Assembly: GCA_020851635.1 (NCBI GenBank)
Contig: JADZCJ010000018.1
Location: 1 to 50,451, forward strand
DNA length: 50,451 nucleotides
DNA from: Anaerolineae bacterium
GTDB taxonomy: Bacteria; Chloroflexota; Anaerolineae; UBA4142; SHND01
Direction: 5' to 3'
This document shows, piece by piece, positions 1 to 50,451 of this stretch. The notes below the pieces were generated by a model. It was given only the letters and a program-made list of their open reading frames with translations, searched no databases and was not told the DNA's origin. How positions within the stretch are numbered: the first letter of the stretch is position 1; the number at the start of each line of letters is the position of its first letter. The translations under genes and the position numbers were made by a program.

Positions 1-410
1 CGAATCTCCACAAAATGCTTGGGACAAAATAAAATTCGCGTAAATTCGTAATGATTCGCGAGGATTCGCGTTTTCCAGTCTCTGGCTCATTCAAGCAAAT
101 TCGGGAAATTGTAAATTTACGGATCCTAACCAACTGGTTGTGCGTGCGCGTTAACAAACGCTCGATACTGGACGTATCAGGCGCGATTTACTCACAAGAG
201 CTTGGTTAACGATGCGCTAGCGCAAATGAGAAACCGTCGCGGACGAATTGTCCTGCGGCGGTTTTTTGTTGCCGAAAAGCTATGGCGCGGTGTAAACGTA
301 TTTAGATAGCTTGCCCGGAATATACGTCAACAATCGAGTGGCGCGGTATCACAAGAGGTGGTGTAGAGGTTTTGTGGGTTTGCGGGCGAGAACATTCCAC
401 CCAACATGAT
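1..410. other. Gene-free left edge with short repeats and a palindrome
   Basis: No convincing coding frame is seen here; the long plus-strand frame that enters at about 372 is the antisense shadow of the glycerate kinase gene. Positions 33-70 carry several copies of ATTCG(CG) at roughly ten-base spacing, and 213-224 is the perfect palindrome TGCGCTAGCGCA. An intrinsic terminator follows at 234-267. The segment could be the 3' end of a transcript that begins left of the window. I cannot assign a gene or a named RNA. Confidence 0.5.
234..267 (+). terminator. Intrinsic terminator
   Basis: CCGTCGC-GGAC pairs with GTCC-(T)-GCGGCGG around a GAATT loop, with one bulged T and one G-T pair, and is followed by six T. 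The orientation fits a plus-strand transcript. No plus-strand gene is visible before it, so it probably ends a transcript entering from the left or a small unrecognised RNA. Confidence 0.7.
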
Positions 411-1745
411 TCATTTGAGCACGATCATCAGATCATTGACATTTGTATTGGTCGGACCCGTCATGACCAGGTCGTCGAGCGCGGCAAAAAAAGGATAAGC
501 GTCGTTGTTTTCCAAAAACGTCGTCGGGTCCATGCCCAATGTGCGCGCCCGCGTGACCGTGGTGTTATCCGCCAGCGCACCCGCCGCGTCCGTGGGTCCG
601 TCCGTCCCATCGGTCCCCGCGCTCAGGACGACGATTTCCGTGCCCCCATCAATTTCGCGCGACGCGGCGAGCGCGAGTTCCTGCGCGCGTCCGCCTTTGC
701 CCGCGCCCCGCAGTTTCACCGTCGGTTCACCGCCGCCGAGCCAACAAACTTTTTTGTCAGCAGCTGTGCGCGCGGTCCTGCCCAATTCGCGACCCAGTTC
801 GCGCGCCTCGCCCTGCATCTGTGTCGAAAGCAGGTGCACCGCATAGCCGCGCGCACGCGCCTCGTCCGCCGCAGACTCGCACGCAATCTGGTTGTCCGCA
901 ATGATCACATTTGTCACGCGTTGAAACAGAGGATCATCGGGCTTGGGCGTGTCGGGAATTTCGCCGCGCGCCCCGCGCTCGTAATGGGCGATGATGGCGG
1001 GGGGGAACGTTTCGCGGAGACGATATTTGTCCACAATCTTGAGACAGTTCGCAAAAGTCGAAGTGTCGGGCGCGGTGGGTCCCGAAGCGATCACATCGAG
1101 CGGCGAGCCGAGCACGTCCGAAAGAATGAGCGAGACGACCTGTGCGGGCTGCGCCAGGCGCGCAATCTGGCCGCCCTTGACGCGCGAAATGTGTTTGCGG
1201 AGCGTATTGAGTTCGTAAATGGTCGCGCCACATCGCAGCAGTTCATTGGTAAAAACGCGCAGGTCCGCCAGCGTGACCCCATCCACAAGCCATTCCATCA
1301 ACGCGGAGCCACCGCCCGAAAAGAGGCACAGCACCAGATCGTTTTCCGTCACGCCATCCAACAGCGCAACCAGAGCGCGCGTTGCCAGCAGGGTGTTTTC
1401 GTCGGGCAGGGGATGTCCCGCCTCGTAGAGTGTGATGGCGCGCGTGGGCGCGAGGTGGTCGTATTTCACCGTCACCGCGCCGATGTTCTTGTCGGACTGC
1501 GCAATGTCCTCGACCGCTTGCGCCATCGGCGCGCCCGCTTTGCCCGCGCCGACGACAATAATGCGCCCGCGCGTGAAATCAAAAATCGGCTGCCCGTTCA
1601 GGAGGAGGCGGTTGTGATAGCGCGCGAGGGCGCGTTCGACAGCTTGACGCGGGTCGGCGGCGCGCAGCGCGGCGTCAAAGATCGCGCGGGCGTCGCGGCG
1701 GAGGGAGGGGAGGGAGCTCAGATCATTCGAGGCGAGTCGAGACAT
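411..1745 (-). CDS. Glycerate 2-kinase, MOFRL family
   Basis: The product matches the type II glycerate kinase (GckA/TtuD, MOFRL) family, which phosphorylates D-glycerate to 2-phosphoglycerate in the cytoplasm, feeding glyoxylate or serine carbon into lower glycolysis. Visible signatures are VVGAGKAGAPMAQAVE near the N-terminus, LCLFSGGGSALM in the middle, and the C-terminal MOFRL part with GGEPTV and LSAGTDGTDGPTDAAGA. The full frame opens at 1784, but the ATG at 1745 gives an N-terminus typical of the family (SLRRDARAIFDAALRAADP) and about 444 residues. This start overlaps the end of miaA by 23 bp, so translation is probably coupled. It is the last gene of the rnhB-yraN-miaA block. Confidence 0.9.
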   Translation of the reverse strand: MSRLASNDLSSLPSLRRDARAIFDAALRAADPRQAVERALARYHNRLLLNGQPIFDFTRGRIIVVGAGKAGAPMAQAVEDIAQSDKNIGAVTVKYDHLAPTRAITLYEAGHPLPDENTLLATRALVALLDGVTENDLVLCLFSGGGSALMEWLVDGVTLADLRVFTNELLRCGATIYELNTLRKHISRVKGGQIARLAQPAQVVSLILSDVLGSPLDVIASGPTAPDTSTFANCLKIVDKYRLRETFPPAIIAHYERGARGEIPDTPKPDDPLFQRVTNVIIADNQIACESAADEARARGYAVHLLSTQMQGEARELGRELGRTARTAADKKVCWLGGGEPTVKLRGAGKGGRAQELALAASREIDGGTEIVVLSAGTDGTDGPTDAAGALADNTTVTRARTLGMDPTTFLENNDAYPFFAALDDLVMTGPTNTNVNDLMIVLK

Positions 1746-2631
1746 ATGCGGAGACATCATCGTACGATTGCAGCGAGAGATCAAACCATTGAATGTCGGC
1801 GTTGGAGGCGCGGAACCAGTTGCCCTGGTGGCGGATGAATTTGCGCGTGTTGCCTTTTAGCAGGGTGACAGCGTCTGCGAGTGTGGTTTCGCCGCGCAGA
1901 TAAGCGCCGATTTCGCGATAGCCCAGTCCGGTCATGCTCGGCAGGTCGAACGAATAGCCGCGCGCCGCCAGACCGCGCACCTCGTCCACCAGTCCTGCCG
2001 CGAGCATTTGATCAATCCGCGCATCCACCCGCGCATAGAGGATGGGGCGCGGCAGCTGCAGTCCGATTTGCGTGATGGCATAGGGCGGCGGGTGGCGCGT
2101 TTGCTGGTCGGACATTTTTGCGCCCGTCGCCTCGATCACTTCGAGCGCGCGGATGATGCGCCGCGTATTGTTGGGCAGAATCGTCGCCGCAATCTCGGGG
2201 TCCAGCGCTTGCAGTCGCATATAAAGTTCCGTAGCTCCAATTTGTTCCAGTTCGGCGCGCCGCGCCATGTCCGGCGGGACGCGCGGAATTCTGTACCCCT
2301 CGACCACAGCGCGCACATACAAGCCCGTGCCGCCGACCAGCAACGGCACCCTGCCGCGCCCCTGAATATCGGCAATCGCCGCATACGCGCGCTGCTGATA
2401 GTCGGCAAGGGTCAGCTCTTGGTCCGGCTCGACCACGTCAATCAGGTGGTGTGGCACGGTTTGCTGTTCGGCGCGCGTCGGTTTTGCGGTGGCAATATCC
2501 ATGCCGCGATAAATCGTGCGCGAGTCGGCGGAAACAATCTCGCCGCTCCATTCGCGCGCCAGCCGCAGAGCGATTTCGGTCTTGCCCACGGCGGTCGGAC
2601 CGACGAGGACGAGCAGCGGATTACGGGACAT
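1723..2631 (-). CDS. miaA: tRNA dimethylallyltransferase
   Basis: MiaA transfers the dimethylallyl group to N6 of adenosine 37 in tRNAs that read UNN codons. The P-loop GPTAVGKT lies at residues 11-18, followed by the family motif SADSRTIYRGMDIATAKPT and VGGTGLYVRAVVEG. The length of 302 residues is normal. The start lies 2 bp after the yraN stop, and the 3' end overlaps the glycerate kinase start, indicating one transcript. No unusual feature is seen. Confidence 0.97.
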   Translation of the reverse strand: MSRNPLLVLVGPTAVGKTEIALRLAREWSGEIVSADSRTIYRGMDIATAKPTRAEQQTVPHHLIDVVEPDQELTLADYQQRAYAAIADIQGRGRVPLLVGGTGLYVRAVVEGYRIPRVPPDMARRAELEQIGATELYMRLQALDPEIAATILPNNTRRIIRALEVIEATGAKMSDQQTRHPPPYAITQIGLQLPRPILYARVDARIDQMLAAGLVDEVRGLAARGYSFDLPSMTGLGYREIGAYLRGETTLADAVTLLKGNTRKFIRHQGNWFRASNADIQWFDLSLQSYDDVSAYVSTRLE

Positions 2632-2633
2632 GC

Positions 2634-3014
2634 TTATATCTGCACCGCATTCCGAATCAATTCCACGCGAATCAATTTCCCTGTTTTATCAAGTTCGACG
2701 GCGACCACATCAATGCGCCATGCCTTGTCGGCATACACTTGATGCTCGGCAATAAACGCGTCCCCCAACTGCAAAAGTTTCAGCTGTTTGCGCGGCGTCA
2801 GCGCTTCTTCGGGTGCGCCGTGTGCCCGTCCGCGCCGCGCTTTGACTTCGACAAACGCGATGCCGTCGGCGTCCTCGGCGACGAGATCAATTTCGCCGTA
2901 ACGTGTGCGCACGTTGCGCGCGAGAACCCGATAACCGTGCTGCTCCAGATGCATCGCGGCGAGCCGTTCTGCCGAATCGCCAAAATTCTTGCGCGCGCGC
3001 GTGGTTGTCGCCAT
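2634..3014 (-). CDS. yraN: YraN family protein (UPF0102)
   Basis: This 126-residue protein has the nuclease-like core of the YraN/UPF0102 family: GYRVLARNVRTRYGEIDLV followed by FVEVKARRG, an arrangement like the active site of PD-(D/E)XK and Holliday-junction-resolvase folds. The biochemical role is not established. It sits between rnhB and miaA, and next to rnhB is its common position in many bacteria. A TATAAT lies only seven bases before the ATG (3022-3027), so it may also be transcribed from its own leaderless promoter. Confidence 0.93.
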   Translation of the reverse strand: MATTTRARKNFGDSAERLAAMHLEQHGYRVLARNVRTRYGEIDLVAEDADGIAFVEVKARRGRAHGAPEEALTPRKQLKLLQLGDAFIAEHQVYADKAWRIDVVAVELDKTGKLIRVELIRNAVQI

Positions 3015-3021
3015 GCGGATT

Positions 3022-3027
3022 ATTATA
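3022..3027 (-). promoter_or_regulatory. Candidate leaderless -10 for yraN
   Basis: On the minus strand TATAAT is followed by AATCCGC and then the yraN ATG, so a transcript would begin at or beside the start codon. No good -35 is seen. The site lies in the 15-bp gap after rnhB. Confidence 0.4.
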
Positions 3028-3029
3028 CG

Positions 3030-3704
3030 CTATCCCAAATTCAATGTCGCCTGTATCACAGGGGCATAACTCGCGCGATGCGCGGGGCACGGACCGTGCG
3101 CGCGCAGGGCGCGCAAATGCGCGGTGGTGCCGTATCCTTTGTTTTTGGCAAATCCATACAGAGGATATTGTGCGTCAAGCTGGCGCATGATGCGGTCGCG
3201 CGATACTTTGGCGAGGATCGAGGCGGCGGCGATGGAAAGGACGAGCGAATCGCCATGAATGATGCCTTGCTGGGGCAGAGGGGTGTCGTGGAGGACGAGG
3301 GCATCGAGGAGCAGGGCGTCGGGGGGGGTGGAAAGGGCTGCGAGCGCGCGATACATGGCGAGATACGAAGCGCGAAGGATATTGATTTCGTCAATCTCGG
3401 TCTCGGATGCCATGCCGATGGCATACGCGGATGCCAGGCCGCAAATCGGCTCGAACAATTTTTCGCGGGACGGCTCGTTCAGCTTTTTGGAATCATCGGC
3501 GCGCGCAATCGTCCGGAACAACCCGTGCCGCGTCCAATCGCCGCTCTCGTCGTCGGCGATGCGCGGCAAGATGATCGCCGCGGCGACGACGGGACCCGCG
3601 AGCGCGCCGCGCCCCGCCTCGTCCAGTCCCGCGACGCATTCAAACCCATCGCGCCAAAAGGCGCGTTCATAATCCAGCGTGGGAATGCTTGTGCGCGCCC
3701 GCAT
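3030..3704 (-). CDS. rnhB: Ribonuclease HII
   Basis: RNase HII removes ribonucleotides and RNA from RNA-DNA hybrids. The catalytic DEAGRG motif is at residues 28-33 (Asp28 and Glu29), with GPVVAAAIIL next, DDSKKL further on, and SILAKVSRD with the other expected acidic and basic residues. At 224 residues the length is normal. The start is odd: the ATG at 3704 lies only four bases after the T-tract of a strong intrinsic terminator and has no ribosome binding site. No later in-frame ATG precedes the catalytic motif, so the gene depends on readthrough, leaderless initiation or an unseen promoter. Confidence 0.95.
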   Translation of the reverse strand: MRARTSIPTLDYERAFWRDGFECVAGLDEAGRGALAGPVVAAAIILPRIADDESGDWTRHGLFRTIARADDSKKLNEPSREKLFEPICGLASAYAIGMASETEIDEINILRASYLAMYRALAALSTPPDALLLDALVLHDTPLPQQGIIHGDSLVLSIAAASILAKVSRDRIMRQLDAQYPLYGFAKNKGYGTTAHLRALRAHGPCPAHRASYAPVIQATLNLG

Positions 3705-3707
3705 AAT

Positions 3708-3734
3708 AAAAAACCGAGGCGCCCGCGCCCCGGT
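3708..3734 (-). terminator. Intrinsic terminator between rplS and rnhB
   Basis: On the minus strand ACCGGGGCG pairs with CGCCTCGGT (nine pairs, one G-T) around a CGGG loop, followed by TTTTTT. It ends rplS transcription and stops four bases before the rnhB ATG. Confidence 0.88.
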
Positions 3735-3745
3735 TCCGTTTCGGC

Positions 3746-4150
3746 CTATTCTTCCGCGGTTTCGGTTGCGGTTTCGGCTTCCGCTGCCGCGACTTTTTTC
3801 CCGTCCATGCGTTTTTCACGCAGGCGCGCGGCTTTGCCGGTGCGGCCTCGCAAATAATACAACTGGGCGCGGCGCACGTGGGCGTGGGCGACGACTTCGA
3901 TTTTTTCCAGACGCGGCGAGTGCAGTAAAAAGGTGCGCTCGACGCCGACGCCGTGGGCGCCGATGCGGCGCACGGTAAAGTTCTGTTTGATGCCGCCGCC
4001 GCGCTTGCGCATGACGACGCCTTGAAAGACCTGGATACGTTCGCGCTCGCCTTCGACGATGCGGACGTGGACGCGCACGCGGTCGCCCGGGCGAATTTCG
4101 GGGACCGATTTTTTCAGATGCTCATTGACGACAGTTTCTACGAGGTTCAT
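3746..4150 (-). CDS. rplS: 50S ribosomal protein L19
   Basis: L19 sits at the 30S-50S interface. The sequence shows the expected opening with [21 protein letters not shown], the core [21 protein letters not shown], and [22 protein letters not shown]. At 134 residues it carries a short extra C-terminal tail rich in Ala, Glu and Thr. A ribosome binding site (AAAGGAAA) lies just before the ATG. It has its own promoter, a terminator hairpin in the leader and a terminator directly after the gene, so its expression looks separable from the rnhB block. Confidence 0.97.
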
Positions 4151-4174
4151 GGTAATTTCCTTTCGCGCCGGACA

Positions 4175-4200
4175 GTAGACGCAAAATATTGCGTCTCTAC
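4175..4200. repeat. REP-like palindrome in the rplS leader
   Basis: GTAG-ACGCAA and TTGCGT-CTCTAC form a near-perfect inverted repeat around AATAT. The same GTAGAGACGCAA...TTGCGTC core recurs at 14220-14243. It lies in the untranslated leader of rplS. Confidence 0.7.
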
Positions 4201-4232
4201 GTTGGGGTCCGGCGGCGCGGGTTCAAAAACGC

Positions 4233-4258
4233 AAAAAAATCCCCGCGCACCACGCGGG
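4233..4258 (-). promoter_or_regulatory. Terminator hairpin in the rplS leader (candidate attenuator)
   Basis: On the minus strand CCCGCG pairs with CGCGGG around TGGTG, followed by GA and seven T. It begins about seven bases after the predicted transcription start and 80 bases before rplS, with no gene in between, so it would stop most transcripts early unless opened. Confidence 0.55.
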
Positions 4259-4271
4259 TCAACAGTGCGAG

Positions 4272-4300
4272 AATATAGCATATTCGGCGCGTTTTCGCAA
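4272..4300 (-). promoter_or_regulatory. rplS promoter
   Basis: On the minus strand TTGCGA (4300-4295) and TATATT (4277-4272) are 17 bp apart. The predicted start is near 4265. Confidence 0.65.
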
Positions 4301-4429
4301 ATTCTGCCCCTCTCCGACCTGTTGATGCTTTGATTGTTACGATAAAGAGCATCGTTTTGATTTTGTTTGATTGTTTTTTCAGAATATGCCTATAAATAGG
4401 GCATTCTATGATTGACAATCAAAGAATTT

Positions 4430-4700
4430 CAAATTGAATGGGCGAAAATGGGCAGAGCGCGGAGGGTGTTGAGCGCGAAGGGCGTTTGGACCGCGAAAGC
4501 CGCGAAATGCGGTAAAGGGCACCGCCGCGAAAACCGCGAAAGAAACCCAAGCGCGAAAGGGTGCGAAAGCCGATGATTACATCGGGTGCGAAAGCCGATG
4601 TAATCATCGGGCACGAAAGGTGCGGTGGAAATACACCGCCTCGAAATGCGGTAGAGAGCACCGCCGCGCAAGAAAAGCCAAACCATCAGCCCGGGAAACG
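4430..4700. repeat. Cluster of GCGAAAG-type palindromic repeats
   Basis: Short units such as CCGCGAAAG, GTGCGAAAG and GAAATGCGGT recur many times. Two longer copies, GAAATGCGGTAAAGGGCACC (near 4506) and GAAATGCGGTAGAGAGCACC (near 4642), are close direct repeats. Small minus-strand frames here only translate the repeat and are not genes. Confidence 0.7.
4570..4610. repeat. Perfect 16-bp inverted repeat
   Basis: The arms at 4570-4585 and 4595-4610 are exact reverse complements (CCGATGATTACATCGG), separated by GTGCGAAAG. That spacer also occurs directly before the left arm, so the hairpin is nested in the direct repeat. Confidence 0.85.
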
Positions 4701-5079
4701 TATAAAAATGTTAAGGTGCAGGGTGCAGGGTGCAAGTTAAAGTTGCAGGCTGCAGACGATGGGAACGAATGAATTTGTTGTTACGGGGATAGTGTAGGAC
4801 GGAAGGCGGGGAATGTAAATACGTGTTGCACGTAGTTTTTGCGTATTTTTTACGTATTTTGGTGGAATACGTAGGGGGATTTTCCCCGCGACTTTTCGCG
4901 AATTTGCGCGAAGGGGAGGGGAAGGTGGCTGCCAGCGGATCAGGAAAGCGGATAAGCGGATGGACGATGGACGATGAAGAATGGGCGAACGACGAAGGGC
5001 AAGGAGGGTGGAGGGGGAGGAGCAGAGAATATGGGATGGGGTGTGAGAGAATGTGTGGGACGGGGAAGATGGCAGGGGA
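4700..5079. other. Non-coding, low-complexity, purine-rich stretch
   Basis: Begins with direct repeats (GTGCAGG copies at 4712-4760) and from about 4900 becomes strongly purine-rich on the plus strand with repeats of GCGGAT and ATGGACG. No credible gene is seen. Confidence 0.6.
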
Positions 5080-5109
5080 GTAGGGAACGCTGCGGCGAGC
5101 GTTCCCTAC
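5080..5109. repeat. Perfect 12-bp hairpin, REP-like
   Basis: GTAGGGAACGCT and AGCGTTCCCTAC flank GCGGCG. There is no T-tract, so it is not a typical terminator. Confidence 0.75.
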
Positions 5110-5184
5110 CGCATGCGTGAGTGGATGATGGTGGGCACAGGGGACCGGTGAAACGCTTGATCAGAGTGATAAAATTGACAGAGG

Positions 5185-5193
5185 TGATATAAT
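5185..5193 (+). promoter_or_regulatory. Extended -10 promoter of the candidate RNA
   Basis: TGATATAAT matches the extended -10 consensus TGnTATAAT exactly. The predicted start, near 5200, coincides with the first base of the closing stem of the RNA. A TTGACA at 5175-5180 is only seven bases upstream of the -10, too close to serve as a normal -35. Confidence 0.65.
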
Positions 5194-5199
5194 AGAGGC

Positions 5200-5306
5200 G
5201 CCAGAGAAGAAAATCGGCTTTATGCCGTGTGAGCATTGGGCATTGCCCGAATGATCCTATATCTCTGGCAGTTCTCGTATAGCCGCTAATTTTAGCGGCT
5301 TTTTTT
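5200..5306 (+). ncRNA. Candidate structured RNA beside a DUF3800 gene
   Basis: The stretch folds as a closed multibranch RNA. A closing stem pairs GCCAGAGA (5200-5207) with TCTCTGGC (5262-5269). Inside are hairpin 1, CGGC-TTTAT-GCCG (5215-5227), and hairpin 2, CATTGGGC-ATT-GCCC-(G)-AATG (5234-5253). A 9-bp terminator stem (AGCCGCTAA/TTAGCGGCT, 5281-5300) follows, with a run of seven T from 5300. An extended -10 promoter places the start at the first stem base. The 3' half is antisense to the last codons of the DUF3800 frame: the terminator T-tract is the reverse of its Lys codons. Known: computationally found RNA motifs named after DUF3800 genes have been published; I cannot tell whether this is one of them. 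Inference: a small RNA functionally tied to the DUF3800 protein. Confidence 0.65.
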
Positions 5307-6096
5307 GTGTATAGTACACGCCATATCGTGTTTTGCGAGTGTCATCCAGATCAATGACAAGCCGGAACGATTTCCACAACAACTCTACATAACGTTCCTC
5401 GCGTCGTTCATACAATCGTTGTAACGCCCACAGAAAATAATCGGCAACTTGAAGACAGACTGTCTGCGGTGGGGCGCTTGCCGTAATTTCAATCGCTGAT
5501 TGACTTGTGATTCCTCAGCGCTGTTGGAAATTGGCTTGCGCTTTTTCCAATGCCGCGCGCAGGGCATCTGTGCGCGGAGTTTTGCCGCGCTGTGCGAAAC
5601 AGATTCTGTATGCCCCGGCCTTGTGCAGTTTTCCGTTAAATAAACGGGCCACCAGATTATCGTAGAGTTCATTCGGATTATAGCGGTATGCGGAATCGTA
5701 GCGATTGCGCGTCCGAACAAAATTAAGCAAGTCGGATTTGGTGCGGACAACCGCAAAGAACCGAATCGGGTGTTTCGATAATACCGCAAACACCTCGCGG
5801 CGCACCTCGGGCAAATCATCCTTGGCGTGAAAGGCAAGCGCGGTCTTGCGCGCGGCGGGCTGCATCGAAGGAACGTTTTTGAAATAAGGATCGGCAAGCA
5901 GCTGCGCGCGCAAAGCATCAAGTTCGCTTGCGAGTTGATCCGGATTTTCAATCTCGGCCAAGCCCAGAATGAAAAACCGCGTACAACCCTCTGTGCCAAT
6001 GATTACCCTGCCGGAAGCGCTAAAAAGAGTTCCGTCGCCCGCTTCGTCCACAAAGTAATGACAGGTCTCGGGTTGGCTGGTGCGCGTTTTTTTCAT
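5257..6096 (-). pseudogene. DUF3800 protein gene interrupted by an in-frame TGA
   Basis: The first 193 codons encode the N-terminal two thirds of a DUF3800 protein (predicted RNase-H-like fold), with the acidic motif YFVDEAGD near the start and a long conserved core. At 5515-5517 the frame meets TGA, but reading on in the same frame gives 85 more codons of clear DUF3800 C-terminus: VADYFLWALQRLYERREERY, then FRLVIDLDD and GVYYTQKKPL. The stop at 5257-5259 gives 279 codons. The TGA stands after FQQR and before GI, where Trp fits the family, so one TGG-to-TGA change explains it. It could be a nonsense mutation, an assembly error or a recoded site; other genes here use TGA as a normal stop. A small basic protein gene lies 35 bp upstream, and the candidate RNA overlaps the 3' end. 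Confidence 0.75.
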
Positions 6097-6131
6097 GGCA
6101 CATCAAAATGTTGTGTGGCGATAGGGAATAG

Positions 6132-6449
6132 TCAACTGCGCTTACCAGAGCCGGGGAGTCCGCCGGAAATGGTATGTTCGTTTTTGAGACCATCCCGCGC
6201 AAACTTGGCTTTTCCGCCGGCGTCAAACCATTGAGCAGATTTTTTGGTTCTGCGCTTTTTCATGGATGGTTTGGCAGCCTTTTTCGTTACCTGTTTTTGG
6301 ATCGCTTGTTCATGGTGTCGTTTTGCGCGTTCGCTCTTGTCAAGTTTCTGTATTTCTCGTGCCTGCTGCAAGGCTTGATGTGTGCGTTGGCGCAGTTCGA
6401 ACTTTTGTTGGGGAGTCAGGTTCGCGCGCTTGGTGGGTTTGTTGTTCAT
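6132..6449 (-). CDS. Small Lys/Arg-rich protein upstream of DUF3800
   Basis: A 105-residue, strongly basic protein. The first 75 residues look helical and charged (QQKFELRQRTHQALQQAREI), and the end is different: QWFDAGGKAKFARDGLKNEH and a closing GGLPGSGKRS. I do not recognise a named family. It precedes the DUF3800 gene by 35 bp on the same strand, so the two are probably cotranscribed. It may be a nucleic-acid-binding partner, but this is inference. It starts seven bases after a truncated DUF4926 fragment, which places it at a junction in a decayed island. Confidence 0.5.
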   Translation of the reverse strand: MNNKPTKRANLTPQQKFELRQRTHQALQQAREIQKLDKSERAKRHHEQAIQKQVTKKAAKPSMKKRRTKKSAQWFDAGGKAKFARDGLKNEHTISGGLPGSGKRS

Positions 6450-6455
6450 CGTTGG

Positions 6456-6524
6456 TCAGTTGCGCTCGAGTCCGTGATCGGGCAAATCGGTGGTCAAGAC
6501 GATGCGGTCTAATTCATGAAACAT
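6456..6524 (-). pseudogene. Truncated DUF4926 N-terminus
   Basis: A 22-codon frame reads MFHELDRIVLTTDLPDHGLE and then stops. This matches the opening of DUF4926 proteins, which are normally two to three times longer and often sit near toxin-antitoxin genes. The remainder has been replaced by the small basic protein gene. Confidence 0.5.
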
Positions 6525-6548
6525 GGGCGCGTTCCGTGTGTGGGAGTT

Positions 6549-6650
6549 TCACGGTGATTTTTTGTCTTTGACAATGGCGATTTCTTGCTCGGTCAAGCCA
6601 CAAAGTTGATAGACAGGTTGGTCGATTCCGCGCGCTGCTCGCACAGCAGG
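6549..6650 (-). pseudogene. Remnant of a methylase or specificity-subunit C-terminus
   Basis: After the hsdM-S stop, another minus-strand frame reads a tail typical of restriction-modification proteins: RGIDQPVYQLCGLTEQEIAI and then VKDKKSP and a stop. Such 'ID-x-VY-x-LYGLTEEEI-x-IVE' tails close many Eco57I-type and related enzymes. It has no start codon or body of its own, so it is a fragment left by replacement of an older gene. Confidence 0.5.
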
Positions 6651-6651
6651 G

Positions 6652-9093
6652 TTATTCTCCCCACACCCGGGCGATGCGTTCCTTGATTTTCTTTTCAAAG
6701 AGGGCGACGAGTTCGCCGGTGGATTTGACGAGGGCTTGCTCGTGTTCGATTTGGGCGACGATGCGTTGTTGTATAGTAAGGTCGGGGAGAGGGACCACCA
6801 AGATCTTTAGCTCATCTCTATTAAACAATCCATTCACATTTTGGCGCATAAAATTCATATACTTGCGCTCGGCTCTATATTGATTTAACAAAAGCCAGAG
6901 GAACTTGGAGACAAAGCTTGATGAGAGTGGTCGAATCCCTAATAGGAATGACGCAAATACATAATCACCATCCCAATCAAAGTAACCTGTTTTTCCAACC
7001 AGCCGCTTACTTCCATTGCGCCAATTGAAAAGTAAGTCGCCTTTCTGCAGATAGTTTATGTTGCCCTTATCTGGCAACTGGATTTCTCGAATACCCTCTG
7101 GTATTAATTCTCCAGATTCAGTGATGCTATTCATAGAGATGATTGGTATGCCACCCTCTTCGACCTCAGAATCAGGGATCGAAAGCGTGAGACCGGAAAT
7201 GAATTCGATATGTTCCCCCAACGACACCATCTCCCACGCTGGATCAATCTCAATGCGCGGCTGATAGTTGTCCACCACCTGCCGCGCGCCGTCAATGATT
7301 TTTTGGTAGCCCTCAATTTCCGCGACGATTTCTTGCTGGATGGAGAGGGGAGGGAGGGGAATTTGGATTTTGTATGCGTCGTTCCGATTCAGCCCAGGAA
7401 CACCCGACTGAACATTGATTCCCTTGAGGTCGAGGCTTTTCAAAATGAGAAAGAGGTACTCTAGGACAATTCGATTCTCGTTTTCAAGCTTGATAAAGAA
7501 TGTCGTATCGATTGGGAAACCATTTTTGCTCGAATAATGTACTTCACCCGCTGAACCTTTTCTCCCTACCACCAAGAAGGGGGCTTGCACAAGGTATTCA
7601 TTGTGATATCCAACAACTCCATTTGAGCCAAAAACAGGATATTCGCCCGAAATGCGATCTTCTTGCTTTAGAGGTTTACCATACTCAAAGGTACAGAGTT
7701 CGCCGATTTCAACCAGAGGAAAGACGGTGAGTGTGCCAAGAGCTGCTTCTCTGTATCTCTCACCACTCAAATTATAGTCGCCATTTTCAGCAAGTCGCGC
7801 TTTCTCCACCAGCGTTACATTTGGATTTTCGATTTCAAAAGTATTACCACTCGCCAGCGCGGTTTTGTACGCCTCTATCGCAGACAGCATTTGCGGTAAA
7901 TCGTTCTGTTTGATTTCTCGCCGCTGTGCGCCCAGATCAAAGCCGTCGTTGGCGACTTTGACAAATAGAATTTGGTCAGTCTTGGTCGCGAGCGTCCGAT
8001 CCATCCACAAGATGGATGTTTTGACGCCCGAGTACGGATTGAACACACCGGCAGGAAGCGAAATGACGCCGACCAAATAATTGTTGTCAACCAGTGTCTT
8101 GCGGAGGGCTTTGTAGGCGCTGCCGGATTGAAAGATGATGCCCTCGGGGACGACGACGGCGGCACGCCCGTTGGCGGTGAGATGTTCGGCAATGTAATCC
8201 ACAAAGAGGACTTCGGAACGGTTGGACTGGACCGAAAAACGCTTGTGGGGGCGGATGCCGCCTTTGGGTGACATGAACGGCGGATTTGCCATGATGACGT
8301 CGGCATAGTCGTTCCAATGATCCTCGCTGGTGAGAGTGTCGTATTCGTAAATGTGGGGGTCGGCAAAACCGTGCAGATAGAGGTTGACGAGCGAGAGGCG
8401 CACCATGTCGGGCGAAATGTCATAACCCTTGATGTTCTTGGTCAGGCGGGCGCGTTCGTCGGGGATGATGAGCGCGCCGGGTCTGCCATCCAGAGCGTTG
8501 GCGTTCAGGATGTGTTTGTAGGCGGAGACCAAAAAGCCCGCCGTGCCGCACGCGGGGTCGAGGATGGTCTCGTTTTTCTGCGGGTCTATTACGTCCACCA
8601 GAAAGTCAATGATGTGGCGCGGGGTGCGAAATTGTCCTGCGTCGCCCTGACTGCCCAGGACCGAAAGGAGATACTCGAACGCGTCGCCGAGACGTTCGCT
8701 GTGGTCGTAGGAAAAATCGTCAATGAGCTTGAGAAACGCCTTGAGCGTTTCGGGGTCGCGATAAGGGAGATAGGCGTTTTTGAAAATGTCGCGAAAGAGT
8801 GCGGGAATGCCCTGATTCTCGGTCATGCGGGCGATGGCTTCGCCGTAGAGGGTGACGACGTCATAGCCGCCCATGCCGACCGCGGTGAGTTTGGACCAAC
8901 TGTATTTTTCAAATTCGCCCGCGAAAAACGTGCGCTCGCCGCCGAGCTCTTCGGCTTGGGCGTCCATGTCGTTCATGAATTTATAGATGAGCGCGATGGT
9001 GATTTGTTCGACCTGGCTTTTGGGGTCGGGGACTTTGCCGACGAGGATATCGCGGGCGGTATCTATGCGGCGTTTCGTTTCGGTGTCGAGCAT
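6652..9093 (-). CDS. Type I restriction-modification fusion: HsdM methyltransferase with HsdS specificity domains
   Basis: At 813 residues this joins two normally separate subunits. Residues 1-450 are an HsdM-type N6-adenine methyltransferase: an N-terminal helical domain, the SAM motif ILDPACGTAGFLV near residue 178, and the catalytic NPPF near residue 268. Residues about 455-575 and 630-770 are two target recognition domains, each followed by a helical spacer (PLPPLSIQQEIVAEIEGYQK and PLPDLTIQQRIVAQIEHEQA). It would both choose the DNA site and methylate it. HsdR is directly upstream on the same strand. The two recognition domains are visibly more AT-rich than the methyltransferase and the spacer between them, a sign of domain exchange. 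Confidence 0.93.
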   Translation of the reverse strand: MLDTETKRRIDTARDILVGKVPDPKSQVEQITIALIYKFMNDMDAQAEELGGERTFFAGEFEKYSWSKLTAVGMGGYDVVTLYGEAIARMTENQGIPALFRDIFKNAYLPYRDPETLKAFLKLIDDFSYDHSERLGDAFEYLLSVLGSQGDAGQFRTPRHIIDFLVDVIDPQKNETILDPACGTAGFLVSAYKHILNANALDGRPGALIIPDERARLTKNIKGYDISPDMVRLSLVNLYLHGFADPHIYEYDTLTSEDHWNDYADVIMANPPFMSPKGGIRPHKRFSVQSNRSEVLFVDYIAEHLTANGRAAVVVPEGIIFQSGSAYKALRKTLVDNNYLVGVISLPAGVFNPYSGVKTSILWMDRTLATKTDQILFVKVANDGFDLGAQRREIKQNDLPQMLSAIEAYKTALASGNTFEIENPNVTLVEKARLAENGDYNLSGERYREAALGTLTVFPLVEIGELCTFEYGKPLKQEDRISGEYPVFGSNGVVGYHNEYLVQAPFLVVGRKGSAGEVHYSSKNGFPIDTTFFIKLENENRIVLEYLFLILKSLDLKGINVQSGVPGLNRNDAYKIQIPLPPLSIQQEIVAEIEGYQKIIDGARQVVDNYQPRIEIDPAWEMVSLGEHIEFISGLTLSIPDSEVEEGGIPIISMNSITESGELIPEGIREIQLPDKGNINYLQKGDLLFNWRNGSKRLVGKTGYFDWDGDYVFASFLLGIRPLSSSFVSKFLWLLLNQYRAERKYMNFMRQNVNGLFNRDELKILVVPLPDLTIQQRIVAQIEHEQALVKSTGELVALFEKKIKERIARVWGE

Positions 9094-9103
9094 GGTCGTC
9101 TGA

Positions 9104-9154
9104 GACCTTCGAGGTTTCCAAAAACCTCGAAGGTCTTGGAGACCTCGAAGGTTT
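9104..9154. repeat. CCTTCGAGG palindromic repeat between hsdR and hsdM-S
   Basis: GACCTTCGAGGTTT (9104-9117) and its exact reverse complement (9122-9135) form a hairpin, and a third half-copy (GACCTCGAAGGTTTT) lies at 9140-9154. The same repeat occurs at 11771-11823, on the other side of hsdR. Confidence 0.85.
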
Positions 9155-9165
9155 TGTGTGTCTAT

Positions 9166-11706
9166 CTACGAGGGCAGGAACTGGTTGAGCGTGACGTAAT
9201 CCTTGATGTATTCGGGAATTTCTGTGCGCCACCGTTCGGGGACGGCTTTATAGTCCTGCATGGTAAAAGTGGGGTTGGTTTGCAGTTCGTTAAACTTTTT
9301 GCGGTCAATCATGTCGCGCACGCGCCCATCCGAGATGTAGGCTTGAAAGAAATATTTGAGCGCGAGGATGCTCTCGGGCGAATCGGGCTTGCGGTCGGCG
9401 ACGAATTTATCAAACTCGTCCTGTAACAGTTCTTGTTTGGATTTGAACGCGGGGATGAGACCGAACGCTTTTTCAATGATCTCGCGCAGGGAAAGGCGAC
9501 GGTCAATTCCGGCGGCGCGGCGCAGTTTTTCGAGGGTATAAAATTCTTCGGGTTTGTTCAAGACATGGGTGTTGACGTAATCGAGAATGGCGTCCCACTG
9601 GCCCTGCTCGATGCGCGTTTTGATAAAGGGGTCTTGCTTGACCCGGTCCTGAAAGCGGTCAAAAAACATGCGGTCAATCTTCATGCCTTCTGAACCTATT
9701 TTGATTTCGTTGAGCTTGCGCAGCGCGTCGGGGTCGAAATTTTCATAGTTGGCAAGGACGACGGTCTCGCCCGCGCCGCGCTCGACTGATTCGCCCGCAG
9801 GCAAGGGGGGGAGCGCAAGGACCTGGTCATACTTGAATTCCTTTTCAAAGTACTCACAGGTGGCAAAGAAATCAAAGAGTTTATAGTTTGTTTTTGCGAC
9901 CTTGCCGAGTTGGGCGACGAGCGCGGGGGCGGTCACTTGCTCGGTAAAGTTGTGGGTACGAGTGCCGCGTCCTTTCATCTGGATAAAATCGGTGGGCGAA
10001 AATATCGGACGCATCAAGCAAAGATTCAACAGGTCGGTGCAGTCATAGCCGGTCGTCATCATGCCGACGGTGACGCAGACGCGGGTCTTGCTCGTTTTGT
10101 ACGCGGGCAAAAAGTTGGCAGAGCCGCTCAGGTTGTTGTTGGTAAAGTTGATGGCAAACTGCTGGGCATCGGCGACGGCGGATGTGACTTGAATGGCAAA
10201 GTCGGAATTGTATTGATTCGGGTAGATTTTGTCCGCCATCTCGTTCAGAATTTGGGTCAGTTTTGCAGCGTGCGCCTGGCTGACCGCAAAAATTATAGTC
10301 TTGCCGATTTCGCCGCTGATTGGGTCGCGCAGGGCGTGCTCGAGAAAGGTCTTGCAAAAGAGGCGATTCGTGGCTTCGGAAAAGAATTTCTTTTCAAAAT
10401 CGCGCTGATCAAAGAATTGCTCGGCATCTATGCCGTCCTCGGTCGGCACAAGCACCGCATAACCCTCATCGGAAAGTAATTGGGTCGTGACGTCGGTCCG
10501 CGCGTCCACAACCGTAGGATTGATCAAATAGCCCTCGCGGACGCCGTCGAGGAGCGAATAGCGAAAGGTGGGGGTTCCGTCGTCACAACCAAAGGTGCGG
10601 TAGGTGTCGAGCAGGACGCGGCGCTCGTACTCGCGCGGGTCGCGGGTGGTCGGGCGGGCATGGTCGAACTTGATCAAATAATCGCGCGGGGTGGCGGTCA
10701 AACCGAGTTTATAACCGACGAAATATTCAAAAACAGCGCGGGCGTTGCCGCCGATGGAACGGTGCGCCTCGTCGGAAATGATCAGATCGAAATCGGTCGG
10801 TGAAAAGAGTTTTTTGTATTTGTTGTCGGACAAGAGCGACTGGACGGTAGTCACGACAATCTCGGCTTTGGTCCAATCGTCGCGATTTTCTTTATAGATG
10901 ACGGTTTTGAAATCGTTTTTCAGCAAAAGCGTAAATTGTTTTTTTGCCTGGTCTTCGAGCTCGAGACGGTCCACCAGAAACAAAACGCGGTGCGCGTTTT
11001 TGGTGCGCAAAAACAATTTGATCACGGCGGCGGCTGTGAGCGTTTTGCCCGTGCCGGTCGCCATTTCAAACAAAAAGCGGTCGCGACCCTTGCTCACCGC
11101 GTCCTGCAATTTTTGGATTGCATTTAGTTGATACGGACGCAGAAAGCGGAGGCGGTTCGTTTCGATAAAATGCTCGCGCTCGTCCGCGTTTTTCCAACCC
11201 GCTTCGTCACGGTATTTCGGCAGTTGGGTAAGGACAATATAATCTTCGTCCACATATTCGGATACAAGCGCGGCGGGGTTGGGTTGGTAACGCTTGTAAC
11301 CGACGACCGAAGCGGGGTCGGGAAATTGAGTGATGACGTATGGGCTGCCGTGCCGGAGATCCCAAAAGTAGTGGAGGTTGCCGTTGGAGAGGATGATGAA
11401 ACGACAGTTTTGAGATTTGGCGTAGGTGCGCGCTTGCTCTTTACCGACAAGGGGATTTTTTTCTTCGGATTTGGCTTCGAGGACGATCAGGGGAAAGCCT
11501 GATGGGTCAAGGAGTAAAAAATCAATAAAACCGTTTTTGGTGGTCTCGAAATTTTCACCAAACGCGTTGAGCTGTGCCTGGGTGATCCTGGTGTGGGTCT
11601 CGAGTTGAATGTTTGCCCTGCCGTTGGCGTCGTCAAAGAAACGCCAACCGGCTTGATCGAGCAACCGATTGATTTTGATGCGCGCTTTTGCTTCTTTGCT
11701 GGGCAT
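9166..11706 (-). CDS. hsdR: Type I restriction enzyme R subunit
   Basis: This 846-residue protein is the motor and nuclease of the type I system. The N-terminal nuclease has the PD-(D/E)XK pattern with Asp62 and the E77-A-K79 triad. The helicase core has ATGTGKT at residues 216-222 and DEAH at 312-315, with later motifs including TVGMMTTGYD and MKGRGTRTHN. The C-terminal part is the helical region that contacts the methyltransferase. It precedes the hsdM-S fusion, separated by 72 bp of palindromic repeat. A possible -10 (TATAAT, 11752-11747) lies about 40 bp upstream. Confidence 0.95.
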   Translation of the reverse strand: MPSKEAKARIKINRLLDQAGWRFFDDANGRANIQLETHTRITQAQLNAFGENFETTKNGFIDFLLLDPSGFPLIVLEAKSEEKNPLVGKEQARTYAKSQNCRFIILSNGNLHYFWDLRHGSPYVITQFPDPASVVGYKRYQPNPAALVSEYVDEDYIVLTQLPKYRDEAGWKNADEREHFIETNRLRFLRPYQLNAIQKLQDAVSKGRDRFLFEMATGTGKTLTAAAVIKLFLRTKNAHRVLFLVDRLELEDQAKKQFTLLLKNDFKTVIYKENRDDWTKAEIVVTTVQSLLSDNKYKKLFSPTDFDLIISDEAHRSIGGNARAVFEYFVGYKLGLTATPRDYLIKFDHARPTTRDPREYERRVLLDTYRTFGCDDGTPTFRYSLLDGVREGYLINPTVVDARTDVTTQLLSDEGYAVLVPTEDGIDAEQFFDQRDFEKKFFSEATNRLFCKTFLEHALRDPISGEIGKTIIFAVSQAHAAKLTQILNEMADKIYPNQYNSDFAIQVTSAVADAQQFAINFTNNNLSGSANFLPAYKTSKTRVCVTVGMMTTGYDCTDLLNLCLMRPIFSPTDFIQMKGRGTRTHNFTEQVTAPALVAQLGKVAKTNYKLFDFFATCEYFEKEFKYDQVLALPPLPAGESVERGAGETVVLANYENFDPDALRKLNEIKIGSEGMKIDRMFFDRFQDRVKQDPFIKTRIEQGQWDAILDYVNTHVLNKPEEFYTLEKLRRAAGIDRRLSLREIIEKAFGLIPAFKSKQELLQDEFDKFVADRKPDSPESILALKYFFQAYISDGRVRDMIDRKKFNELQTNPTFTMQDYKAVPERWRTEIPEYIKDYVTLNQFLPS

Positions 11707-11770
11707 GAGACGTTTTTGAAAAACCTAAAAACAAGCAACCGGTGTAATTATACTTGATTTTCGCGTTACG

Positions 11771-11823
11771 AAAACCTTCGAGTGTCTCATGGCGAACTTT
11801 GTTCGCCCGACCTCGAAGGTTTT
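11771..11823. repeat. CCTTCGAGG palindromic repeat upstream of hsdR
   Basis: AAAACCTTCGAG (11771-11782) and CTCGAAGGTTTT (11812-11823) are exact inverted copies of the repeat found at 9104-9154. It lies in the divergent region between hsdR and the membrane protein gene. Confidence 0.8.
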
Positions 11824-11896
11824 GAACGTCAACTTGTTCTGCGCGATGTGGGTAATCACCAGTCTTCCGCCCATTGTTTTTTACCATCGCGCAAGG

Positions 11897-11902
11897 TATA
11901 AT
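11897..11902 (+). promoter_or_regulatory. Candidate -10 element
   Basis: TATAAT 15 bp before the ATG of the gene at 11918; the -35 is weak. Confidence 0.4.
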
Positions 11903-11917
11903 TCCGATTCATAACCT

Positions 11918-12412
11918 ATGGAAACTGCCTCCAATTCCTCCCGCAAACGCCCCGTTGTCGTCACCATCCTGACGTGGATTCTGGTCATTGGTTCGCTCTT
12001 GAATCTTGCCATCGGCATCATCAGTCTTGCTGCCCTTGGCTATGAATTGCAGGGCGGCGAGATTACGATCATGGCAGGAGATGAAGGGACGGAACTTTTT
12101 ACTGACCAGGGGGAGCTTTTTGTCGAAGGGGTCTGGTATACGCTGGTGGGTCTTGTTCAATTGGTGATTACCATCGGTTTCTGGCGAACAAAACGCTGGG
12201 GTTGGGTCGCCGTCATGACGCTCCAAGCGCTCAACCTCTTGATGGATGTTGCCAACGCTCTCGCCGGAAACCCCGGAGTCATCTCGCTTGGCATTTCCAT
12301 TCTGCTCGTTCTTTTGTTGAACCAATCCGACGTCCGCCGTACCTTTGGCATCCTGCGCAATCCAAATGAACCTGCCCCCATCACGCCCCTCAATTCCCTC
12401 GACAGCCACTGA
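11918..12412 (+). CDS. Small multi-pass membrane protein of unknown function
   Basis: A 164-residue protein with four likely membrane segments: VVTILTWILVIGSLLNLAIG, then TLVGLVQLVITIGF, then a pair near residues 93-140 ending in ILLVLLL. A short acidic loop (residues 45-65) separates the first two. It resembles small bacterial membrane proteins of the DUF2127 kind, but the match is only by topology. No ribosome binding site is evident; the ATG follows a TATAAT by 15 bp. The next gene begins inside its 3' end in another frame, suggesting coupled translation. Confidence 0.7.
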   Translation: METASNSSRKRPVVVTILTWILVIGSLLNLAIGIISLAALGYELQGGEITIMAGDEGTELFTDQGELFVEGVWYTLVGLVQLVITIGFWRTKRWGWVAVMTLQALNLLMDVANALAGNPGVISLGISILLVLLLNQSDVRRTFGILRNPNEPAPITPLNSLDSH

Positions 12413-14213
12413 TCTCGAGCTGCTGCGCGCGTTCGAGCCGGTCGTCAAGTATACGCTGGGCGAACAATTTTATCCGATGGATGTGGAACGCTACATCGGA
12501 TTGTGTGCGCTCTGTGTGCGTTATCCCGACGGGCGCGAAGACGTGCTCGTCCCGCGCGGCGAACTGACGCTCGAACGCCTGGTGCAGCCCCGCCACCTGG
12601 AATTTGGCGCAGTCGAGTATTTGCGATTTGTGGCTCCCCAAACCCTGCAGGAAAGTGTGGGCGCGCTCAACGAGGGTCACGCGCTCCACAAATCCAAAGA
12701 AAATGTTTTCAAGGCGGGGCAAGGGCGTTTGGCGCGCGGCGGCTTGCTCGCCCGCTTTGCCGATGCAATCTTTTCGCTCACTCTGCTTGCGCGCGGTCGC
12801 GTGCCGGGCGCAGTGGCGGCACAGGCGGAACTCCAGTACGACCAGATGCAGCAGCAGGAGGAAAAATACGTCTATCATGGGCGCGTCGTGCGGCAAAACG
12901 GGTGGACGATTCTGCAATACTGGTTTTTCCTGGCATACAACAGTTGGCGGTCGGGCTTTAACGGCGTAAACGATCACGAGTCGGATTGGGAAATGATCCT
13001 GGTCTATTTATACGAGGATGGCGGCAACCTGAGACCCGAGTGGGTCGGTTATGCCTCGCACGATTTTCATGGTGATGATCTGCGCCGCCGCTGGGATGAC
13101 AATGGCCAAGTGGATTTGATAAATGGGCATCCGGTGGTCTATGCGGGTGCGGGGTCACACGCTTCGTATTTTCGCCCCGGTGAATATCAAGCCGAAGTCA
13201 GTCCGCCACTGCCCAAATGGTTGTCGCGCGTTGCGCGCCTGTGGAGCCAGTTCTGGCGACAGACTCTCGGCATCGGCGGCGGATACGAAGGCAATCCATT
13301 CCGCATCCCCTTTGTGGATTATGCGCGCGGAGACGGGCTGGTCATTGGTCCCGGACAAACAAAAGAGTGGCAGCCGAATCTCATCAGCGAAGCGACATCG
13401 TGGGTGAGCGAGTATCGCGGGTTGTGGGGGTTGTATGCGCGTGACCCCATTTCAGGCGAGAACGCGCCCGCGGGTCCCATGTATAATCGCGATGGCACGC
13501 CGCGCAGCTCGTGGTATGACCCCCTCGGCTTTTCAGGTCTGGACAAGGTGCCCCCGCCGCCGCAGGAACTCCCGCTTTTGGAAACCCGCATTACGGAATT
13601 GACGGCGCGTCAAGCCGAAATCGCCGCCGCACTGGAACCCGAAACAGCTATGCTGCAAGAATTGGGCATTCAACTGCGCTCGATGCAAGGCAACCCCTTT
13701 CTCCAGATTGCATACGAAAATTTGCAGCTCGAGGTCAACAAACGCTCGGAAAATGTGAAAACATTGCGTCGTGAACAGTCCGAGAATGCGGCACAACTGG
13801 GCACACTGCGCCGCCGCGTCGAAAAATTGCGCGCCGGGATTCCGGATGATCCGCGCGCACACATCGTGCATCTGGGCAAACCGGTCAGCACCTCGCAGAT
13901 GCGCTTTAATCGCCTGGCGGAAACCTGGGCGGCGGTGAGCATCAGCGCACTGCTCATCGGCATTGTTTTGATTTTCCTCTTTGAGCCGCGCCTGTTTTTG
14001 CCGGGGCTTGTGTTTATGCTCGTCACTTTTATTTTGCTCGAGTCCATCCTGCGCGGCACCTATGTCAATACCATCAACACTCTTGCGGTGATCCTCGCCG
14101 TAATCGGCGTGTTGATTTTGGTCTTTTATTACTGGCAGCAGATTTTGCTCGTCGGTCTGGTAGTGGCGGCGGTCTTTTTGTTGGTGCAAAAACTGCGCGA
14201 GATACGCGAATAG
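12366..14213 (+). CDS. Vps62-like protein with coiled coil and C-terminal membrane segments
   Basis: The middle of this 615-residue protein carries the signature of the Vps62 family: QYWFFLAYNSWRSGFNGVND, HESDWEMILVYLY, GYASHDFHGD, and HPVVYAGAGSHASYF. This domain is known mainly from fungi and plants, where its role is unclear, and is scattered in bacteria. It is followed by a predicted coiled coil (about residues 405-490) and by three hydrophobic segments near the C-terminus, so it is likely membrane-anchored. The ATG at 12366 is preferred because residues just after it (TDLELLRAFEPVVKYTLGEQ) look conserved; it overlaps the previous gene by 47 bp. No catalytic residues can be named. Confidence 0.7.
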   Translation: MNLPPSRPSIPSTATDLELLRAFEPVVKYTLGEQFYPMDVERYIGLCALCVRYPDGREDVLVPRGELTLERLVQPRHLEFGAVEYLRFVAPQTLQESVGALNEGHALHKSKENVFKAGQGRLARGGLLARFADAIFSLTLLARGRVPGAVAAQAELQYDQMQQQEEKYVYHGRVVRQNGWTILQYWFFLAYNSWRSGFNGVNDHESDWEMILVYLYEDGGNLRPEWVGYASHDFHGDDLRRRWDDNGQVDLINGHPVVYAGAGSHASYFRPGEYQAEVSPPLPKWLSRVARLWSQFWRQTLGIGGGYEGNPFRIPFVDYARGDGLVIGPGQTKEWQPNLISEATSWVSEYRGLWGLYARDPISGENAPAGPMYNRDGTPRSSWYDPLGFSGLDKVPPPPQELPLLETRITELTARQAEIAAALEPETAMLQELGIQLRSMQGNPFLQIAYENLQLEVNKRSENVKTLRREQSENAAQLGTLRRRVEKLRAGIPDDPRAHIVHLGKPVSTSQMRFNRLAETWAAVSISALLIGIVLIFLFEPRLFLPGLVFMLVTFILLESILRGTYVNTINTLAVILAVIGVLILVFYYWQQILLVGLVVAAVFLLVQKLREIRE

Positions 14214-14219
14214 ATCCGT

Positions 14220-14243
14220 GTAGAGACGCAAAATTTTGCGTCT
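14220..14243. repeat. REP-like palindrome (second copy of the 4175 family)
   Basis: GTAGAGACGCAAAA is followed by TTTTGCGTCT; 14224-14243 is a perfect 20-bp palindrome. The core matches the rplS leader repeat. Confidence 0.8.
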
Positions 14244-14340
14244 TGCGTCTACAATTTGCGTCTTGCGTCTACAATTTGCGTCTTGCGTCTACAATTTGCG
14301 TCTTGCGTCTACAATTTGCGTCTTGCGTCTACAATTTGCG
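14241..14340. repeat. Five perfect 20-bp tandem repeats
   Basis: The unit TCTTGCGTCTACAATTTGCG occurs five times without change, directly after the palindrome at 14220-14243. Each unit resembles half of that palindrome. The array ends 18 bp before the YitT start codon, so copy number could affect expression. Confidence 0.95.
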
Positions 14341-14358
14341 TCTATAACCGCGTCCGCG

Positions 14359-15228
14359 ATGATTCAGCGCATCCAAAGTACCAATTGGCGCCGCACGCTT
14401 GCCACTTATGCCGTCCTGACGTTGGGCGGCATCATCTTGGCATCCAACGTCGCCCTCTTTCTTGCGCCGTCCAATATCGCCCCGGGCGGCGTGTCGGGCG
14501 CGGCGATCATTCTGACCAACTTTATTGATGTTCCGGTCGGCATCCTGATGCTGATTCTGAACATCCCCCTGCTCGCCCTCGGGTTTCGTAATCTCGGACG
14601 GTTCCATTTTCTGACCAAGACGCTCTATGTGGTTTTGATTTACAATCTCGGCGCGGACGTGGTTGCCCGTTTTCTGCCGCCCGGACTGTCGCAGAATATT
14701 CTGCTCAATGCCATCTTTGCCGGAGTTGTCGGCGGCATCGGCACCGGGCTGGTCTATCGCGCGGGCGGCACCACCGCCAGCACGGGCGTTATTTCCCGCA
14801 TCCTGCAGCTGCGGACGGGCATCCCCATCGCGCAAGTGTATTTCATTACGGATGGGGTGATCATTCTCGCCGCCGGTCTCGTCTTTGGCTGGGAGGCGTC
14901 ACTTTATGCGCTCGTGACGCTGTTTATCTGGGGCATGGCGACCGATTATGTGCTCGAAGGACCGAGCGTCGTCCGCACGGCGTTCATTGTCACAGACAAC
15001 AAGGAAGAGGTGTCGCGCGCGCTGCTCGACCAGTTACAAATCGGAGTGACCGCGTGGCGCGGCGAGGGGATGTTTACCGAACAGGAACATAACGTCCTCT
15101 TTTGCACCGTGAGCCGTCCGTTTGTGGACACTTTGCGCGACGTCGTGACGCAGGTGGACCCGCAGGCTTTCGTGGTGATTACGCACGGACACCAGGCGAC
15201 CGGCGGGGTGATCACGAATAAAAAGTAG
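14359..15228 (+). CDS. YitT family membrane protein with C-terminal DUF2179
   Basis: This 289-residue protein has five or six membrane segments, with the family signatures LFLAPSNIAPGGVSGAAIIL and GTGLVYRAGGTTASTGVISR, and then a cytoplasmic DUF2179 domain (GVTAWRGEGMFTEQEHNVLF). The family is widespread; its function is not established, and export or transport roles have been proposed. I chose the ATG at 14359 because the longer frame runs through the 20-bp tandem repeats and would encode only repeats. The DUF2179 part is similar to the C-terminus of the protein at 23801-24904. Confidence 0.92.
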   Translation: MIQRIQSTNWRRTLATYAVLTLGGIILASNVALFLAPSNIAPGGVSGAAIILTNFIDVPVGILMLILNIPLLALGFRNLGRFHFLTKTLYVVLIYNLGADVVARFLPPGLSQNILLNAIFAGVVGGIGTGLVYRAGGTTASTGVISRILQLRTGIPIAQVYFITDGVIILAAGLVFGWEASLYALVTLFIWGMATDYVLEGPSVVRTAFIVTDNKEEVSRALLDQLQIGVTAWRGEGMFTEQEHNVLFCTVSRPFVDTLRDVVTQVDPQAFVVITHGHQATGGVITNKK

Positions 15229-15267
15229 GGACGCCATGACGGTGTCTCCATTCTTGATATCGGGGGT

Positions 15268-16719
15268 ATGCTGATGTTTGCTCAACTTCTTTCAGAGTCC
15301 GAAATCGCCCGCGTACATGACGCATCGCTCGACATTCTCGAAAATGTCGGTGTGCGCGTGCGCAATGCGCGGGCGCAGGAAATTTTCCGCGCGCGCGGGC
15401 TTGTGGCGGATGAATCCGAAAACATTAAACTGCCGCCCGCCATCGTCGCCGATGCGCTCGCGTCCGTGCCGTCGACGTTTACGTTTTTTGCGCGCGATCC
15501 AAAATACGACCGCACGCTGCCGCAAGATCGTCCCGTGATCATGACCGCGTCCTCCGCACCCAACCTGCTCGACCCCGTTACCGGGCGGGAGCGGCGCGCG
15601 TACTCGGACGACATTGCGCGGATTGCGCGGCTGGTCCAGACGCTCGACGGGTTTGATGTGTTTTCCGTCGCCACGCTCGCCGAAGACGCCCCGCTCGAAC
15701 GCTTTTCCATCACGCGCCTGTATCCCGCGCTCAAGAATTGTCTCAAACCCCTGCGGCTCAGCGCGTCGTCCGCCGACGATGTGCGGCAGATTTTTCAATT
15801 GGGCGCGCTGGCGGCGGGGAGCGAGCAGGCGTATCGCGAACGACCGTTTATCACGCATCATTACTGCCCCATCGTCTCGCCCCTCGCCTTTGACCTGGAC
15901 TCGACCGAGGAACTGATTTTTGCGTGCGAGGAAAATCTGCCTTCGTATGGGACGATGGTGCCCAACGGCGGCATGTCGTCGCCGTACACGCTGCTGGGCA
16001 CGCTGGCGCAGGGGAATGCGGAATTTCTGGCGTATGCGACGCTCACGCAAATGATTCGCCCCGGCAAAGAGCTGATTTATTCCACCCTGCCCACGATGGC
16101 GGACCTACGGCGGGGGAATTATGCGCCGGGCTCGATCGAGAACGGGATGCTGGGGATGGGCGCGGCGCAGTTGGCGCGGTTATATAATGTGCCAAGCGCG
16201 GGGTATTTGGGGCTGACCAACGCCAAGGTGAACGATGCTCAGAGCGGCTATGAAGCGGGCATGTCCAACGTCGCCGCGCTGCTGGCGGGCTGTGATTTGT
16301 TCAGCATGGGCGGGCTGCTGGACGCGCTGATGTGTTTTGATTTTGGCAAGGCGGTGACCGACGGCGAGATCGGGCTGATGCTCAAACGGATCGCGCGCGG
16401 GTTTGAGTTTAGCGAAGAAAATCTGTCGCTGGACGTGATTGCCGAGACCGGACCGGCGGGCATGTTTATTGACAAGCCGCAGACGTATGCGTTGATGAAA
16501 GAGACGATGCTGATTCCCGAAGTGGCGGACCGCGACCCGCGCAATCGCTGGGAAAAAATGGGCGCGCTCGACGCCCAGGGACACGCGCTCAAGCGCGTGC
16601 GCGAGCTCTTTGCCCGCGACCACAGTGCGCTTTTGGAGGCGGAGGCGGAAGCGCGGATTCGCGCCGCATTCCCGGAACTCCCGGCGGGCGAGTGCAGGGC
16701 GCTCAAGGACGCGTCGTAG
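15268..16719 (+). CDS. Trimethylamine methyltransferase (MttB) family protein, non-pyrrolysine type
   Basis: The 483-residue product has the MttB superfamily layout: an N-terminal helical part (ILENVGVRVRN), a TIM barrel with ITHHYCPIVSPLAFD and NGGMSSPYTLLGTLAQGNAE, and the C-terminal segment with GLTNAKVNDAQSGYEAG. The frame has no amber codon, so it belongs to the group without pyrrolysine, whose studied members demethylate quaternary amines such as glycine betaine and pass the methyl to a corrinoid protein. No corrinoid protein or partner methyltransferase is nearby. Two ATGs (15268, 15274) are possible; a GGGGG at 15262-15266 favours the second. The substrate is unknown. Confidence 0.85.
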   Translation: MLMFAQLLSESEIARVHDASLDILENVGVRVRNARAQEIFRARGLVADESENIKLPPAIVADALASVPSTFTFFARDPKYDRTLPQDRPVIMTASSAPNLLDPVTGRERRAYSDDIARIARLVQTLDGFDVFSVATLAEDAPLERFSITRLYPALKNCLKPLRLSASSADDVRQIFQLGALAAGSEQAYRERPFITHHYCPIVSPLAFDLDSTEELIFACEENLPSYGTMVPNGGMSSPYTLLGTLAQGNAEFLAYATLTQMIRPGKELIYSTLPTMADLRRGNYAPGSIENGMLGMGAAQLARLYNVPSAGYLGLTNAKVNDAQSGYEAGMSNVAALLAGCDLFSMGGLLDALMCFDFGKAVTDGEIGLMLKRIARGFEFSEENLSLDVIAETGPAGMFIDKPQTYALMKETMLIPEVADRDPRNRWEKMGALDAQGHALKRVRELFARDHSALLEAEAEARIRAAFPELPAGECRALKDAS

Positions 16720-16756
16720 GCGGAATGGATGCGCGGCGGGAGAAATTGAACCAAGC

Positions 16757-17314
16757 ATGGACGTGCCCACTTTGCAGACTGAACGCCTGGCTCTGCGCGC
16801 GCTGCGAGCGAGCGACGCGGAAGCGGTTTTTGCCATTTTTAGCGATGACGCGGTGACGCGCTATAACGATCTCGATTCGTTCACCACCCTCGGGGAGGCG
16901 GCGAACATGATCGAGCGCATAACCGAACGCAACCGGGACGGCGACACGCTGTGGTGGGGGGTGACGCTCCCAGAGAATGACCGCGTCATCGGCGTGTGCG
17001 GATTCAATGGATTTCGACGACAGTGGTTCACAGCGGCAATCGGGTATGACGTTGCCACAGCGTATTGGAATCGGGGGTATATGACCGAGGCGCTGCGGGC
17101 AATCATGCGTTACGGATTCGAGAGTTTGAACGTAAATCGGATCGAGGCGCTGGTCGTGCCGGGCAACGACCCGTCGGCGCGCGTATTGGAAAAACTTGAT
17201 TTTCGCCGTGAGGGTCTGTTGCGGGATTATGGCTTTTGGAAGAACCGGTTTTGGGATCTGCATCTTTATGCGCTCTTGAAACGCGAGTGGAGCAAACAAT
17301 ATGAGCGCGGTTGA
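16757..17314 (+). CDS. GNAT family N-acetyltransferase (RimJ/RimL type)
   Basis: A 185-residue acetyl-CoA-dependent acetyltransferase. It opens with the typical LQTERLALRALRASDAEAVF and has the middle signature IGYDVATAYWNRGYMTEALR, followed by LNVNRIEALVVPGNDPSARV and the closing GLLRDYGFW. This is the layout of RimJ/RimL-like enzymes that modify N-terminal or small-molecule amines. The substrate cannot be predicted. The ATG at 16757 begins the conserved part; the longer open frame upstream is arginine-rich shadow of the preceding gene. The 3' end overlaps the next gene by 14 bp. Confidence 0.9.
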   Translation: MDVPTLQTERLALRALRASDAEAVFAIFSDDAVTRYNDLDSFTTLGEAANMIERITERNRDGDTLWWGVTLPENDRVIGVCGFNGFRRQWFTAAIGYDVATAYWNRGYMTEALRAIMRYGFESLNVNRIEALVVPGNDPSARVLEKLDFRREGLLRDYGFWKNRFWDLHLYALLKREWSKQYERG

Positions 17315-18419
17315 ATCGCCGCAGGAGCAAGCGCAAGAGAAAAAATGGATCTGGTCGCCCGTGCGCCAGCAAGCCGCGGACAGTCTGTTGGCGGTGTTTA
17401 TTGTTGCGTTCGCGGTGACGGTGATTGTCGTCCGCGTCTTTTTGCAGCTGTCAGGTTATCCGCAAATCGGCAACAGCACGTTTCACATTGCCCATCTCTT
17501 GTGGGGCGGTTTGCTCTTGTTTGTCGCCGTGGTGTTTTTGTTGTCGCTGGCGAATCGGTGGGTCTTGTGGGTTGCCGCGCTGCTCGGCGGCGTCGGCGTC
17601 GGCTTGTTTATTGACGAGGTGGGGAAATTTATCACACAGGACAATGATTATTTTTTCCCGCTCGCCTTTCCGATCATCTATGCCTTTTTGCTTGTGTGTG
17701 TGTGGTTGTATCTGCGGATGCGCCGCTCACAGCCGCGCGACGCGCGCACCCTGTTGTACAATTCGCTCGAAGACATGAAACAGGTGCTCGATCACGATCT
17801 GGACCCGTTCGAGCATACCGCGCTGGTCAAGAGTTTGAATCAGGTCATGACAGTGACAACGAGTCGGAATGAACGGGACCTCGCCCAGGCGCTGCTCGAT
17901 TTTGTGCGCGCCAAAGATGTGTATCTGGCAAGGGAACCGAATTGGGTAGAGCGGTTGTGGGGTTGGACCAAATTTGTTGCCGCCCGCTGGCCCTCGCGGC
18001 GCGTGTTCAAATGGATTTTGGTCGGCTCGTTTGTGTGGGCGGGCATCAGTTCGTTGTTCGAGCTCAGCGCGCTGTGGACGATTGTCAGCGGCGGTTTGCG
18101 AGACACCAACCTGCCCGCGTTTGTCATTCAGAGCGGCAAGACGCAATACGAGTTGCGCGAGCCGACGCTCCTGCTGGTCCACGGGCTTGCGATTGTGGTG
18201 ACCGGGCTGATGAGCATGCTTGCCGCCGTTTTGATGCTGGTACGCAAGGAGCGTTTGGGCTTGCGCTTTGGTTCGCTCGCCATGATCCTGTCGTTGACGG
18301 TTGTCTCGCTCCTCACTTTTTATTTTTCGCAGTTGTATGCGATTGGCGATGCGCTCTCGCAGCTGGCGATCTTGTCGGGCGCGGCGATCTATCGGTGGAG
18401 ATTTTTTCTGAATGAGTAG
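17301..18419 (+). CDS. Multi-pass membrane protein, unknown function
   Basis: A 372-residue protein with about eight hydrophobic segments: three to four in residues 25-150, then a soluble stretch (about 150-225, with ARTLLYNSLEDMKQVLDHDL), and three to four more to the C-terminus. The sequence GLFIDEVGKFITQDNDYFFP between membrane segments is distinctive. I do not recognise a family. Its start overlaps the GNAT gene end by 14 bp, so the two are cotranslated. No terminator is seen after it. Confidence 0.7.
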   Translation: MSAVESPQEQAQEKKWIWSPVRQQAADSLLAVFIVAFAVTVIVVRVFLQLSGYPQIGNSTFHIAHLLWGGLLLFVAVVFLLSLANRWVLWVAALLGGVGVGLFIDEVGKFITQDNDYFFPLAFPIIYAFLLVCVWLYLRMRRSQPRDARTLLYNSLEDMKQVLDHDLDPFEHTALVKSLNQVMTVTTSRNERDLAQALLDFVRAKDVYLAREPNWVERLWGWTKFVAARWPSRRVFKWILVGSFVWAGISSLFELSALWTIVSGGLRDTNLPAFVIQSGKTQYELREPTLLLVHGLAIVVTGLMSMLAAVLMLVRKERLGLRFGSLAMILSLTVVSLLTFYFSQLYAIGDALSQLAILSGAAIYRWRFFLNE

Positions 18420-18445
18420 ATTGCCCGGCGCTGACAAAAAGTGAT

Positions 18446-18474
18446 TTGACACGATAGAACACTTGTGCTAATAT
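18446..18474 (+). promoter_or_regulatory. Strong promoter with an SOS-like palindrome in the spacer
   Basis: TTGACA (18446-18451) and TAATAT (18469-18474) are 17 bp apart, with TG in the extended -10 position. The spacer and -10 contain TAGAACACTTGTGCTA (18455-18470), a palindrome with six of eight base pairs complementary, close to the Gram-positive LexA site pattern GAAC-N4-GTTC with one change in the right half. A repressor bound there would block RNA polymerase. The 5' leader is about 140 bases and contains an inverted repeat (GACCACCGT at 18510-18518, ACGGTGGTC at 18553-18561). Confidence 0.6.
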
Positions 18475-18619
18475 AGTGCGGCAACGCAAGGTTGCGCGTT
18501 TATATAACGGACCACCGTCCAAATAAAAACTGACAAACCCCACAAACGATTCACGGTGGTCTCGATGAGCATCAAGCAATGTTGGATTGCTCGACCTCAT
18601 CCTACGGAGGATATTTCTC

Positions 18620-19402
18620 ATGACGCGCGAACAGATCTTACAGGTCGTGCGGGCAACTCCCAGCGTGGGCGCCGCCCGGCACGAGGAATTTGCCGATTAC
18701 GTCGTCGCGCTGAGCCAGCGCAAAAAGAGCGAAGACGGCTGGCAGACCACCGAACACGCCTATATGACGGTGGACGGCAAACTGGCGATGGCGAACCAGG
18801 ACCACGCTCGCCAGAACAAACGCCTCGATTTCCACACCCCCCACATTCTCGTTGACAACGATGAACAACTGACGCTGTTGGTGACCGTGACCAGCGAGCT
18901 CTATGGCTCGCGTCACGGCATCGCCACCTCGCGCCGCATCGGCGGCAGTGAAATCGAACGGCTCTTTCCGTGGGAAGTGGCGGAAACCTCTGCGATGGGG
19001 CGCGCCCTGTCGGCGATGGGCTATGGGCTGATCCCCGGTTCGGGTCTGGCGTCCGCCGAGGACATGATGCGGGCGTCGTCGGTCACGGGCACGGAAGGTC
19101 GCCCGGGCGTCGAAGCTCCGCCGCGCGCCGCGCCCGCGGCCAACGTCCAGCGCGCGACAAACGAAACGCGGACAACCTATTCGCGTATGCACCCGCCGCT
19201 CTCACCCGTCCAGCGCAACAAACTGACAGAATTGTGGCGGCTTTTGCATCCGGAGAGCGCAGAACAGGTGAACGAGGGTCTCGACCGGCTCTTTGTCGAA
19301 TCGTTCAAGCACGGGATTAACGAGGCGACCTATGAAGAAGGCGCGCGCCTGACGGGGCAGCTGCTTTCCAAATTGCGCAAGCAAACCAATTCACCGGCGT
19401 AG
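18620..19402 (+). CDS. ERF-like single-strand-annealing-type protein
   Basis: The 260-residue product contains the region VAETSAMGRALSAMGYGLIP, the hallmark of phage ERF/Sak-type recombination proteins that anneal single-stranded DNA. An earlier beta-rich part includes EHAYMTVDGKLAMANQDHAR. A Pro/Ala-rich linker leads to a C-terminal helical part (SPVQRNKLTELWRLLHPES). Outside phages such proteins can act in repair. No phage gene lies near it. A clear GGAGG (18606-18610) precedes the ATG by nine bases, and the promoter carries an SOS-like operator, which would suit a repair role. The family call rests mainly on one motif. Confidence 0.55.
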   Translation: MTREQILQVVRATPSVGAARHEEFADYVVALSQRKKSEDGWQTTEHAYMTVDGKLAMANQDHARQNKRLDFHTPHILVDNDEQLTLLVTVTSELYGSRHGIATSRRIGGSEIERLFPWEVAETSAMGRALSAMGYGLIPGSGLASAEDMMRASSVTGTEGRPGVEAPPRAAPAANVQRATNETRTTYSRMHPPLSPVQRNKLTELWRLLHPESAEQVNEGLDRLFVESFKHGINEATYEEGARLTGQLLSKLRKQTNSPA

Positions 19403-19429
19403 GATTGACAAATTGGCAATCCGTCCTAC
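19399..19429. repeat. REP-like inverted repeat overlapping the stop codon
   Basis: GTAGGATTG and CAATCC-GTC-CTAC pair around ACAAATTGG. It begins at the stop of the ERF-like gene and lacks a T-tract. Confidence 0.55.
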
Positions 19430-19460
19430 CCAAAATAACAACCGAATAAAAATGTGATAA

Positions 19461-19505
19461 TGTGGGGGCGCGATTGAATCATGGATTCGAGTAGACGCCC
19501 CCACA
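19461..19505 (+). promoter_or_regulatory. Leader hairpin upstream of the VOC gene
   Basis: TGTGGGGGCG (19461-19470) and CGCCCCCACA (19496-19505) form a ten-pair stem. An extended -10-like TGTGATAAT (19453-19461) abuts it. It may be part of the 5' leader of the VOC gene. Confidence 0.4.
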
Positions 19506-19539
19506 ACTATTTCCGATTTCAGAAAGAGAGGAGAGCACA

Positions 19540-19932
19540 ATGGCAAAGATTGACATGATCGGCATCGTCGTCAAAAATATGCCCCGGGCGCTGGCGTTCT
19601 ATCGCGCGCTCGGGCTGGATATTCCCGCCGAAATGGACACCGAGGAGCATGTCAGCATCACCACCCCGAACGGCTATCGTATCGCGTGGGACACGGAAGA
19701 GATAATCAAGGGTTTCGACCCCGGCTGGACCGCGCCGTCCGGAAACTCGCACGGACGCATCGGGCTGGCTTTTCTGTGCGACAACCGCGCCGATGTGGAC
19801 GCAACCTTCAAGCGCCTCGTCGGTCTCGGACATCGTTCGCACAAGGAACCGTGGGACGCCTTCTGGGGACAACGGTACGCGCAGGTCCTCGACCCCGATG
19901 GGAATGCGATTGATCTGTTTGCGCCGTTGTAG
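19540..19932 (+). CDS. VOC superfamily (glyoxalase/dioxygenase-like) protein
   Basis: A 130-residue protein with the two beta-alpha-beta-beta-beta modules of the vicinal-oxygen-chelate fold: IDMIGIVVKNMPRALAFYRA at the start and VLDPDGNAIDLFAP at the end. The usual first-module metal His is replaced by IGI, so metal binding may be altered. The ribosome binding site AGGAGA lies eight bases before the ATG. The substrate is unknown. It is followed by an intrinsic terminator. Confidence 0.85.
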   Translation: MAKIDMIGIVVKNMPRALAFYRALGLDIPAEMDTEEHVSITTPNGYRIAWDTEEIIKGFDPGWTAPSGNSHGRIGLAFLCDNRADVDATFKRLVGLGHRSHKEPWDAFWGQRYAQVLDPDGNAIDLFAPL

Positions 19933-19982
19933 AAACGGCACGACATAAAATCGCCCTTTTTTCAACGGGTAAGAATCGTAGG

Positions 19983-20026
19983 CGGGTCAGCACAGATTAC
20001 TATATGGGCTGACCCGTTCTTTTCTT
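19983..20026 (+). terminator. Intrinsic terminator after the VOC gene
   Basis: CGGGTCAGC (19983-19991) and GCTGACCCG (20008-20016) form a perfect 9-bp stem, followed by TTCTTTTCTT. Confidence 0.75.
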
Positions 20027-20050
20027 CATAAATCTTTAACAATCAAAACG

Positions 20051-20056
20051 TATAAT
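20051..20056 (+). promoter_or_regulatory. Candidate -10 of the site-2 protease gene
   Basis: TATAAT about 55 bp before the ATG; no strong -35. Confidence 0.4.
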
Positions 20057-20110
20057 GGATAGGAATACGAGGCGCGAACTCTGCGAGTTTGCCCTCCGGA
20101 GAAAACTCGA

Positions 20111-21220
20111 ATGAAATGGTCATGGAAAATAGGTGAATTTGCCGGGATCGGTCTTTATATTCACGCGACGTTTCCGCTGCTTTTGGTCTTTGCGGCGCTG
20201 CCGGTCTTGCTGTATGGCGGCGAAATCAGCGAGGCATTGTCGAGCATTGCGTTTATTCTGGCCTTGTTTGTGTGTGTGGTCCTTCACGAATACGGACACG
20301 CGCTGGCTGCGCGTCGTTATGGCATCAAGACGCAGGATATTACGTTACTGCCGATTGGCGGTGTGGCGCGTTTGGAGCGGATGCCCGAGAAACCCTCTCA
20401 GGAGTTGGTGGTGGCAGCCGCAGGTCCCGCCGTGAACGTGGTGATTGCGGCGGCGCTGGCGGTGGCAATGTTTGCGGCAGGCGCGGCAATGCCCACGCTC
20501 GGTTTGGGCTGGGGCAACGAGTCGGTCCTCGAACAATTGCTGACCGTCAATATTGTGCTCGTCCTCTTTAACCTGATTCCTGCGTTTCCGATGGACGGAG
20601 GGCGCATCCTGCGAGCGCTGCTTGCCACGCGCATGGATCATGCAGCGGCGACGCGTTATGCGGCGATGTTGGGACAGGGGATTGCGGTCGTGTTTGCGGT
20701 TGCGGGCTTTTTTGTCAATCCGTTGCTGGTCTTGACCGCGCTCTTTATCTTTATGGGTGCGGGCGCGGAATCGCAGATGGCGCAGCAGCGCGGTCGGATG
20801 CGCGGCATGACGGCAGGGCAAGCGATGCGCACAAATATTCGCGCCCTTGCGCCGTATGAACGGCTGTCGGGCGCGGTGGATTCCATGATGTCCACGGGAC
20901 AGCAGGATTTTCCGATTGCCGAAAACGGGCGTGTGGTTGGGATGCTCACGCGTGAAATGGTCATCAAGGGGCTCAAGCAGTTTGGCGCGTATGCGCCGGT
21001 GGCGCAGGTCATGCAGCAGAACGTGGTTCCGATCGAGGCAGACCAGCCGCTTGCGAGCGCGATGGATGCGATGCAGTCGCACGAACTCGCCGCGCTGCCG
21101 GTGACAAGCAACGGGGCATTGGTCGGCATGCTCACGTTCGACGGGATCCGCGAATTTTTGGCATTGCAAAAGATGCTCAAGACGCGGGAGCGCCCGACGG
21201 GGGAGACGCCGATTCTGTAA
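20111..21220 (+). CDS. Site-2 protease family (M50B) with two CBS domains
   Basis: The membrane zinc protease core is clear: HEYGH at residues 59-63 binds zinc, and NLIPAFPMDGGRILRALL supplies the third ligand. Membrane segments surround both motifs. From about residue 235, the protein has two CBS domains (AGQAMRTNIRALAPYERLSG and VAQVMQQNVVPIEADQPLAS), which in this subgroup sense nucleotides. The 369-residue length is typical of the Rip/SpoIVFB-like CBS group, which cut transmembrane substrates. GGAG lies nine bases before the start. No obvious substrate or anti-sigma partner is adjacent. Confidence 0.93.
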   Translation: MKWSWKIGEFAGIGLYIHATFPLLLVFAALPVLLYGGEISEALSSIAFILALFVCVVLHEYGHALAARRYGIKTQDITLLPIGGVARLERMPEKPSQELVVAAAGPAVNVVIAAALAVAMFAAGAAMPTLGLGWGNESVLEQLLTVNIVLVLFNLIPAFPMDGGRILRALLATRMDHAAATRYAAMLGQGIAVVFAVAGFFVNPLLVLTALFIFMGAGAESQMAQQRGRMRGMTAGQAMRTNIRALAPYERLSGAVDSMMSTGQQDFPIAENGRVVGMLTREMVIKGLKQFGAYAPVAQVMQQNVVPIEADQPLASAMDAMQSHELAALPVTSNGALVGMLTFDGIREFLALQKMLKTRERPTGETPIL

Positions 21221-21228
21221 AAGATCCT

Positions 21229-22074
21229 TTACCGATTCCTCTCTGCCCGCACGAACAATATCGTCCCGATCAACATGAACGCCACAAACGACGCGCCCAG
21301 CACCAGCAGGTTCAACCAGATCGGAAACAACACCACGGCGTCCGCCGCTGGGCTTCCGTAATAATACACCCCGCGCGTCAGGTCCACCGCATACCGCAGC
21401 GGCGACAGCAGGGAAATCACCGCCAGCGCGGGCGGCAGATTATTGATCGGCACAAACACACCTGCCGTAAAAAACTGCGGCAAAAAGACAAATGGGAAAA
21501 GTTGGTCGGCAGCGCGGCGCGAGGGCATCACCCCCAACAGCATCATCCCGAACGCGCCTCCATAGACTGCCGTAATGAGACAGGCAGCGATCAACGCTGC
21601 CACCTGTGCGCCGTCCATTCCCACACCCAGCAGCGCGCCAAACCCCACAATCACCACCGCCTGCGGGAGCGCCACCAACGTTTCCCCCGCCACCTTGCCA
21701 AATACGATCGAGTAACGTGAGATGGGCGAAACAAAGATCGCCTGACTGAAATCATTCTGCCGGTCTTCCAACAGCGAAATGATCCCCGTCGCCGTAGACT
21801 GGAACAACGTCTGCGCCAGCACCCCCGTAAACACAAACGCCAAAAAGTTATACCCGCTCGCGCTTCCGAACGTCGCCTGCATTCCGCCGCCCAAAAAGCC
21901 GATAAAGATCAGCGGAAAGATAAACGTCCCAAAAATCCGCGCCCGGTCGCGCAGCAGTTTCAAAAAATCACGAAACGCGATCGCAAAAATCGCGTTCAGA
22001 TTTTGCGCCAGGCGTCCCATGGGCGCGTGTGCGCCGCGATGCGGTTCAACTTGCGTTTTCGATATCGTTGTCAT
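21229..22074 (-). CDS. ABC-2 type transporter permease
   Basis: The 281-residue permease has six membrane segments in the ABC-2/DrrB pattern, opening with AIAFRDFLKLLRDRARIFGT and containing FTGVLAQTLFQSTATGIISL. Together with the ATPase just upstream it would form an exporter of drugs, lipids or other hydrophobic compounds. The start at 22074 (MTTISKTQVEP) overlaps the ATPase end by 29 bp; the longer frame to 22119 is less likely. It is the last gene of a four-gene operon and ends convergently, eight bases from the site-2 protease stop. Confidence 0.9.
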   Translation of the reverse strand: MTTISKTQVEPHRGAHAPMGRLAQNLNAIFAIAFRDFLKLLRDRARIFGTFIFPLIFIGFLGGGMQATFGSASGYNFLAFVFTGVLAQTLFQSTATGIISLLEDRQNDFSQAIFVSPISRYSIVFGKVAGETLVALPQAVVIVGFGALLGVGMDGAQVAALIAACLITAVYGGAFGMMLLGVMPSRRAADQLFPFVFLPQFFTAGVFVPINNLPPALAVISLLSPLRYAVDLTRGVYYYGSPAADAVVLFPIWLNLLVLGASFVAFMLIGTILFVRAERNR

Positions 22075-23017
22075 TCTTTTGCAAAATCGCCAGATACGCG
22101 TCCTCAACCGTCGGCGCATGCAAACGCACCGTCGTCAACGGCGTATCAATCATCTTCAACAACTGGTGCGGCGTGTATGGGTTCGCCGCGCCGCCGTTCA
22201 ATTCGATTCGAAACAACGGCGTTTCCACAAACGGCACACCCCGCGCCCGCAGTTCCGTCCGCAGTGTGTCACGGTCTGCCGCATCAATCACGACATAATT
22301 TTCCGCCAGCCGCGCCTTGACCTGGTCCGGCGTTCCCCGCGCCACCATCTTGCCGTGATTCAAAATACAAATCGTGTCCGCCCGTTCTGCCTCTTCCAGA
22401 TAATGCGTCGTCAAGAAAACAGTCGTCTCGTTCTCACGCTGCACCCGTCCCAGATAATCCCATAAACTCCGGCGGCTCGCCGGGTCCAGCCCCGTCGTCG
22501 GCTCGTCCAGAAAGAGGACGCGCGGGTGATGAATCAACGAGCGGATGATTTCCAGTTTCCGCTTCATCCCGCCCGACAGCGTCTTGATCGGTTTGTGAAT
22601 ATCGTTCTGAATCCCCAGAACCTCTGCCAGTTCCTGCACCTGCTGCTTGTAGGCGCGTGGCATCAACCAGTACGCAGGTCGAAATGCATACAACCCATAA
22701 ATGCTCGCGTGCAAACGCACATTCTCTTCGGCGGTCAGGTTCTGGTCGAGCGAAGGACTCTGAAAAATAATCCCCACACACTCGCGCACCCCGTGCGGAT
22801 CGCGGACCAGGTCGTGCCCCGCAATTTCCACCTTGCCCCCGGTCGGACTGAGCGTCGTCGTCAAAATCGAAATCGTCGTCGTCTTGCCTGCCCCGTTCGG
22901 ACCCAACAGCACAAAAAACTCGCCCGGCGCGACGTCGAACGAAATATCATCCACCGCGTTCTTGTCTGTGTTTTTATATCGTTTGATCAGATGCTCTACG
23001 TGAATGATGGGTTCCAT
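22046..23017 (-). CDS. ABC transporter ATP-binding protein (DrrA-type)
   Basis: A 323-residue ATPase with Walker A (GPNGAGKTTT), signature motif LSGGMKRKLEIIRSL, Walker B (VLFLDEPTTGLDP) and an H-loop in FLTTHYLEEAERAD. The C-terminal extension is typical of DrrA-like export ATPases. The longer open frame up to 23293 is unlikely: ATG 23017 begins the conserved IIHVEHLIKRYKNTDKNAVD. The gene lies 19 bp after the FGE-like gene and overlaps the permease. Confidence 0.95.
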   Translation of the reverse strand: MEPIIHVEHLIKRYKNTDKNAVDDISFDVAPGEFFVLLGPNGAGKTTTISILTTTLSPTGGKVEIAGHDLVRDPHGVRECVGIIFQSPSLDQNLTAEENVRLHASIYGLYAFRPAYWLMPRAYKQQVQELAEVLGIQNDIHKPIKTLSGGMKRKLEIIRSLIHHPRVLFLDEPTTGLDPASRRSLWDYLGRVQRENETTVFLTTHYLEEAERADTICILNHGKMVARGTPDQVKARLAENYVVIDAADRDTLRTELRARGVPFVETPLFRIELNGGAANPYTPHQLLKMIDTPLTTVRLHAPTVEDAYLAILQKNDNDIENAS

Positions 23018-23036
23018 AAAAAGAACAAACTGCTTA

Positions 23037-23801
23037 TCAGGCCTGTTTAAGCGCCCGAAACCCGATACTGCTCGCTCGCGACCCCGCCAGATATCGCGAC
23101 CGATACGCGCACAATGCTTCGCGATATGGATTAAACCACGAGCCGCCCCGCATAACCCGCGCGCCGCTCCCCGCGGTGTCCTCGCAGCCATTCTCGGGAC
23201 GATACGGGTATCCAAACTGCAGTTCCTTCCAATTGTTGCCCCATTTAGACAGCGTCCATTCGAAAACATTACCTGCCATGTCCCATGCGCCAAATGGGCT
23301 AATTCCCGCCGGAAAATGCGTCACCGGCGTAGTCCCGCCAAAACCCGCCTCTGCCGTGTTGGCGCGTCCCCGCTCGAATGTGTCGCCCCACGGGAAATTT
23401 CGCGCCCGGTCCGCGCCCCGCGCCGCATACTCCCATTCCCGCTCCGTCGGCAGCCGAACCAGCGCCCCGTCCCGCGCGCTCAACCAGTTACAGAATGCCA
23501 CCGCCTCGTACCACGAGACGCCCACGACAGGATACCGCGCCCCGTTCAAGCGCGGTTCGCGCCAGAAATACGGCTCTGGTTTTTCCCCCAACCGCCCGCG
23601 CTGCCATTTCCAACCCATCGCCGTCCAATATGCTTCCGTCTCGTACCCGCCCGCCGCGACAAACTCGCCATACTCGGAGTTGGTCACGGGATACTTGCCA
23701 AGCGCAAACGCGCGCAACTCTTGTCTGTGTTGGGGCGATGCCTCCGGCAAGCGATTGTCACCCATGAGCAGCGTCCCTGCCGGGACCTCGACAAATTCCA
23801 C
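23037..23801 (-). CDS. Formylglycine-generating-enzyme-like (SUMF1 domain) protein
   Basis: The 254 residues show the FGE/SUMF1 fold: VPAGTLLMGDN, YPVTNSEYGEFVAAGG, VSWYEAVAFCNWLSARDGAL, LPTEREWEYAARG, and RVMRGGSWFNPYREALCAYR. True FGEs bind copper through two Cys shortly after RGGS; here those positions appear to be Asn and Ala, and only one displaced Cys remains. So it probably does not make formylglycine and may instead be a binding or iron-enzyme relative. It starts at GTG 23801, sharing one base with the DUF2270 stop (TAGTG). No sulfatase gene is nearby. Confidence 0.85.
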   Translation of the reverse strand: MEFVEVPAGTLLMGDNRLPEASPQHRQELRAFALGKYPVTNSEYGEFVAAGGYETEAYWTAMGWKWQRGRLGEKPEPYFWREPRLNGARYPVVGVSWYEAVAFCNWLSARDGALVRLPTEREWEYAARGADRARNFPWGDTFERGRANTAEAGFGGTTPVTHFPAGISPFGAWDMAGNVFEWTLSKWGNNWKELQFGYPYRPENGCEDTAGSGARVMRGGSWFNPYREALCAYRSRYLAGSRASSIGFRALKQA

Positions 23802-24904
23802 TATTCGACCTCGTCCAACGGCGAAAATCCCCGTCCCGCAATCTCACTTGCCGGCATCACCACCACAAACCCTTGCGGGTCTGCCGCATTCACCGCGCGC
23901 TTTAAATCATCAATTTCTGTTTCCGTCAGCGCGCAAATCAACACCTCGCGCGGCTTTTGCGTATACATGCCTTCGCCGTGCAGCGCCGTCACCCCGCGGT
24001 TCAAGTCCTGCATCACCCGTTCCGCCACCGCCGCGCCCTTGTCCGTAATAATCATGGTCATGAATTCATCGCGCCGCGCGCTCGGTCTCTGCCACACCCC
24101 CGCGCCATATACACGGTCCGTTCCGCTGCGCCGCAGCAGGTTCGGCACACTCAATCGCTCGAATACGCGCGGCTGCTCCAGCACTTCGCCCGTTGCATCC
24201 TGCAGATTTAGCGTCGCCAGCGCCATCACCAGAAACATCACCGCAGTCGCAATCACCACCCCGAAAATGATCTCTCCCGATATCGGTCCGATCGCCGTGC
24301 GCTCGATCACAGTCTCGAGGTCGGTCGCGGCATCCGGCTGGGTCGCCAGCTTGAAAAACCACACCACCAGCAGGATTCCGAGAATAGCCAGATAGTTGCG
24401 TCGTAGCCGCCGCCCCACGGCTTCAAAATTGCTGATTGGAAACCTGGGGCGCAGCAGCGACGTCGCAAGCGTTTCCGCCCAGTCCGGCGACGGCTGAAAT
24501 GGCGGCACCAGCATCGCCGCAAAAAAATTGGTCTCGAGCAAGCGCACACGATAGCTGAACAATTCAAAGTAACGGTAACGCCGCGCTTCGATCCACAAAA
24601 AGACAATCACCAGCGCCATCACGATCAACAACGCGGCATGTGAATTGTCCGGCGAAGCAAGCCCGAACGAAATCGCCGCCGCCGTCGTCACAATCGCCCA
24701 GTTGGTCGTCGCGTCGAGCCGGTTTCGCCATGTATTGGCGCGCTGAATCTCGCCGCGATAAAAATGCGTCATTGCGGTCGTAAATTCCGACGAGCGCAAA
24801 TCATATCCGCGAAAATGCCACACCGGCTCGCGCACCGGGCGTTCGGTCGCGCCGGGTTCGGTCCCGCCGCCCGACTTGGAAGCGGGATTCGGATTCGCTG
24901 ACAT
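23801..24904 (-). CDS. DUF2270-DUF2179 fusion membrane protein
   Basis: A 367-residue protein. The N-terminal DUF2270 region is marked by SSEFTTAMTHFYRGEIQRAN and WRNRLDATTNWAIVTTAAA, with two pairs of membrane segments. The C-terminal DUF2179 region includes RGVTALHGEGMYTQKPREVL, similar to the end of the YitT protein at 14359-15228. DUF2179 is thought to be a cytoplasmic sensory or binding domain; the protein's job is unknown. The ATG at 24904 follows an extended -10 by eight bases, so the mRNA may be leaderless. It is the first gene of a minus-strand operon with FGE-like and ABC exporter genes. Confidence 0.88.
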   Translation of the reverse strand: MSANPNPASKSGGGTEPGATERPVREPVWHFRGYDLRSSEFTTAMTHFYRGEIQRANTWRNRLDATTNWAIVTTAAAISFGLASPDNSHAALLIVMALVIVFLWIEARRYRYFELFSYRVRLLETNFFAAMLVPPFQPSPDWAETLATSLLRPRFPISNFEAVGRRLRRNYLAILGILLVVWFFKLATQPDAATDLETVIERTAIGPISGEIIFGVVIATAVMFLVMALATLNLQDATGEVLEQPRVFERLSVPNLLRRSGTDRVYGAGVWQRPSARRDEFMTMIITDKGAAVAERVMQDLNRGVTALHGEGMYTQKPREVLICALTETEIDDLKRAVNAADPQGFVVVMPASEIAGRGFSPLDEVE

Positions 24905-24912
24905 AATGCGCG

Positions 24913-24945
24913 ATTGTAGCATCGAATAGCTATCTGGACTATAAT
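24913..24945. promoter_or_regulatory. Divergent leaderless-type promoters
   Basis: On the plus strand TATAAT (24940-24945) is six bases before the NUDIX ATG. On the minus strand TGCTACAAT (-10 at 24918-24913) is eight bases before the DUF2270 ATG. Both would start transcription at or beside the start codon. Neither gene has a ribosome binding site. Confidence 0.6.
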
Positions 24946-24951
24946 TCAAGC

Positions 24952-25623
24952 ATGCCCGCTTTGGAGCAACAACTCGACGTCTGGGTGCAGCGTCTGCGCG
25001 CCATTGCCCAGACCGGGATCGCCTTTGGACCGGCTGTGTGGGACCGCGAGCGCTATGAAGAAATGCTTGTCCTGGCGGCGGAAATGGCAGCTACGCGTCC
25101 CAACCTGACCTCCGACGCCACGCTCGCGCAGGCGTTGTACGAACGCTGGCGCAGTGAGGTGGGTTCCGGCATAGCAGGATACGTTACTCCGAAAGTGGGT
25201 GTCGGCGCGGTGGTTTTTAACGACCGCGACGAGCTGCTCCTGATCGAGCGTCCCACGCACCATTGGCTCTTTCCGACGGGCTGGGCGGATGTGGGATACA
25301 CGCCCCCCGAAGTAGCGGTCAAAGAAGTGCGCGAAGAGACCGGGCTGCTCGTCACGCCCCTGCGCCTGATTGCCGTCTATGATATTCGCGATTTGCTCGA
25401 CACGGCCAAGCCACAACATTTTTACTCGCTCATTTTTTACTGTCGTCTCGACGGCGGCAAACTGACCCTGCGCCCGCACGAGGCGCTGAATGCGGGCTTT
25501 TTCGCCCGCGAGGCACTCCCTGCGCCTCTGGCGCGCGCCGAACAGGGCTGGGTGGAACATGCCTGGGCGGCGCATCGCGGGGAATTGGTCTCGCCGTATT
25601 TTGATCCTCCCACTGACACATGA
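24952..25623 (+). CDS. NUDIX hydrolase with N-terminal helical domain
   Basis: The 223-residue protein has a helical domain of about 75 residues at its N-terminus (the NUDIX_N type) and then the NUDIX fold with the box GYTPPEVAVKEVREETGLLV. The usual box REUXEEXGU is present as KEVREETGLL, with Lys replacing the first Arg. Related enzymes cleave nucleoside diphosphate sugars or similar compounds with magnesium. The upstream TATAAT suggests a leaderless transcript. Likely substrate: a sugar nucleotide, by family analogy only. Confidence 0.9.
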   Translation: MPALEQQLDVWVQRLRAIAQTGIAFGPAVWDRERYEEMLVLAAEMAATRPNLTSDATLAQALYERWRSEVGSGIAGYVTPKVGVGAVVFNDRDELLLIERPTHHWLFPTGWADVGYTPPEVAVKEVREETGLLVTPLRLIAVYDIRDLLDTAKPQHFYSLIFYCRLDGGKLTLRPHEALNAGFFAREALPAPLARAEQGWVEHAWAAHRGELVSPYFDPPTDT

Positions 25624-25680
25624 ACGACGCAGTTACGCACCCTCTCCAAATGCTCCGCGTAGCGCGCGGTTCTCTCGTCT

Positions 25681-26856
25681 ATGCCAACCAGTGATGTCAT
25701 CATAATTGGCGGCGGCATCGTCGGCGCCGCCAGCGCGTTTTTTTGCGCTCAAGCCGGACTCGGCGTAACCCTCTTTGAAAAACGCGAGGCGTTGGGGCTC
25801 CTCACTACGGCGGCCTCGCTCGCCGCGTTTCGGGCACAGTTCGCCGAAGCGGAAAACATTGCCATGATGCTCGAAAGCATTTCGTTTTTCGAAAACATTC
25901 GCGAGCGCACGGGTCTGGCTGACGCCGACATTGGCATGGTCCAGCAGGGCTATTTATTTTGCACCACGAACCCCGAAACGCCCGCGCGCATGCAAAAACG
26001 CGTCGCCTTTCAACGCGCTCACGGACTTGCCGACGTGGAATTGTGGGACGGCGACGAAACGCGCAAGCATTTCCCCTTTGTCAGCGCGGAGGTGGTGGGT
26101 GCCACCTATCGCGCCCGTGACGGGTGGTTGTCGCCCAACGATTTGACCAATGTGTATGCGCGCGCGGCGGTGCGCGACGGCGCGCAGATCTTTAACGAAA
26201 CGAATGTGCAAGAGATCATTGTCAGCGGCGGGATGACGCGCGGCGTCCGCACCACGCGCGGCGAGTATCACGCGCCGCTGATCATTCTCGCGGCAGGACC
26301 CTATGCCAGGCGGTTTGCCGCGCGCTATGAATGGGACCTGCCCATCAATTTGATTCGCCGCCAGCACGCCGCCATCAAAGAAAATGCGCTGATTCCGCGT
26401 GATGCGCCCATGACGATTGATGCCGACACCGGCGCGCACTGGCGTCCCGAAGGGCGCGGGGCGATCCTGGCGATCAATACCGACGAAGCCCCCGGCGAAC
26501 CCACTGACGACATCAAGCCCGATTGGGAATATCCCGCGCTTGCGCTCGACGGCGTGATGCGTGTTTCACCATTTTGGGAACAGATCGCCGAAACCCTGCG
26601 CAAAGGTGATCTGGATGTGCGCGCGGGGCAATATGACATGACCCCCGACGCCAAACCTATTATTGACACGCACCCCCACATTCGCGGTCTGTATGTTCAC
26701 TGCGGCTACAGCGGACACGGCGTGATGGGCAGCGCGGCCGGCGCGCGCATTCTCGCCGATCTGATCACCGGCAAAGCAAAACCCGCGGACAATGCGTTTG
26801 GCATGGAGCGGCTAAAGCATCCGGACGCGGATACAAGGGAAAAGATGGTGCTGTAG
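25681..26856 (+). CDS. FAD-dependent oxidoreductase (DAO/sarcosine-oxidase-like)
   Basis: A 391-residue flavoprotein of the D-amino-acid-oxidase superfamily. The FAD-binding motif VIIIGGGIVGAASAFFCAQA is at residues 6-25, ending in the acidic FEKRE. The C-terminal FAD contact GLYVHCGYSGHGVMGSAAGA is also present. It resembles sarcosine oxidase beta-type and proline-dehydrogenase-like proteins that oxidise secondary amines. It lies 13 bp before an SDR gene on the same strand, forming a small catabolic unit. The actual substrate is unknown. Confidence 0.88.
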   Translation: MPTSDVIIIGGGIVGAASAFFCAQAGLGVTLFEKREALGLLTTAASLAAFRAQFAEAENIAMMLESISFFENIRERTGLADADIGMVQQGYLFCTTNPETPARMQKRVAFQRAHGLADVELWDGDETRKHFPFVSAEVVGATYRARDGWLSPNDLTNVYARAAVRDGAQIFNETNVQEIIVSGGMTRGVRTTRGEYHAPLIILAAGPYARRFAARYEWDLPINLIRRQHAAIKENALIPRDAPMTIDADTGAHWRPEGRGAILAINTDEAPGEPTDDIKPDWEYPALALDGVMRVSPFWEQIAETLRKGDLDVRAGQYDMTPDAKPIIDTHPHIRGLYVHCGYSGHGVMGSAAGARILADLITGKAKPADNAFGMERLKHPDADTREKMVL

Positions 26857-26869
26857 AAACGATGAGCCA

Positions 26870-27643
26870 ATGAAACTAGCCAATCGAGTTGCCATCATCA
26901 GCGGCGGAAATCGCGGCATCGGTCTGGCGACCGCCAAATTATTTTGTCGGGAGGGCGCTCGCGTCGTCATTACGGGACGCGACGAGACTGCCGGGCGCGC
27001 GGCATTGGCGCAGTTGGCGGATTCAGCCGCGCGCGAGCCGAACGCCCTGTTTATTTCGGCAGACGTCACGCAAAACGACGCGTGTCAGCGCATTGTGAAA
27101 GAGACCATCGACGCGTTCGGACGCCTCGACATCTTGTTCAACAATGCGGGCATTATTTTGCGTAACCGCAGCATCGAGGCGACTACCGAGGACGAGTGGG
27201 ACGCGATGATGAACACGAACGTCAAGAGCATGTTTTTGCTCTCGCGCGCCGCGCTGCCACACTTGCGCGCGGCGGGCGGCGGCGCCATTGTCAACACCTC
27301 TTCGTATCTCGGTCTCGTCGGCGCGCCCGGTCTCGCGGCGTACTCGGCGAGCAAGGGCGCGGTCATCAACCTCACCCGCGCGATGGCGCTCGATCACGCC
27401 CGCGACAAGATTCGTGTCAACTGCATCTGTCCGGGCAGTGTCGAGACCGACATGATTTACACTGCCTGGCAGGCGTATGGCGACGTGGACCAAGCCGCGC
27501 GCGTGTGGTCTGCCAAGCATCCCCTCGGGCGTATTGCCTCGGTGGACGAAGTGGCGCGGCTGGCGCTCTTTTTGGCGAGCGACGATTCGAGTTTTATCAC
27601 CGGTGCAGCCATTCCCATTGACGGCGGGATTACCGCCGGGTAA
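26870..27643 (+). CDS. Short-chain dehydrogenase/reductase
   Basis: A 257-residue classical SDR. The cofactor motif is SGGNRGIG (a variant of TGxxxGIG), followed by the NNAGI segment, the catalytic Ser in IVNTSSYLG, and the YSASK pair of Tyr and Lys. The C-terminus ends with FITGAAIPIDGGITAG, typical of FabG-like members. The cofactor cannot be decided with certainty; the residues after beta-2 (TGRDE) favour NADP. It follows the FAD oxidoreductase by 13 bp. Confidence 0.93.
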   Translation: MKLANRVAIISGGNRGIGLATAKLFCREGARVVITGRDETAGRAALAQLADSAAREPNALFISADVTQNDACQRIVKETIDAFGRLDILFNNAGIILRNRSIEATTEDEWDAMMNTNVKSMFLLSRAALPHLRAAGGGAIVNTSSYLGLVGAPGLAAYSASKGAVINLTRAMALDHARDKIRVNCICPGSVETDMIYTAWQAYGDVDQAARVWSAKHPLGRIASVDEVARLALFLASDDSSFITGAAIPIDGGITAG

Positions 27644-27646
27644 ATA

Positions 27647-27655
27647 TGATACAAT
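27647..27655 (+). promoter_or_regulatory. Extended -10 of the toxin-antitoxin pair
   Basis: TGATACAAT lies about 17 bp before the antitoxin ATG; a CGAGG (27661-27665) serves as ribosome binding site. Confidence 0.45.
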
Positions 27656-27671
27656 TTGGACGAGGTTCGTC

Positions 27672-27890
27672 ATGACAAAACTTTTGGAACGCGCATTTGT
27701 CGAAGCATCCAAGCTGGACGCCTCGGAACAGGACACGCTTGCCCGCTGGATTTTGGAGGAGTTGGAATCCGAGCGGCGCTGGGACCGATTTTTTGCCGAT
27801 TCGCAGGATGAACTCATCTTGATGGCGCAGGAAGCGCTGGAGGAACACCGCAAGGGATTGACGAAACCACTTGATCCGGACACCTTATGA
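27672..27890 (+). CDS. Antitoxin of a RelE/ParE-type pair
   Basis: A 72-residue acidic protein with LDASEQDTLARWILEELESE and a Leu-Arg-rich end (EALEEHRKGLTKPLDPDTL). This pattern occurs in short antitoxins that precede RelE/ParE-like toxins; the opening helix may dimerise. The stop and the toxin start overlap as ATGA (27887-27890). The ATG at 27672 follows a good ribosome binding site; the longer open frame runs back into the SDR gene and is not used. Confidence 0.8.
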   Translation: MTKLLERAFVEASKLDASEQDTLARWILEELESERRWDRFFADSQDELILMAQEALEEHRKGLTKPLDPDTL

Positions 27891-28159
27891 CATCGTACAC
27901 TTCAAGTCGGTTTTGGAAGAGCTACGACCGTTTGCCCAATCATATAAAGCGCCAGGCGCGGCACGCATACAAACAATTTGCGAGTGATCCACAACACCCA
28001 AGTCTCCAGTTCAAAAGAGTCCACAAGACACTGCCGGTGTATTCTGTTCGGATAACCCTCGATTATCGCGCGGTAGGCATCCGCGACAAAGACACAATTG
28101 TATGGTTTTGGATAGGTCCTCACGCAGACTATGATCAGGTAATCAGGTCTCTCGGTTGA
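27887..28159 (+). CDS. RelE/ParE-like toxin
   Basis: A 90-residue basic protein with the family layout: RFWKSYDRLPNHIKRQARHA, then LQFKRVHKTLPVYSVRITLD, and YRAVGIRDKDTIVWFWIGPH followed by ADYDQVI at the C-terminus. Such toxins either cut mRNA on the ribosome or act on gyrase; which applies here cannot be read from sequence. It overlaps its antitoxin by four bases. The gene is somewhat more AT-rich than its neighbours. Confidence 0.85.
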   Translation: MTSYTSSRFWKSYDRLPNHIKRQARHAYKQFASDPQHPSLQFKRVHKTLPVYSVRITLDYRAVGIRDKDTIVWFWIGPHADYDQVIRSLG

Positions 28160-28162
28160 GCT

Positions 28163-28576
28163 ATGTCCAGTTTCGAGCGTATTTGCCCCGAGTGCGGCGC
28201 GAACAACTCGTTTGACAAGACCCGGTGTGTCAAATGCCGCGCCCCGTTGACGCGTCCGGCGAGCACGGAACCGCCGCCTCCTGCGCTCTTGTCTCGCGCG
28301 ATGATGGCAAATTTGGCATGGAAAGCGACCAAGTTCCTCGCGCGCCAGGGGTTTTTTCTCGCCGTCAGCGGCGCCAAACGCGGGATCGGGCGCGTCCAAA
28401 ATCGCAACCACGAAGATGTCTCGAAGGAAACGATCGAGGGCGATTTTCAGGTCAAATCCGATGAAACCGCGCTCTCCATCAGAAATCGCGGCGCGTCCGG
28501 TGAGTGGCGCGTGTGGAGCGCGCCGCCGCCGACGGACCCCGACCGACCGCGTGTCACGTGGGGCAAGAAAAAATAG
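28163..28576 (+). CDS. Zinc-ribbon protein, unknown function
   Basis: A 137-residue protein with an N-terminal zinc ribbon: CPEC, then CVKC twelve residues later. A central basic helical part (MMANLAWKATKFLARQGFFL) follows, and a short beta-rich C-terminus (GEWRVWSAPPP). It starts three bases after the toxin stop, so it may share that transcript. I do not recognise a family. Confidence 0.65.
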   Translation: MSSFERICPECGANNSFDKTRCVKCRAPLTRPASTEPPPPALLSRAMMANLAWKATKFLARQGFFLAVSGAKRGIGRVQNRNHEDVSKETIEGDFQVKSDETALSIRNRGASGEWRVWSAPPPTDPDRPRVTWGKKK

Positions 28577-28636
28577 TCGTCATCTAGCAGGGGGGGATGA
28601 CCCGACAAATCAGCGGGGGGAAAAAAGCGGGGACGC

Positions 28637-29242
28637 ATGAAAAGACACACAGGCGACCATTTCCGCGAATCCCAACATCGCACCAGCAGCGTCGTCGAGA
28701 ATCTGCCGGACCGTTTTCCGGTCCAGGAATGGCGCGCGTTCTACTGGTCTCTCGAACCTGACGGCAATCTGACGACCACTTCTGCCGTCATCCACCTGCC
28801 GCAGGGGCTGGGCGAGGTGACGCCGGACGTTTCCATCGGGCAACACGGCATCATCGAGCACACGCGCCGCTGGGGCGTGACCTTGCGCGGCGGCTATGTG
28901 CAGGCGTTGGACTTTGATTTGGACGCGCTGCTGACACACGACCGCTCGCGCTTTGCCAGCGACGACGCCGAAGCTCTGCACCTGATCACACTGTTGACGC
29001 ACTTTGACCTGCCGGGTTTTTTTATCGTTGCGAGTGACGAGCACCCGTTTCTGCTCTTTGACCCTGAAGGGAACTTGAAAGGCAGTGATACGCGCTGGTT
29101 CACTCATGCGGGCGCGCTGGCGTATCTCGTCAGCGACGGCGACATCAAGATCAGTTTTGACCTTGTCTGGGAAAAAGACAAGGAATTGTATAATAAAGTT
29201 ATGCAGTGGTTGAACGAGGAGTTGGAACGCAAAAAACGATGA
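28637..29242 (+). CDS. Hypothetical soluble protein
   Basis: A 201-residue protein without membrane segments or a known motif. The sequence contains many acidic residues and a repeated pattern of short beta strands such as GVTLRGGYVQALDFDLDALL and HPFLLFDPEGNLKG. Its stop overlaps the start of the gamma-glutamyltransferase gene (ATGA), so the two are translated together. The ATG at 28637 is the first plausible one. No function assigned. Confidence 0.65.
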   Translation: MKRHTGDHFRESQHRTSSVVENLPDRFPVQEWRAFYWSLEPDGNLTTTSAVIHLPQGLGEVTPDVSIGQHGIIEHTRRWGVTLRGGYVQALDFDLDALLTHDRSRFASDDAEALHLITLLTHFDLPGFFIVASDEHPFLLFDPEGNLKGSDTRWFTHAGALAYLVSDGDIKISFDLVWEKDKELYNKVMQWLNEELERKKR

Positions 29243-30831
29243 GTGATTTTCCTTCGCGGCGCTCGGTTGTGCGCGCCCAAAACGGCATTGTGGCGACGAG
29301 CCAAACGCTCGCCGGCGTGGCGGGCTTGCGGATGTTGTTGGAGGGCGGCAACGCGATTGACGCGGCGGTTGCGACTGCCGCCGCTTTGAATGTGGTCGAA
29401 CCGATGAGCACCGGCATCGGCGGCGATATGTTTGCGCTCGTATGGATTGCGCGCGAGCAAAAACTTTACGCGTTGAACGGCTCGGGACGCGCGCCCGCCG
29501 GTTTGACGATCCGCGAAGCGCGCATGCGCGGCGCGACGACCGAAATGCCCACGATGGGTTGGCTGCCGGTGACCGTGCCCGGCACGGTGGATGGTTGGTC
29601 CACTCTGCTGAACCGCTTTGGCGCCATGACATTTTCCGAGGTGCTCAAGCCCGCGATTGATTATGCCGAACAGGGCTTTCCGGTTACGCAAGTGGTCGCG
29701 CACTTGTTTGCCCTCGCCCAGCCCAAACTCGACATGAACCCGGAAGCGGCGCGCATTTACCTGAATCGCGACGAGCCGCCGCGCGTGGGGCAAATTCTCA
29801 AACAACCCGATCTCGCAAAATCGTTTCGCTTGATCGCCAAACACGGGCGCGATGCGTTCTATCTCGGCGAAATCGCCAACGAAATTGCCAAATATTCATA
29901 CAAGACCGGGGGGTTTCTGACCAAGCAAGACCTCGCAAATCACGCCTCCACCTGGACCACACCGCTTTCGACCCGCTACAAGGATGTGACGGTCTATGAA
30001 TGTCCGCCCAACGGACAAGGCATCGTCGCCCTGAGCGCGCTCAATATTCTGGAAGATTTCGATTTGCAGGAAATGGAACACAACAGCGCGGAATATACGC
30101 ATCATCTCGTCGAGGCGCTGAAACTGGCATTTGCCGATGCGTTTGCCCACGTCGCCGACCCCGAACACATGACCGTGTCCACCGAACAATTGTTGGACAA
30201 AAAATATGCCCAAACCCGCCGCGCGTGTATTGACCCGCTGCGCGCCATGCCGTTTCCACAGACGGGCTTGCCCAACTGGAGCGATACCGTCTATCTGAGC
30301 GTGATTGACAAGGAACGCAACTGCGTCTCCTTGATCAACAGTCTGTACGAGTCCTTTGGCTCGGGCATTGTCGTGCCGGGCACGGGCATCTGTTTGCAAA
30401 ATCGCGGCGCAAATTTTTCGCTCGACCCGAAATCGCCAAACGCGCTCGCGCCCAACAAGCGTCCGTATCACACCATCATTCCCGCGATGGCGTTCCGCGA
30501 TGACAAACCCTGGTTGTCTTTTGGCGTCATGGGCGGGTTCATGCAGCCGCAGGGACACGTGCAAACCCTGCTCAACATGGCGGAATTCAAAATGGACCCT
30601 CAGCGCGCGCTGGATGCTCCGCGCGTCCGCGTCTTTGCGAATGGCGCGGTCGCGCTCGAGGATGCGTTTGACAATGACACGCGCGTCACCATGACCACAC
30701 GCGGTCACAAATTGGTGGAAGCGGAGCGCTGGGAATTTGGGGGCGGACAAATCATCGAAATTGATCCCGAAACCGGCGCGCTCGCCGCGGGCAGCGACCC
30801 GCGCAAAGATGGCGCGGCGGTGGGGTATTGA
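29239..30831 (+). CDS. Gamma-glutamyltransferase family protein
   Basis: The 530-residue protein matches gamma-glutamyltransferase precursors, which self-cleave before a Thr that then acts as the nucleophile. Near the N-terminus it has VATSQTLAGVAGLRMLLEGG and GIGGDMFALVWI. The cleavage region reads SDTVYLSVIDKERNCVSLIN; the Thr after Asp is in the place of the nucleophile, although the usual second Thr and His are Val and Tyr. No signal peptide is seen, unlike many periplasmic family members. It may work on a gamma-glutamyl compound or be a cephalosporin-acylase-like relative. Confidence 0.9.
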   Translation: MSDFPSRRSVVRAQNGIVATSQTLAGVAGLRMLLEGGNAIDAAVATAAALNVVEPMSTGIGGDMFALVWIAREQKLYALNGSGRAPAGLTIREARMRGATTEMPTMGWLPVTVPGTVDGWSTLLNRFGAMTFSEVLKPAIDYAEQGFPVTQVVAHLFALAQPKLDMNPEAARIYLNRDEPPRVGQILKQPDLAKSFRLIAKHGRDAFYLGEIANEIAKYSYKTGGFLTKQDLANHASTWTTPLSTRYKDVTVYECPPNGQGIVALSALNILEDFDLQEMEHNSAEYTHHLVEALKLAFADAFAHVADPEHMTVSTEQLLDKKYAQTRRACIDPLRAMPFPQTGLPNWSDTVYLSVIDKERNCVSLINSLYESFGSGIVVPGTGICLQNRGANFSLDPKSPNALAPNKRPYHTIIPAMAFRDDKPWLSFGVMGGFMQPQGHVQTLLNMAEFKMDPQRALDAPRVRVFANGAVALEDAFDNDTRVTMTTRGHKLVEAERWEFGGGQIIEIDPETGALAAGSDPRKDGAAVGY

Positions 30832-30848
30832 CGATAGTCTCACAATCT

Positions 30849-32117
30849 ATGCTTTTCGAGTTAAACAAGCCGATGCGGCTGCGCGGCGGTGATATAGATC
30901 GAGTTCATAGAGAACTGGGGGTGTTTGAGACATTTGGCAGACCGACGGTAATCACAAATACGACTGTCGAGTTGGAAAACAACTCTGACATTGTTGTTCC
31001 AACATATACGAATGAATTTTGGACATCCAGGCAACGCGCTGCTCACTCCTTGCATGAAATCTCTTATCGAGCATGTTTCAAACCGCAGTTACCTCGGTTC
31101 TTTATTGAGAGATTAACAAAGAAAGATGATCTCGTCTATGACCCTTTTATGGGTAGAGGCACAACGATTCTTGAAGCCGCCCTGCTTGGGCGCCGCGTGA
31201 TCGGAAACGATATCAACCCGCTCTCCCGAGTCCTTGTCGAGCCACGCCTTTCTCCTCCGTCGGCTATTCAAGTAAAAAAGCGTATAGACGAGATAGATTT
31301 GACTCGGGCGAACGAGCTGCGAGAGGACTTGATGGTTTTTTATCATCCGGATACTCTGGTAGAGATATGCGCCCTTCGCGAGTATCTGCTTGAGCGAGCA
31401 AACTATCTTGACGACACAGACAAGTGGATTCAAATGGTCGCGCTCAATAGACTCACGGGACATTCGCCGGGTTTCTTTTCTGTCTATACACTGCCCCCAA
31501 ATCAAGCGGTCTCGGTAGAGTCGCAAAAAAAGATCAACGAGACCCGCCGTCAAACCCCGCCGCGCAGAAATGTGAAAGAAATCATTCTGAAAAAGACGAG
31601 GACTTTGTTGGCGGACCTGGACCCCGCAATGCGTGACAAGCTGGGCAGGATCAGGGCAAGCGCCAAGTTTACGTGTGAGGATAGTGAGGCAACTTTAGAA
31701 ATTGAATCAAGTTCTGTTGATTTGGCAATCACCTCGCCCCCATTCCTTGATATTGTGAATTATGCGGCTGACAACTGGCTCAGGTGTTGGTTTATTGGCA
31801 TCAATGCCAATCGAGTCAATCTCAGCATCATTCCAAAAGTTGAGGACTGGCAAAGAAAAATGACCCGAGTGTTTTTTGAATTGCATCGTGTGCTGAAACC
31901 GGAAGGGTTTGTTGCCTTTGAGGTGGGTGAGGTCAGAAATGGCAAAGTCCTGCTCGAAGAGATCGTGATTCGCGCGGCGAGACAAGCTGCGTTCGACGCC
32001 GAGCTGATATTGATAAACAGCCAGACATTCACCAAGACTGCGAACGCGTGGGGTGTATCCAACAATAGCAAAGGAACAAATACAAACAGGATAGTGCTAT
32101 TGAAAAAGGCGGACTGA
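30849..32117 (+). CDS. Orphan DNA methyltransferase (N4-cytosine or N6-adenine type)
   Basis: The 422-residue protein has the SAM-binding motif YDPFMGRGTTILEAALLGRR and the catalytic ITSPPFLDIVNYAADNWLRC. The SPPF form suggests N4-cytosine or N6-adenine methylation of DNA. No nuclease gene lies next to it. Its base composition is visibly more AT-rich than both neighbours, a sign of recent transfer. A TTG at 30828 overlapping the upstream stop would add seven residues; the ATG at 30849 is equally possible. Confidence 0.88.
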   Translation: MLFELNKPMRLRGGDIDRVHRELGVFETFGRPTVITNTTVELENNSDIVVPTYTNEFWTSRQRAAHSLHEISYRACFKPQLPRFFIERLTKKDDLVYDPFMGRGTTILEAALLGRRVIGNDINPLSRVLVEPRLSPPSAIQVKKRIDEIDLTRANELREDLMVFYHPDTLVEICALREYLLERANYLDDTDKWIQMVALNRLTGHSPGFFSVYTLPPNQAVSVESQKKINETRRQTPPRRNVKEIILKKTRTLLADLDPAMRDKLGRIRASAKFTCEDSEATLEIESSSVDLAITSPPFLDIVNYAADNWLRCWFIGINANRVNLSIIPKVEDWQRKMTRVFFELHRVLKPEGFVAFEVGEVRNGKVLLEEIVIRAARQAAFDAELILINSQTFTKTANAWGVSNNSKGTNTNRIVLLKKAD

Positions 32118-32150
32118 AAAACCCAATTCAATGCATTCTCTTAAACCATT

Positions 32151-33011
32151 ATGTCAGACTCTAGCAACGACAAAAACAACGAACTTCCCCTCTCGGCGAT
32201 TCCCGAGCGGGGCATTACGCATGTGGTCGCGAATGTCGAGCCCAAGACGCCCGGGCGTGTCTTGTGCATCAACGCGCATCCCGACGATCAGGAATTCACC
32301 GTCGGCGGCACGATTGCGAAATGGGTGCGCGCCGGCGCGCACGTCGTCACCGTCGTGATCACCAGCGGCGATGCCGGCTCGAACGATCGCACCGACCCCG
32401 GCATGACCAAATCGAAACTCGCCGTGCTGCGCGAACTGGAACAGCGCGCCGCGTGCGCGGTGCTGGGCGTGCAAGAGACCGTGTTTATGCACTATGGCGA
32501 CGGCACGCTTCAGCCCACCATTGATCTGCGCCGCGACCTGACGCGGCTGATTCGCAAATACAAGCCCGATGTCGTAGTGTGCGGCGATCCCACCGCGCGG
32601 TTTTACGGCAACAATTACATCAATCATCCCGACCATCGCGCGGCGGGCGATGCGGCGTGCGACGCTGTTTTTCCCTCTGCGGGCACGCGCCTGATTTTTC
32701 CCGAACTGCTGGCAGAGGGTTTGGAACCGCATCAGGTCGAGCGCGTCTTTTTGCACGGCTCGGAAAAGAGCGATACGTGGATTGACATTTCAGAGACGCT
32801 CGCAATCAAAATCAGCGCGCTCAAGGCGCACGTGACCCAGCTCGGCGATTGGGACCCGCTGGAACGCATGAAAGAGTGGGCGAGCGAAGAAGGCAAAGAA
32901 AAAGGTCTCGCCGCCGCCGAATCGTTCCGGGTCATGATTCTCAAACAAGACCCGGTGACAGAGGAAGGGGCGCGTGAACAGCACCCGGATTTTGTCGAGG
33001 CAGAATTATAG
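32151..33011 (+). CDS. PIG-L/LmbE family deacetylase
   Basis: A 286-residue zinc-dependent N-deacetylase of the LmbE/PIG-L family, which includes enzymes of mycothiol and bacillithiol synthesis and many on other N-acetyl sugars. The metal motif AHPDDQE lies near residue 45, and the later HPDHRAAG supplies the third ligand. The substrate is unknown; no BshA- or MshA-like partner is seen here. It is followed by a 20-bp perfect hairpin. Confidence 0.93.
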   Translation: MSDSSNDKNNELPLSAIPERGITHVVANVEPKTPGRVLCINAHPDDQEFTVGGTIAKWVRAGAHVVTVVITSGDAGSNDRTDPGMTKSKLAVLRELEQRAACAVLGVQETVFMHYGDGTLQPTIDLRRDLTRLIRKYKPDVVVCGDPTARFYGNNYINHPDHRAAGDAACDAVFPSAGTRLIFPELLAEGLEPHQVERVFLHGSEKSDTWIDISETLAIKISALKAHVTQLGDWDPLERMKEWASEEGKEKGLAAAESFRVMILKQDPVTEEGAREQHPDFVEAEL

Positions 33012-33017
33012 ATGCCG

Positions 33018-33062
33018 CCAACACCAAACAAGACGCCCCGGAGGCGTCTTGTTTGGTGTTGG
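33018..33062. terminator. Perfect 20-bp hairpin after the deacetylase gene
   Basis: The arms 33018-33037 and 33043-33062 are exact reverse complements around CCGGA. There is no T-tract on either side, so termination by the intrinsic mechanism is uncertain; it may instead protect the mRNA end or be a mobile palindrome. Confidence 0.55.
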
Positions 33063-33116
33063 GCATAGGACAATATTTCCATTCCCGTTTCCTATGCGCG
33101 GCGCGACAATCCCCTT

Positions 33117-35060
33117 ATGCGGAATTCGATCCTCGCAGTTACAGTGCTGCTTTTGCTCGTTGCGGTCAGCACAACCGCGGGCGCGCTCGGCGCGCAGCCG
33201 CCCGGCGCCGTTTCGGCGCCGGTTTTGAAATGGAGCCGCGCGGGCTGCCTGAACGGTATCTGGTGCGACACGGGCTGGTATGCCTCGCCCGCCGTCGCGG
33301 ATATTGACAATGACGGCAAACCCGAGTCGTTGTGGACCAACTATAAAATCTTTGCCATCAACGGCGAAGATGGCTCTACACAGTGGAGCGTGCCCAACCC
33401 CGGCGGCGGACGCGGCTGGGCGAGTGTGGTCGTCGGTGATATCAACAACAACAATTCGCTTGAAATCGTGACCGCGCACAGTGGCGGCTACCTGTCCGTT
33501 TTGCAAAACAACGGCACGCCGCTCGCCGGTTTTCCGAGACAAGACCAGAGCAATGAATTGCGCTCGCTGGCGGTGAGCGATGTAGATGACAACGGCGATC
33601 TGGAAATTCTCGTTTGCGCCACGCGCTCGCAAGACCAGTGGTTTATCTATGAGCACAACGGGACCATCCGCAGCGGCTGGCCCCGCCATTCGCCCGACTC
33701 GGACACGAACGGCTATGCGGCGGGCTGTTACAACGAAAATGTAGGGCTGGCGGACCTGGACGGCGACGGGCGCGATGAAATGATCGGACCGAACGACACG
33801 CATTACGTCGTGGGCTTTAACGACGACGGTTCACCTCTACGCGCCCATGCCATGTATGGGCAGCAAGCCGGACAAAACAAAGTCTGGGCGCGCGTCGGCT
33901 TTCATTACGATCACTCGGTAGATTTGCGCGGCTATGCCAATTGCGGTGTGGAACATCGCCCCAATTTTGCCGACAGCGCGCCGACGTTCGCCGATGTGAA
34001 CGGCGACGGCGTGTTGGAAATTATCATTGTCGGCAACATCTATAACTGCGGCACCAGCCCCTACACCAGTCTGTTTCAGATGCCCTTTATCCTGCGCGTC
34101 GACCGCACGCGCTGGGCGGGCAATGGCTTTGATTGGACCGCTCTGCCTGTCCCCGACGGAAATGCCGCGCCCCTCTCGGAAGACTATAACCAAATCGAAA
34201 CCGTCATGCCGAACCCCGTCGTCGTGGACCTGGACAATGACGGCTTGCGCGAAATTTTATTCTCGTCGTATGACGGGCGCTTGCATGCCTATTGGCTCGA
34301 CAAGACCGAACACGGCAATTGGCCCTACAATATCAAAAAGCAAAATGAGAATTTTATCCGTTTCAGTTCCGAACCCGCAGTCGCCGACCTGGATAACGAC
34401 GGACTCGCCGAAGTGATCGTCACGACCTGGACGGAACACGGCAGCAACGCCGCAGGTCAAGTGTTGATTCTCGGCGCGGCAGGAAATCTTTTGCGCGCCA
34501 TAGATCTGCCGACAAGCGACGACGGTTGGGACGGAGCGATGGCTGCGCCGACGATTGCCAACCTCGACAACGATGCGGATTACGAGCTGGTGATTGGGAC
34601 CGCCAACACGGGTCTGGTCGCCTACGATTTGCCAAACACCGCCAACGCCCGCATTTTGTGGGGCACAGGACGCGGTGATTATTTGCGGCATGGGCAAGCG
34701 CCTGCCGCCGCCTCCTCTGCCGGCACTCCCACCCCAACCCACACTGCTACCCCGTGCGCGGGCGCGCCGCCGCCGCCCAAACTCAAGGCGCCCAAGAACG
34801 ACTTGACCGTGGATACTCGATTTGTGCTGCTTGACTGGAAAGAACGTCCGTGTGCGACGCGCTATGAGGTGATTGTGCGGCGCAACTCGTCCGACGGAAA
34901 AATCATCCAGACCGAAACCAATGTCTTCAATTCCGAATTTACGACCAAACGACTCAAGCGCGCCAAAACACACGTCTGGCAAGTGCGCGCCTGTTTTCAA
35001 GATGCCTGCGGCGGCTGGAGCAAACTGCGTCGTTTCGTCATCAGTCCGACAGCGCAATGA
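33117..35060 (+). CDS. Secreted FG-GAP/VCBS beta-propeller protein
   Basis: The 647-residue protein begins with a signal peptide (SILAVTVLLLLVAVSTTAGA) and continues with about seven FG-GAP/VCBS-type repeats holding calcium-binding loops such as DIDNDGKPE, DLDGDGRDE, DVNGDGVLE and DLDNDGLAE, which predict a beta-propeller. A Thr/Pro linker (TPTPTHTATP) then leads to a C-terminal fibronectin-III-like domain. It is likely exported and may bind the cell surface or a polymer. No enzymatic motif is seen. An intrinsic terminator follows. Confidence 0.85.
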   Translation: MRNSILAVTVLLLLVAVSTTAGALGAQPPGAVSAPVLKWSRAGCLNGIWCDTGWYASPAVADIDNDGKPESLWTNYKIFAINGEDGSTQWSVPNPGGGRGWASVVVGDINNNNSLEIVTAHSGGYLSVLQNNGTPLAGFPRQDQSNELRSLAVSDVDDNGDLEILVCATRSQDQWFIYEHNGTIRSGWPRHSPDSDTNGYAAGCYNENVGLADLDGDGRDEMIGPNDTHYVVGFNDDGSPLRAHAMYGQQAGQNKVWARVGFHYDHSVDLRGYANCGVEHRPNFADSAPTFADVNGDGVLEIIIVGNIYNCGTSPYTSLFQMPFILRVDRTRWAGNGFDWTALPVPDGNAAPLSEDYNQIETVMPNPVVVDLDNDGLREILFSSYDGRLHAYWLDKTEHGNWPYNIKKQNENFIRFSSEPAVADLDNDGLAEVIVTTWTEHGSNAAGQVLILGAAGNLLRAIDLPTSDDGWDGAMAAPTIANLDNDADYELVIGTANTGLVAYDLPNTANARILWGTGRGDYLRHGQAPAAASSAGTPTPTHTATPCAGAPPPPKLKAPKNDLTVDTRFVLLDWKERPCATRYEVIVRRNSSDGKIIQTETNVFNSEFTTKRLKRAKTHVWQVRACFQDACGGWSKLRRFVISPTAQ

Positions 35061-35070
35061 GCATTGATGC

Positions 35071-35098
35071 AGGGGCGCTCAATTGAACGCCCCTTTTT
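35071..35098 (+). terminator. Intrinsic terminator of the FG-GAP gene
   Basis: AGGGGCG and CGCCCCT flank CTCAATTGAA, which can itself extend the stem; five T follow. Confidence 0.85.
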
Positions 35099-35107
35099 CT
35101 TTTTACC

Positions 35108-35137
35108 AAAAAAAAAGCGCCTCGACCTTGAGACGCT
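35108..35137 (-). terminator. Intrinsic terminator of the NYN gene
   Basis: On the minus strand AGCGTCTC pairs with GAGGCGCT (one G-T), followed by a run of about nine T. Confidence 0.85.
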
Positions 35138-35174
35138 GAATGAGCTTGCTTGTGAAATTGAACTGTAGAGCGAA

Positions 35175-36107
35175 TCACTCCTGGTTCAATTCTTGCGACG
35201 CCGGGGTCAACTCTTGTTCCACAACCGGGTCCGCAGTCGTTTCGGTCTCCGGCTCAAAGGGCGAGCTTGCGAGTGGCGCGGGCGGCGCCGCGGACGCGGC
35301 GAGCGCCAGCTGCACTTCGGGGTGTTCGCGGCGAAAATGCAGCAAGCGTAATGTGCGACCATCCATATCGCGAATTTCTTCAACCAGGATTTGGCGTTCT
35401 TTGAATCCTGTGAGAATCATATCAACTTGCATGGCTGTCAGTTCGACTTGATTGCTTGGGGCGAGGGCGTGCGTCTTGACAAAGAGAAAAGTAAGATAGG
35501 GGCGGGTGCGGTCCAAATATTCGATTAACTTGAGGAGTTTGATCTCCGCCTGCTGGAGATCCGGAAATTCAGAGGTATCTATACTCTGATATTGTTTGCC
35601 GTTGGTGACCGGCTCGCGCACGATCGGCGTCCAACCCTCTTCAAATACCGGATCGCTGAGATCGGCTGCCGCAATCAAATCATTTGACACACAGCCGGGC
35701 ACCCCGGCAACCACAACCTTTTTGTTGAATCTGTAGCGCGCGCGTGCCACCGCTCTGATAAAATCACTGTCGCCGGTCATCAAGATCAAAGTTGTCACGG
35801 TGGGACGATCGAGCAAGCAATCAATAATATCGAGCAGCATCGCCATGTCGGAAGAGCTTTTGTGTGCGACGTCGGGGCTGCGGCGAGGGATATCGCGCGG
35901 GGAGATGCCTGCAACTTCAAGTTTTCTGCGGTAGAATTCGGGGTGTTCAGTAAAGTCCGCATACGCGTTCGCCAGTGCGACCGGACCATATTTGCGCGCC
36001 TTTTCCATCAACTTTTGAGGTTCCGGTTCCAGCCCATATGTGTTCTTGAGGCCGTAGCGCACATTTTCAAAATCAATGAATAGGGCGACTTCGCCATTTT
36101 CAGACAT
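35175..36107 (-). CDS. NYN domain (PIN-like) nuclease protein
   Basis: A 310-residue protein. The N-terminal NYN domain of the PIN-like superfamily has ALFIDFENVRYGL (Asp12), the central SSDMAMLLDIIDCLL and ILMTGDSDFIRAVARARYRF, supplying the acidic residues that bind metal in such RNases. The C-terminal half (from about 195) holds a winged-helix-like region (QVELTAMQVDMILTGFKERQ) and an acidic Pro/Ala tail. It resembles LabA-like proteins. It is monocistronic and ends in its own terminator. Confidence 0.9.
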   Translation of the reverse strand: MSENGEVALFIDFENVRYGLKNTYGLEPEPQKLMEKARKYGPVALANAYADFTEHPEFYRRKLEVAGISPRDIPRRSPDVAHKSSSDMAMLLDIIDCLLDRPTVTTLILMTGDSDFIRAVARARYRFNKKVVVAGVPGCVSNDLIAAADLSDPVFEEGWTPIVREPVTNGKQYQSIDTSEFPDLQQAEIKLLKLIEYLDRTRPYLTFLFVKTHALAPSNQVELTAMQVDMILTGFKERQILVEEIRDMDGRTLRLLHFRREHPEVQLALAASAAPPAPLASSPFEPETETTADPVVEQELTPASQELNQE

Positions 36108-36126
36108 AATATATTATGCAATTCGG

Positions 36127-36237
36127 GTCACCTAGCGCAACAACATGATGAAATTGCCGAGTCAAGTGATGACACGCGAGTTATAAAACTCGACGCTCAA
36201 TTCTGCAAACTCATGTTGTTGTGCTACTAGCAGTGAC
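36127..36237. mobile_element. Palindromic MITE-like element, copy 1
   Basis: TAGCGCAACAACATGA (36133-36148) and TCATGTTGTTGTGCTA (36211-36226) form terminal inverted repeats with one mismatch, and GTCAC/GTGAC extends them. An inner hairpin CGAGTT-ATAA-AACTCG (36177-36192) lies in the middle. A diverged copy in opposite orientation is at 42912-43030. No transposase is encoded. Confidence 0.6.
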
Positions 36238-36291
36238 AAGAATTGTATCTCCAACCTAGACTAAAAGTGGGTCAATCCTGTGCAGCGCGGG

Positions 36292-36321
36292 TTTGCCAAG
36301 GGTTTGCACTAGTTTTATAGT
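36292..36321 (+). promoter_or_regulatory. Promoter of the glycoside hydrolase gene
   Basis: TTTGCC and TATAGT are 18 bp apart, 20 bp upstream of the start codon. Confidence 0.4.
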
Positions 36322-36341
36322 TTGTCAAGATTCTATCAGAG

Positions 36342-37469
36342 ATGAGGTATTTGTCAATACAATTTGCGACGTTGCCCAAAGCCCTTGTGTGGCTCGGGCG
36401 CGGATGCGTTGTTTTTCTGACGCTTGCCGTCGTCTGGCGATTTGCCGCGCCCCCGCCCATTTTGGTCACACTCGGCGCGCCCCAAACGGTCGAGACCCTT
36501 TACCCCAAAATGGGCGTGCATACGCGTATGACCGACGAAGTCGAGACCTGGAAGATAAAAAAGAACTATGAAATGGTGCGCGAAATGGGCGCGCCCTATG
36601 TGGTTGAATTTTTTCCCTGGGCATATATCGAGAACCAAAAAGGGCAGTATGACTGGCAACATGCGGATGAAATGGTGGACCACGCGCGCGCGCAGGGGCT
36701 GACCGTTATTGCGCGCATGGGTTTTGTGCCGCCGTGGGCGCGCCCGCCGGGCACATCGGTCAACTATCTCGACGAAAACAACTATGCGGACCTGGGCGAT
36801 TTTGTTGCCGCCTTTGCCGAACATTTCAAAGGGCGCATCGAGTATCTCGTCATCTGGAACGAGCCAAACGTCAGCTTTGAATGGGGGCAGCGTCCCCCGG
36901 ACCCGGTCGAATACACCGAACTGCTCAAGGTCGCCTATACGCGCGCCAAACAAGCCAACCCCAATGTCAAAATTCTGGCAGGCGCGCTCGCGCCCAATCT
37001 CGCCCCCCCCGATTCGACGGATGCCATGAACGATTTGGACTATTTGGACCAAATGTATCAGGCGGGCGCGCAAAAATATTTTGACATCCTTGCCGCGCAC
37101 AGCTATGGCTGGCAGTCGCCCGCCGCGGAACCTCCTTCGCCCGACCGCGTCAATTTTCGCCGCACCGAGCTCTTGCGCGACATCATGTTGAAATATGGCG
37201 ACGGCGCGAAACCCGTCATGCTGACCGAAGGCGGTTGGAACGATCACCCGCGCTGGACCAAAGCGGTCACGCCCGCCGCGCGCATTCAAAATACCATCGC
37301 CGCGTATGATTGGTGCGAACGGACGGAATGGATTGCGGCGTGCGCGCTGTGGGTCTTGCGCACGCCCGCGCCGACATACACCTTTAACGATTATTTCACA
37401 TTCGTCACACCGGACTTTGATGCCAAGCCGATCTATTGGGAAGTGCAGAAGTATGCGCGAGGAGAATGA
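36342..37469 (+). CDS. Glycoside-hydrolase-like protein (clan GH-A)
   Basis: A 375-residue TIM-barrel protein with an N-terminal membrane anchor or signal (ALVWLGRGCVVFLTLAVVWR). Known features of clan GH-A (GH5, GH39 and relatives) are present: the acid/base Glu in LVIWNEPNVSFEW and the nucleophile Glu in VMLTEGGWNDH. So it probably cleaves a beta-linked sugar outside the membrane. The polymer is not predictable. The start at 36342 is the first ATG. It overlaps the following solute-binding protein gene by 17 bp. Confidence 0.82.
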   Translation: MRYLSIQFATLPKALVWLGRGCVVFLTLAVVWRFAAPPPILVTLGAPQTVETLYPKMGVHTRMTDEVETWKIKKNYEMVREMGAPYVVEFFPWAYIENQKGQYDWQHADEMVDHARAQGLTVIARMGFVPPWARPPGTSVNYLDENNYADLGDFVAAFAEHFKGRIEYLVIWNEPNVSFEWGQRPPDPVEYTELLKVAYTRAKQANPNVKILAGALAPNLAPPDSTDAMNDLDYLDQMYQAGAQKYFDILAAHSYGWQSPAAEPPSPDRVNFRRTELLRDIMLKYGDGAKPVMLTEGGWNDHPRWTKAVTPAARIQNTIAAYDWCERTEWIAACALWVLRTPAPTYTFNDYFTFVTPDFDAKPIYWEVQKYARGE

Positions 37470-38295
37470 TTCAACAAGAGTTGTTCGCGCGTGGAGATTC
37501 GGCTCGCTCCCTCTGCTGCTCATAGGTTTGGCAATGGTCGCATGTCTCGGCTATTTGCTTTTTGTGCCGCAAGCGCCCGCCAAACCCGACGACACCTGGA
37601 CGCGAATACAAAGCGAGCACATCCTGCGTATTGGGATTGACCCCAGCTCGCCGCCGTTTGTGATGGATGACGGCACGGGCAGATTGTCGGGGTTGGATGT
37701 GGCGCTGGCAAACGAAATGGCAAACGCGTGGGGCGTAAAAATTCAATATGTCTATTCCGGCTTTGACGGTTTGTATGACGCGTTGAACGCAAAGCAATTT
37801 GACATGATCTTGTCCGCTCTGCCCTACAATCCCACCAGGACGCAGGATGTTTTTTTCTCGCGCCCTTATTTCAACGGCGGACCCGTTTTGGTTGTGCGCG
37901 GTGATGACAAGACGACGACACGGCTCGAAGATATGCGCGGCAAAACGATTGCGGTCGAACTGGGCTCGAACGGCGACGCCGTCGCGCGCAAATGGCAAAA
38001 ACGGCACAATCTGGACGTGCGCCGGTTCGATACCGCGTTTGACGCACTGCGCGCGCTGCAGCGCGGCGAGGCGCGCGCAGCGATCATTGACCCGATTGCG
38101 TTTATTGATTTTCAACACGCCGAGGCGGACACGGGCGCGCGCGCGTGGCGCATTGTCGGCAATCCGCTCGCCGATGAAAACTATATAATCGCCGTGCGGC
38201 GCGATTCACCGACCTTGCTCCGCGAGGTGAACAAGCTGTTGAACCGGCTGGAGGGCAGCGGAAGATTGACCGAACTGGAAGAGGAGAATTTTTGA
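37453..38295 (+). CDS. Family 3 solute-binding-like protein, membrane-anchored
   Basis: A 280-residue protein with one N-terminal membrane segment (LPLLLIGLAMVACLGYLLFV) and a bacterial extracellular solute-binding domain of family 3: HILRIGIDPSSPPFVMDDGT and MILSALPYNPTRTQDVFFSR. It would bind a small polar ligand such as an amino acid. No ABC permease or ATPase follows, so it could be a sensor or work with genes elsewhere. The ATG at 37453 lies inside the end of the hydrolase gene; longer frames upstream are antisense-like arginine-rich shadow. Confidence 0.82.
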   Translation: MREENDSTRVVRAWRFGSLPLLLIGLAMVACLGYLLFVPQAPAKPDDTWTRIQSEHILRIGIDPSSPPFVMDDGTGRLSGLDVALANEMANAWGVKIQYVYSGFDGLYDALNAKQFDMILSALPYNPTRTQDVFFSRPYFNGGPVLVVRGDDKTTTRLEDMRGKTIAVELGSNGDAVARKWQKRHNLDVRRFDTAFDALRALQRGEARAAIIDPIAFIDFQHAEADTGARAWRIVGNPLADENYIIAVRRDSPTLLREVNKLLNRLEGSGRLTELEEENF

Positions 38296-38305
38296 CCCCG
38301 CCATA

Positions 38306-38334
38306 TACACAAGCCACAACACTTGGTTTATAAT
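38306..38334 (+). promoter_or_regulatory. Candidate promoter of the BTAD regulator
   Basis: TACACA and TATAAT (38329-38334) are 17 bp apart, leaving a leader of about 125 bases before 38470. Confidence 0.4.
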
Positions 38335-38469
38335 ACCGAAACCACCTCAGCATAGCAGTCAGCGCCCGGACTGCGCGCTAAAGAGCGGCCAGGACAGCCC
38401 AACAGGTCTCGCGCCGTTCATTTCGAAATCGTTTGACACACCTCGACCCGGGGGTCCAAGGCAGCACGC

Positions 38470-41400
38470 ATGAATCCCAATCTGCTGGTCACGAAAATTG
38501 TGGTGCCGTCACGACGCAGTGACGTCCTGAGACGCCCGCGCTTGCTCGATTTTCTGCACGAGTATATCGAACGCAAGCTGGTGCTCATTTCTGCGTCGGC
38601 GGGTTACGGCAAGACAAGTCTCGTGGTTGATTTCGCCAACGACACCGCTTTGCCGGTGTGCTGGTACAGTCTGGAAACAGGCGACAGGGACCCCCATGTG
38701 TTTATGGAGTATCTGGTCGCGGCGATCCAGCGCCAGTTTCCACATTTCGGCGGACATACCAGCGCGCTATTACGCAGCCCTGACGAAAGCCGTTCGGTTG
38801 ACGCCATCATTGGCGCGCTCGTCACCGAACTGCACGAACAGATTGACACATTCTTTGTGCTGGTGTTGGACGATTATCATCTCGTCGAAAGCAGCCAACC
38901 GGTCAATCAACTGCTCGATCGGCTCCTCTATTTCCTGCCCGAAAACGCGCACGTCATTCTTGCCAGTCGCACAATCCCGCCTCATTTGACCTTGACACGC
39001 TTGACTGCCAATTTGCAGGTGGCGGGTTTGGGCGCGGGAGACCTCAAGTTCACTCCCGAAGAAATCCGCGCGCTGATTCTCCAAAACGACGCGATGGAAA
39101 TCGCGCCCGAGATGGCGAACGAACTTGCCGTTCAATCCGAGGGCTGGATTACGGGCATTGTCCTTACGTCGCCGGCGCTCTGGCAGGGCGTTTTCCGCGA
39201 GTGGGTCAAAGAGTATACGCCGGGCAGCCAGCTCTTTGAGTATCTTGCCGTCGAAGTATTGGCGCAGCAGCCCGCCAACCTTCAGCAGTTTTTGTTGGAA
39301 ACGTCGGTGCTTGCCGAAATGGATGCGGGCATGTGCAATGAACTGCTGGGCATCGCAGAGGCGTCGGCGTTCTTTCAATTGGCGGAAAAACGCAATCTGT
39401 TTTTGACGCGGCTCGATCGCGAAGGGTATCGCTATCATCATCTCTTTCGCGAATTTTTGCAGATGCGTTTGCGCGACACTCAGCCCGCGCGCTATCGCCA
39501 TCTGCTGCGGCAGGCGGCGGCTTTGTTTGAACGACGCGGCAAGATGGACCAGGCGATCGAACAATGGCTGTCTGCCGGGGAACCCGCGGAGGCGGCGCGC
39601 CTGATCGAGATTGTGGCGCAAGAACAATACGAGCTGGGACGGTGGGCAACGTTGGCGCGCTGGCTGGATGCCCTGCCCGAAACGGTCCTCTCGCAAACCC
39701 CAATCCTCTGGCTCTGGCGCGGGATGGTGAGTGTGGAACTCGGCGCGTCCGAATCTGCCGCAAACAGTTTCGACCGCGCCATTCACGAGTTTGATCGGCG
39801 GCAGGATGCGCTCAATCTTGCGCGTGCGTTGATCGAATCGGCGCGGCACGAGTTGAATTTGGATACGGCGCTGGAACGCTGCGAACGCGCGCTCGCACTG
39901 CTCCCTCCGCACGAATACCCCATCCATGCGTTCGCGGCGCTGACAATTGGCGCGCTAAAAGCGCAGCACGGCGATTTGGCAGGGGCGGTGATACATCTGG
40001 AGCGCGCGGCGGCGCTTTATGAAATTGCAAATATGCGGAGCGACCAGGCAAAAGCCGCAACGCATCTGGGCGCGCTCTATTTTCTCACCGGCGATCGGGC
40101 GCAGGCGATGGCGCGCTTTGAAGCCGCACGCGCCCATTGGCAGCGCGTTGGCAATTCCAACAAACTCGCCAACACGCTCAACAGCATCGCGGTGGCGCGC
40201 TATCAACAGGGCGAACTCGCGGCGGCGAGCGATCTCTTGATGACGGCGCTGGAACACGCGCAGCGCTCCGGCAACTTGCGGAGCGAAGCATATATCCACG
40301 CAGGGCTGGGCGATATTCAACGCGACCATGAAAAATTGAGCGACGCGCTCGAGTCTTTTAGAGCGGCATCCGCCATCGCGGAAAAAATACGCGAGCGCTT
40401 TTTGATCACCTATGCGCGCGTTGCCGCGGGCGAGGTGTGGCGGCTCGCGGGCGACGCGGGAACGTCCGAGCAGGTCTTGCAGACCGCCCTGCAGACGGCG
40501 TCAACCCATCGCTCGGACTATGAGGTGGCGCTCGCGCAAATCGGGTTAGGCGCGCTGCGGCTGACGCAGAATGAAACGGACGCAGCTGTCCGCCATCTCG
40601 ATCTCGCGCTCAAACTGCTCGAACCGATGGAACTGCAGCGCGAGATTGCGCGGACGCGTTTTTATCTCGCGCAGGCGGCGTTACAGCGCAAACGCGATGC
40701 AGAAGCGCTGCGACATCTGCGGGTCGTGGCATCCGTCGGCAAAGCATTGGAGGAAAACCAATTTCTGGTCAGTCAGGCGGCGCGCGCCCGTTTCGTTCCC
40801 GAGTTTGCGCTCGCGCGCCGTGTCGGCGTGCCCTATTTCAAACGTCTCATTCAAAAGCTGGACCTGTTGCAGCGCCCCAGCGTGACAGAGTTGGCGCCGC
40901 AAGACACTTTGCCGCAGCTCGAATTGAACACGCTGGGTGAAGCGCGTGTGATGATGGACGGCGAGCTGCTGGCGCGGAGCGTGTGGCAAACGAACACGAC
41001 CAAAGAATTGTTTTTCTTTTTTGCCACCAACTCGCAGGGCTGGCGCAAAGAGCAGATTATGGAGGCGCTCTGGAGCAATGCCTCGCGCGGGCAAGCGAAC
41101 GACTTGTTTCATGCCAGTTTGTATCGCCTGCGGCGCGCGCTCTTTCCCGAGTGCATCGTCTTTCGCAACGGGTTGTATCAGCTCAACCCGGAAGCGGTGC
41201 GCTGGCTCGATGTGCTCGAATTCGAGTCCGAAATCGAATCCGCCGAACGCGCCGGTGACCCGCTGCAGCAGATCGAATATCTCGAACGCGCCGTGCCGCT
41301 GTATCATGGCGATTTTATGGAGGAATTTTATTCGGACTGGTGTATGCATCGGCGCGAGCAACTGCGCCTGCGTTATCTCGATGCGCTCGCCAAACTGGCG

Positions 41401-41634
41401 CGCGCGTGGACACAGGTCGGGGACGCCCACCGCGCCATCGCGCTCTATCAACAGCTCTTGAAACGAGAGCCGGCTCATGAAGAAACCTATCGCGACCTGA
41501 TCGGATTGCATTTGGAGATGGGCAATCGTTCGGCGGCGCTTCAACTATACCAGCAGTGTGTCGAATATCTGGCGTCCGAGTATGGCGTTTCGCCCGCGCC
41601 CGAAACGTCCGCCTTGTATCAACGGCTCGTTTAG
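38470..41634 (+). CDS. Large STAND/TPR regulator with C-terminal SARP-type DNA-binding and BTAD domains
   Basis: This 1054-residue protein has a MalT-like NTPase: Walker A in SASAGYGKTSLVVD (about residues 41-54) and Walker B in FFVLVLDDYH (about 128-137), followed by WISAGEPAEAAR-type helices and a long TPR array. The C-terminal part (about 813-910) is an OmpR-like winged helix (ELNTLGEARVMMDGELLARS, then EQIMEALWSNASRGQANDLF and GLYQLNPE), followed by a BTAD helical domain to the end. Usual MalT-type proteins end in a LuxR helix-turn-helix; here a SARP-like one is used. NTP binding plus ligand would switch it on. It stands directly upstream of the peptide gene, whose promoter has SARP-type direct repeats. 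Confidence 0.93.
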   Translation: MNPNLLVTKIVVPSRRSDVLRRPRLLDFLHEYIERKLVLISASAGYGKTSLVVDFANDTALPVCWYSLETGDRDPHVFMEYLVAAIQRQFPHFGGHTSALLRSPDESRSVDAIIGALVTELHEQIDTFFVLVLDDYHLVESSQPVNQLLDRLLYFLPENAHVILASRTIPPHLTLTRLTANLQVAGLGAGDLKFTPEEIRALILQNDAMEIAPEMANELAVQSEGWITGIVLTSPALWQGVFREWVKEYTPGSQLFEYLAVEVLAQQPANLQQFLLETSVLAEMDAGMCNELLGIAEASAFFQLAEKRNLFLTRLDREGYRYHHLFREFLQMRLRDTQPARYRHLLRQAAALFERRGKMDQAIEQWLSAGEPAEAARLIEIVAQEQYELGRWATLARWLDALPETVLSQTPILWLWRGMVSVELGASESAANSFDRAIHEFDRRQDALNLARALIESARHELNLDTALERCERALALLPPHEYPIHAFAALTIGALKAQHGDLAGAVIHLERAAALYEIANMRSDQAKAATHLGALYFLTGDRAQAMARFEAARAHWQRVGNSNKLANTLNSIAVARYQQGELAAASDLLMTALEHAQRSGNLRSEAYIHAGLGDIQRDHEKLSDALESFRAASAIAEKIRERFLITYARVAAGEVWRLAGDAGTSEQVLQTALQTASTHRSDYEVALAQIGLGALRLTQNETDAAVRHLDLALKLLEPMELQREIARTRFYLAQAALQRKRDAEALRHLRVVASVGKALEENQFLVSQAARARFVPEFALARRVGVPYFKRLIQKLDLLQRPSVTELAPQDTLPQLELNTLGEARVMMDGELLARSVWQTNTTKELFFFFATNSQGWRKEQIMEALWSNASRGQANDLFHASLYRLRRALFPECIVFRNGLYQLNPEAVRWLDVLEFESEIESAERAGDPLQQIEYLERAVPLYHGDFMEEFYSDWCMHRREQLRLRYLDALAKLARAWTQVGDAHRAIALYQQLLKREPAHEETYRDLIGLHLEMGNRSAALQLYQQCVEYLASEYGVSPAPETSALYQRLV

Positions 41635-41663
41635 GTGTAAAATCAGACTGTGAAAGGAAATAT

Positions 41664-41698
41664 GGCGGGCTGGGGGTCTCCCAGCTCGCCTTTTTTTT
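41664..41698 (+). terminator. Intrinsic terminator of the BTAD regulator gene
   Basis: GGCGGGCTGGG pairs with CCCAGCTCGCC (one G-T), followed by eight T. Confidence 0.9.
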
Positions 41699-41713
41699 CA
41701 ATTTTAATAATTC

Positions 41714-41747
41714 TGTCAGTGTTTTGTCAGTGCGGTTCTGTTATAAC
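41714..41747 (+). promoter_or_regulatory. Promoter with two 11-bp-spaced TGTCAGT repeats
   Basis: TGTCAGT occurs at 41714-41720 and 41725-41731, start-to-start 11 bp. TATAAC (41742-41747) follows the second by ten bases. Direct heptamers at 11-bp spacing placed before the -10 are typical of SARP-family activators (established for Streptomyces regulators). The regulator upstream has that DNA-binding type. Confidence 0.6.
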
Positions 41748-41806
41748 AAAATCCTGACATCCAACCGGGGCTGCCGTGCCCGGATTTACACCAAAAGGAG
41801 CGACTC

Positions 41807-41926
41807 GTGGAGCAAAATAACCCGACACCAAAAATGAATAAAACAACCGTCCGCATCTTGTTGATCCTGCTTGCGCTCGCCGCGTTTGTGCTGTCTGCCG
41901 GGGCGCCTTTTTGCTGGACCTGCTGA
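41807..41926 (+). CDS. 39-residue peptide with hydrophobic segment ending in GAPFCWTC
   Basis: The start is GTG at 41807, six bases after AGGAG; a later ATG (41834) is in frame. The peptide has a short polar start, then a hydrophobic core (ILLILLALAAFVLS), then AGAPFCWTC and the stop. The hydrophobic stretch could be a signal peptide with possible cleavage after AGA, releasing PFCWTC, or a membrane anchor with a Cys-x-x-Cys end. It stands between a dedicated promoter and a DUF5317 gene, 27 bp away. Its small size, Cys motif and placement suggest a signal or modified peptide, but no homologue is known to me. Confidence 0.55.
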   Translation: MEQNNPTPKMNKTTVRILLILLALAAFVLSAGAPFCWTC

Positions 41927-41953
41927 GTCGCGCTCAGCCCCCGGAGACGGAAA

Positions 41954-42547
41954 ATGATTCTACTTCTGGCGCTAGCTGCCGCTCTCGTTCTCGCATACCT
42001 CTGGGGTGGACGCCTGTCACGGCTCGCCGGGCTGCCACTGCGCGCTGCAGGTCTGGTGCTGGCGGCGTTTGGTATCCAGGTCGCAATTGTCTATCTGACG
42101 CCAATCGTCGAATTGCCGACAGTGCTGCGAGTGGGACTGTACTCTATTTCCTACCTTTTGCTCGCGGTGTTTGTCGTCTGGAACCGGCACATGCCGGGTA
42201 TATGGATTATGGGCATCGGGCTGCTGGCAAATGCCGCCGTGATTCTTGTCAACGGGGGGCATATGCCCATGACGTACGAGGCGCTCGTCGCGACGGGCAA
42301 GAGCCACCTGGTCGTCGGTCCGGAACCGGGCACGTATCTCGCCGGGTCCAAAGACATCTTGCTGCCGCTTGCGGATACGCGGTTGTGGTTTCTCTCTGAT
42401 ATTTTCGTGATTCCGCCGCCGTTTCCCATTCCGAGTGTTTTCAGTATCGGCGATGCGATCATTGCGCTCGGGCTGTTGCGGTTTGTGCCCTGGGCGCTTG
42501 GCACCCAGACCGACTCGCGGCTTACCGGCAGCGCACCTTTAATTTAG
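41954..42547 (+). CDS. DUF5317 membrane protein
   Basis: A 197-residue protein with about six membrane segments. It carries the DUF5317 signature: VNGGHMPM, GSKDILLPLADTRLWFLSDI, and PFPIPSVFSIGDAIIALGLL. DUF5317 proteins have no established function. The ATG follows GGAG by nine bases. It lies just after the 39-residue peptide gene and just before a RiPP-leader-like gene, so it may handle, sense or export a peptide (inference). Confidence 0.85.
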   Translation: MILLLALAAALVLAYLWGGRLSRLAGLPLRAAGLVLAAFGIQVAIVYLTPIVELPTVLRVGLYSISYLLLAVFVVWNRHMPGIWIMGIGLLANAAVILVNGGHMPMTYEALVATGKSHLVVGPEPGTYLAGSKDILLPLADTRLWFLSDIFVIPPPFPIPSVFSIGDAIIALGLLRFVPWALGTQTDSRLTGSAPLI

Positions 42548-42655
42548 AGACCCTGACAAAATGACATTTGGTCCGGGAGCTCGCCGTGAAATACGGCAAA
42601 TCGGGCTTTTCAGTGTGCCGCCTTGATTTGGTTGGCGGCTCTTGGAGATATTCGC

Positions 42656-42934
42656 GTGTGTGCACCTGTGCTGCAAACAATCATTGGGACAGCCCTTACT
42701 GATAGTGGTTTCCGTTCGGGACTGTTGAATGGGTCGCGCCGACGCATTCTCCAGGCCTTTCCGCTGACCACGCAAGAGATTGATCTTATCATGCAAATTC
42801 GCGCCGATTCGTTGGAGCAATTTGCGCGCCAACTGCACCAAACCTTTGTCGCCGACGGGGATGAACCGGCTCCATTACCGTCGGTGCGCCGGCAAAGAGG
42901 AGTATTAGAATCAGCTAGCAGCGCAACAACATGA
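42656..42934 (+). CDS. NHLP/Franean1_4349-like small protein (RiPP-leader type)
   Basis: The GTG at 42656 with GGAG eight bases before it starts a 92-residue protein. Its first 65 residues read like the leader-type domain of Os1348/Franean1_4349 family proteins, which are found in Chloroflexi and are annotated as possible precursors of ribosomally made peptides: IGTALTDSGFRSGLLNGSRR, then FPLTTQEIDLIMQIRADSLE. The last codons (about SSATT) lie in the palindromic element at 42912, so the natural C-terminus, where a core peptide would be, seems replaced. A small hairpin (GCCGCC/GGCGGC, 42617-42639) precedes the ribosome binding site. Confidence 0.55.
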   Translation: MCAPVLQTIIGTALTDSGFRSGLLNGSRRRILQAFPLTTQEIDLIMQIRADSLEQFARQLHQTFVADGDEPAPLPSVRRQRGVLESASSATT

Positions 42935-43030
42935 GCTTGTGGGGTGGAGTATCGAGTTTTGGGTTCGTCATGCGAACCGACTCGCGTGTCGCCAAATGAC
43001 TCGGTCGTGTCACCATGTCGCTGCGCCCGC
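42912..43030. mobile_element. Palindromic MITE-like element, copy 2 (diverged)
   Basis: Shares CTAGCAGCGCAACAACATGA, CGAGTTTT, GACTCGCGTGTC and ATGACTCGG in the same order as the reverse strand of the element at 36127-36237. Further half-copies (GATGACACGCGAGTCGG at 43054, AGCGCAGCAACCTCATG near 43101) lie downstream. It forms the end of the leader-type gene and the opening of the histidine kinase frame. Confidence 0.55.
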
Positions 43031-43055
43031 GCAACGCCATGTTTCTGCTCAAGAG

Positions 43056-43895
43056 ATGACACGCGAGTCGGCGGGCTTGCACGTCAAGACGCGCTGTATC
43101 CCAGCGCAGCAACCTCATGCCGTTACGCCGCCAGACCCTATTGTGACCGTGGAACAATTGACTTGCCGTGACCTGCCGATCTTGATCGTGCCGCCGGAAA
43201 CCTCTCCCGAAGTTACGCGGCTGCGCGAGATCAATCGCGAGATCGTAATGCTGCTCGCGCACGAGCTCGGCACCCCCCTCACACACGTTTTGGCATATCT
43301 GCGCCTGCTGCAAGAGCGCGCCCCCGCCGCCGAACAAGCGGAGGTTGACTTGGCGCTGGACCAGGCGCTCACACTCAAAAATCGGCTCGACGACATTTTG
43401 CTCCTCAACCAGCTCGAAGCCGGACAGTGGGACCTGTATTGCGGTCCCGTTTCGATTCAAGCCGCGCTCGCGTGCGTGGTGCAGAACCAGCGCTGGCGAT
43501 TGGAAGAAAAAGGGCTCAAGCTGCATAGCAAAATCGCGTGTTCCAGACCGGTGCGCGCGGACAAGGAAATGCTCACCCGCGCGCTGGCGCATGTGCTGAT
43601 CAACGCCTGCAAGTTTTCCAATTCGCCGGGACACATCGAACTGATAGCGCAGGAATTGGACCACGTCTGCTGTATCGCCGTGCGCGATTATGGCATCGGC
43701 ATTCCCCTCGACAAGCAATCCCACATTTTCGAACCCTTTTATCAGGCGGATTTGACCCATGCGCGCCGCTACAACGGCATGGGCATCGGCTTGAAACTGG
43801 CTCGCGCGATTGTGGAAAAGCACGGCGGCACGATCCAGGTTTACAGCGAGGTCGGTCACGGCAGCACCTTTACGGTCACTATTCCGCTGGCATAA
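43056..43895 (+). CDS. Sensor histidine kinase (HATPase), no transmembrane segment
   Basis: The frame is open from before 43000, but the part before about 43140 is the palindromic element; the start given (43056) is uncertain and GTG 43143 is equally possible. From about 43200 the kinase is complete: H-box MLLAHELGTPLTH, N-box ALAHVLINACKFS, G1 in VRDYGIGIP, F-box IFEPFYQ and G2 GMGIGLKLARAIVEKHGG. No membrane segment, sensor domain or response regulator gene is seen. The cytoplasmic kinase may have lost its sensor domain to the insertion or get its input from a partner. Confidence 0.85.
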   Translation: MTRESAGLHVKTRCIPAQQPHAVTPPDPIVTVEQLTCRDLPILIVPPETSPEVTRLREINREIVMLLAHELGTPLTHVLAYLRLLQERAPAAEQAEVDLALDQALTLKNRLDDILLLNQLEAGQWDLYCGPVSIQAALACVVQNQRWRLEEKGLKLHSKIACSRPVRADKEMLTRALAHVLINACKFSNSPGHIELIAQELDHVCCIAVRDYGIGIPLDKQSHIFEPFYQADLTHARRYNGMGIGLKLARAIVEKHGGTIQVYSEVGHGSTFTVTIPLA

Positions 43896-43917
43896 GATAG
43901 ACTCTCTCCACATTTAC

Positions 43918-43958
43918 AAGCAGGGCGCGCCTCGCCGGGAGGTGCGCCCTGCTTCTTT
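43918..43958. terminator. Terminator between convergent genes
   Basis: GCAGGGCGCGCCTC (43920-43933) and GAGGTGCGCCCTGC (43939-43952) form a 14-pair stem with one G-T, followed by TTCTTT on the plus strand. It probably acts in both directions, between the kinase and the dehydrogenase. Confidence 0.8.
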
Positions 43959-43974
43959 CCGAGACCATGATCTA

Positions 43975-46518
43975 CTATCCCCGCACCCGCTCCCCCTTTG
44001 GGTCCCACTGCGGGTCTTGCACCACCACCGCGCCGATGCGCTCGCCGAGCATCTCCACATCCAACCGCGTGCCCAACACGGCGAGTTCAATCGGTAAATA
44101 CGTATAGCAAATGCTTTTTTGCACCGAGTACCCGTAACTTGCGGACGTGATCCAGCCGACCACGCGGTCATTGTGCCGCACCGGCTCATTCCCAATCGCA
44201 ATCGCGCTTGCGTCGTCCGAGACCAGACAGCACAATTTCCGCGTGATGCCCTTTTCTTTTTGTTTCACCAGCGCATCGCGTCCGATAAAATCCCCCTTGT
44301 GCAATTTCACCGCAAACCCCAGCCCCGCTTCATACGGCGTGTAATCGGGACCCATGTCCGCGCTCCAATAGCGGTACCCTTTTTCCACGCGCATGGATTC
44401 GATGGCGCGATACCCGCCCGCCACCATCCCGAACGGTTCACCCGCCGCCCACAGCGTATCCCACAGCGCGCGCCCGTATTCCATCGGAAAATAAAATTCC
44501 CAGCCCAGTTCGCCCACATACGTCACGCGCAGGGCGAGACAAGGCACATCCCCGATGGCGATGCGCTGTGCGGTCATGTACGGAAACGCCCCGTTCGAGA
44601 CGTCCGCTTTCGTCAACCCGCTCAAAATAGCGCGCGCCCGCGGACCCCACAATCCAAAACACCCATACTGTGACGTCACATCCTCGACGATCGCCGAACC
44701 ATCATCGGGCGCGTGGGATTGAATGTGCATCAAATCGTGCGCGCCGAACGCCGTGCCAGTCACAATCTGGAACTGCTCAGACCCCAGCCGCGTCACGGTA
44801 AAATCGCACTCGATGCCGCCGCGCGGGTTGAGCATTTGCGTATATGTCACGCTTCCAATCGGACGGTCCATATCGTTGTCGCACAAAGATTGCAGCGTTT
44901 TCAACGCGCCCGCGCCGCGCACCGAAATCTTGGCGAACGATGTTTCGTCAAACAGCCCCGCGCGTTCCCGCGTCGCCAGGTGCTCGTATCCAATCTGCGG
45001 CGACCATTGATGTTGCGTCCAACCTCTTGGGGAAAAAGAGATTGGAGCTTGGAGATTGGCGGATGGCTGATTATCATTTCGAACGGCAATGTATTTCATC
45101 GCAGAAATCTCAGTCTGGCGTCCGCCGTCCTTTATCATTCCACCGTCGTTCGCCGTTCGTCCATTGTCATTCGTCTGCCCTTCAAACCAATTCGGTCTCT
45201 CCCATCCCGTCTTTTCGCCAAATACCGCGCCGAGCGCGACCAGACGGTCATAGGCGGGCGACAAACGCAGAGGGCGCGCCGATTGGCGTTCCTCGTTCGG
45301 GTAATGAATGTCGTAATATTTGGCATACGTTTCGATGGTGCGCGCCAGCACATAGTTCTGACTCGCGTAATTCGCGCCAAAACGGCGATGGTCGAGCCGC
45401 CACAAATCCCATTCGGGGTGCCCCTCGATAATCCACTCTGCCATTGCCTTGCCGATGCCGCCCGCGCCCGCCAGCCCGTGCGCGCAAAATGCCGCCGCGA
45501 TCCAAAAGCCCTTGACCGTCGTCGGACCCATCAAATATTCGGCGTCGGGCGTGAATCCTTCGGGACCGTTCAAGAGCATATTCACCTGCGCGTTTTCGAG
45601 CGCGGGCACGCGCCGGACCGCATTCTCCATCAGCGGCGCAAAGCGTTCCCAATCCGGCGGCAGCAGCTTGCCGTTAAAGTCCTGCGGAATCCCATCCAGC
45701 GCCCAGGCGGCGGGCTGCCGTTCATAACCGCCCATGATCAAGCCGCCCACCTCCTCTCGATAGTAAACCAGCAAATCGGGGTCGCGCATCGTGGGCAGGG
45801 TTTGGGTAATCCCCATCGGCTTGGTGATCAAATACAAATGCGCCATCGAAACGATCGGGAAATTCAAGTCAACCATCCTGCCGATTTCGCCCGCCCATTG
45901 TCCCGCCGCATTCACCACAATCTCGGTCGCAATCGTCCCTCGGTCCGTGACCACGCCCGCGATGCGTCCATTCGCCCGCGTGATGCTCCGCACCCGCGTA
46001 TGCGCGCAAAATTGCGCGCCGCGCGCTTTTGCCCCCGCGACCAGCGCCATCGTCAGACCCGTCGGGTCAATGTAACCGTCCGTCGCAAGATAGACCGCGC
46101 CTTCCACCCCGTCCGTCGTCATCAGGGGAAATAATTTCTGCGCGTCCGCCGCGCTGATCAATTCCAGCGGCAGCCCAAACGAGCGCGAGACCGCGACCAG
46201 ATGTTTCAATTCCTCCAGGCGCGCGGGCGATGACGCCAGCCGCAGACTTCCCACCTCGCGCCAGCCGGGGTCAATTTCGGTTTCGGCGTGCAGCTTGCGA
46301 TACAAATCGGCGCTGTATCGGATCATCTTGGTCAGGTTGCTCGACGTGCGCAGCTGCCCGACCAGACCCGCCGAATGAAACGTCGAACCGCTCGTCAGTT
46401 CACTGCGTTCCAACACAACCACATCGCGCCACCCCATCAAAGTGAGATGATACGCGATGCTCGCGCCGCCAACCCCGCCGCCGATCACGACGACGCGCGC
46501 ATGAGAGGGAATAGTCAT
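43975..46518 (-). CDS. Dimethylglycine/sarcosine dehydrogenase-like FAD-GcvT fusion
   Basis: The 847-residue protein has an FAD-binding N-terminus (RVVVIGGGVGGASIAYHLTL) and the histidine of covalent flavin attachment region (STFHSAGLVGQL), then a substrate domain, and a C-terminal GcvT-like folate part (about residues 500-845, with RAGLFDETSFAKISVRGAGA and ESMRVEKGYRYWSADMGPDY). Such proteins oxidise N-methylglycines and pass one-carbon units to tetrahydrofolate. A run of about 52 residues in the linker (45028-45182) has low-complexity composition and looks like an in-frame insertion. It is followed downstream by a bidirectional terminator and preceded by the choline-kinase-like gene. Confidence 0.9.
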   Translation of the reverse strand: MTIPSHARVVVIGGGVGGASIAYHLTLMGWRDVVVLERSELTSGSTFHSAGLVGQLRTSSNLTKMIRYSADLYRKLHAETEIDPGWREVGSLRLASSPARLEELKHLVAVSRSFGLPLELISAADAQKLFPLMTTDGVEGAVYLATDGYIDPTGLTMALVAGAKARGAQFCAHTRVRSITRANGRIAGVVTDRGTIATEIVVNAAGQWAGEIGRMVDLNFPIVSMAHLYLITKPMGITQTLPTMRDPDLLVYYREEVGGLIMGGYERQPAAWALDGIPQDFNGKLLPPDWERFAPLMENAVRRVPALENAQVNMLLNGPEGFTPDAEYLMGPTTVKGFWIAAAFCAHGLAGAGGIGKAMAEWIIEGHPEWDLWRLDHRRFGANYASQNYVLARTIETYAKYYDIHYPNEERQSARPLRLSPAYDRLVALGAVFGEKTGWERPNWFEGQTNDNGRTANDGGMIKDGGRQTEISAMKYIAVRNDNQPSANLQAPISFSPRGWTQHQWSPQIGYEHLATRERAGLFDETSFAKISVRGAGALKTLQSLCDNDMDRPIGSVTYTQMLNPRGGIECDFTVTRLGSEQFQIVTGTAFGAHDLMHIQSHAPDDGSAIVEDVTSQYGCFGLWGPRARAILSGLTKADVSNGAFPYMTAQRIAIGDVPCLALRVTYVGELGWEFYFPMEYGRALWDTLWAAGEPFGMVAGGYRAIESMRVEKGYRYWSADMGPDYTPYEAGLGFAVKLHKGDFIGRDALVKQKEKGITRKLCCLVSDDASAIAIGNEPVRHNDRVVGWITSASYGYSVQKSICYTYLPIELAVLGTRLDVEMLGERIGAVVVQDPQWDPKGERVRG
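45028..45182. repeat. In-frame low-complexity insertion inside the dehydrogenase gene
   Basis: The linker between the flavin and folate domains reads on the minus strand as repeats of GACGG/GACGAACGG, GGCGGACGCC and CCAATCTCC-type units, giving peptide such as NDNGRTANDGGMIKDGGRQ. The composition recalls the low-complexity stretch near 4960-5000 (ATGGACGATGGACG). It keeps the frame open. Confidence 0.5.
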
Positions 46519-46521
46519 TGT

Positions 46522-47439
46522 TTAGGTTCCCCTGAGCCACAGAGCATATCGCCCATCCTTGAAACGGGCGGTCAGTTTTTCAAAAAATTGGTCCGCATAG
46601 CTGCGGAAATCAAAATCGAGCGTCGAAATGCCTTGCTGTAACACACCCCACATCGCCTCGCGAAAATCGGACATAGCTTGCATCAATTTCAATCTTGCAA
46701 AATGACCCGGCAGCGGATTTTCAAAATATGCCGCGAGCAGTTCCTGAATCCGGTCGTCGTCCAGGTCATGGTGCGCCGCAAAATTCGCGAGATCAAAAAA
46801 GCGGTCGCCCATCCCGGCATATTCCCAGTCCAGAATCCGCAGGTGATTCTGGTCGTCGCGCAGGAAATTCCCGTTCAACAAATCGTTGTGACACAACACG
46901 GGAGCGTCTGCCTGGCGCGCCAACGCGTGCTCGATCTCGCGCATCCGTTCGCGCAGCCATCCATAATTTTCGGGAAACGCGGTGACGCCGCACTCGCGCG
47001 CCAGCCGGTCATAGGCGCGCACGACCTGAAACGGCGAAAAAGCAAAATTCAATGGCGCGAGCGCGTGAATCTGACGCAATGCGCCCCCAACCTCCGCCAA
47101 CCCCTGCGGCGCGCGCAGCTCTTGCGGCGGCACGGCGCGCCCGCGAATAAACCGCGCAATCAACACGCCTTCGGGTTCGAGAAAGCCCACCACCTCGGGC
47201 GCAATTCCGATCTCTGCCGCCCGTTTCGTCGCCGCATATTCGTTGGCGCGGTCAATGCCCAGCAGATCGGTTTTTGCGCCGCCCAACCGCATGACAAACG
47301 ATTCCATCTCATCACCGACGCCGACATCCACCCGATAATTTTGGTTGGTGATGCCGCCCGCAAGAAACGTGGTCGTGATATCCGTGCGGCTCTGCCACGC
47401 CGGGACGCGGTTGAGGAAAGCGGAGAGGGATTGGGGCAT
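46522..47439 (-). CDS. Choline/ethanolamine-kinase-like phosphotransferase
   Basis: A 305-residue kinase of the APH/choline-kinase superfamily. The catalytic Brenner motif LCHNDLLNGNFL and the metal motif ILDWEYAGMGDRFFDLANF are present, and the N-terminal FLAGGITNQNYRVDV corresponds to the nucleotide loop. Its likely substrate is choline or a related amino alcohol, which fits the adjacent methylglycine dehydrogenase, three bases downstream. The exact substrate is not shown. Confidence 0.85.
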   Translation of the reverse strand: MPQSLSAFLNRVPAWQSRTDITTTFLAGGITNQNYRVDVGVGDEMESFVMRLGGAKTDLLGIDRANEYAATKRAAEIGIAPEVVGFLEPEGVLIARFIRGRAVPPQELRAPQGLAEVGGALRQIHALAPLNFAFSPFQVVRAYDRLARECGVTAFPENYGWLRERMREIEHALARQADAPVLCHNDLLNGNFLRDDQNHLRILDWEYAGMGDRFFDLANFAAHHDLDDDRIQELLAAYFENPLPGHFARLKLMQAMSDFREAMWGVLQQGISTLDFDFRSYADQFFEKLTARFKDGRYALWLRGT

Positions 47440-47721
47440 GAGGGGTCCTTGCCGTCAAAAGGGCGAGTGGGGGGATTATAGCAACAAGGGGGAGGGTGTG
47501 GCAATGGTCGGGATGAGCAAGTTTCGATTGTCTTGTCTATGCTTGTACGCTAGAATATCCCCGGTATCATCTGAATCATCCCCCGCGCATTCTCATCCCG
47601 TACGCTTTCATCGGCGGCGGGCGCGCTCGCGCGGCGAGCGCTGAAAAAATTGGCGCAAGCGATTCAGAATGCGCGAAAGAGTGTAAAATAAACGTAACTA
47701 TTGGTCGAATGTGAGGTTATG
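47440..47721. other. Intergenic with a promoter and a gene tail remnant
   Basis: Contains a good promoter (47528-47556) and, ending at 47694, a tail of a gene reading LKKLAQAIQNARKSVK and stop. A very similar tail (EKVSQAIQSARTKVK) lies at 48796-48846. No complete gene is seen. Confidence 0.5.
47528..47556 (+). promoter_or_regulatory. Promoter upstream of the MazEF-like pair
   Basis: TTGTCT (47528-47533) and TAGAAT (47551-47556) are 17 bp apart. Confidence 0.5.
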
Positions 47722-48000
47722 ATGATTGAAACACCAACGCTCATTGCGCAAGAGATTCATTTATCTTCAAACCATGTCTCGCGCTTGAAGCAGCTCGCGC
47801 AAGCCAAGAACATCAGTCAAGATGAAATCATTGCCAAAGCGCTCGACATTCTTTTCAGTTTGACCGAGTTGTTCGACCCGTTAAGCGAACGACAGGGGTG
47901 GTCTGCCCTGTCAGAAGAATCGCTGGAACGGGTTTGGGACAATGACCTCGATGCGCGCTACGACAACTGGAGAGAATTGTATGCCGTACCAGCGCGGTGA
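47722..48000 (+). CDS. Antitoxin of MazF-like toxin
   Basis: A 92-residue protein with an N-terminal DNA-binding-like stretch (HLSSNHVSRLKQLAQAKNIS) of ribbon-helix-helix character and an acidic C-terminal tail (WSALSEESLERVWDNDLDAR) that would wrap the toxin. GAGG lies five bases before the second of two ATGs (47719, 47722). The end overlaps the toxin start by 20 bp. Confidence 0.8.
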   Translation: MIETPTLIAQEIHLSSNHVSRLKQLAQAKNISQDEIIAKALDILFSLTELFDPLSERQGWSALSEESLERVWDNDLDARYDNWRELYAVPAR

Positions 48001-48352
48001 TGTGCTGCTCGTTCCTTTTCCGTTTAGCGATTTGAGCGCAAGCAAAGTGCGCCCTGCCATTGTGATTAGCAGCGCAGCATATCACGCCAGCGAACCCGAC
48101 CTAATTCTGGCAGCCATCACATCCCAAGTTGTCAAAGGCACAGGTCGGTTTGACTATGTTCTCGCCGATTGGCAAGCAGCGGGCTTGCGCTATCCTTCCG
48201 CGCTCAAACCCATATTGTTCACACTCGACCCAACACGAGTGATTTACCGCGTGGGGCAACTTTCCGAAAAGGATTTCGGCCAAGCGCAAGAGCGTCTAAA
48301 GCAAGCACTGGGATTCGACCAAAAAACGGCAGAGCCAACCAAGGGCGAATAG
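47981..48352 (+). CDS. MazF/PemK-type mRNA interferase
   Basis: A 123-residue toxin with the family opening YQRGDVLLVPFPFSD and KVRPAIVISS, including the catalytic Arg in the VRPAIV stretch and the Ser/Thr of AAITSQVV. Such toxins cut mRNA at short specific sequences. It overlaps the antitoxin by 20 bp, the usual toxin-antitoxin arrangement. Confidence 0.92.
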   Translation: MPYQRGDVLLVPFPFSDLSASKVRPAIVISSAAYHASEPDLILAAITSQVVKGTGRFDYVLADWQAAGLRYPSALKPILFTLDPTRVIYRVGQLSEKDFGQAQERLKQALGFDQKTAEPTKGE

Positions 48353-48407
48353 TCGCAAGCATACACGCTATCCGTTCATTTCACCTGCTCGGCCTAAATG
48401 AGGTTTT

Positions 48408-48647
48408 ATGGCAGCCAATTTGAATCGCGTGCATGAGCCCGATGTGCCATTGCTCGAGCCGGAAGAGTTGCAAGAGGACTATCACCGTTTGCGCGCGCTG
48501 TATCACAGACCTGCGCATGGGGAACGGTCCATCTCACTGCATGTGCCATTGTGGGTTGTCATCGAAGCGATTGACGAGTTAGACCCGCCCGCGCTGCGGA
48601 ATTTGGCGCAACATATCGCTGAACGTTTGATGATAGTTGAATCGTAA
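48408..48647 (+). CDS. Small hypothetical protein
   Basis: A 79-residue acidic protein with VPLLEPEELQEDYHRLRALY and SISLHVPLWVVIEAIDELDP. No family is recognised. Its leader (GGCCTAAATGAGGTTTTATGGC) resembles the sequence before 48708 (CGTCCTAAATGGTCTTTTCATGGC), so the two upstream regions look duplicated. It may be an antitoxin or accessory protein of the surrounding toxin-antitoxin array. Confidence 0.5.
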   Translation: MAANLNRVHEPDVPLLEPEELQEDYHRLRALYHRPAHGERSISLHVPLWVVIEAIDELDPPALRNLAQHIAERLMIVES

Positions 48648-48842
48648 GGCGGCACAATCAAGGCGTCCATCTATTTATTTCGCCGATCCGTCCTAAATGG
48701 TCTTTTCATGGCTGAACCGGAACCTTTTCAAGGTAGCGCGAGGTTCGGCAAGCCACCGCGCGAAAACTGAATCCGACGCCACCGCGCAGCGCAAAATGGA
48801 AAAAGTATCGCAAGCGATTCAGAGTGCGCGCACGAAGGTCAA
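48648..48842 (+). other. Duplicated leader, 20-codon frame and gene tail
   Basis: The leader of the previous gene recurs before ATG 48708, where a 20-codon frame (MAEPEPFQGSARFGKPPREN) ends at 48770. A second short frame, 48796-48846, ends in SQAIQSARTKVK and its stop overlaps the nucleotidyltransferase ATG as ATGA. These look like remnants of broken genes in the toxin-antitoxin array. Confidence 0.4.
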
Positions 48843-49337
48843 ATGAAACAGGAAACGCGAACCGCTAAACGCTCCACAAAACAAAAGCGTCAACCGCGCC
48901 GCACCGCGCGCGAAACTGCAGCGCGCTATCGAACGAAACCGACGTCGCGTGTGTCCGCTCAGCGCGCGCGCTGGAAGATTCCGCATGTCACGCCCATCGG
49001 CTCGGATGCGCCGGTGAGCAAGACATTGCCGCTCGCGGTCAAACGCATTGCGGAAACATTGCATCCCGAAAAAATCATCTTGTTTGGTTCGTATGCGTAC
49101 GGGAATCCAACGCCTGATAGCGATGTGGATTTGCTGGTTGTGATGCCAAGCCAAGAACCTGAAATCGAACGCTATCTATTGGTTTCGCGTCTTTTGCGTC
49201 CACGACCCTTTGCCGTGGATATTCTTGTCAAGACTCCGCAAGAAATCGCGCATTCGATTGAAAACGGCGATTTTTTTATTGACGAGATTGTTTCCGAAGG
49301 AAAAGTGTTGTATGAGCAGCCCAAAGAATCCGCTTGA
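48843..49337 (+). CDS. MNT-type nucleotidyltransferase with basic N-terminal extension
   Basis: A 164-residue minimal nucleotidyltransferase: the active-site pattern ILFGSYAYGNPTPDSDVDLLVV holds the GS and the DxD metal-binding acids, and a third acid lies in FAVDILVKTP. The first 50 residues are very basic and low in complexity (RSTKQKRQPRRTARETAARY), unlike usual MNTs of about 100 residues. Partners of this type add AMP to or neutralise the HEPN toxin. The HEPN gene follows with a 26-bp overlap. A close paralogue is at 49710. Confidence 0.9.
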   Translation: MKQETRTAKRSTKQKRQPRRTARETAARYRTKPTSRVSAQRARWKIPHVTPIGSDAPVSKTLPLAVKRIAETLHPEKIILFGSYAYGNPTPDSDVDLLVVMPSQEPEIERYLLVSRLLRPRPFAVDILVKTPQEIAHSIENGDFFIDEIVSEGKVLYEQPKESA

Positions 49338-49698
49338 GTGGGCAGCCAAAACGGAGGAAGATTTTACGGTTGCGCATGTCCTTTTACGCTGCAAGATACC
49401 TCTGACGGCAAGTTCTTGTTTCCATGCCCAACAGTGCGCGGAAAAATATCTCAAGGGCATCTTGGTGGCGCGCAATACAGAATTTCCCAAAATTCATGAT
49501 CTCTTGCAAATTTTGGATCTCTGCGAGCAAGCGGGTGTGTTCGTGCCAATTGATGAGGATGCGCTCGACCGACTCTCTAAATATGCAGTGACAACGCGTT
49601 ATCCGGGCAATGCTCCAACCGTAGATCAAGCCCGCGACGCGATAGAAACCGCGAAAACCGTCCGCAAATTTGCGCGAAAATTTTTGAATGTGAAATGA
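49312..49698 (+). CDS. HEPN domain protein
   Basis: A 128-residue helical HEPN protein (PF05168-like) with CFHAQQCAEKYLKGILVARN and the Arg...His pair of the active-site region in RNTEFPKIHDL. HEPN proteins next to MNTs act as RNase toxins or as their regulated partners. The start at 49312 lies inside the end of the MNT gene. The module is followed 11 bp later by a second copy. Confidence 0.9.
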   Translation: MSSPKNPLEWAAKTEEDFTVAHVLLRCKIPLTASSCFHAQQCAEKYLKGILVARNTEFPKIHDLLQILDLCEQAGVFVPIDEDALDRLSKYAVTTRYPGNAPTVDQARDAIETAKTVRKFARKFLNVK

Positions 49699-49709
49699 GA
49701 TAGGTTCGG

Positions 49710-50186
49710 ATGAAACGAGAAACGCGAACCGCTAAACGCTCCACAAAACAAAAGCGTCAACCGCGCCGCACCGCGCGCGAAACTGCAGCGCGCTATCGAA
49801 CGAAAACGACGTCGCGTGTGGCGGCGCGGCGCGCGCGCTGGAAAATTCCGGATGTCACGCCGATTGGTTCGGCTGCGCCGGTGAGCAAGACATTGCCGCT
49901 CGCGGTCAAACGAATTGCGGAAACGTTGCGCCCCGAAAAAATCATCTTGTTTGGTTCGTATGCATATGGGAAACCAACGCCTGATAGCGATGTGGATTTG
50001 CTGGTGGTGATGGAAACACGCGCGTCCAGCGCCGACCGTTCGTGGGCTGTCTCGCGCCTTTTAATTCCGCGCCCCTTTCCCGTTGACATTCTAGTGCGGA
50101 CGCCGCAGGAAATTCAGCACGAACGATTGAATGGGAATTTCTTTATTGAAGAAATCGTCTCAAAAGGAAAACTTTTGTATGAGTGA
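49710..50186 (+). CDS. Second MNT-type nucleotidyltransferase (paralogue)
   Basis: A 158-residue copy of the protein at 48843-49337 with the same basic N-terminus and active site (ILFGSYAYGKPTPDSDVDLL). The first 95 bp are almost identical to the first copy (48844-48938 and 49711-49805), so the duplication is recent, whereas the C-terminal part (ETRASSADRSWAVSRLLIPR) has diverged. It overlaps the following HEPN start by eight bp. Confidence 0.9.
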   Translation: MKRETRTAKRSTKQKRQPRRTARETAARYRTKTTSRVAARRARWKIPDVTPIGSAAPVSKTLPLAVKRIAETLRPEKIILFGSYAYGKPTPDSDVDLLVVMETRASSADRSWAVSRLLIPRPFPVDILVRTPQEIQHERLNGNFFIEEIVSKGKLLYE

Positions 50187-50355
50187 CCCGCAAGACCCTT
50201 TAGCTTGGGTTGCAAGAGCAGAAGACGATTATGCAATCGCTGTCTCGTCATTGCGCAAGAAAAAGCCAAATATCTATGGCGCGTGTTTCCACGCTCAGCA
50301 ATGCGCGGAAAAGTATCTCAAGAGCTGGACATTGGCAAGTAACTGGATGAATTGA
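50179..50355 (+). pseudogene. Truncated second HEPN gene
   Basis: The first 50 residues match the HEPN protein at 49312 (YGACFHAQQCAEKYLK), but the frame then goes to SWTLASNWMN and stops, so the helical C-terminal part with the His of the active site is missing. The lost part and the change in sequence after about 50325 suggest an insertion or deletion here. Confidence 0.75.
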
Positions 50356-50415
50356 AAGAGCACGGGAACAGCTCTACAGTGTGAGTAACCAAACTTACAC
50401 TCAAGGAGCCCGCCC
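50356..50415. repeat. Inverted repeat near the right edge
   Basis: AGTGTGAGT (50377-50385) and ACTTACACT (about 50392-50400) are inverted with one mismatch around AACCAA. It stands where the HEPN gene is broken and could be an end of a mobile element. Confidence 0.35.
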
Positions 50416-50451
50416 ATGCTCACCTGGATTGTCGCCCATTCCGACGCGTTA
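50416..50451 (+). CDS. Start of an unidentified gene, cut by the window edge
   Basis: An ATG preceded by AAGGAG at seven bases opens a frame reading MLTWIVAHSDAL to the edge. Too short to assign. Given the broken HEPN gene before it, a transposase is one possibility. Confidence 0.4.
   Translation, partial: MLTWIVAHSDAL

Follow-up and report, generated by a model that had tools for sequence, protein, structure and literature searches.

Several described systems place a nuclease or other toxic effector under the control of an RNA or of a linked protein. The precedent for an RNA antitoxin is ToxIN (PMC5772629), a type III toxin-antitoxin system in which the ToxI RNA consists of repeats and is co-transcribed with its toxin (PMC8860590, PMC5772629), and retrons use a nucleic acid complex to sequester a toxic effector (PMC12548924). 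The anticodon nuclease PrrC is silenced by a restriction-modification (RM) protein to which it is linked (PMC2610378). Proteins of the DUF3800 family accompany Cas12a2 as well as CRISPR loci of type VI-F (PMC10910872, PMC12669027). RNA motifs linked to DUF3800 genes have already been catalogued without an assigned function, and a new family makes the question testable. The original paper on these RNAs reportedly contains eleven motifs, and we confirmed that Rfam holds DUF3800-I, II, III, VI, VII, and IX.

Here we describe a further RNA of this kind, located in the window, a 50,451-nt stretch of DNA from a 5.8-Mb Anaerolineae genome bin. Our preferred reading, to which we give a probability of roughly 0.5 for the module as a whole, is that the RNA is an antitoxin that silences a DUF3800 defence nuclease. 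The proposed inhibition of a phage-defence nuclease by an RNA resembles ToxIN. In contrast to the tandem-repeat, toxin-co-transcribed RNA of type III systems, the DUF3800 RNA is a single fold made on the opposite strand from its own promoter, and the RNase HII/PIWI fold predicted for DUF3800 is a further difference. With retron effectors the protein shares a match to the DUF3800_VII model, which we take to be assigned to type VII retrons; no reverse transcriptase was found among the recurrent neighbour families, including nine that were scanned with Pfam. PrrC and RloC belong to different protein families, PrrC being likewise associated with an RM enzyme, and we know of no small RNA partner for PrrC. 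The features of the locus are as follows.

5185 to 5193, plus strand: extended -10 promoter element of the RNA, TGATATAAT (sequence read-out and promoter scan).
5200 to 5306, plus strand: structured small RNA, type A of the DUF3800-associated family (folding, covariance model, and covariation).
5200 to 5207, plus strand: 5' strand of the 8-bp closing stem P1, GCCAGAGA, pairing with 5262 to 5269.
5215 to 5227, plus strand: hairpin P2 of 4 bp, CGGC-loop-GCCG, near-invariant (alignment of relatives).
5231 to 5256, plus strand: hairpin P3, longer than P2, with variable sequence and conserved structure (covariation).
5257 to 5261, plus strand: conserved CUAUA linker from P3 to the 3' strand of P1 (invariant alignment columns).
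5262 to 5269, plus strand: 3' strand of P1, TCTCTGGC, pairing with 5200 to 5207.
5281 to 5306, plus strand: intrinsic terminator with an 8-bp stem (5281 to 5300) and a T-tract, inside the 3' coding end of DUF3800.
5257 to 6096, minus strand: DUF3800 gene (PF12686) of 279 codons, interrupted; predicted RNase HII/PIWI-fold nuclease.
5515 to 5517, minus strand: in-frame TGA at a conserved Trp codon of DUF3800 (comparison with relatives).
6652 to 9093, minus strand: type I RM HsdM-HsdS fusion, upstream of DUF3800 on the same strand.
9166 to 11706, minus strand: type I restriction protein HsdR (genomic context).

The promoter element contains a TATAAT hexamer at 5188 to 5193, is accompanied by a weak -35 (promoter scan), and sets the predicted start of transcription at about 5200, so that the RNA would begin with the first base of P1, as a first-pass annotation made from the sequence had claimed. 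The remainder of the unit described there, a closing stem around two hairpins followed by a terminator with a T-tract and about 107 nt long in all, was likewise found in the sequence. The folding z-score of the window RNA is -3.81, an equally stable fold arose in only 1 of 200 dinucleotide shuffles, and the terminator was called on the plus strand only. A scan designed with the target already known found the combination of extended -10, 8-bp closing stem, and terminator once in the 50 kb and not in any of 10 shuffles. Between an rplS-like gene and the RNA, positions 4455 to 4619 hold short tandem repeats with GCGAAAG-containing units.

The claimed antisense overlap is correct when the full DUF3800 frame is considered, the RNA covering its final 50 nt. 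It does not hold for the open reading frame as encoded, which ends at the TGA about 210 nt short of the RNA, an interruption that the earlier annotation had missed. This TGA removes the C-terminal part of the protein, including an invariant Asp-Tyr (D217 of homologue L058), and the frame beyond it is intact and conserved. Because relatives keep Trp at this codon, the window gene would be either a young pseudogene or the victim of a sequencing error. Recoding of the TGA as Trp or selenocysteine was considered and rejected, since the TGA in a relative (G143) is a natural stop and there is thus no shared recoding. The genes of the region are ordered hsdR, hsdM-S, small open reading frame, and DUF3800. 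The small frame (6132 to 6449, minus strand) encodes a basic protein of 105 amino acids with no match in Pfam, PADLOC, or NCBIfam.

BLASTN against 149 related genomes located the RNA in several families, where it lies at the 3' ends of DUF3800 genes. With a profile (A1) of 18 DUF3800 proteins, 80 loci were fetched from public genomes; they were selected by similarity to the window's DUF3800 clade, and many are metagenome bins, in which a frameshift may reflect an error and a gene may be absent from the bin. About ten phyla are represented (Chloroflexota, Cyanobacteria, Poribacteria, Planctomycetota, Verrucomicrobiota, Pseudomonadota, Deltaproteobacteria, Acetothermia/Bipolaricaulota, Latescibacterota, Neomarinimicrobiota, and WOR-3), and the loci most similar to the window come mostly from Chloroflexota bins. 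We built two covariance models, both with rough E-values: R1 from 14 Chloroflexota RNAs and R2 from type B RNAs (see below). R1, which scores the window RNA at 80.1 bits, detected the RNA at all 80 loci (45 to 96 bits), in every case at the stop codon of DUF3800 and on the other strand. Absence of the RNA beside related DUF3800 genes, which the first-pass annotation had considered fatal to its proposal, was therefore not observed, and the consistent adjacency is that of the DUF3800-associated sRNAs. The end of the RNA core lies between -105 and +16 nt from the stop codon (median -18), and 53 of the 80 loci have a sigma-70 promoter with a score of 9 or more out of 12 that ends about 5 nt before P1, against 5.1 on average in shuffled sequence.

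Homologues vary the sequence of the RNA while preserving its pairing. Among 79 distinct sequences, standard pairs fill 93.3% of pair cells and double-sided changes occur in 18 of 21 pairs, P1 having both sides changed in 7 of its 8 model pairs; the covariation score of 0.450 compares with 0.040 to 0.080 when the partner is slid. Because this alignment had been fitted to the model, all column pairs were also compared with a null simulated along a FastTree tree, with a cut-off of E < 0.05. Ten column pairs were significant against this phylogenetic null and all ten fall within the structure, so the covariation of stems across homologues that had been named beforehand as the check on the fold is very strong. 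The RNA in this respect, too, resembles the DUF3800-associated sRNAs, with a secondary structure supported by covariation.

Three forms of the RNA, types A, B, and C, have a common core that runs from P1 through a GA-rich joining strand, P2, P3, and CUA back to P1. In this core P2 reads CGGC-YYCAU-GCCG, is 100% paired across homologues, and has conserved flanks (GAAA..U and GUG), and the apical loop of P3 is usually a UNCG-like tetraloop. A separate terminator follows the core in type A, to which the window RNA belongs. In types B and C a long P1 runs directly into the U-tract, P1 itself being the terminator in type B, and the partner DUF3800 proteins are more distant from that of the window. 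R2 finds type C RNAs (loci L038 and L052) at an E-value of about 1e-7 and the window RNA at 0.0012. At L052, where DUF3800 has 37% identity and R1 only grazes or misses the RNA, the type C RNA carries a compensated pair in P2. We also asked whether the P2 loop, read as 7 nt, mimics an anticodon (U-Y-C-A), and rejected this because the loop varies (CAU, CAG, CAC, or CAA) and longer loops occur.

The Rfam search that the first-pass annotation had proposed gave no DUF3800 RNA family as a match to the window RNA, either at the gathering threshold or at E 10. Neither the window RNA nor its relatives matched any family at the gathering threshold, and matches at E 10 were at chance level (rseX, with 24 bits against a gathering threshold of 50). 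As a positive control, the same search found RF02968, the DUF3800-IX RNA, at loci L176, L225, L226, and L231. In the same genomes, RNAs of known families stand beside other DUF3800 clades, DUF3800-III at six loci (L227, L228, L230, L232, L233, and L241) and DUF3800-IX at eight (L225, L226, L231, L239, L245, L247, L248, and L253), and both are arranged tail-to-tail with their partner genes as the window RNA is. DUF3800-VI (L237), by contrast, is found upstream of its gene. The suggested tie to the DUF3800 motifs was therefore right in kind, and the window RNA belongs to the DUF3800 RNAs but to a family not yet catalogued.

DUF3800-IX is like the window RNA in its position and orientation relative to DUF3800 and in its three-way-junction topology, in which a closing stem that continues into a U-tract, as in type B, is followed by GAA, P2, P3, UAG, and the return of the closing stem. 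It differs in the sequence of P2 and in having a partner DUF3800 from a different clade. RF02968 does not match the window RNA or its relatives even at E 10, and R1 and R2 both miss the DUF3800-IX RNAs. Homology to DUF3800-IX by covariance model was accordingly rejected, and because R2 recovers types A and C but not IX we claim only a common topology and position. The DUF3800-III RNA (RF02962) occupies the same tail-to-tail place, has a larger model of 108 positions, and gives no match to the window RNA. At one locus (L176 4898-5075, G012:C204), a window-type RNA and a DUF3800-IX RNA stand directly in tandem beside a DUF3800 gene of another clade, and both RNAs point toward that gene.

To characterize the protein, an AlphaFold model was made for a relative 66% identical to the window protein from 59 sequences (pLDDT 91, pTM 0.90). 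Its top structural match is RNase HII (Foldseek E 4e-5, Z 11.2), followed by the PIWI domains of Argonautes (Z 9.3). DUF3800 models as an RNase HII/PIWI-like nuclease, and this RNase HII-like fold, which would place it among the RNase H-fold nucleases, agrees with the RNase H fold published for DUF3800 (PMC10910872). In the alignment of DUF3800 proteins E16, D19, and D217 are invariant and D15 is nearly so. A sequence search of the PDB returned no credible relative. The PADLOC defence family DUF3800_VII matches the protein with E-values from 5e-15 to 1e-23.

RM genes recur beside these units. By tblastn with ten query proteins, in which type I, type III, ISP, and Eco57I-like genes or an SNF2 helicase of the same operons were counted, an RM gene lies within 3 kb at 27 of the 80 loci, the nearest being on the same strand at 26, compared with none in a small control set of 20 stretches taken from four genomes of a single phylum, Chloroflexota (Fisher p 0.0013). 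Gene orders such as hsdM-DUF3800-hsdS and mod-DUF3800-res are typical. The other two thirds of the units lack an RM gene in this 3-kb range.

The RNA is frequently present where the gene is not. It was detected in 46 of 396 genomes of the class (E 0.01), and among 39 well-scoring RNA loci DUF3800 is intact at 17, interrupted at 3 (the window included), a remnant at 6, and missing at 13, so that the gene is broken, partial, or absent beside 22 of the 39. No intact DUF3800 of the clade was found without the RNA, the locus missed by R1 (L052) having a type C RNA. A PF12686 search at E 0.001 found nothing in five genomes that carry the RNA (G085, G235, G277, G292, and G308). Four species of one genus have no intact DUF3800 beside the RNA and share a core of 72 nt that is 100% identical; one of them (G285) has a second, intact unit elsewhere in its genome. 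Outside the core, five-way identity within this genus falls to 62% for the promoter, 27% for the flank toward DUF3800, and 17% for sequence lying further upstream. From the contrast between an unchanged core and diverged flanks, selection appears to act on the RNA even when it has no DUF3800 neighbour. Read by eye, the surroundings of solitary RNAs often contain defence-type genes.

Together, the loss of the gene but not of the RNA, the nuclease fold, and the RM neighbourhood point toward an RNA antidote of a defence nuclease. The RNA would be made from its own strong promoter, fold into a three-way junction of P1, the invariant P2, and P3, and bind and silence the RNase H-fold nuclease whose gene faces it tail-to-tail; the module would often ride in RM operons as a guard. 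A phage that halted transcription, targeted the RNA, or interfered with restriction would cause the short-lived RNA to be lost, whereupon the freed nuclease would stop the infected cell. The binding of RNA to protein, the inhibition, the toxicity, and the trigger are inferred. As the RNA outlasts the gene whereas the gene was never found without it, the antitoxin is the best-fitting of the three roles that had been offered, and the asymmetry of loss, structural conservation, nuclease fold, and guard-like position are best fitted by an RNA antitoxin. The guide and the antisense regulator, which had been offered beside it, fit poorly. If the antitoxin reading is true, this would be a new RNA-antitoxin architecture that may explain other DUF3800 RNA families too. 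Tentatively, and with a little less confidence than in the module itself, we extend it to a phylum-spanning class in which compact three-way-junction RNAs, transcribed opposite the gene, silence RNase HII/PIWI-fold nucleases that guard RM systems, the catalogued DUF3800 RNAs (at least III and IX) are sister antitoxins, and orphan RNAs serve as immunity genes when DUF3800 elements arrive. One oddity is the perfect conservation of orphan RNAs without DUF3800, which would imply either recurrent exposure to DUF3800 genes or a second function; an anti-addiction idea has been discussed for type II antitoxins (PMC7354431). The module offers a simple test case, with one protein, one 107-nt RNA, and cultured carriers.

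The linkage at 80 of 80 loci would also arise if the RNA were a cofactor, and the strongest of the other explanations, although an unlikely one, is a ribonucleoprotein in which the DUF3800 nuclease needs the RNA, as a structural cofactor or guide, to become active against phage nucleic acid. Such a role is consistent with the obligate linkage, with the predicted PIWI/RNase HII fold, with the occurrence of DUF3800 beside Cas12a2 and type VI-F loci noted above, and with the correlation between RNA and protein distances (Mantel r 0.586). A cofactor would be expected to disappear along with its protein; 22 of the 39 RNAs, however, stand beside a broken, partial, or absent gene, and in the one genus compared the RNA stays unchanged. 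A guide, for its part, should expose a variable segment and none is free, since P3 is usually capped by UNCG-like loops and the closing stem of type B is the terminator.

Slightly less probable still is an independent trans-acting small RNA with a cellular job of its own, of which DUF3800 would be a frequent passenger or regulator. Identical RNAs in several species with no detectable DUF3800 speak for this explanation, but it does not sit well with strict co-occurrence and fixed orientation in distant phyla, with the other RNA families that hold the same place by other DUF3800 clades and so tie RNA to protein, or with the defence-gene surroundings of many solitary copies. We regard as improbable a cis-antisense regulator, in which DUF3800 expression is lowered, by antisense pairing or by convergent interference, when the RNA is transcribed into the 3' end of the gene. 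The tail-to-tail overlap and the position of the terminator within the coding end would suit it; however, the overlap is small and variable across loci, the covarying part is an intramolecular fold, and orphan RNAs have no mRNA with which to pair. Terminators are common at gene ends, but a chance fold or a bidirectional terminator of the DUF3800 operon with no RNA function is refuted by the covariation, and also opposed by the conserved promoter, the conservation of orphans, and a terminator on the plus strand only, leaving it a negligible probability.

Several further observations concern copies outside the window. The window's genome has a second RNA, of type B and solitary (G000:C121:11729-11817; L184 and L274), which adjoins a large helicase/restriction-like gene and has no DUF3800 found nearby. 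A second, divergent DUF3800 of the same genome (L224, G000:C74) is followed past its stop, at about 1584 to 1730, by a DUF3800-IX-like fold that scores below the Rfam threshold. At five loci (L171 and L191-L194), the inverted repeat GCAAATT-NNN-AATTTGC, possibly an operator, lies about 60 nt upstream of the RNA, ahead of its promoter, and is largely conserved within one genus. A search of a phage collection gave no match and one of a plasmid collection gave a single plasmid, which is cyanobacterial; IMG/VR contigs classed as viral (L216-L218) carry both DUF3800 and the RNA. In Pseudomonas farris, a C4 antisense RNA and its targets (L126 12378-12574), of a P4-type satellite or phage, lie about 6 kb from the DUF3800-RNA unit.
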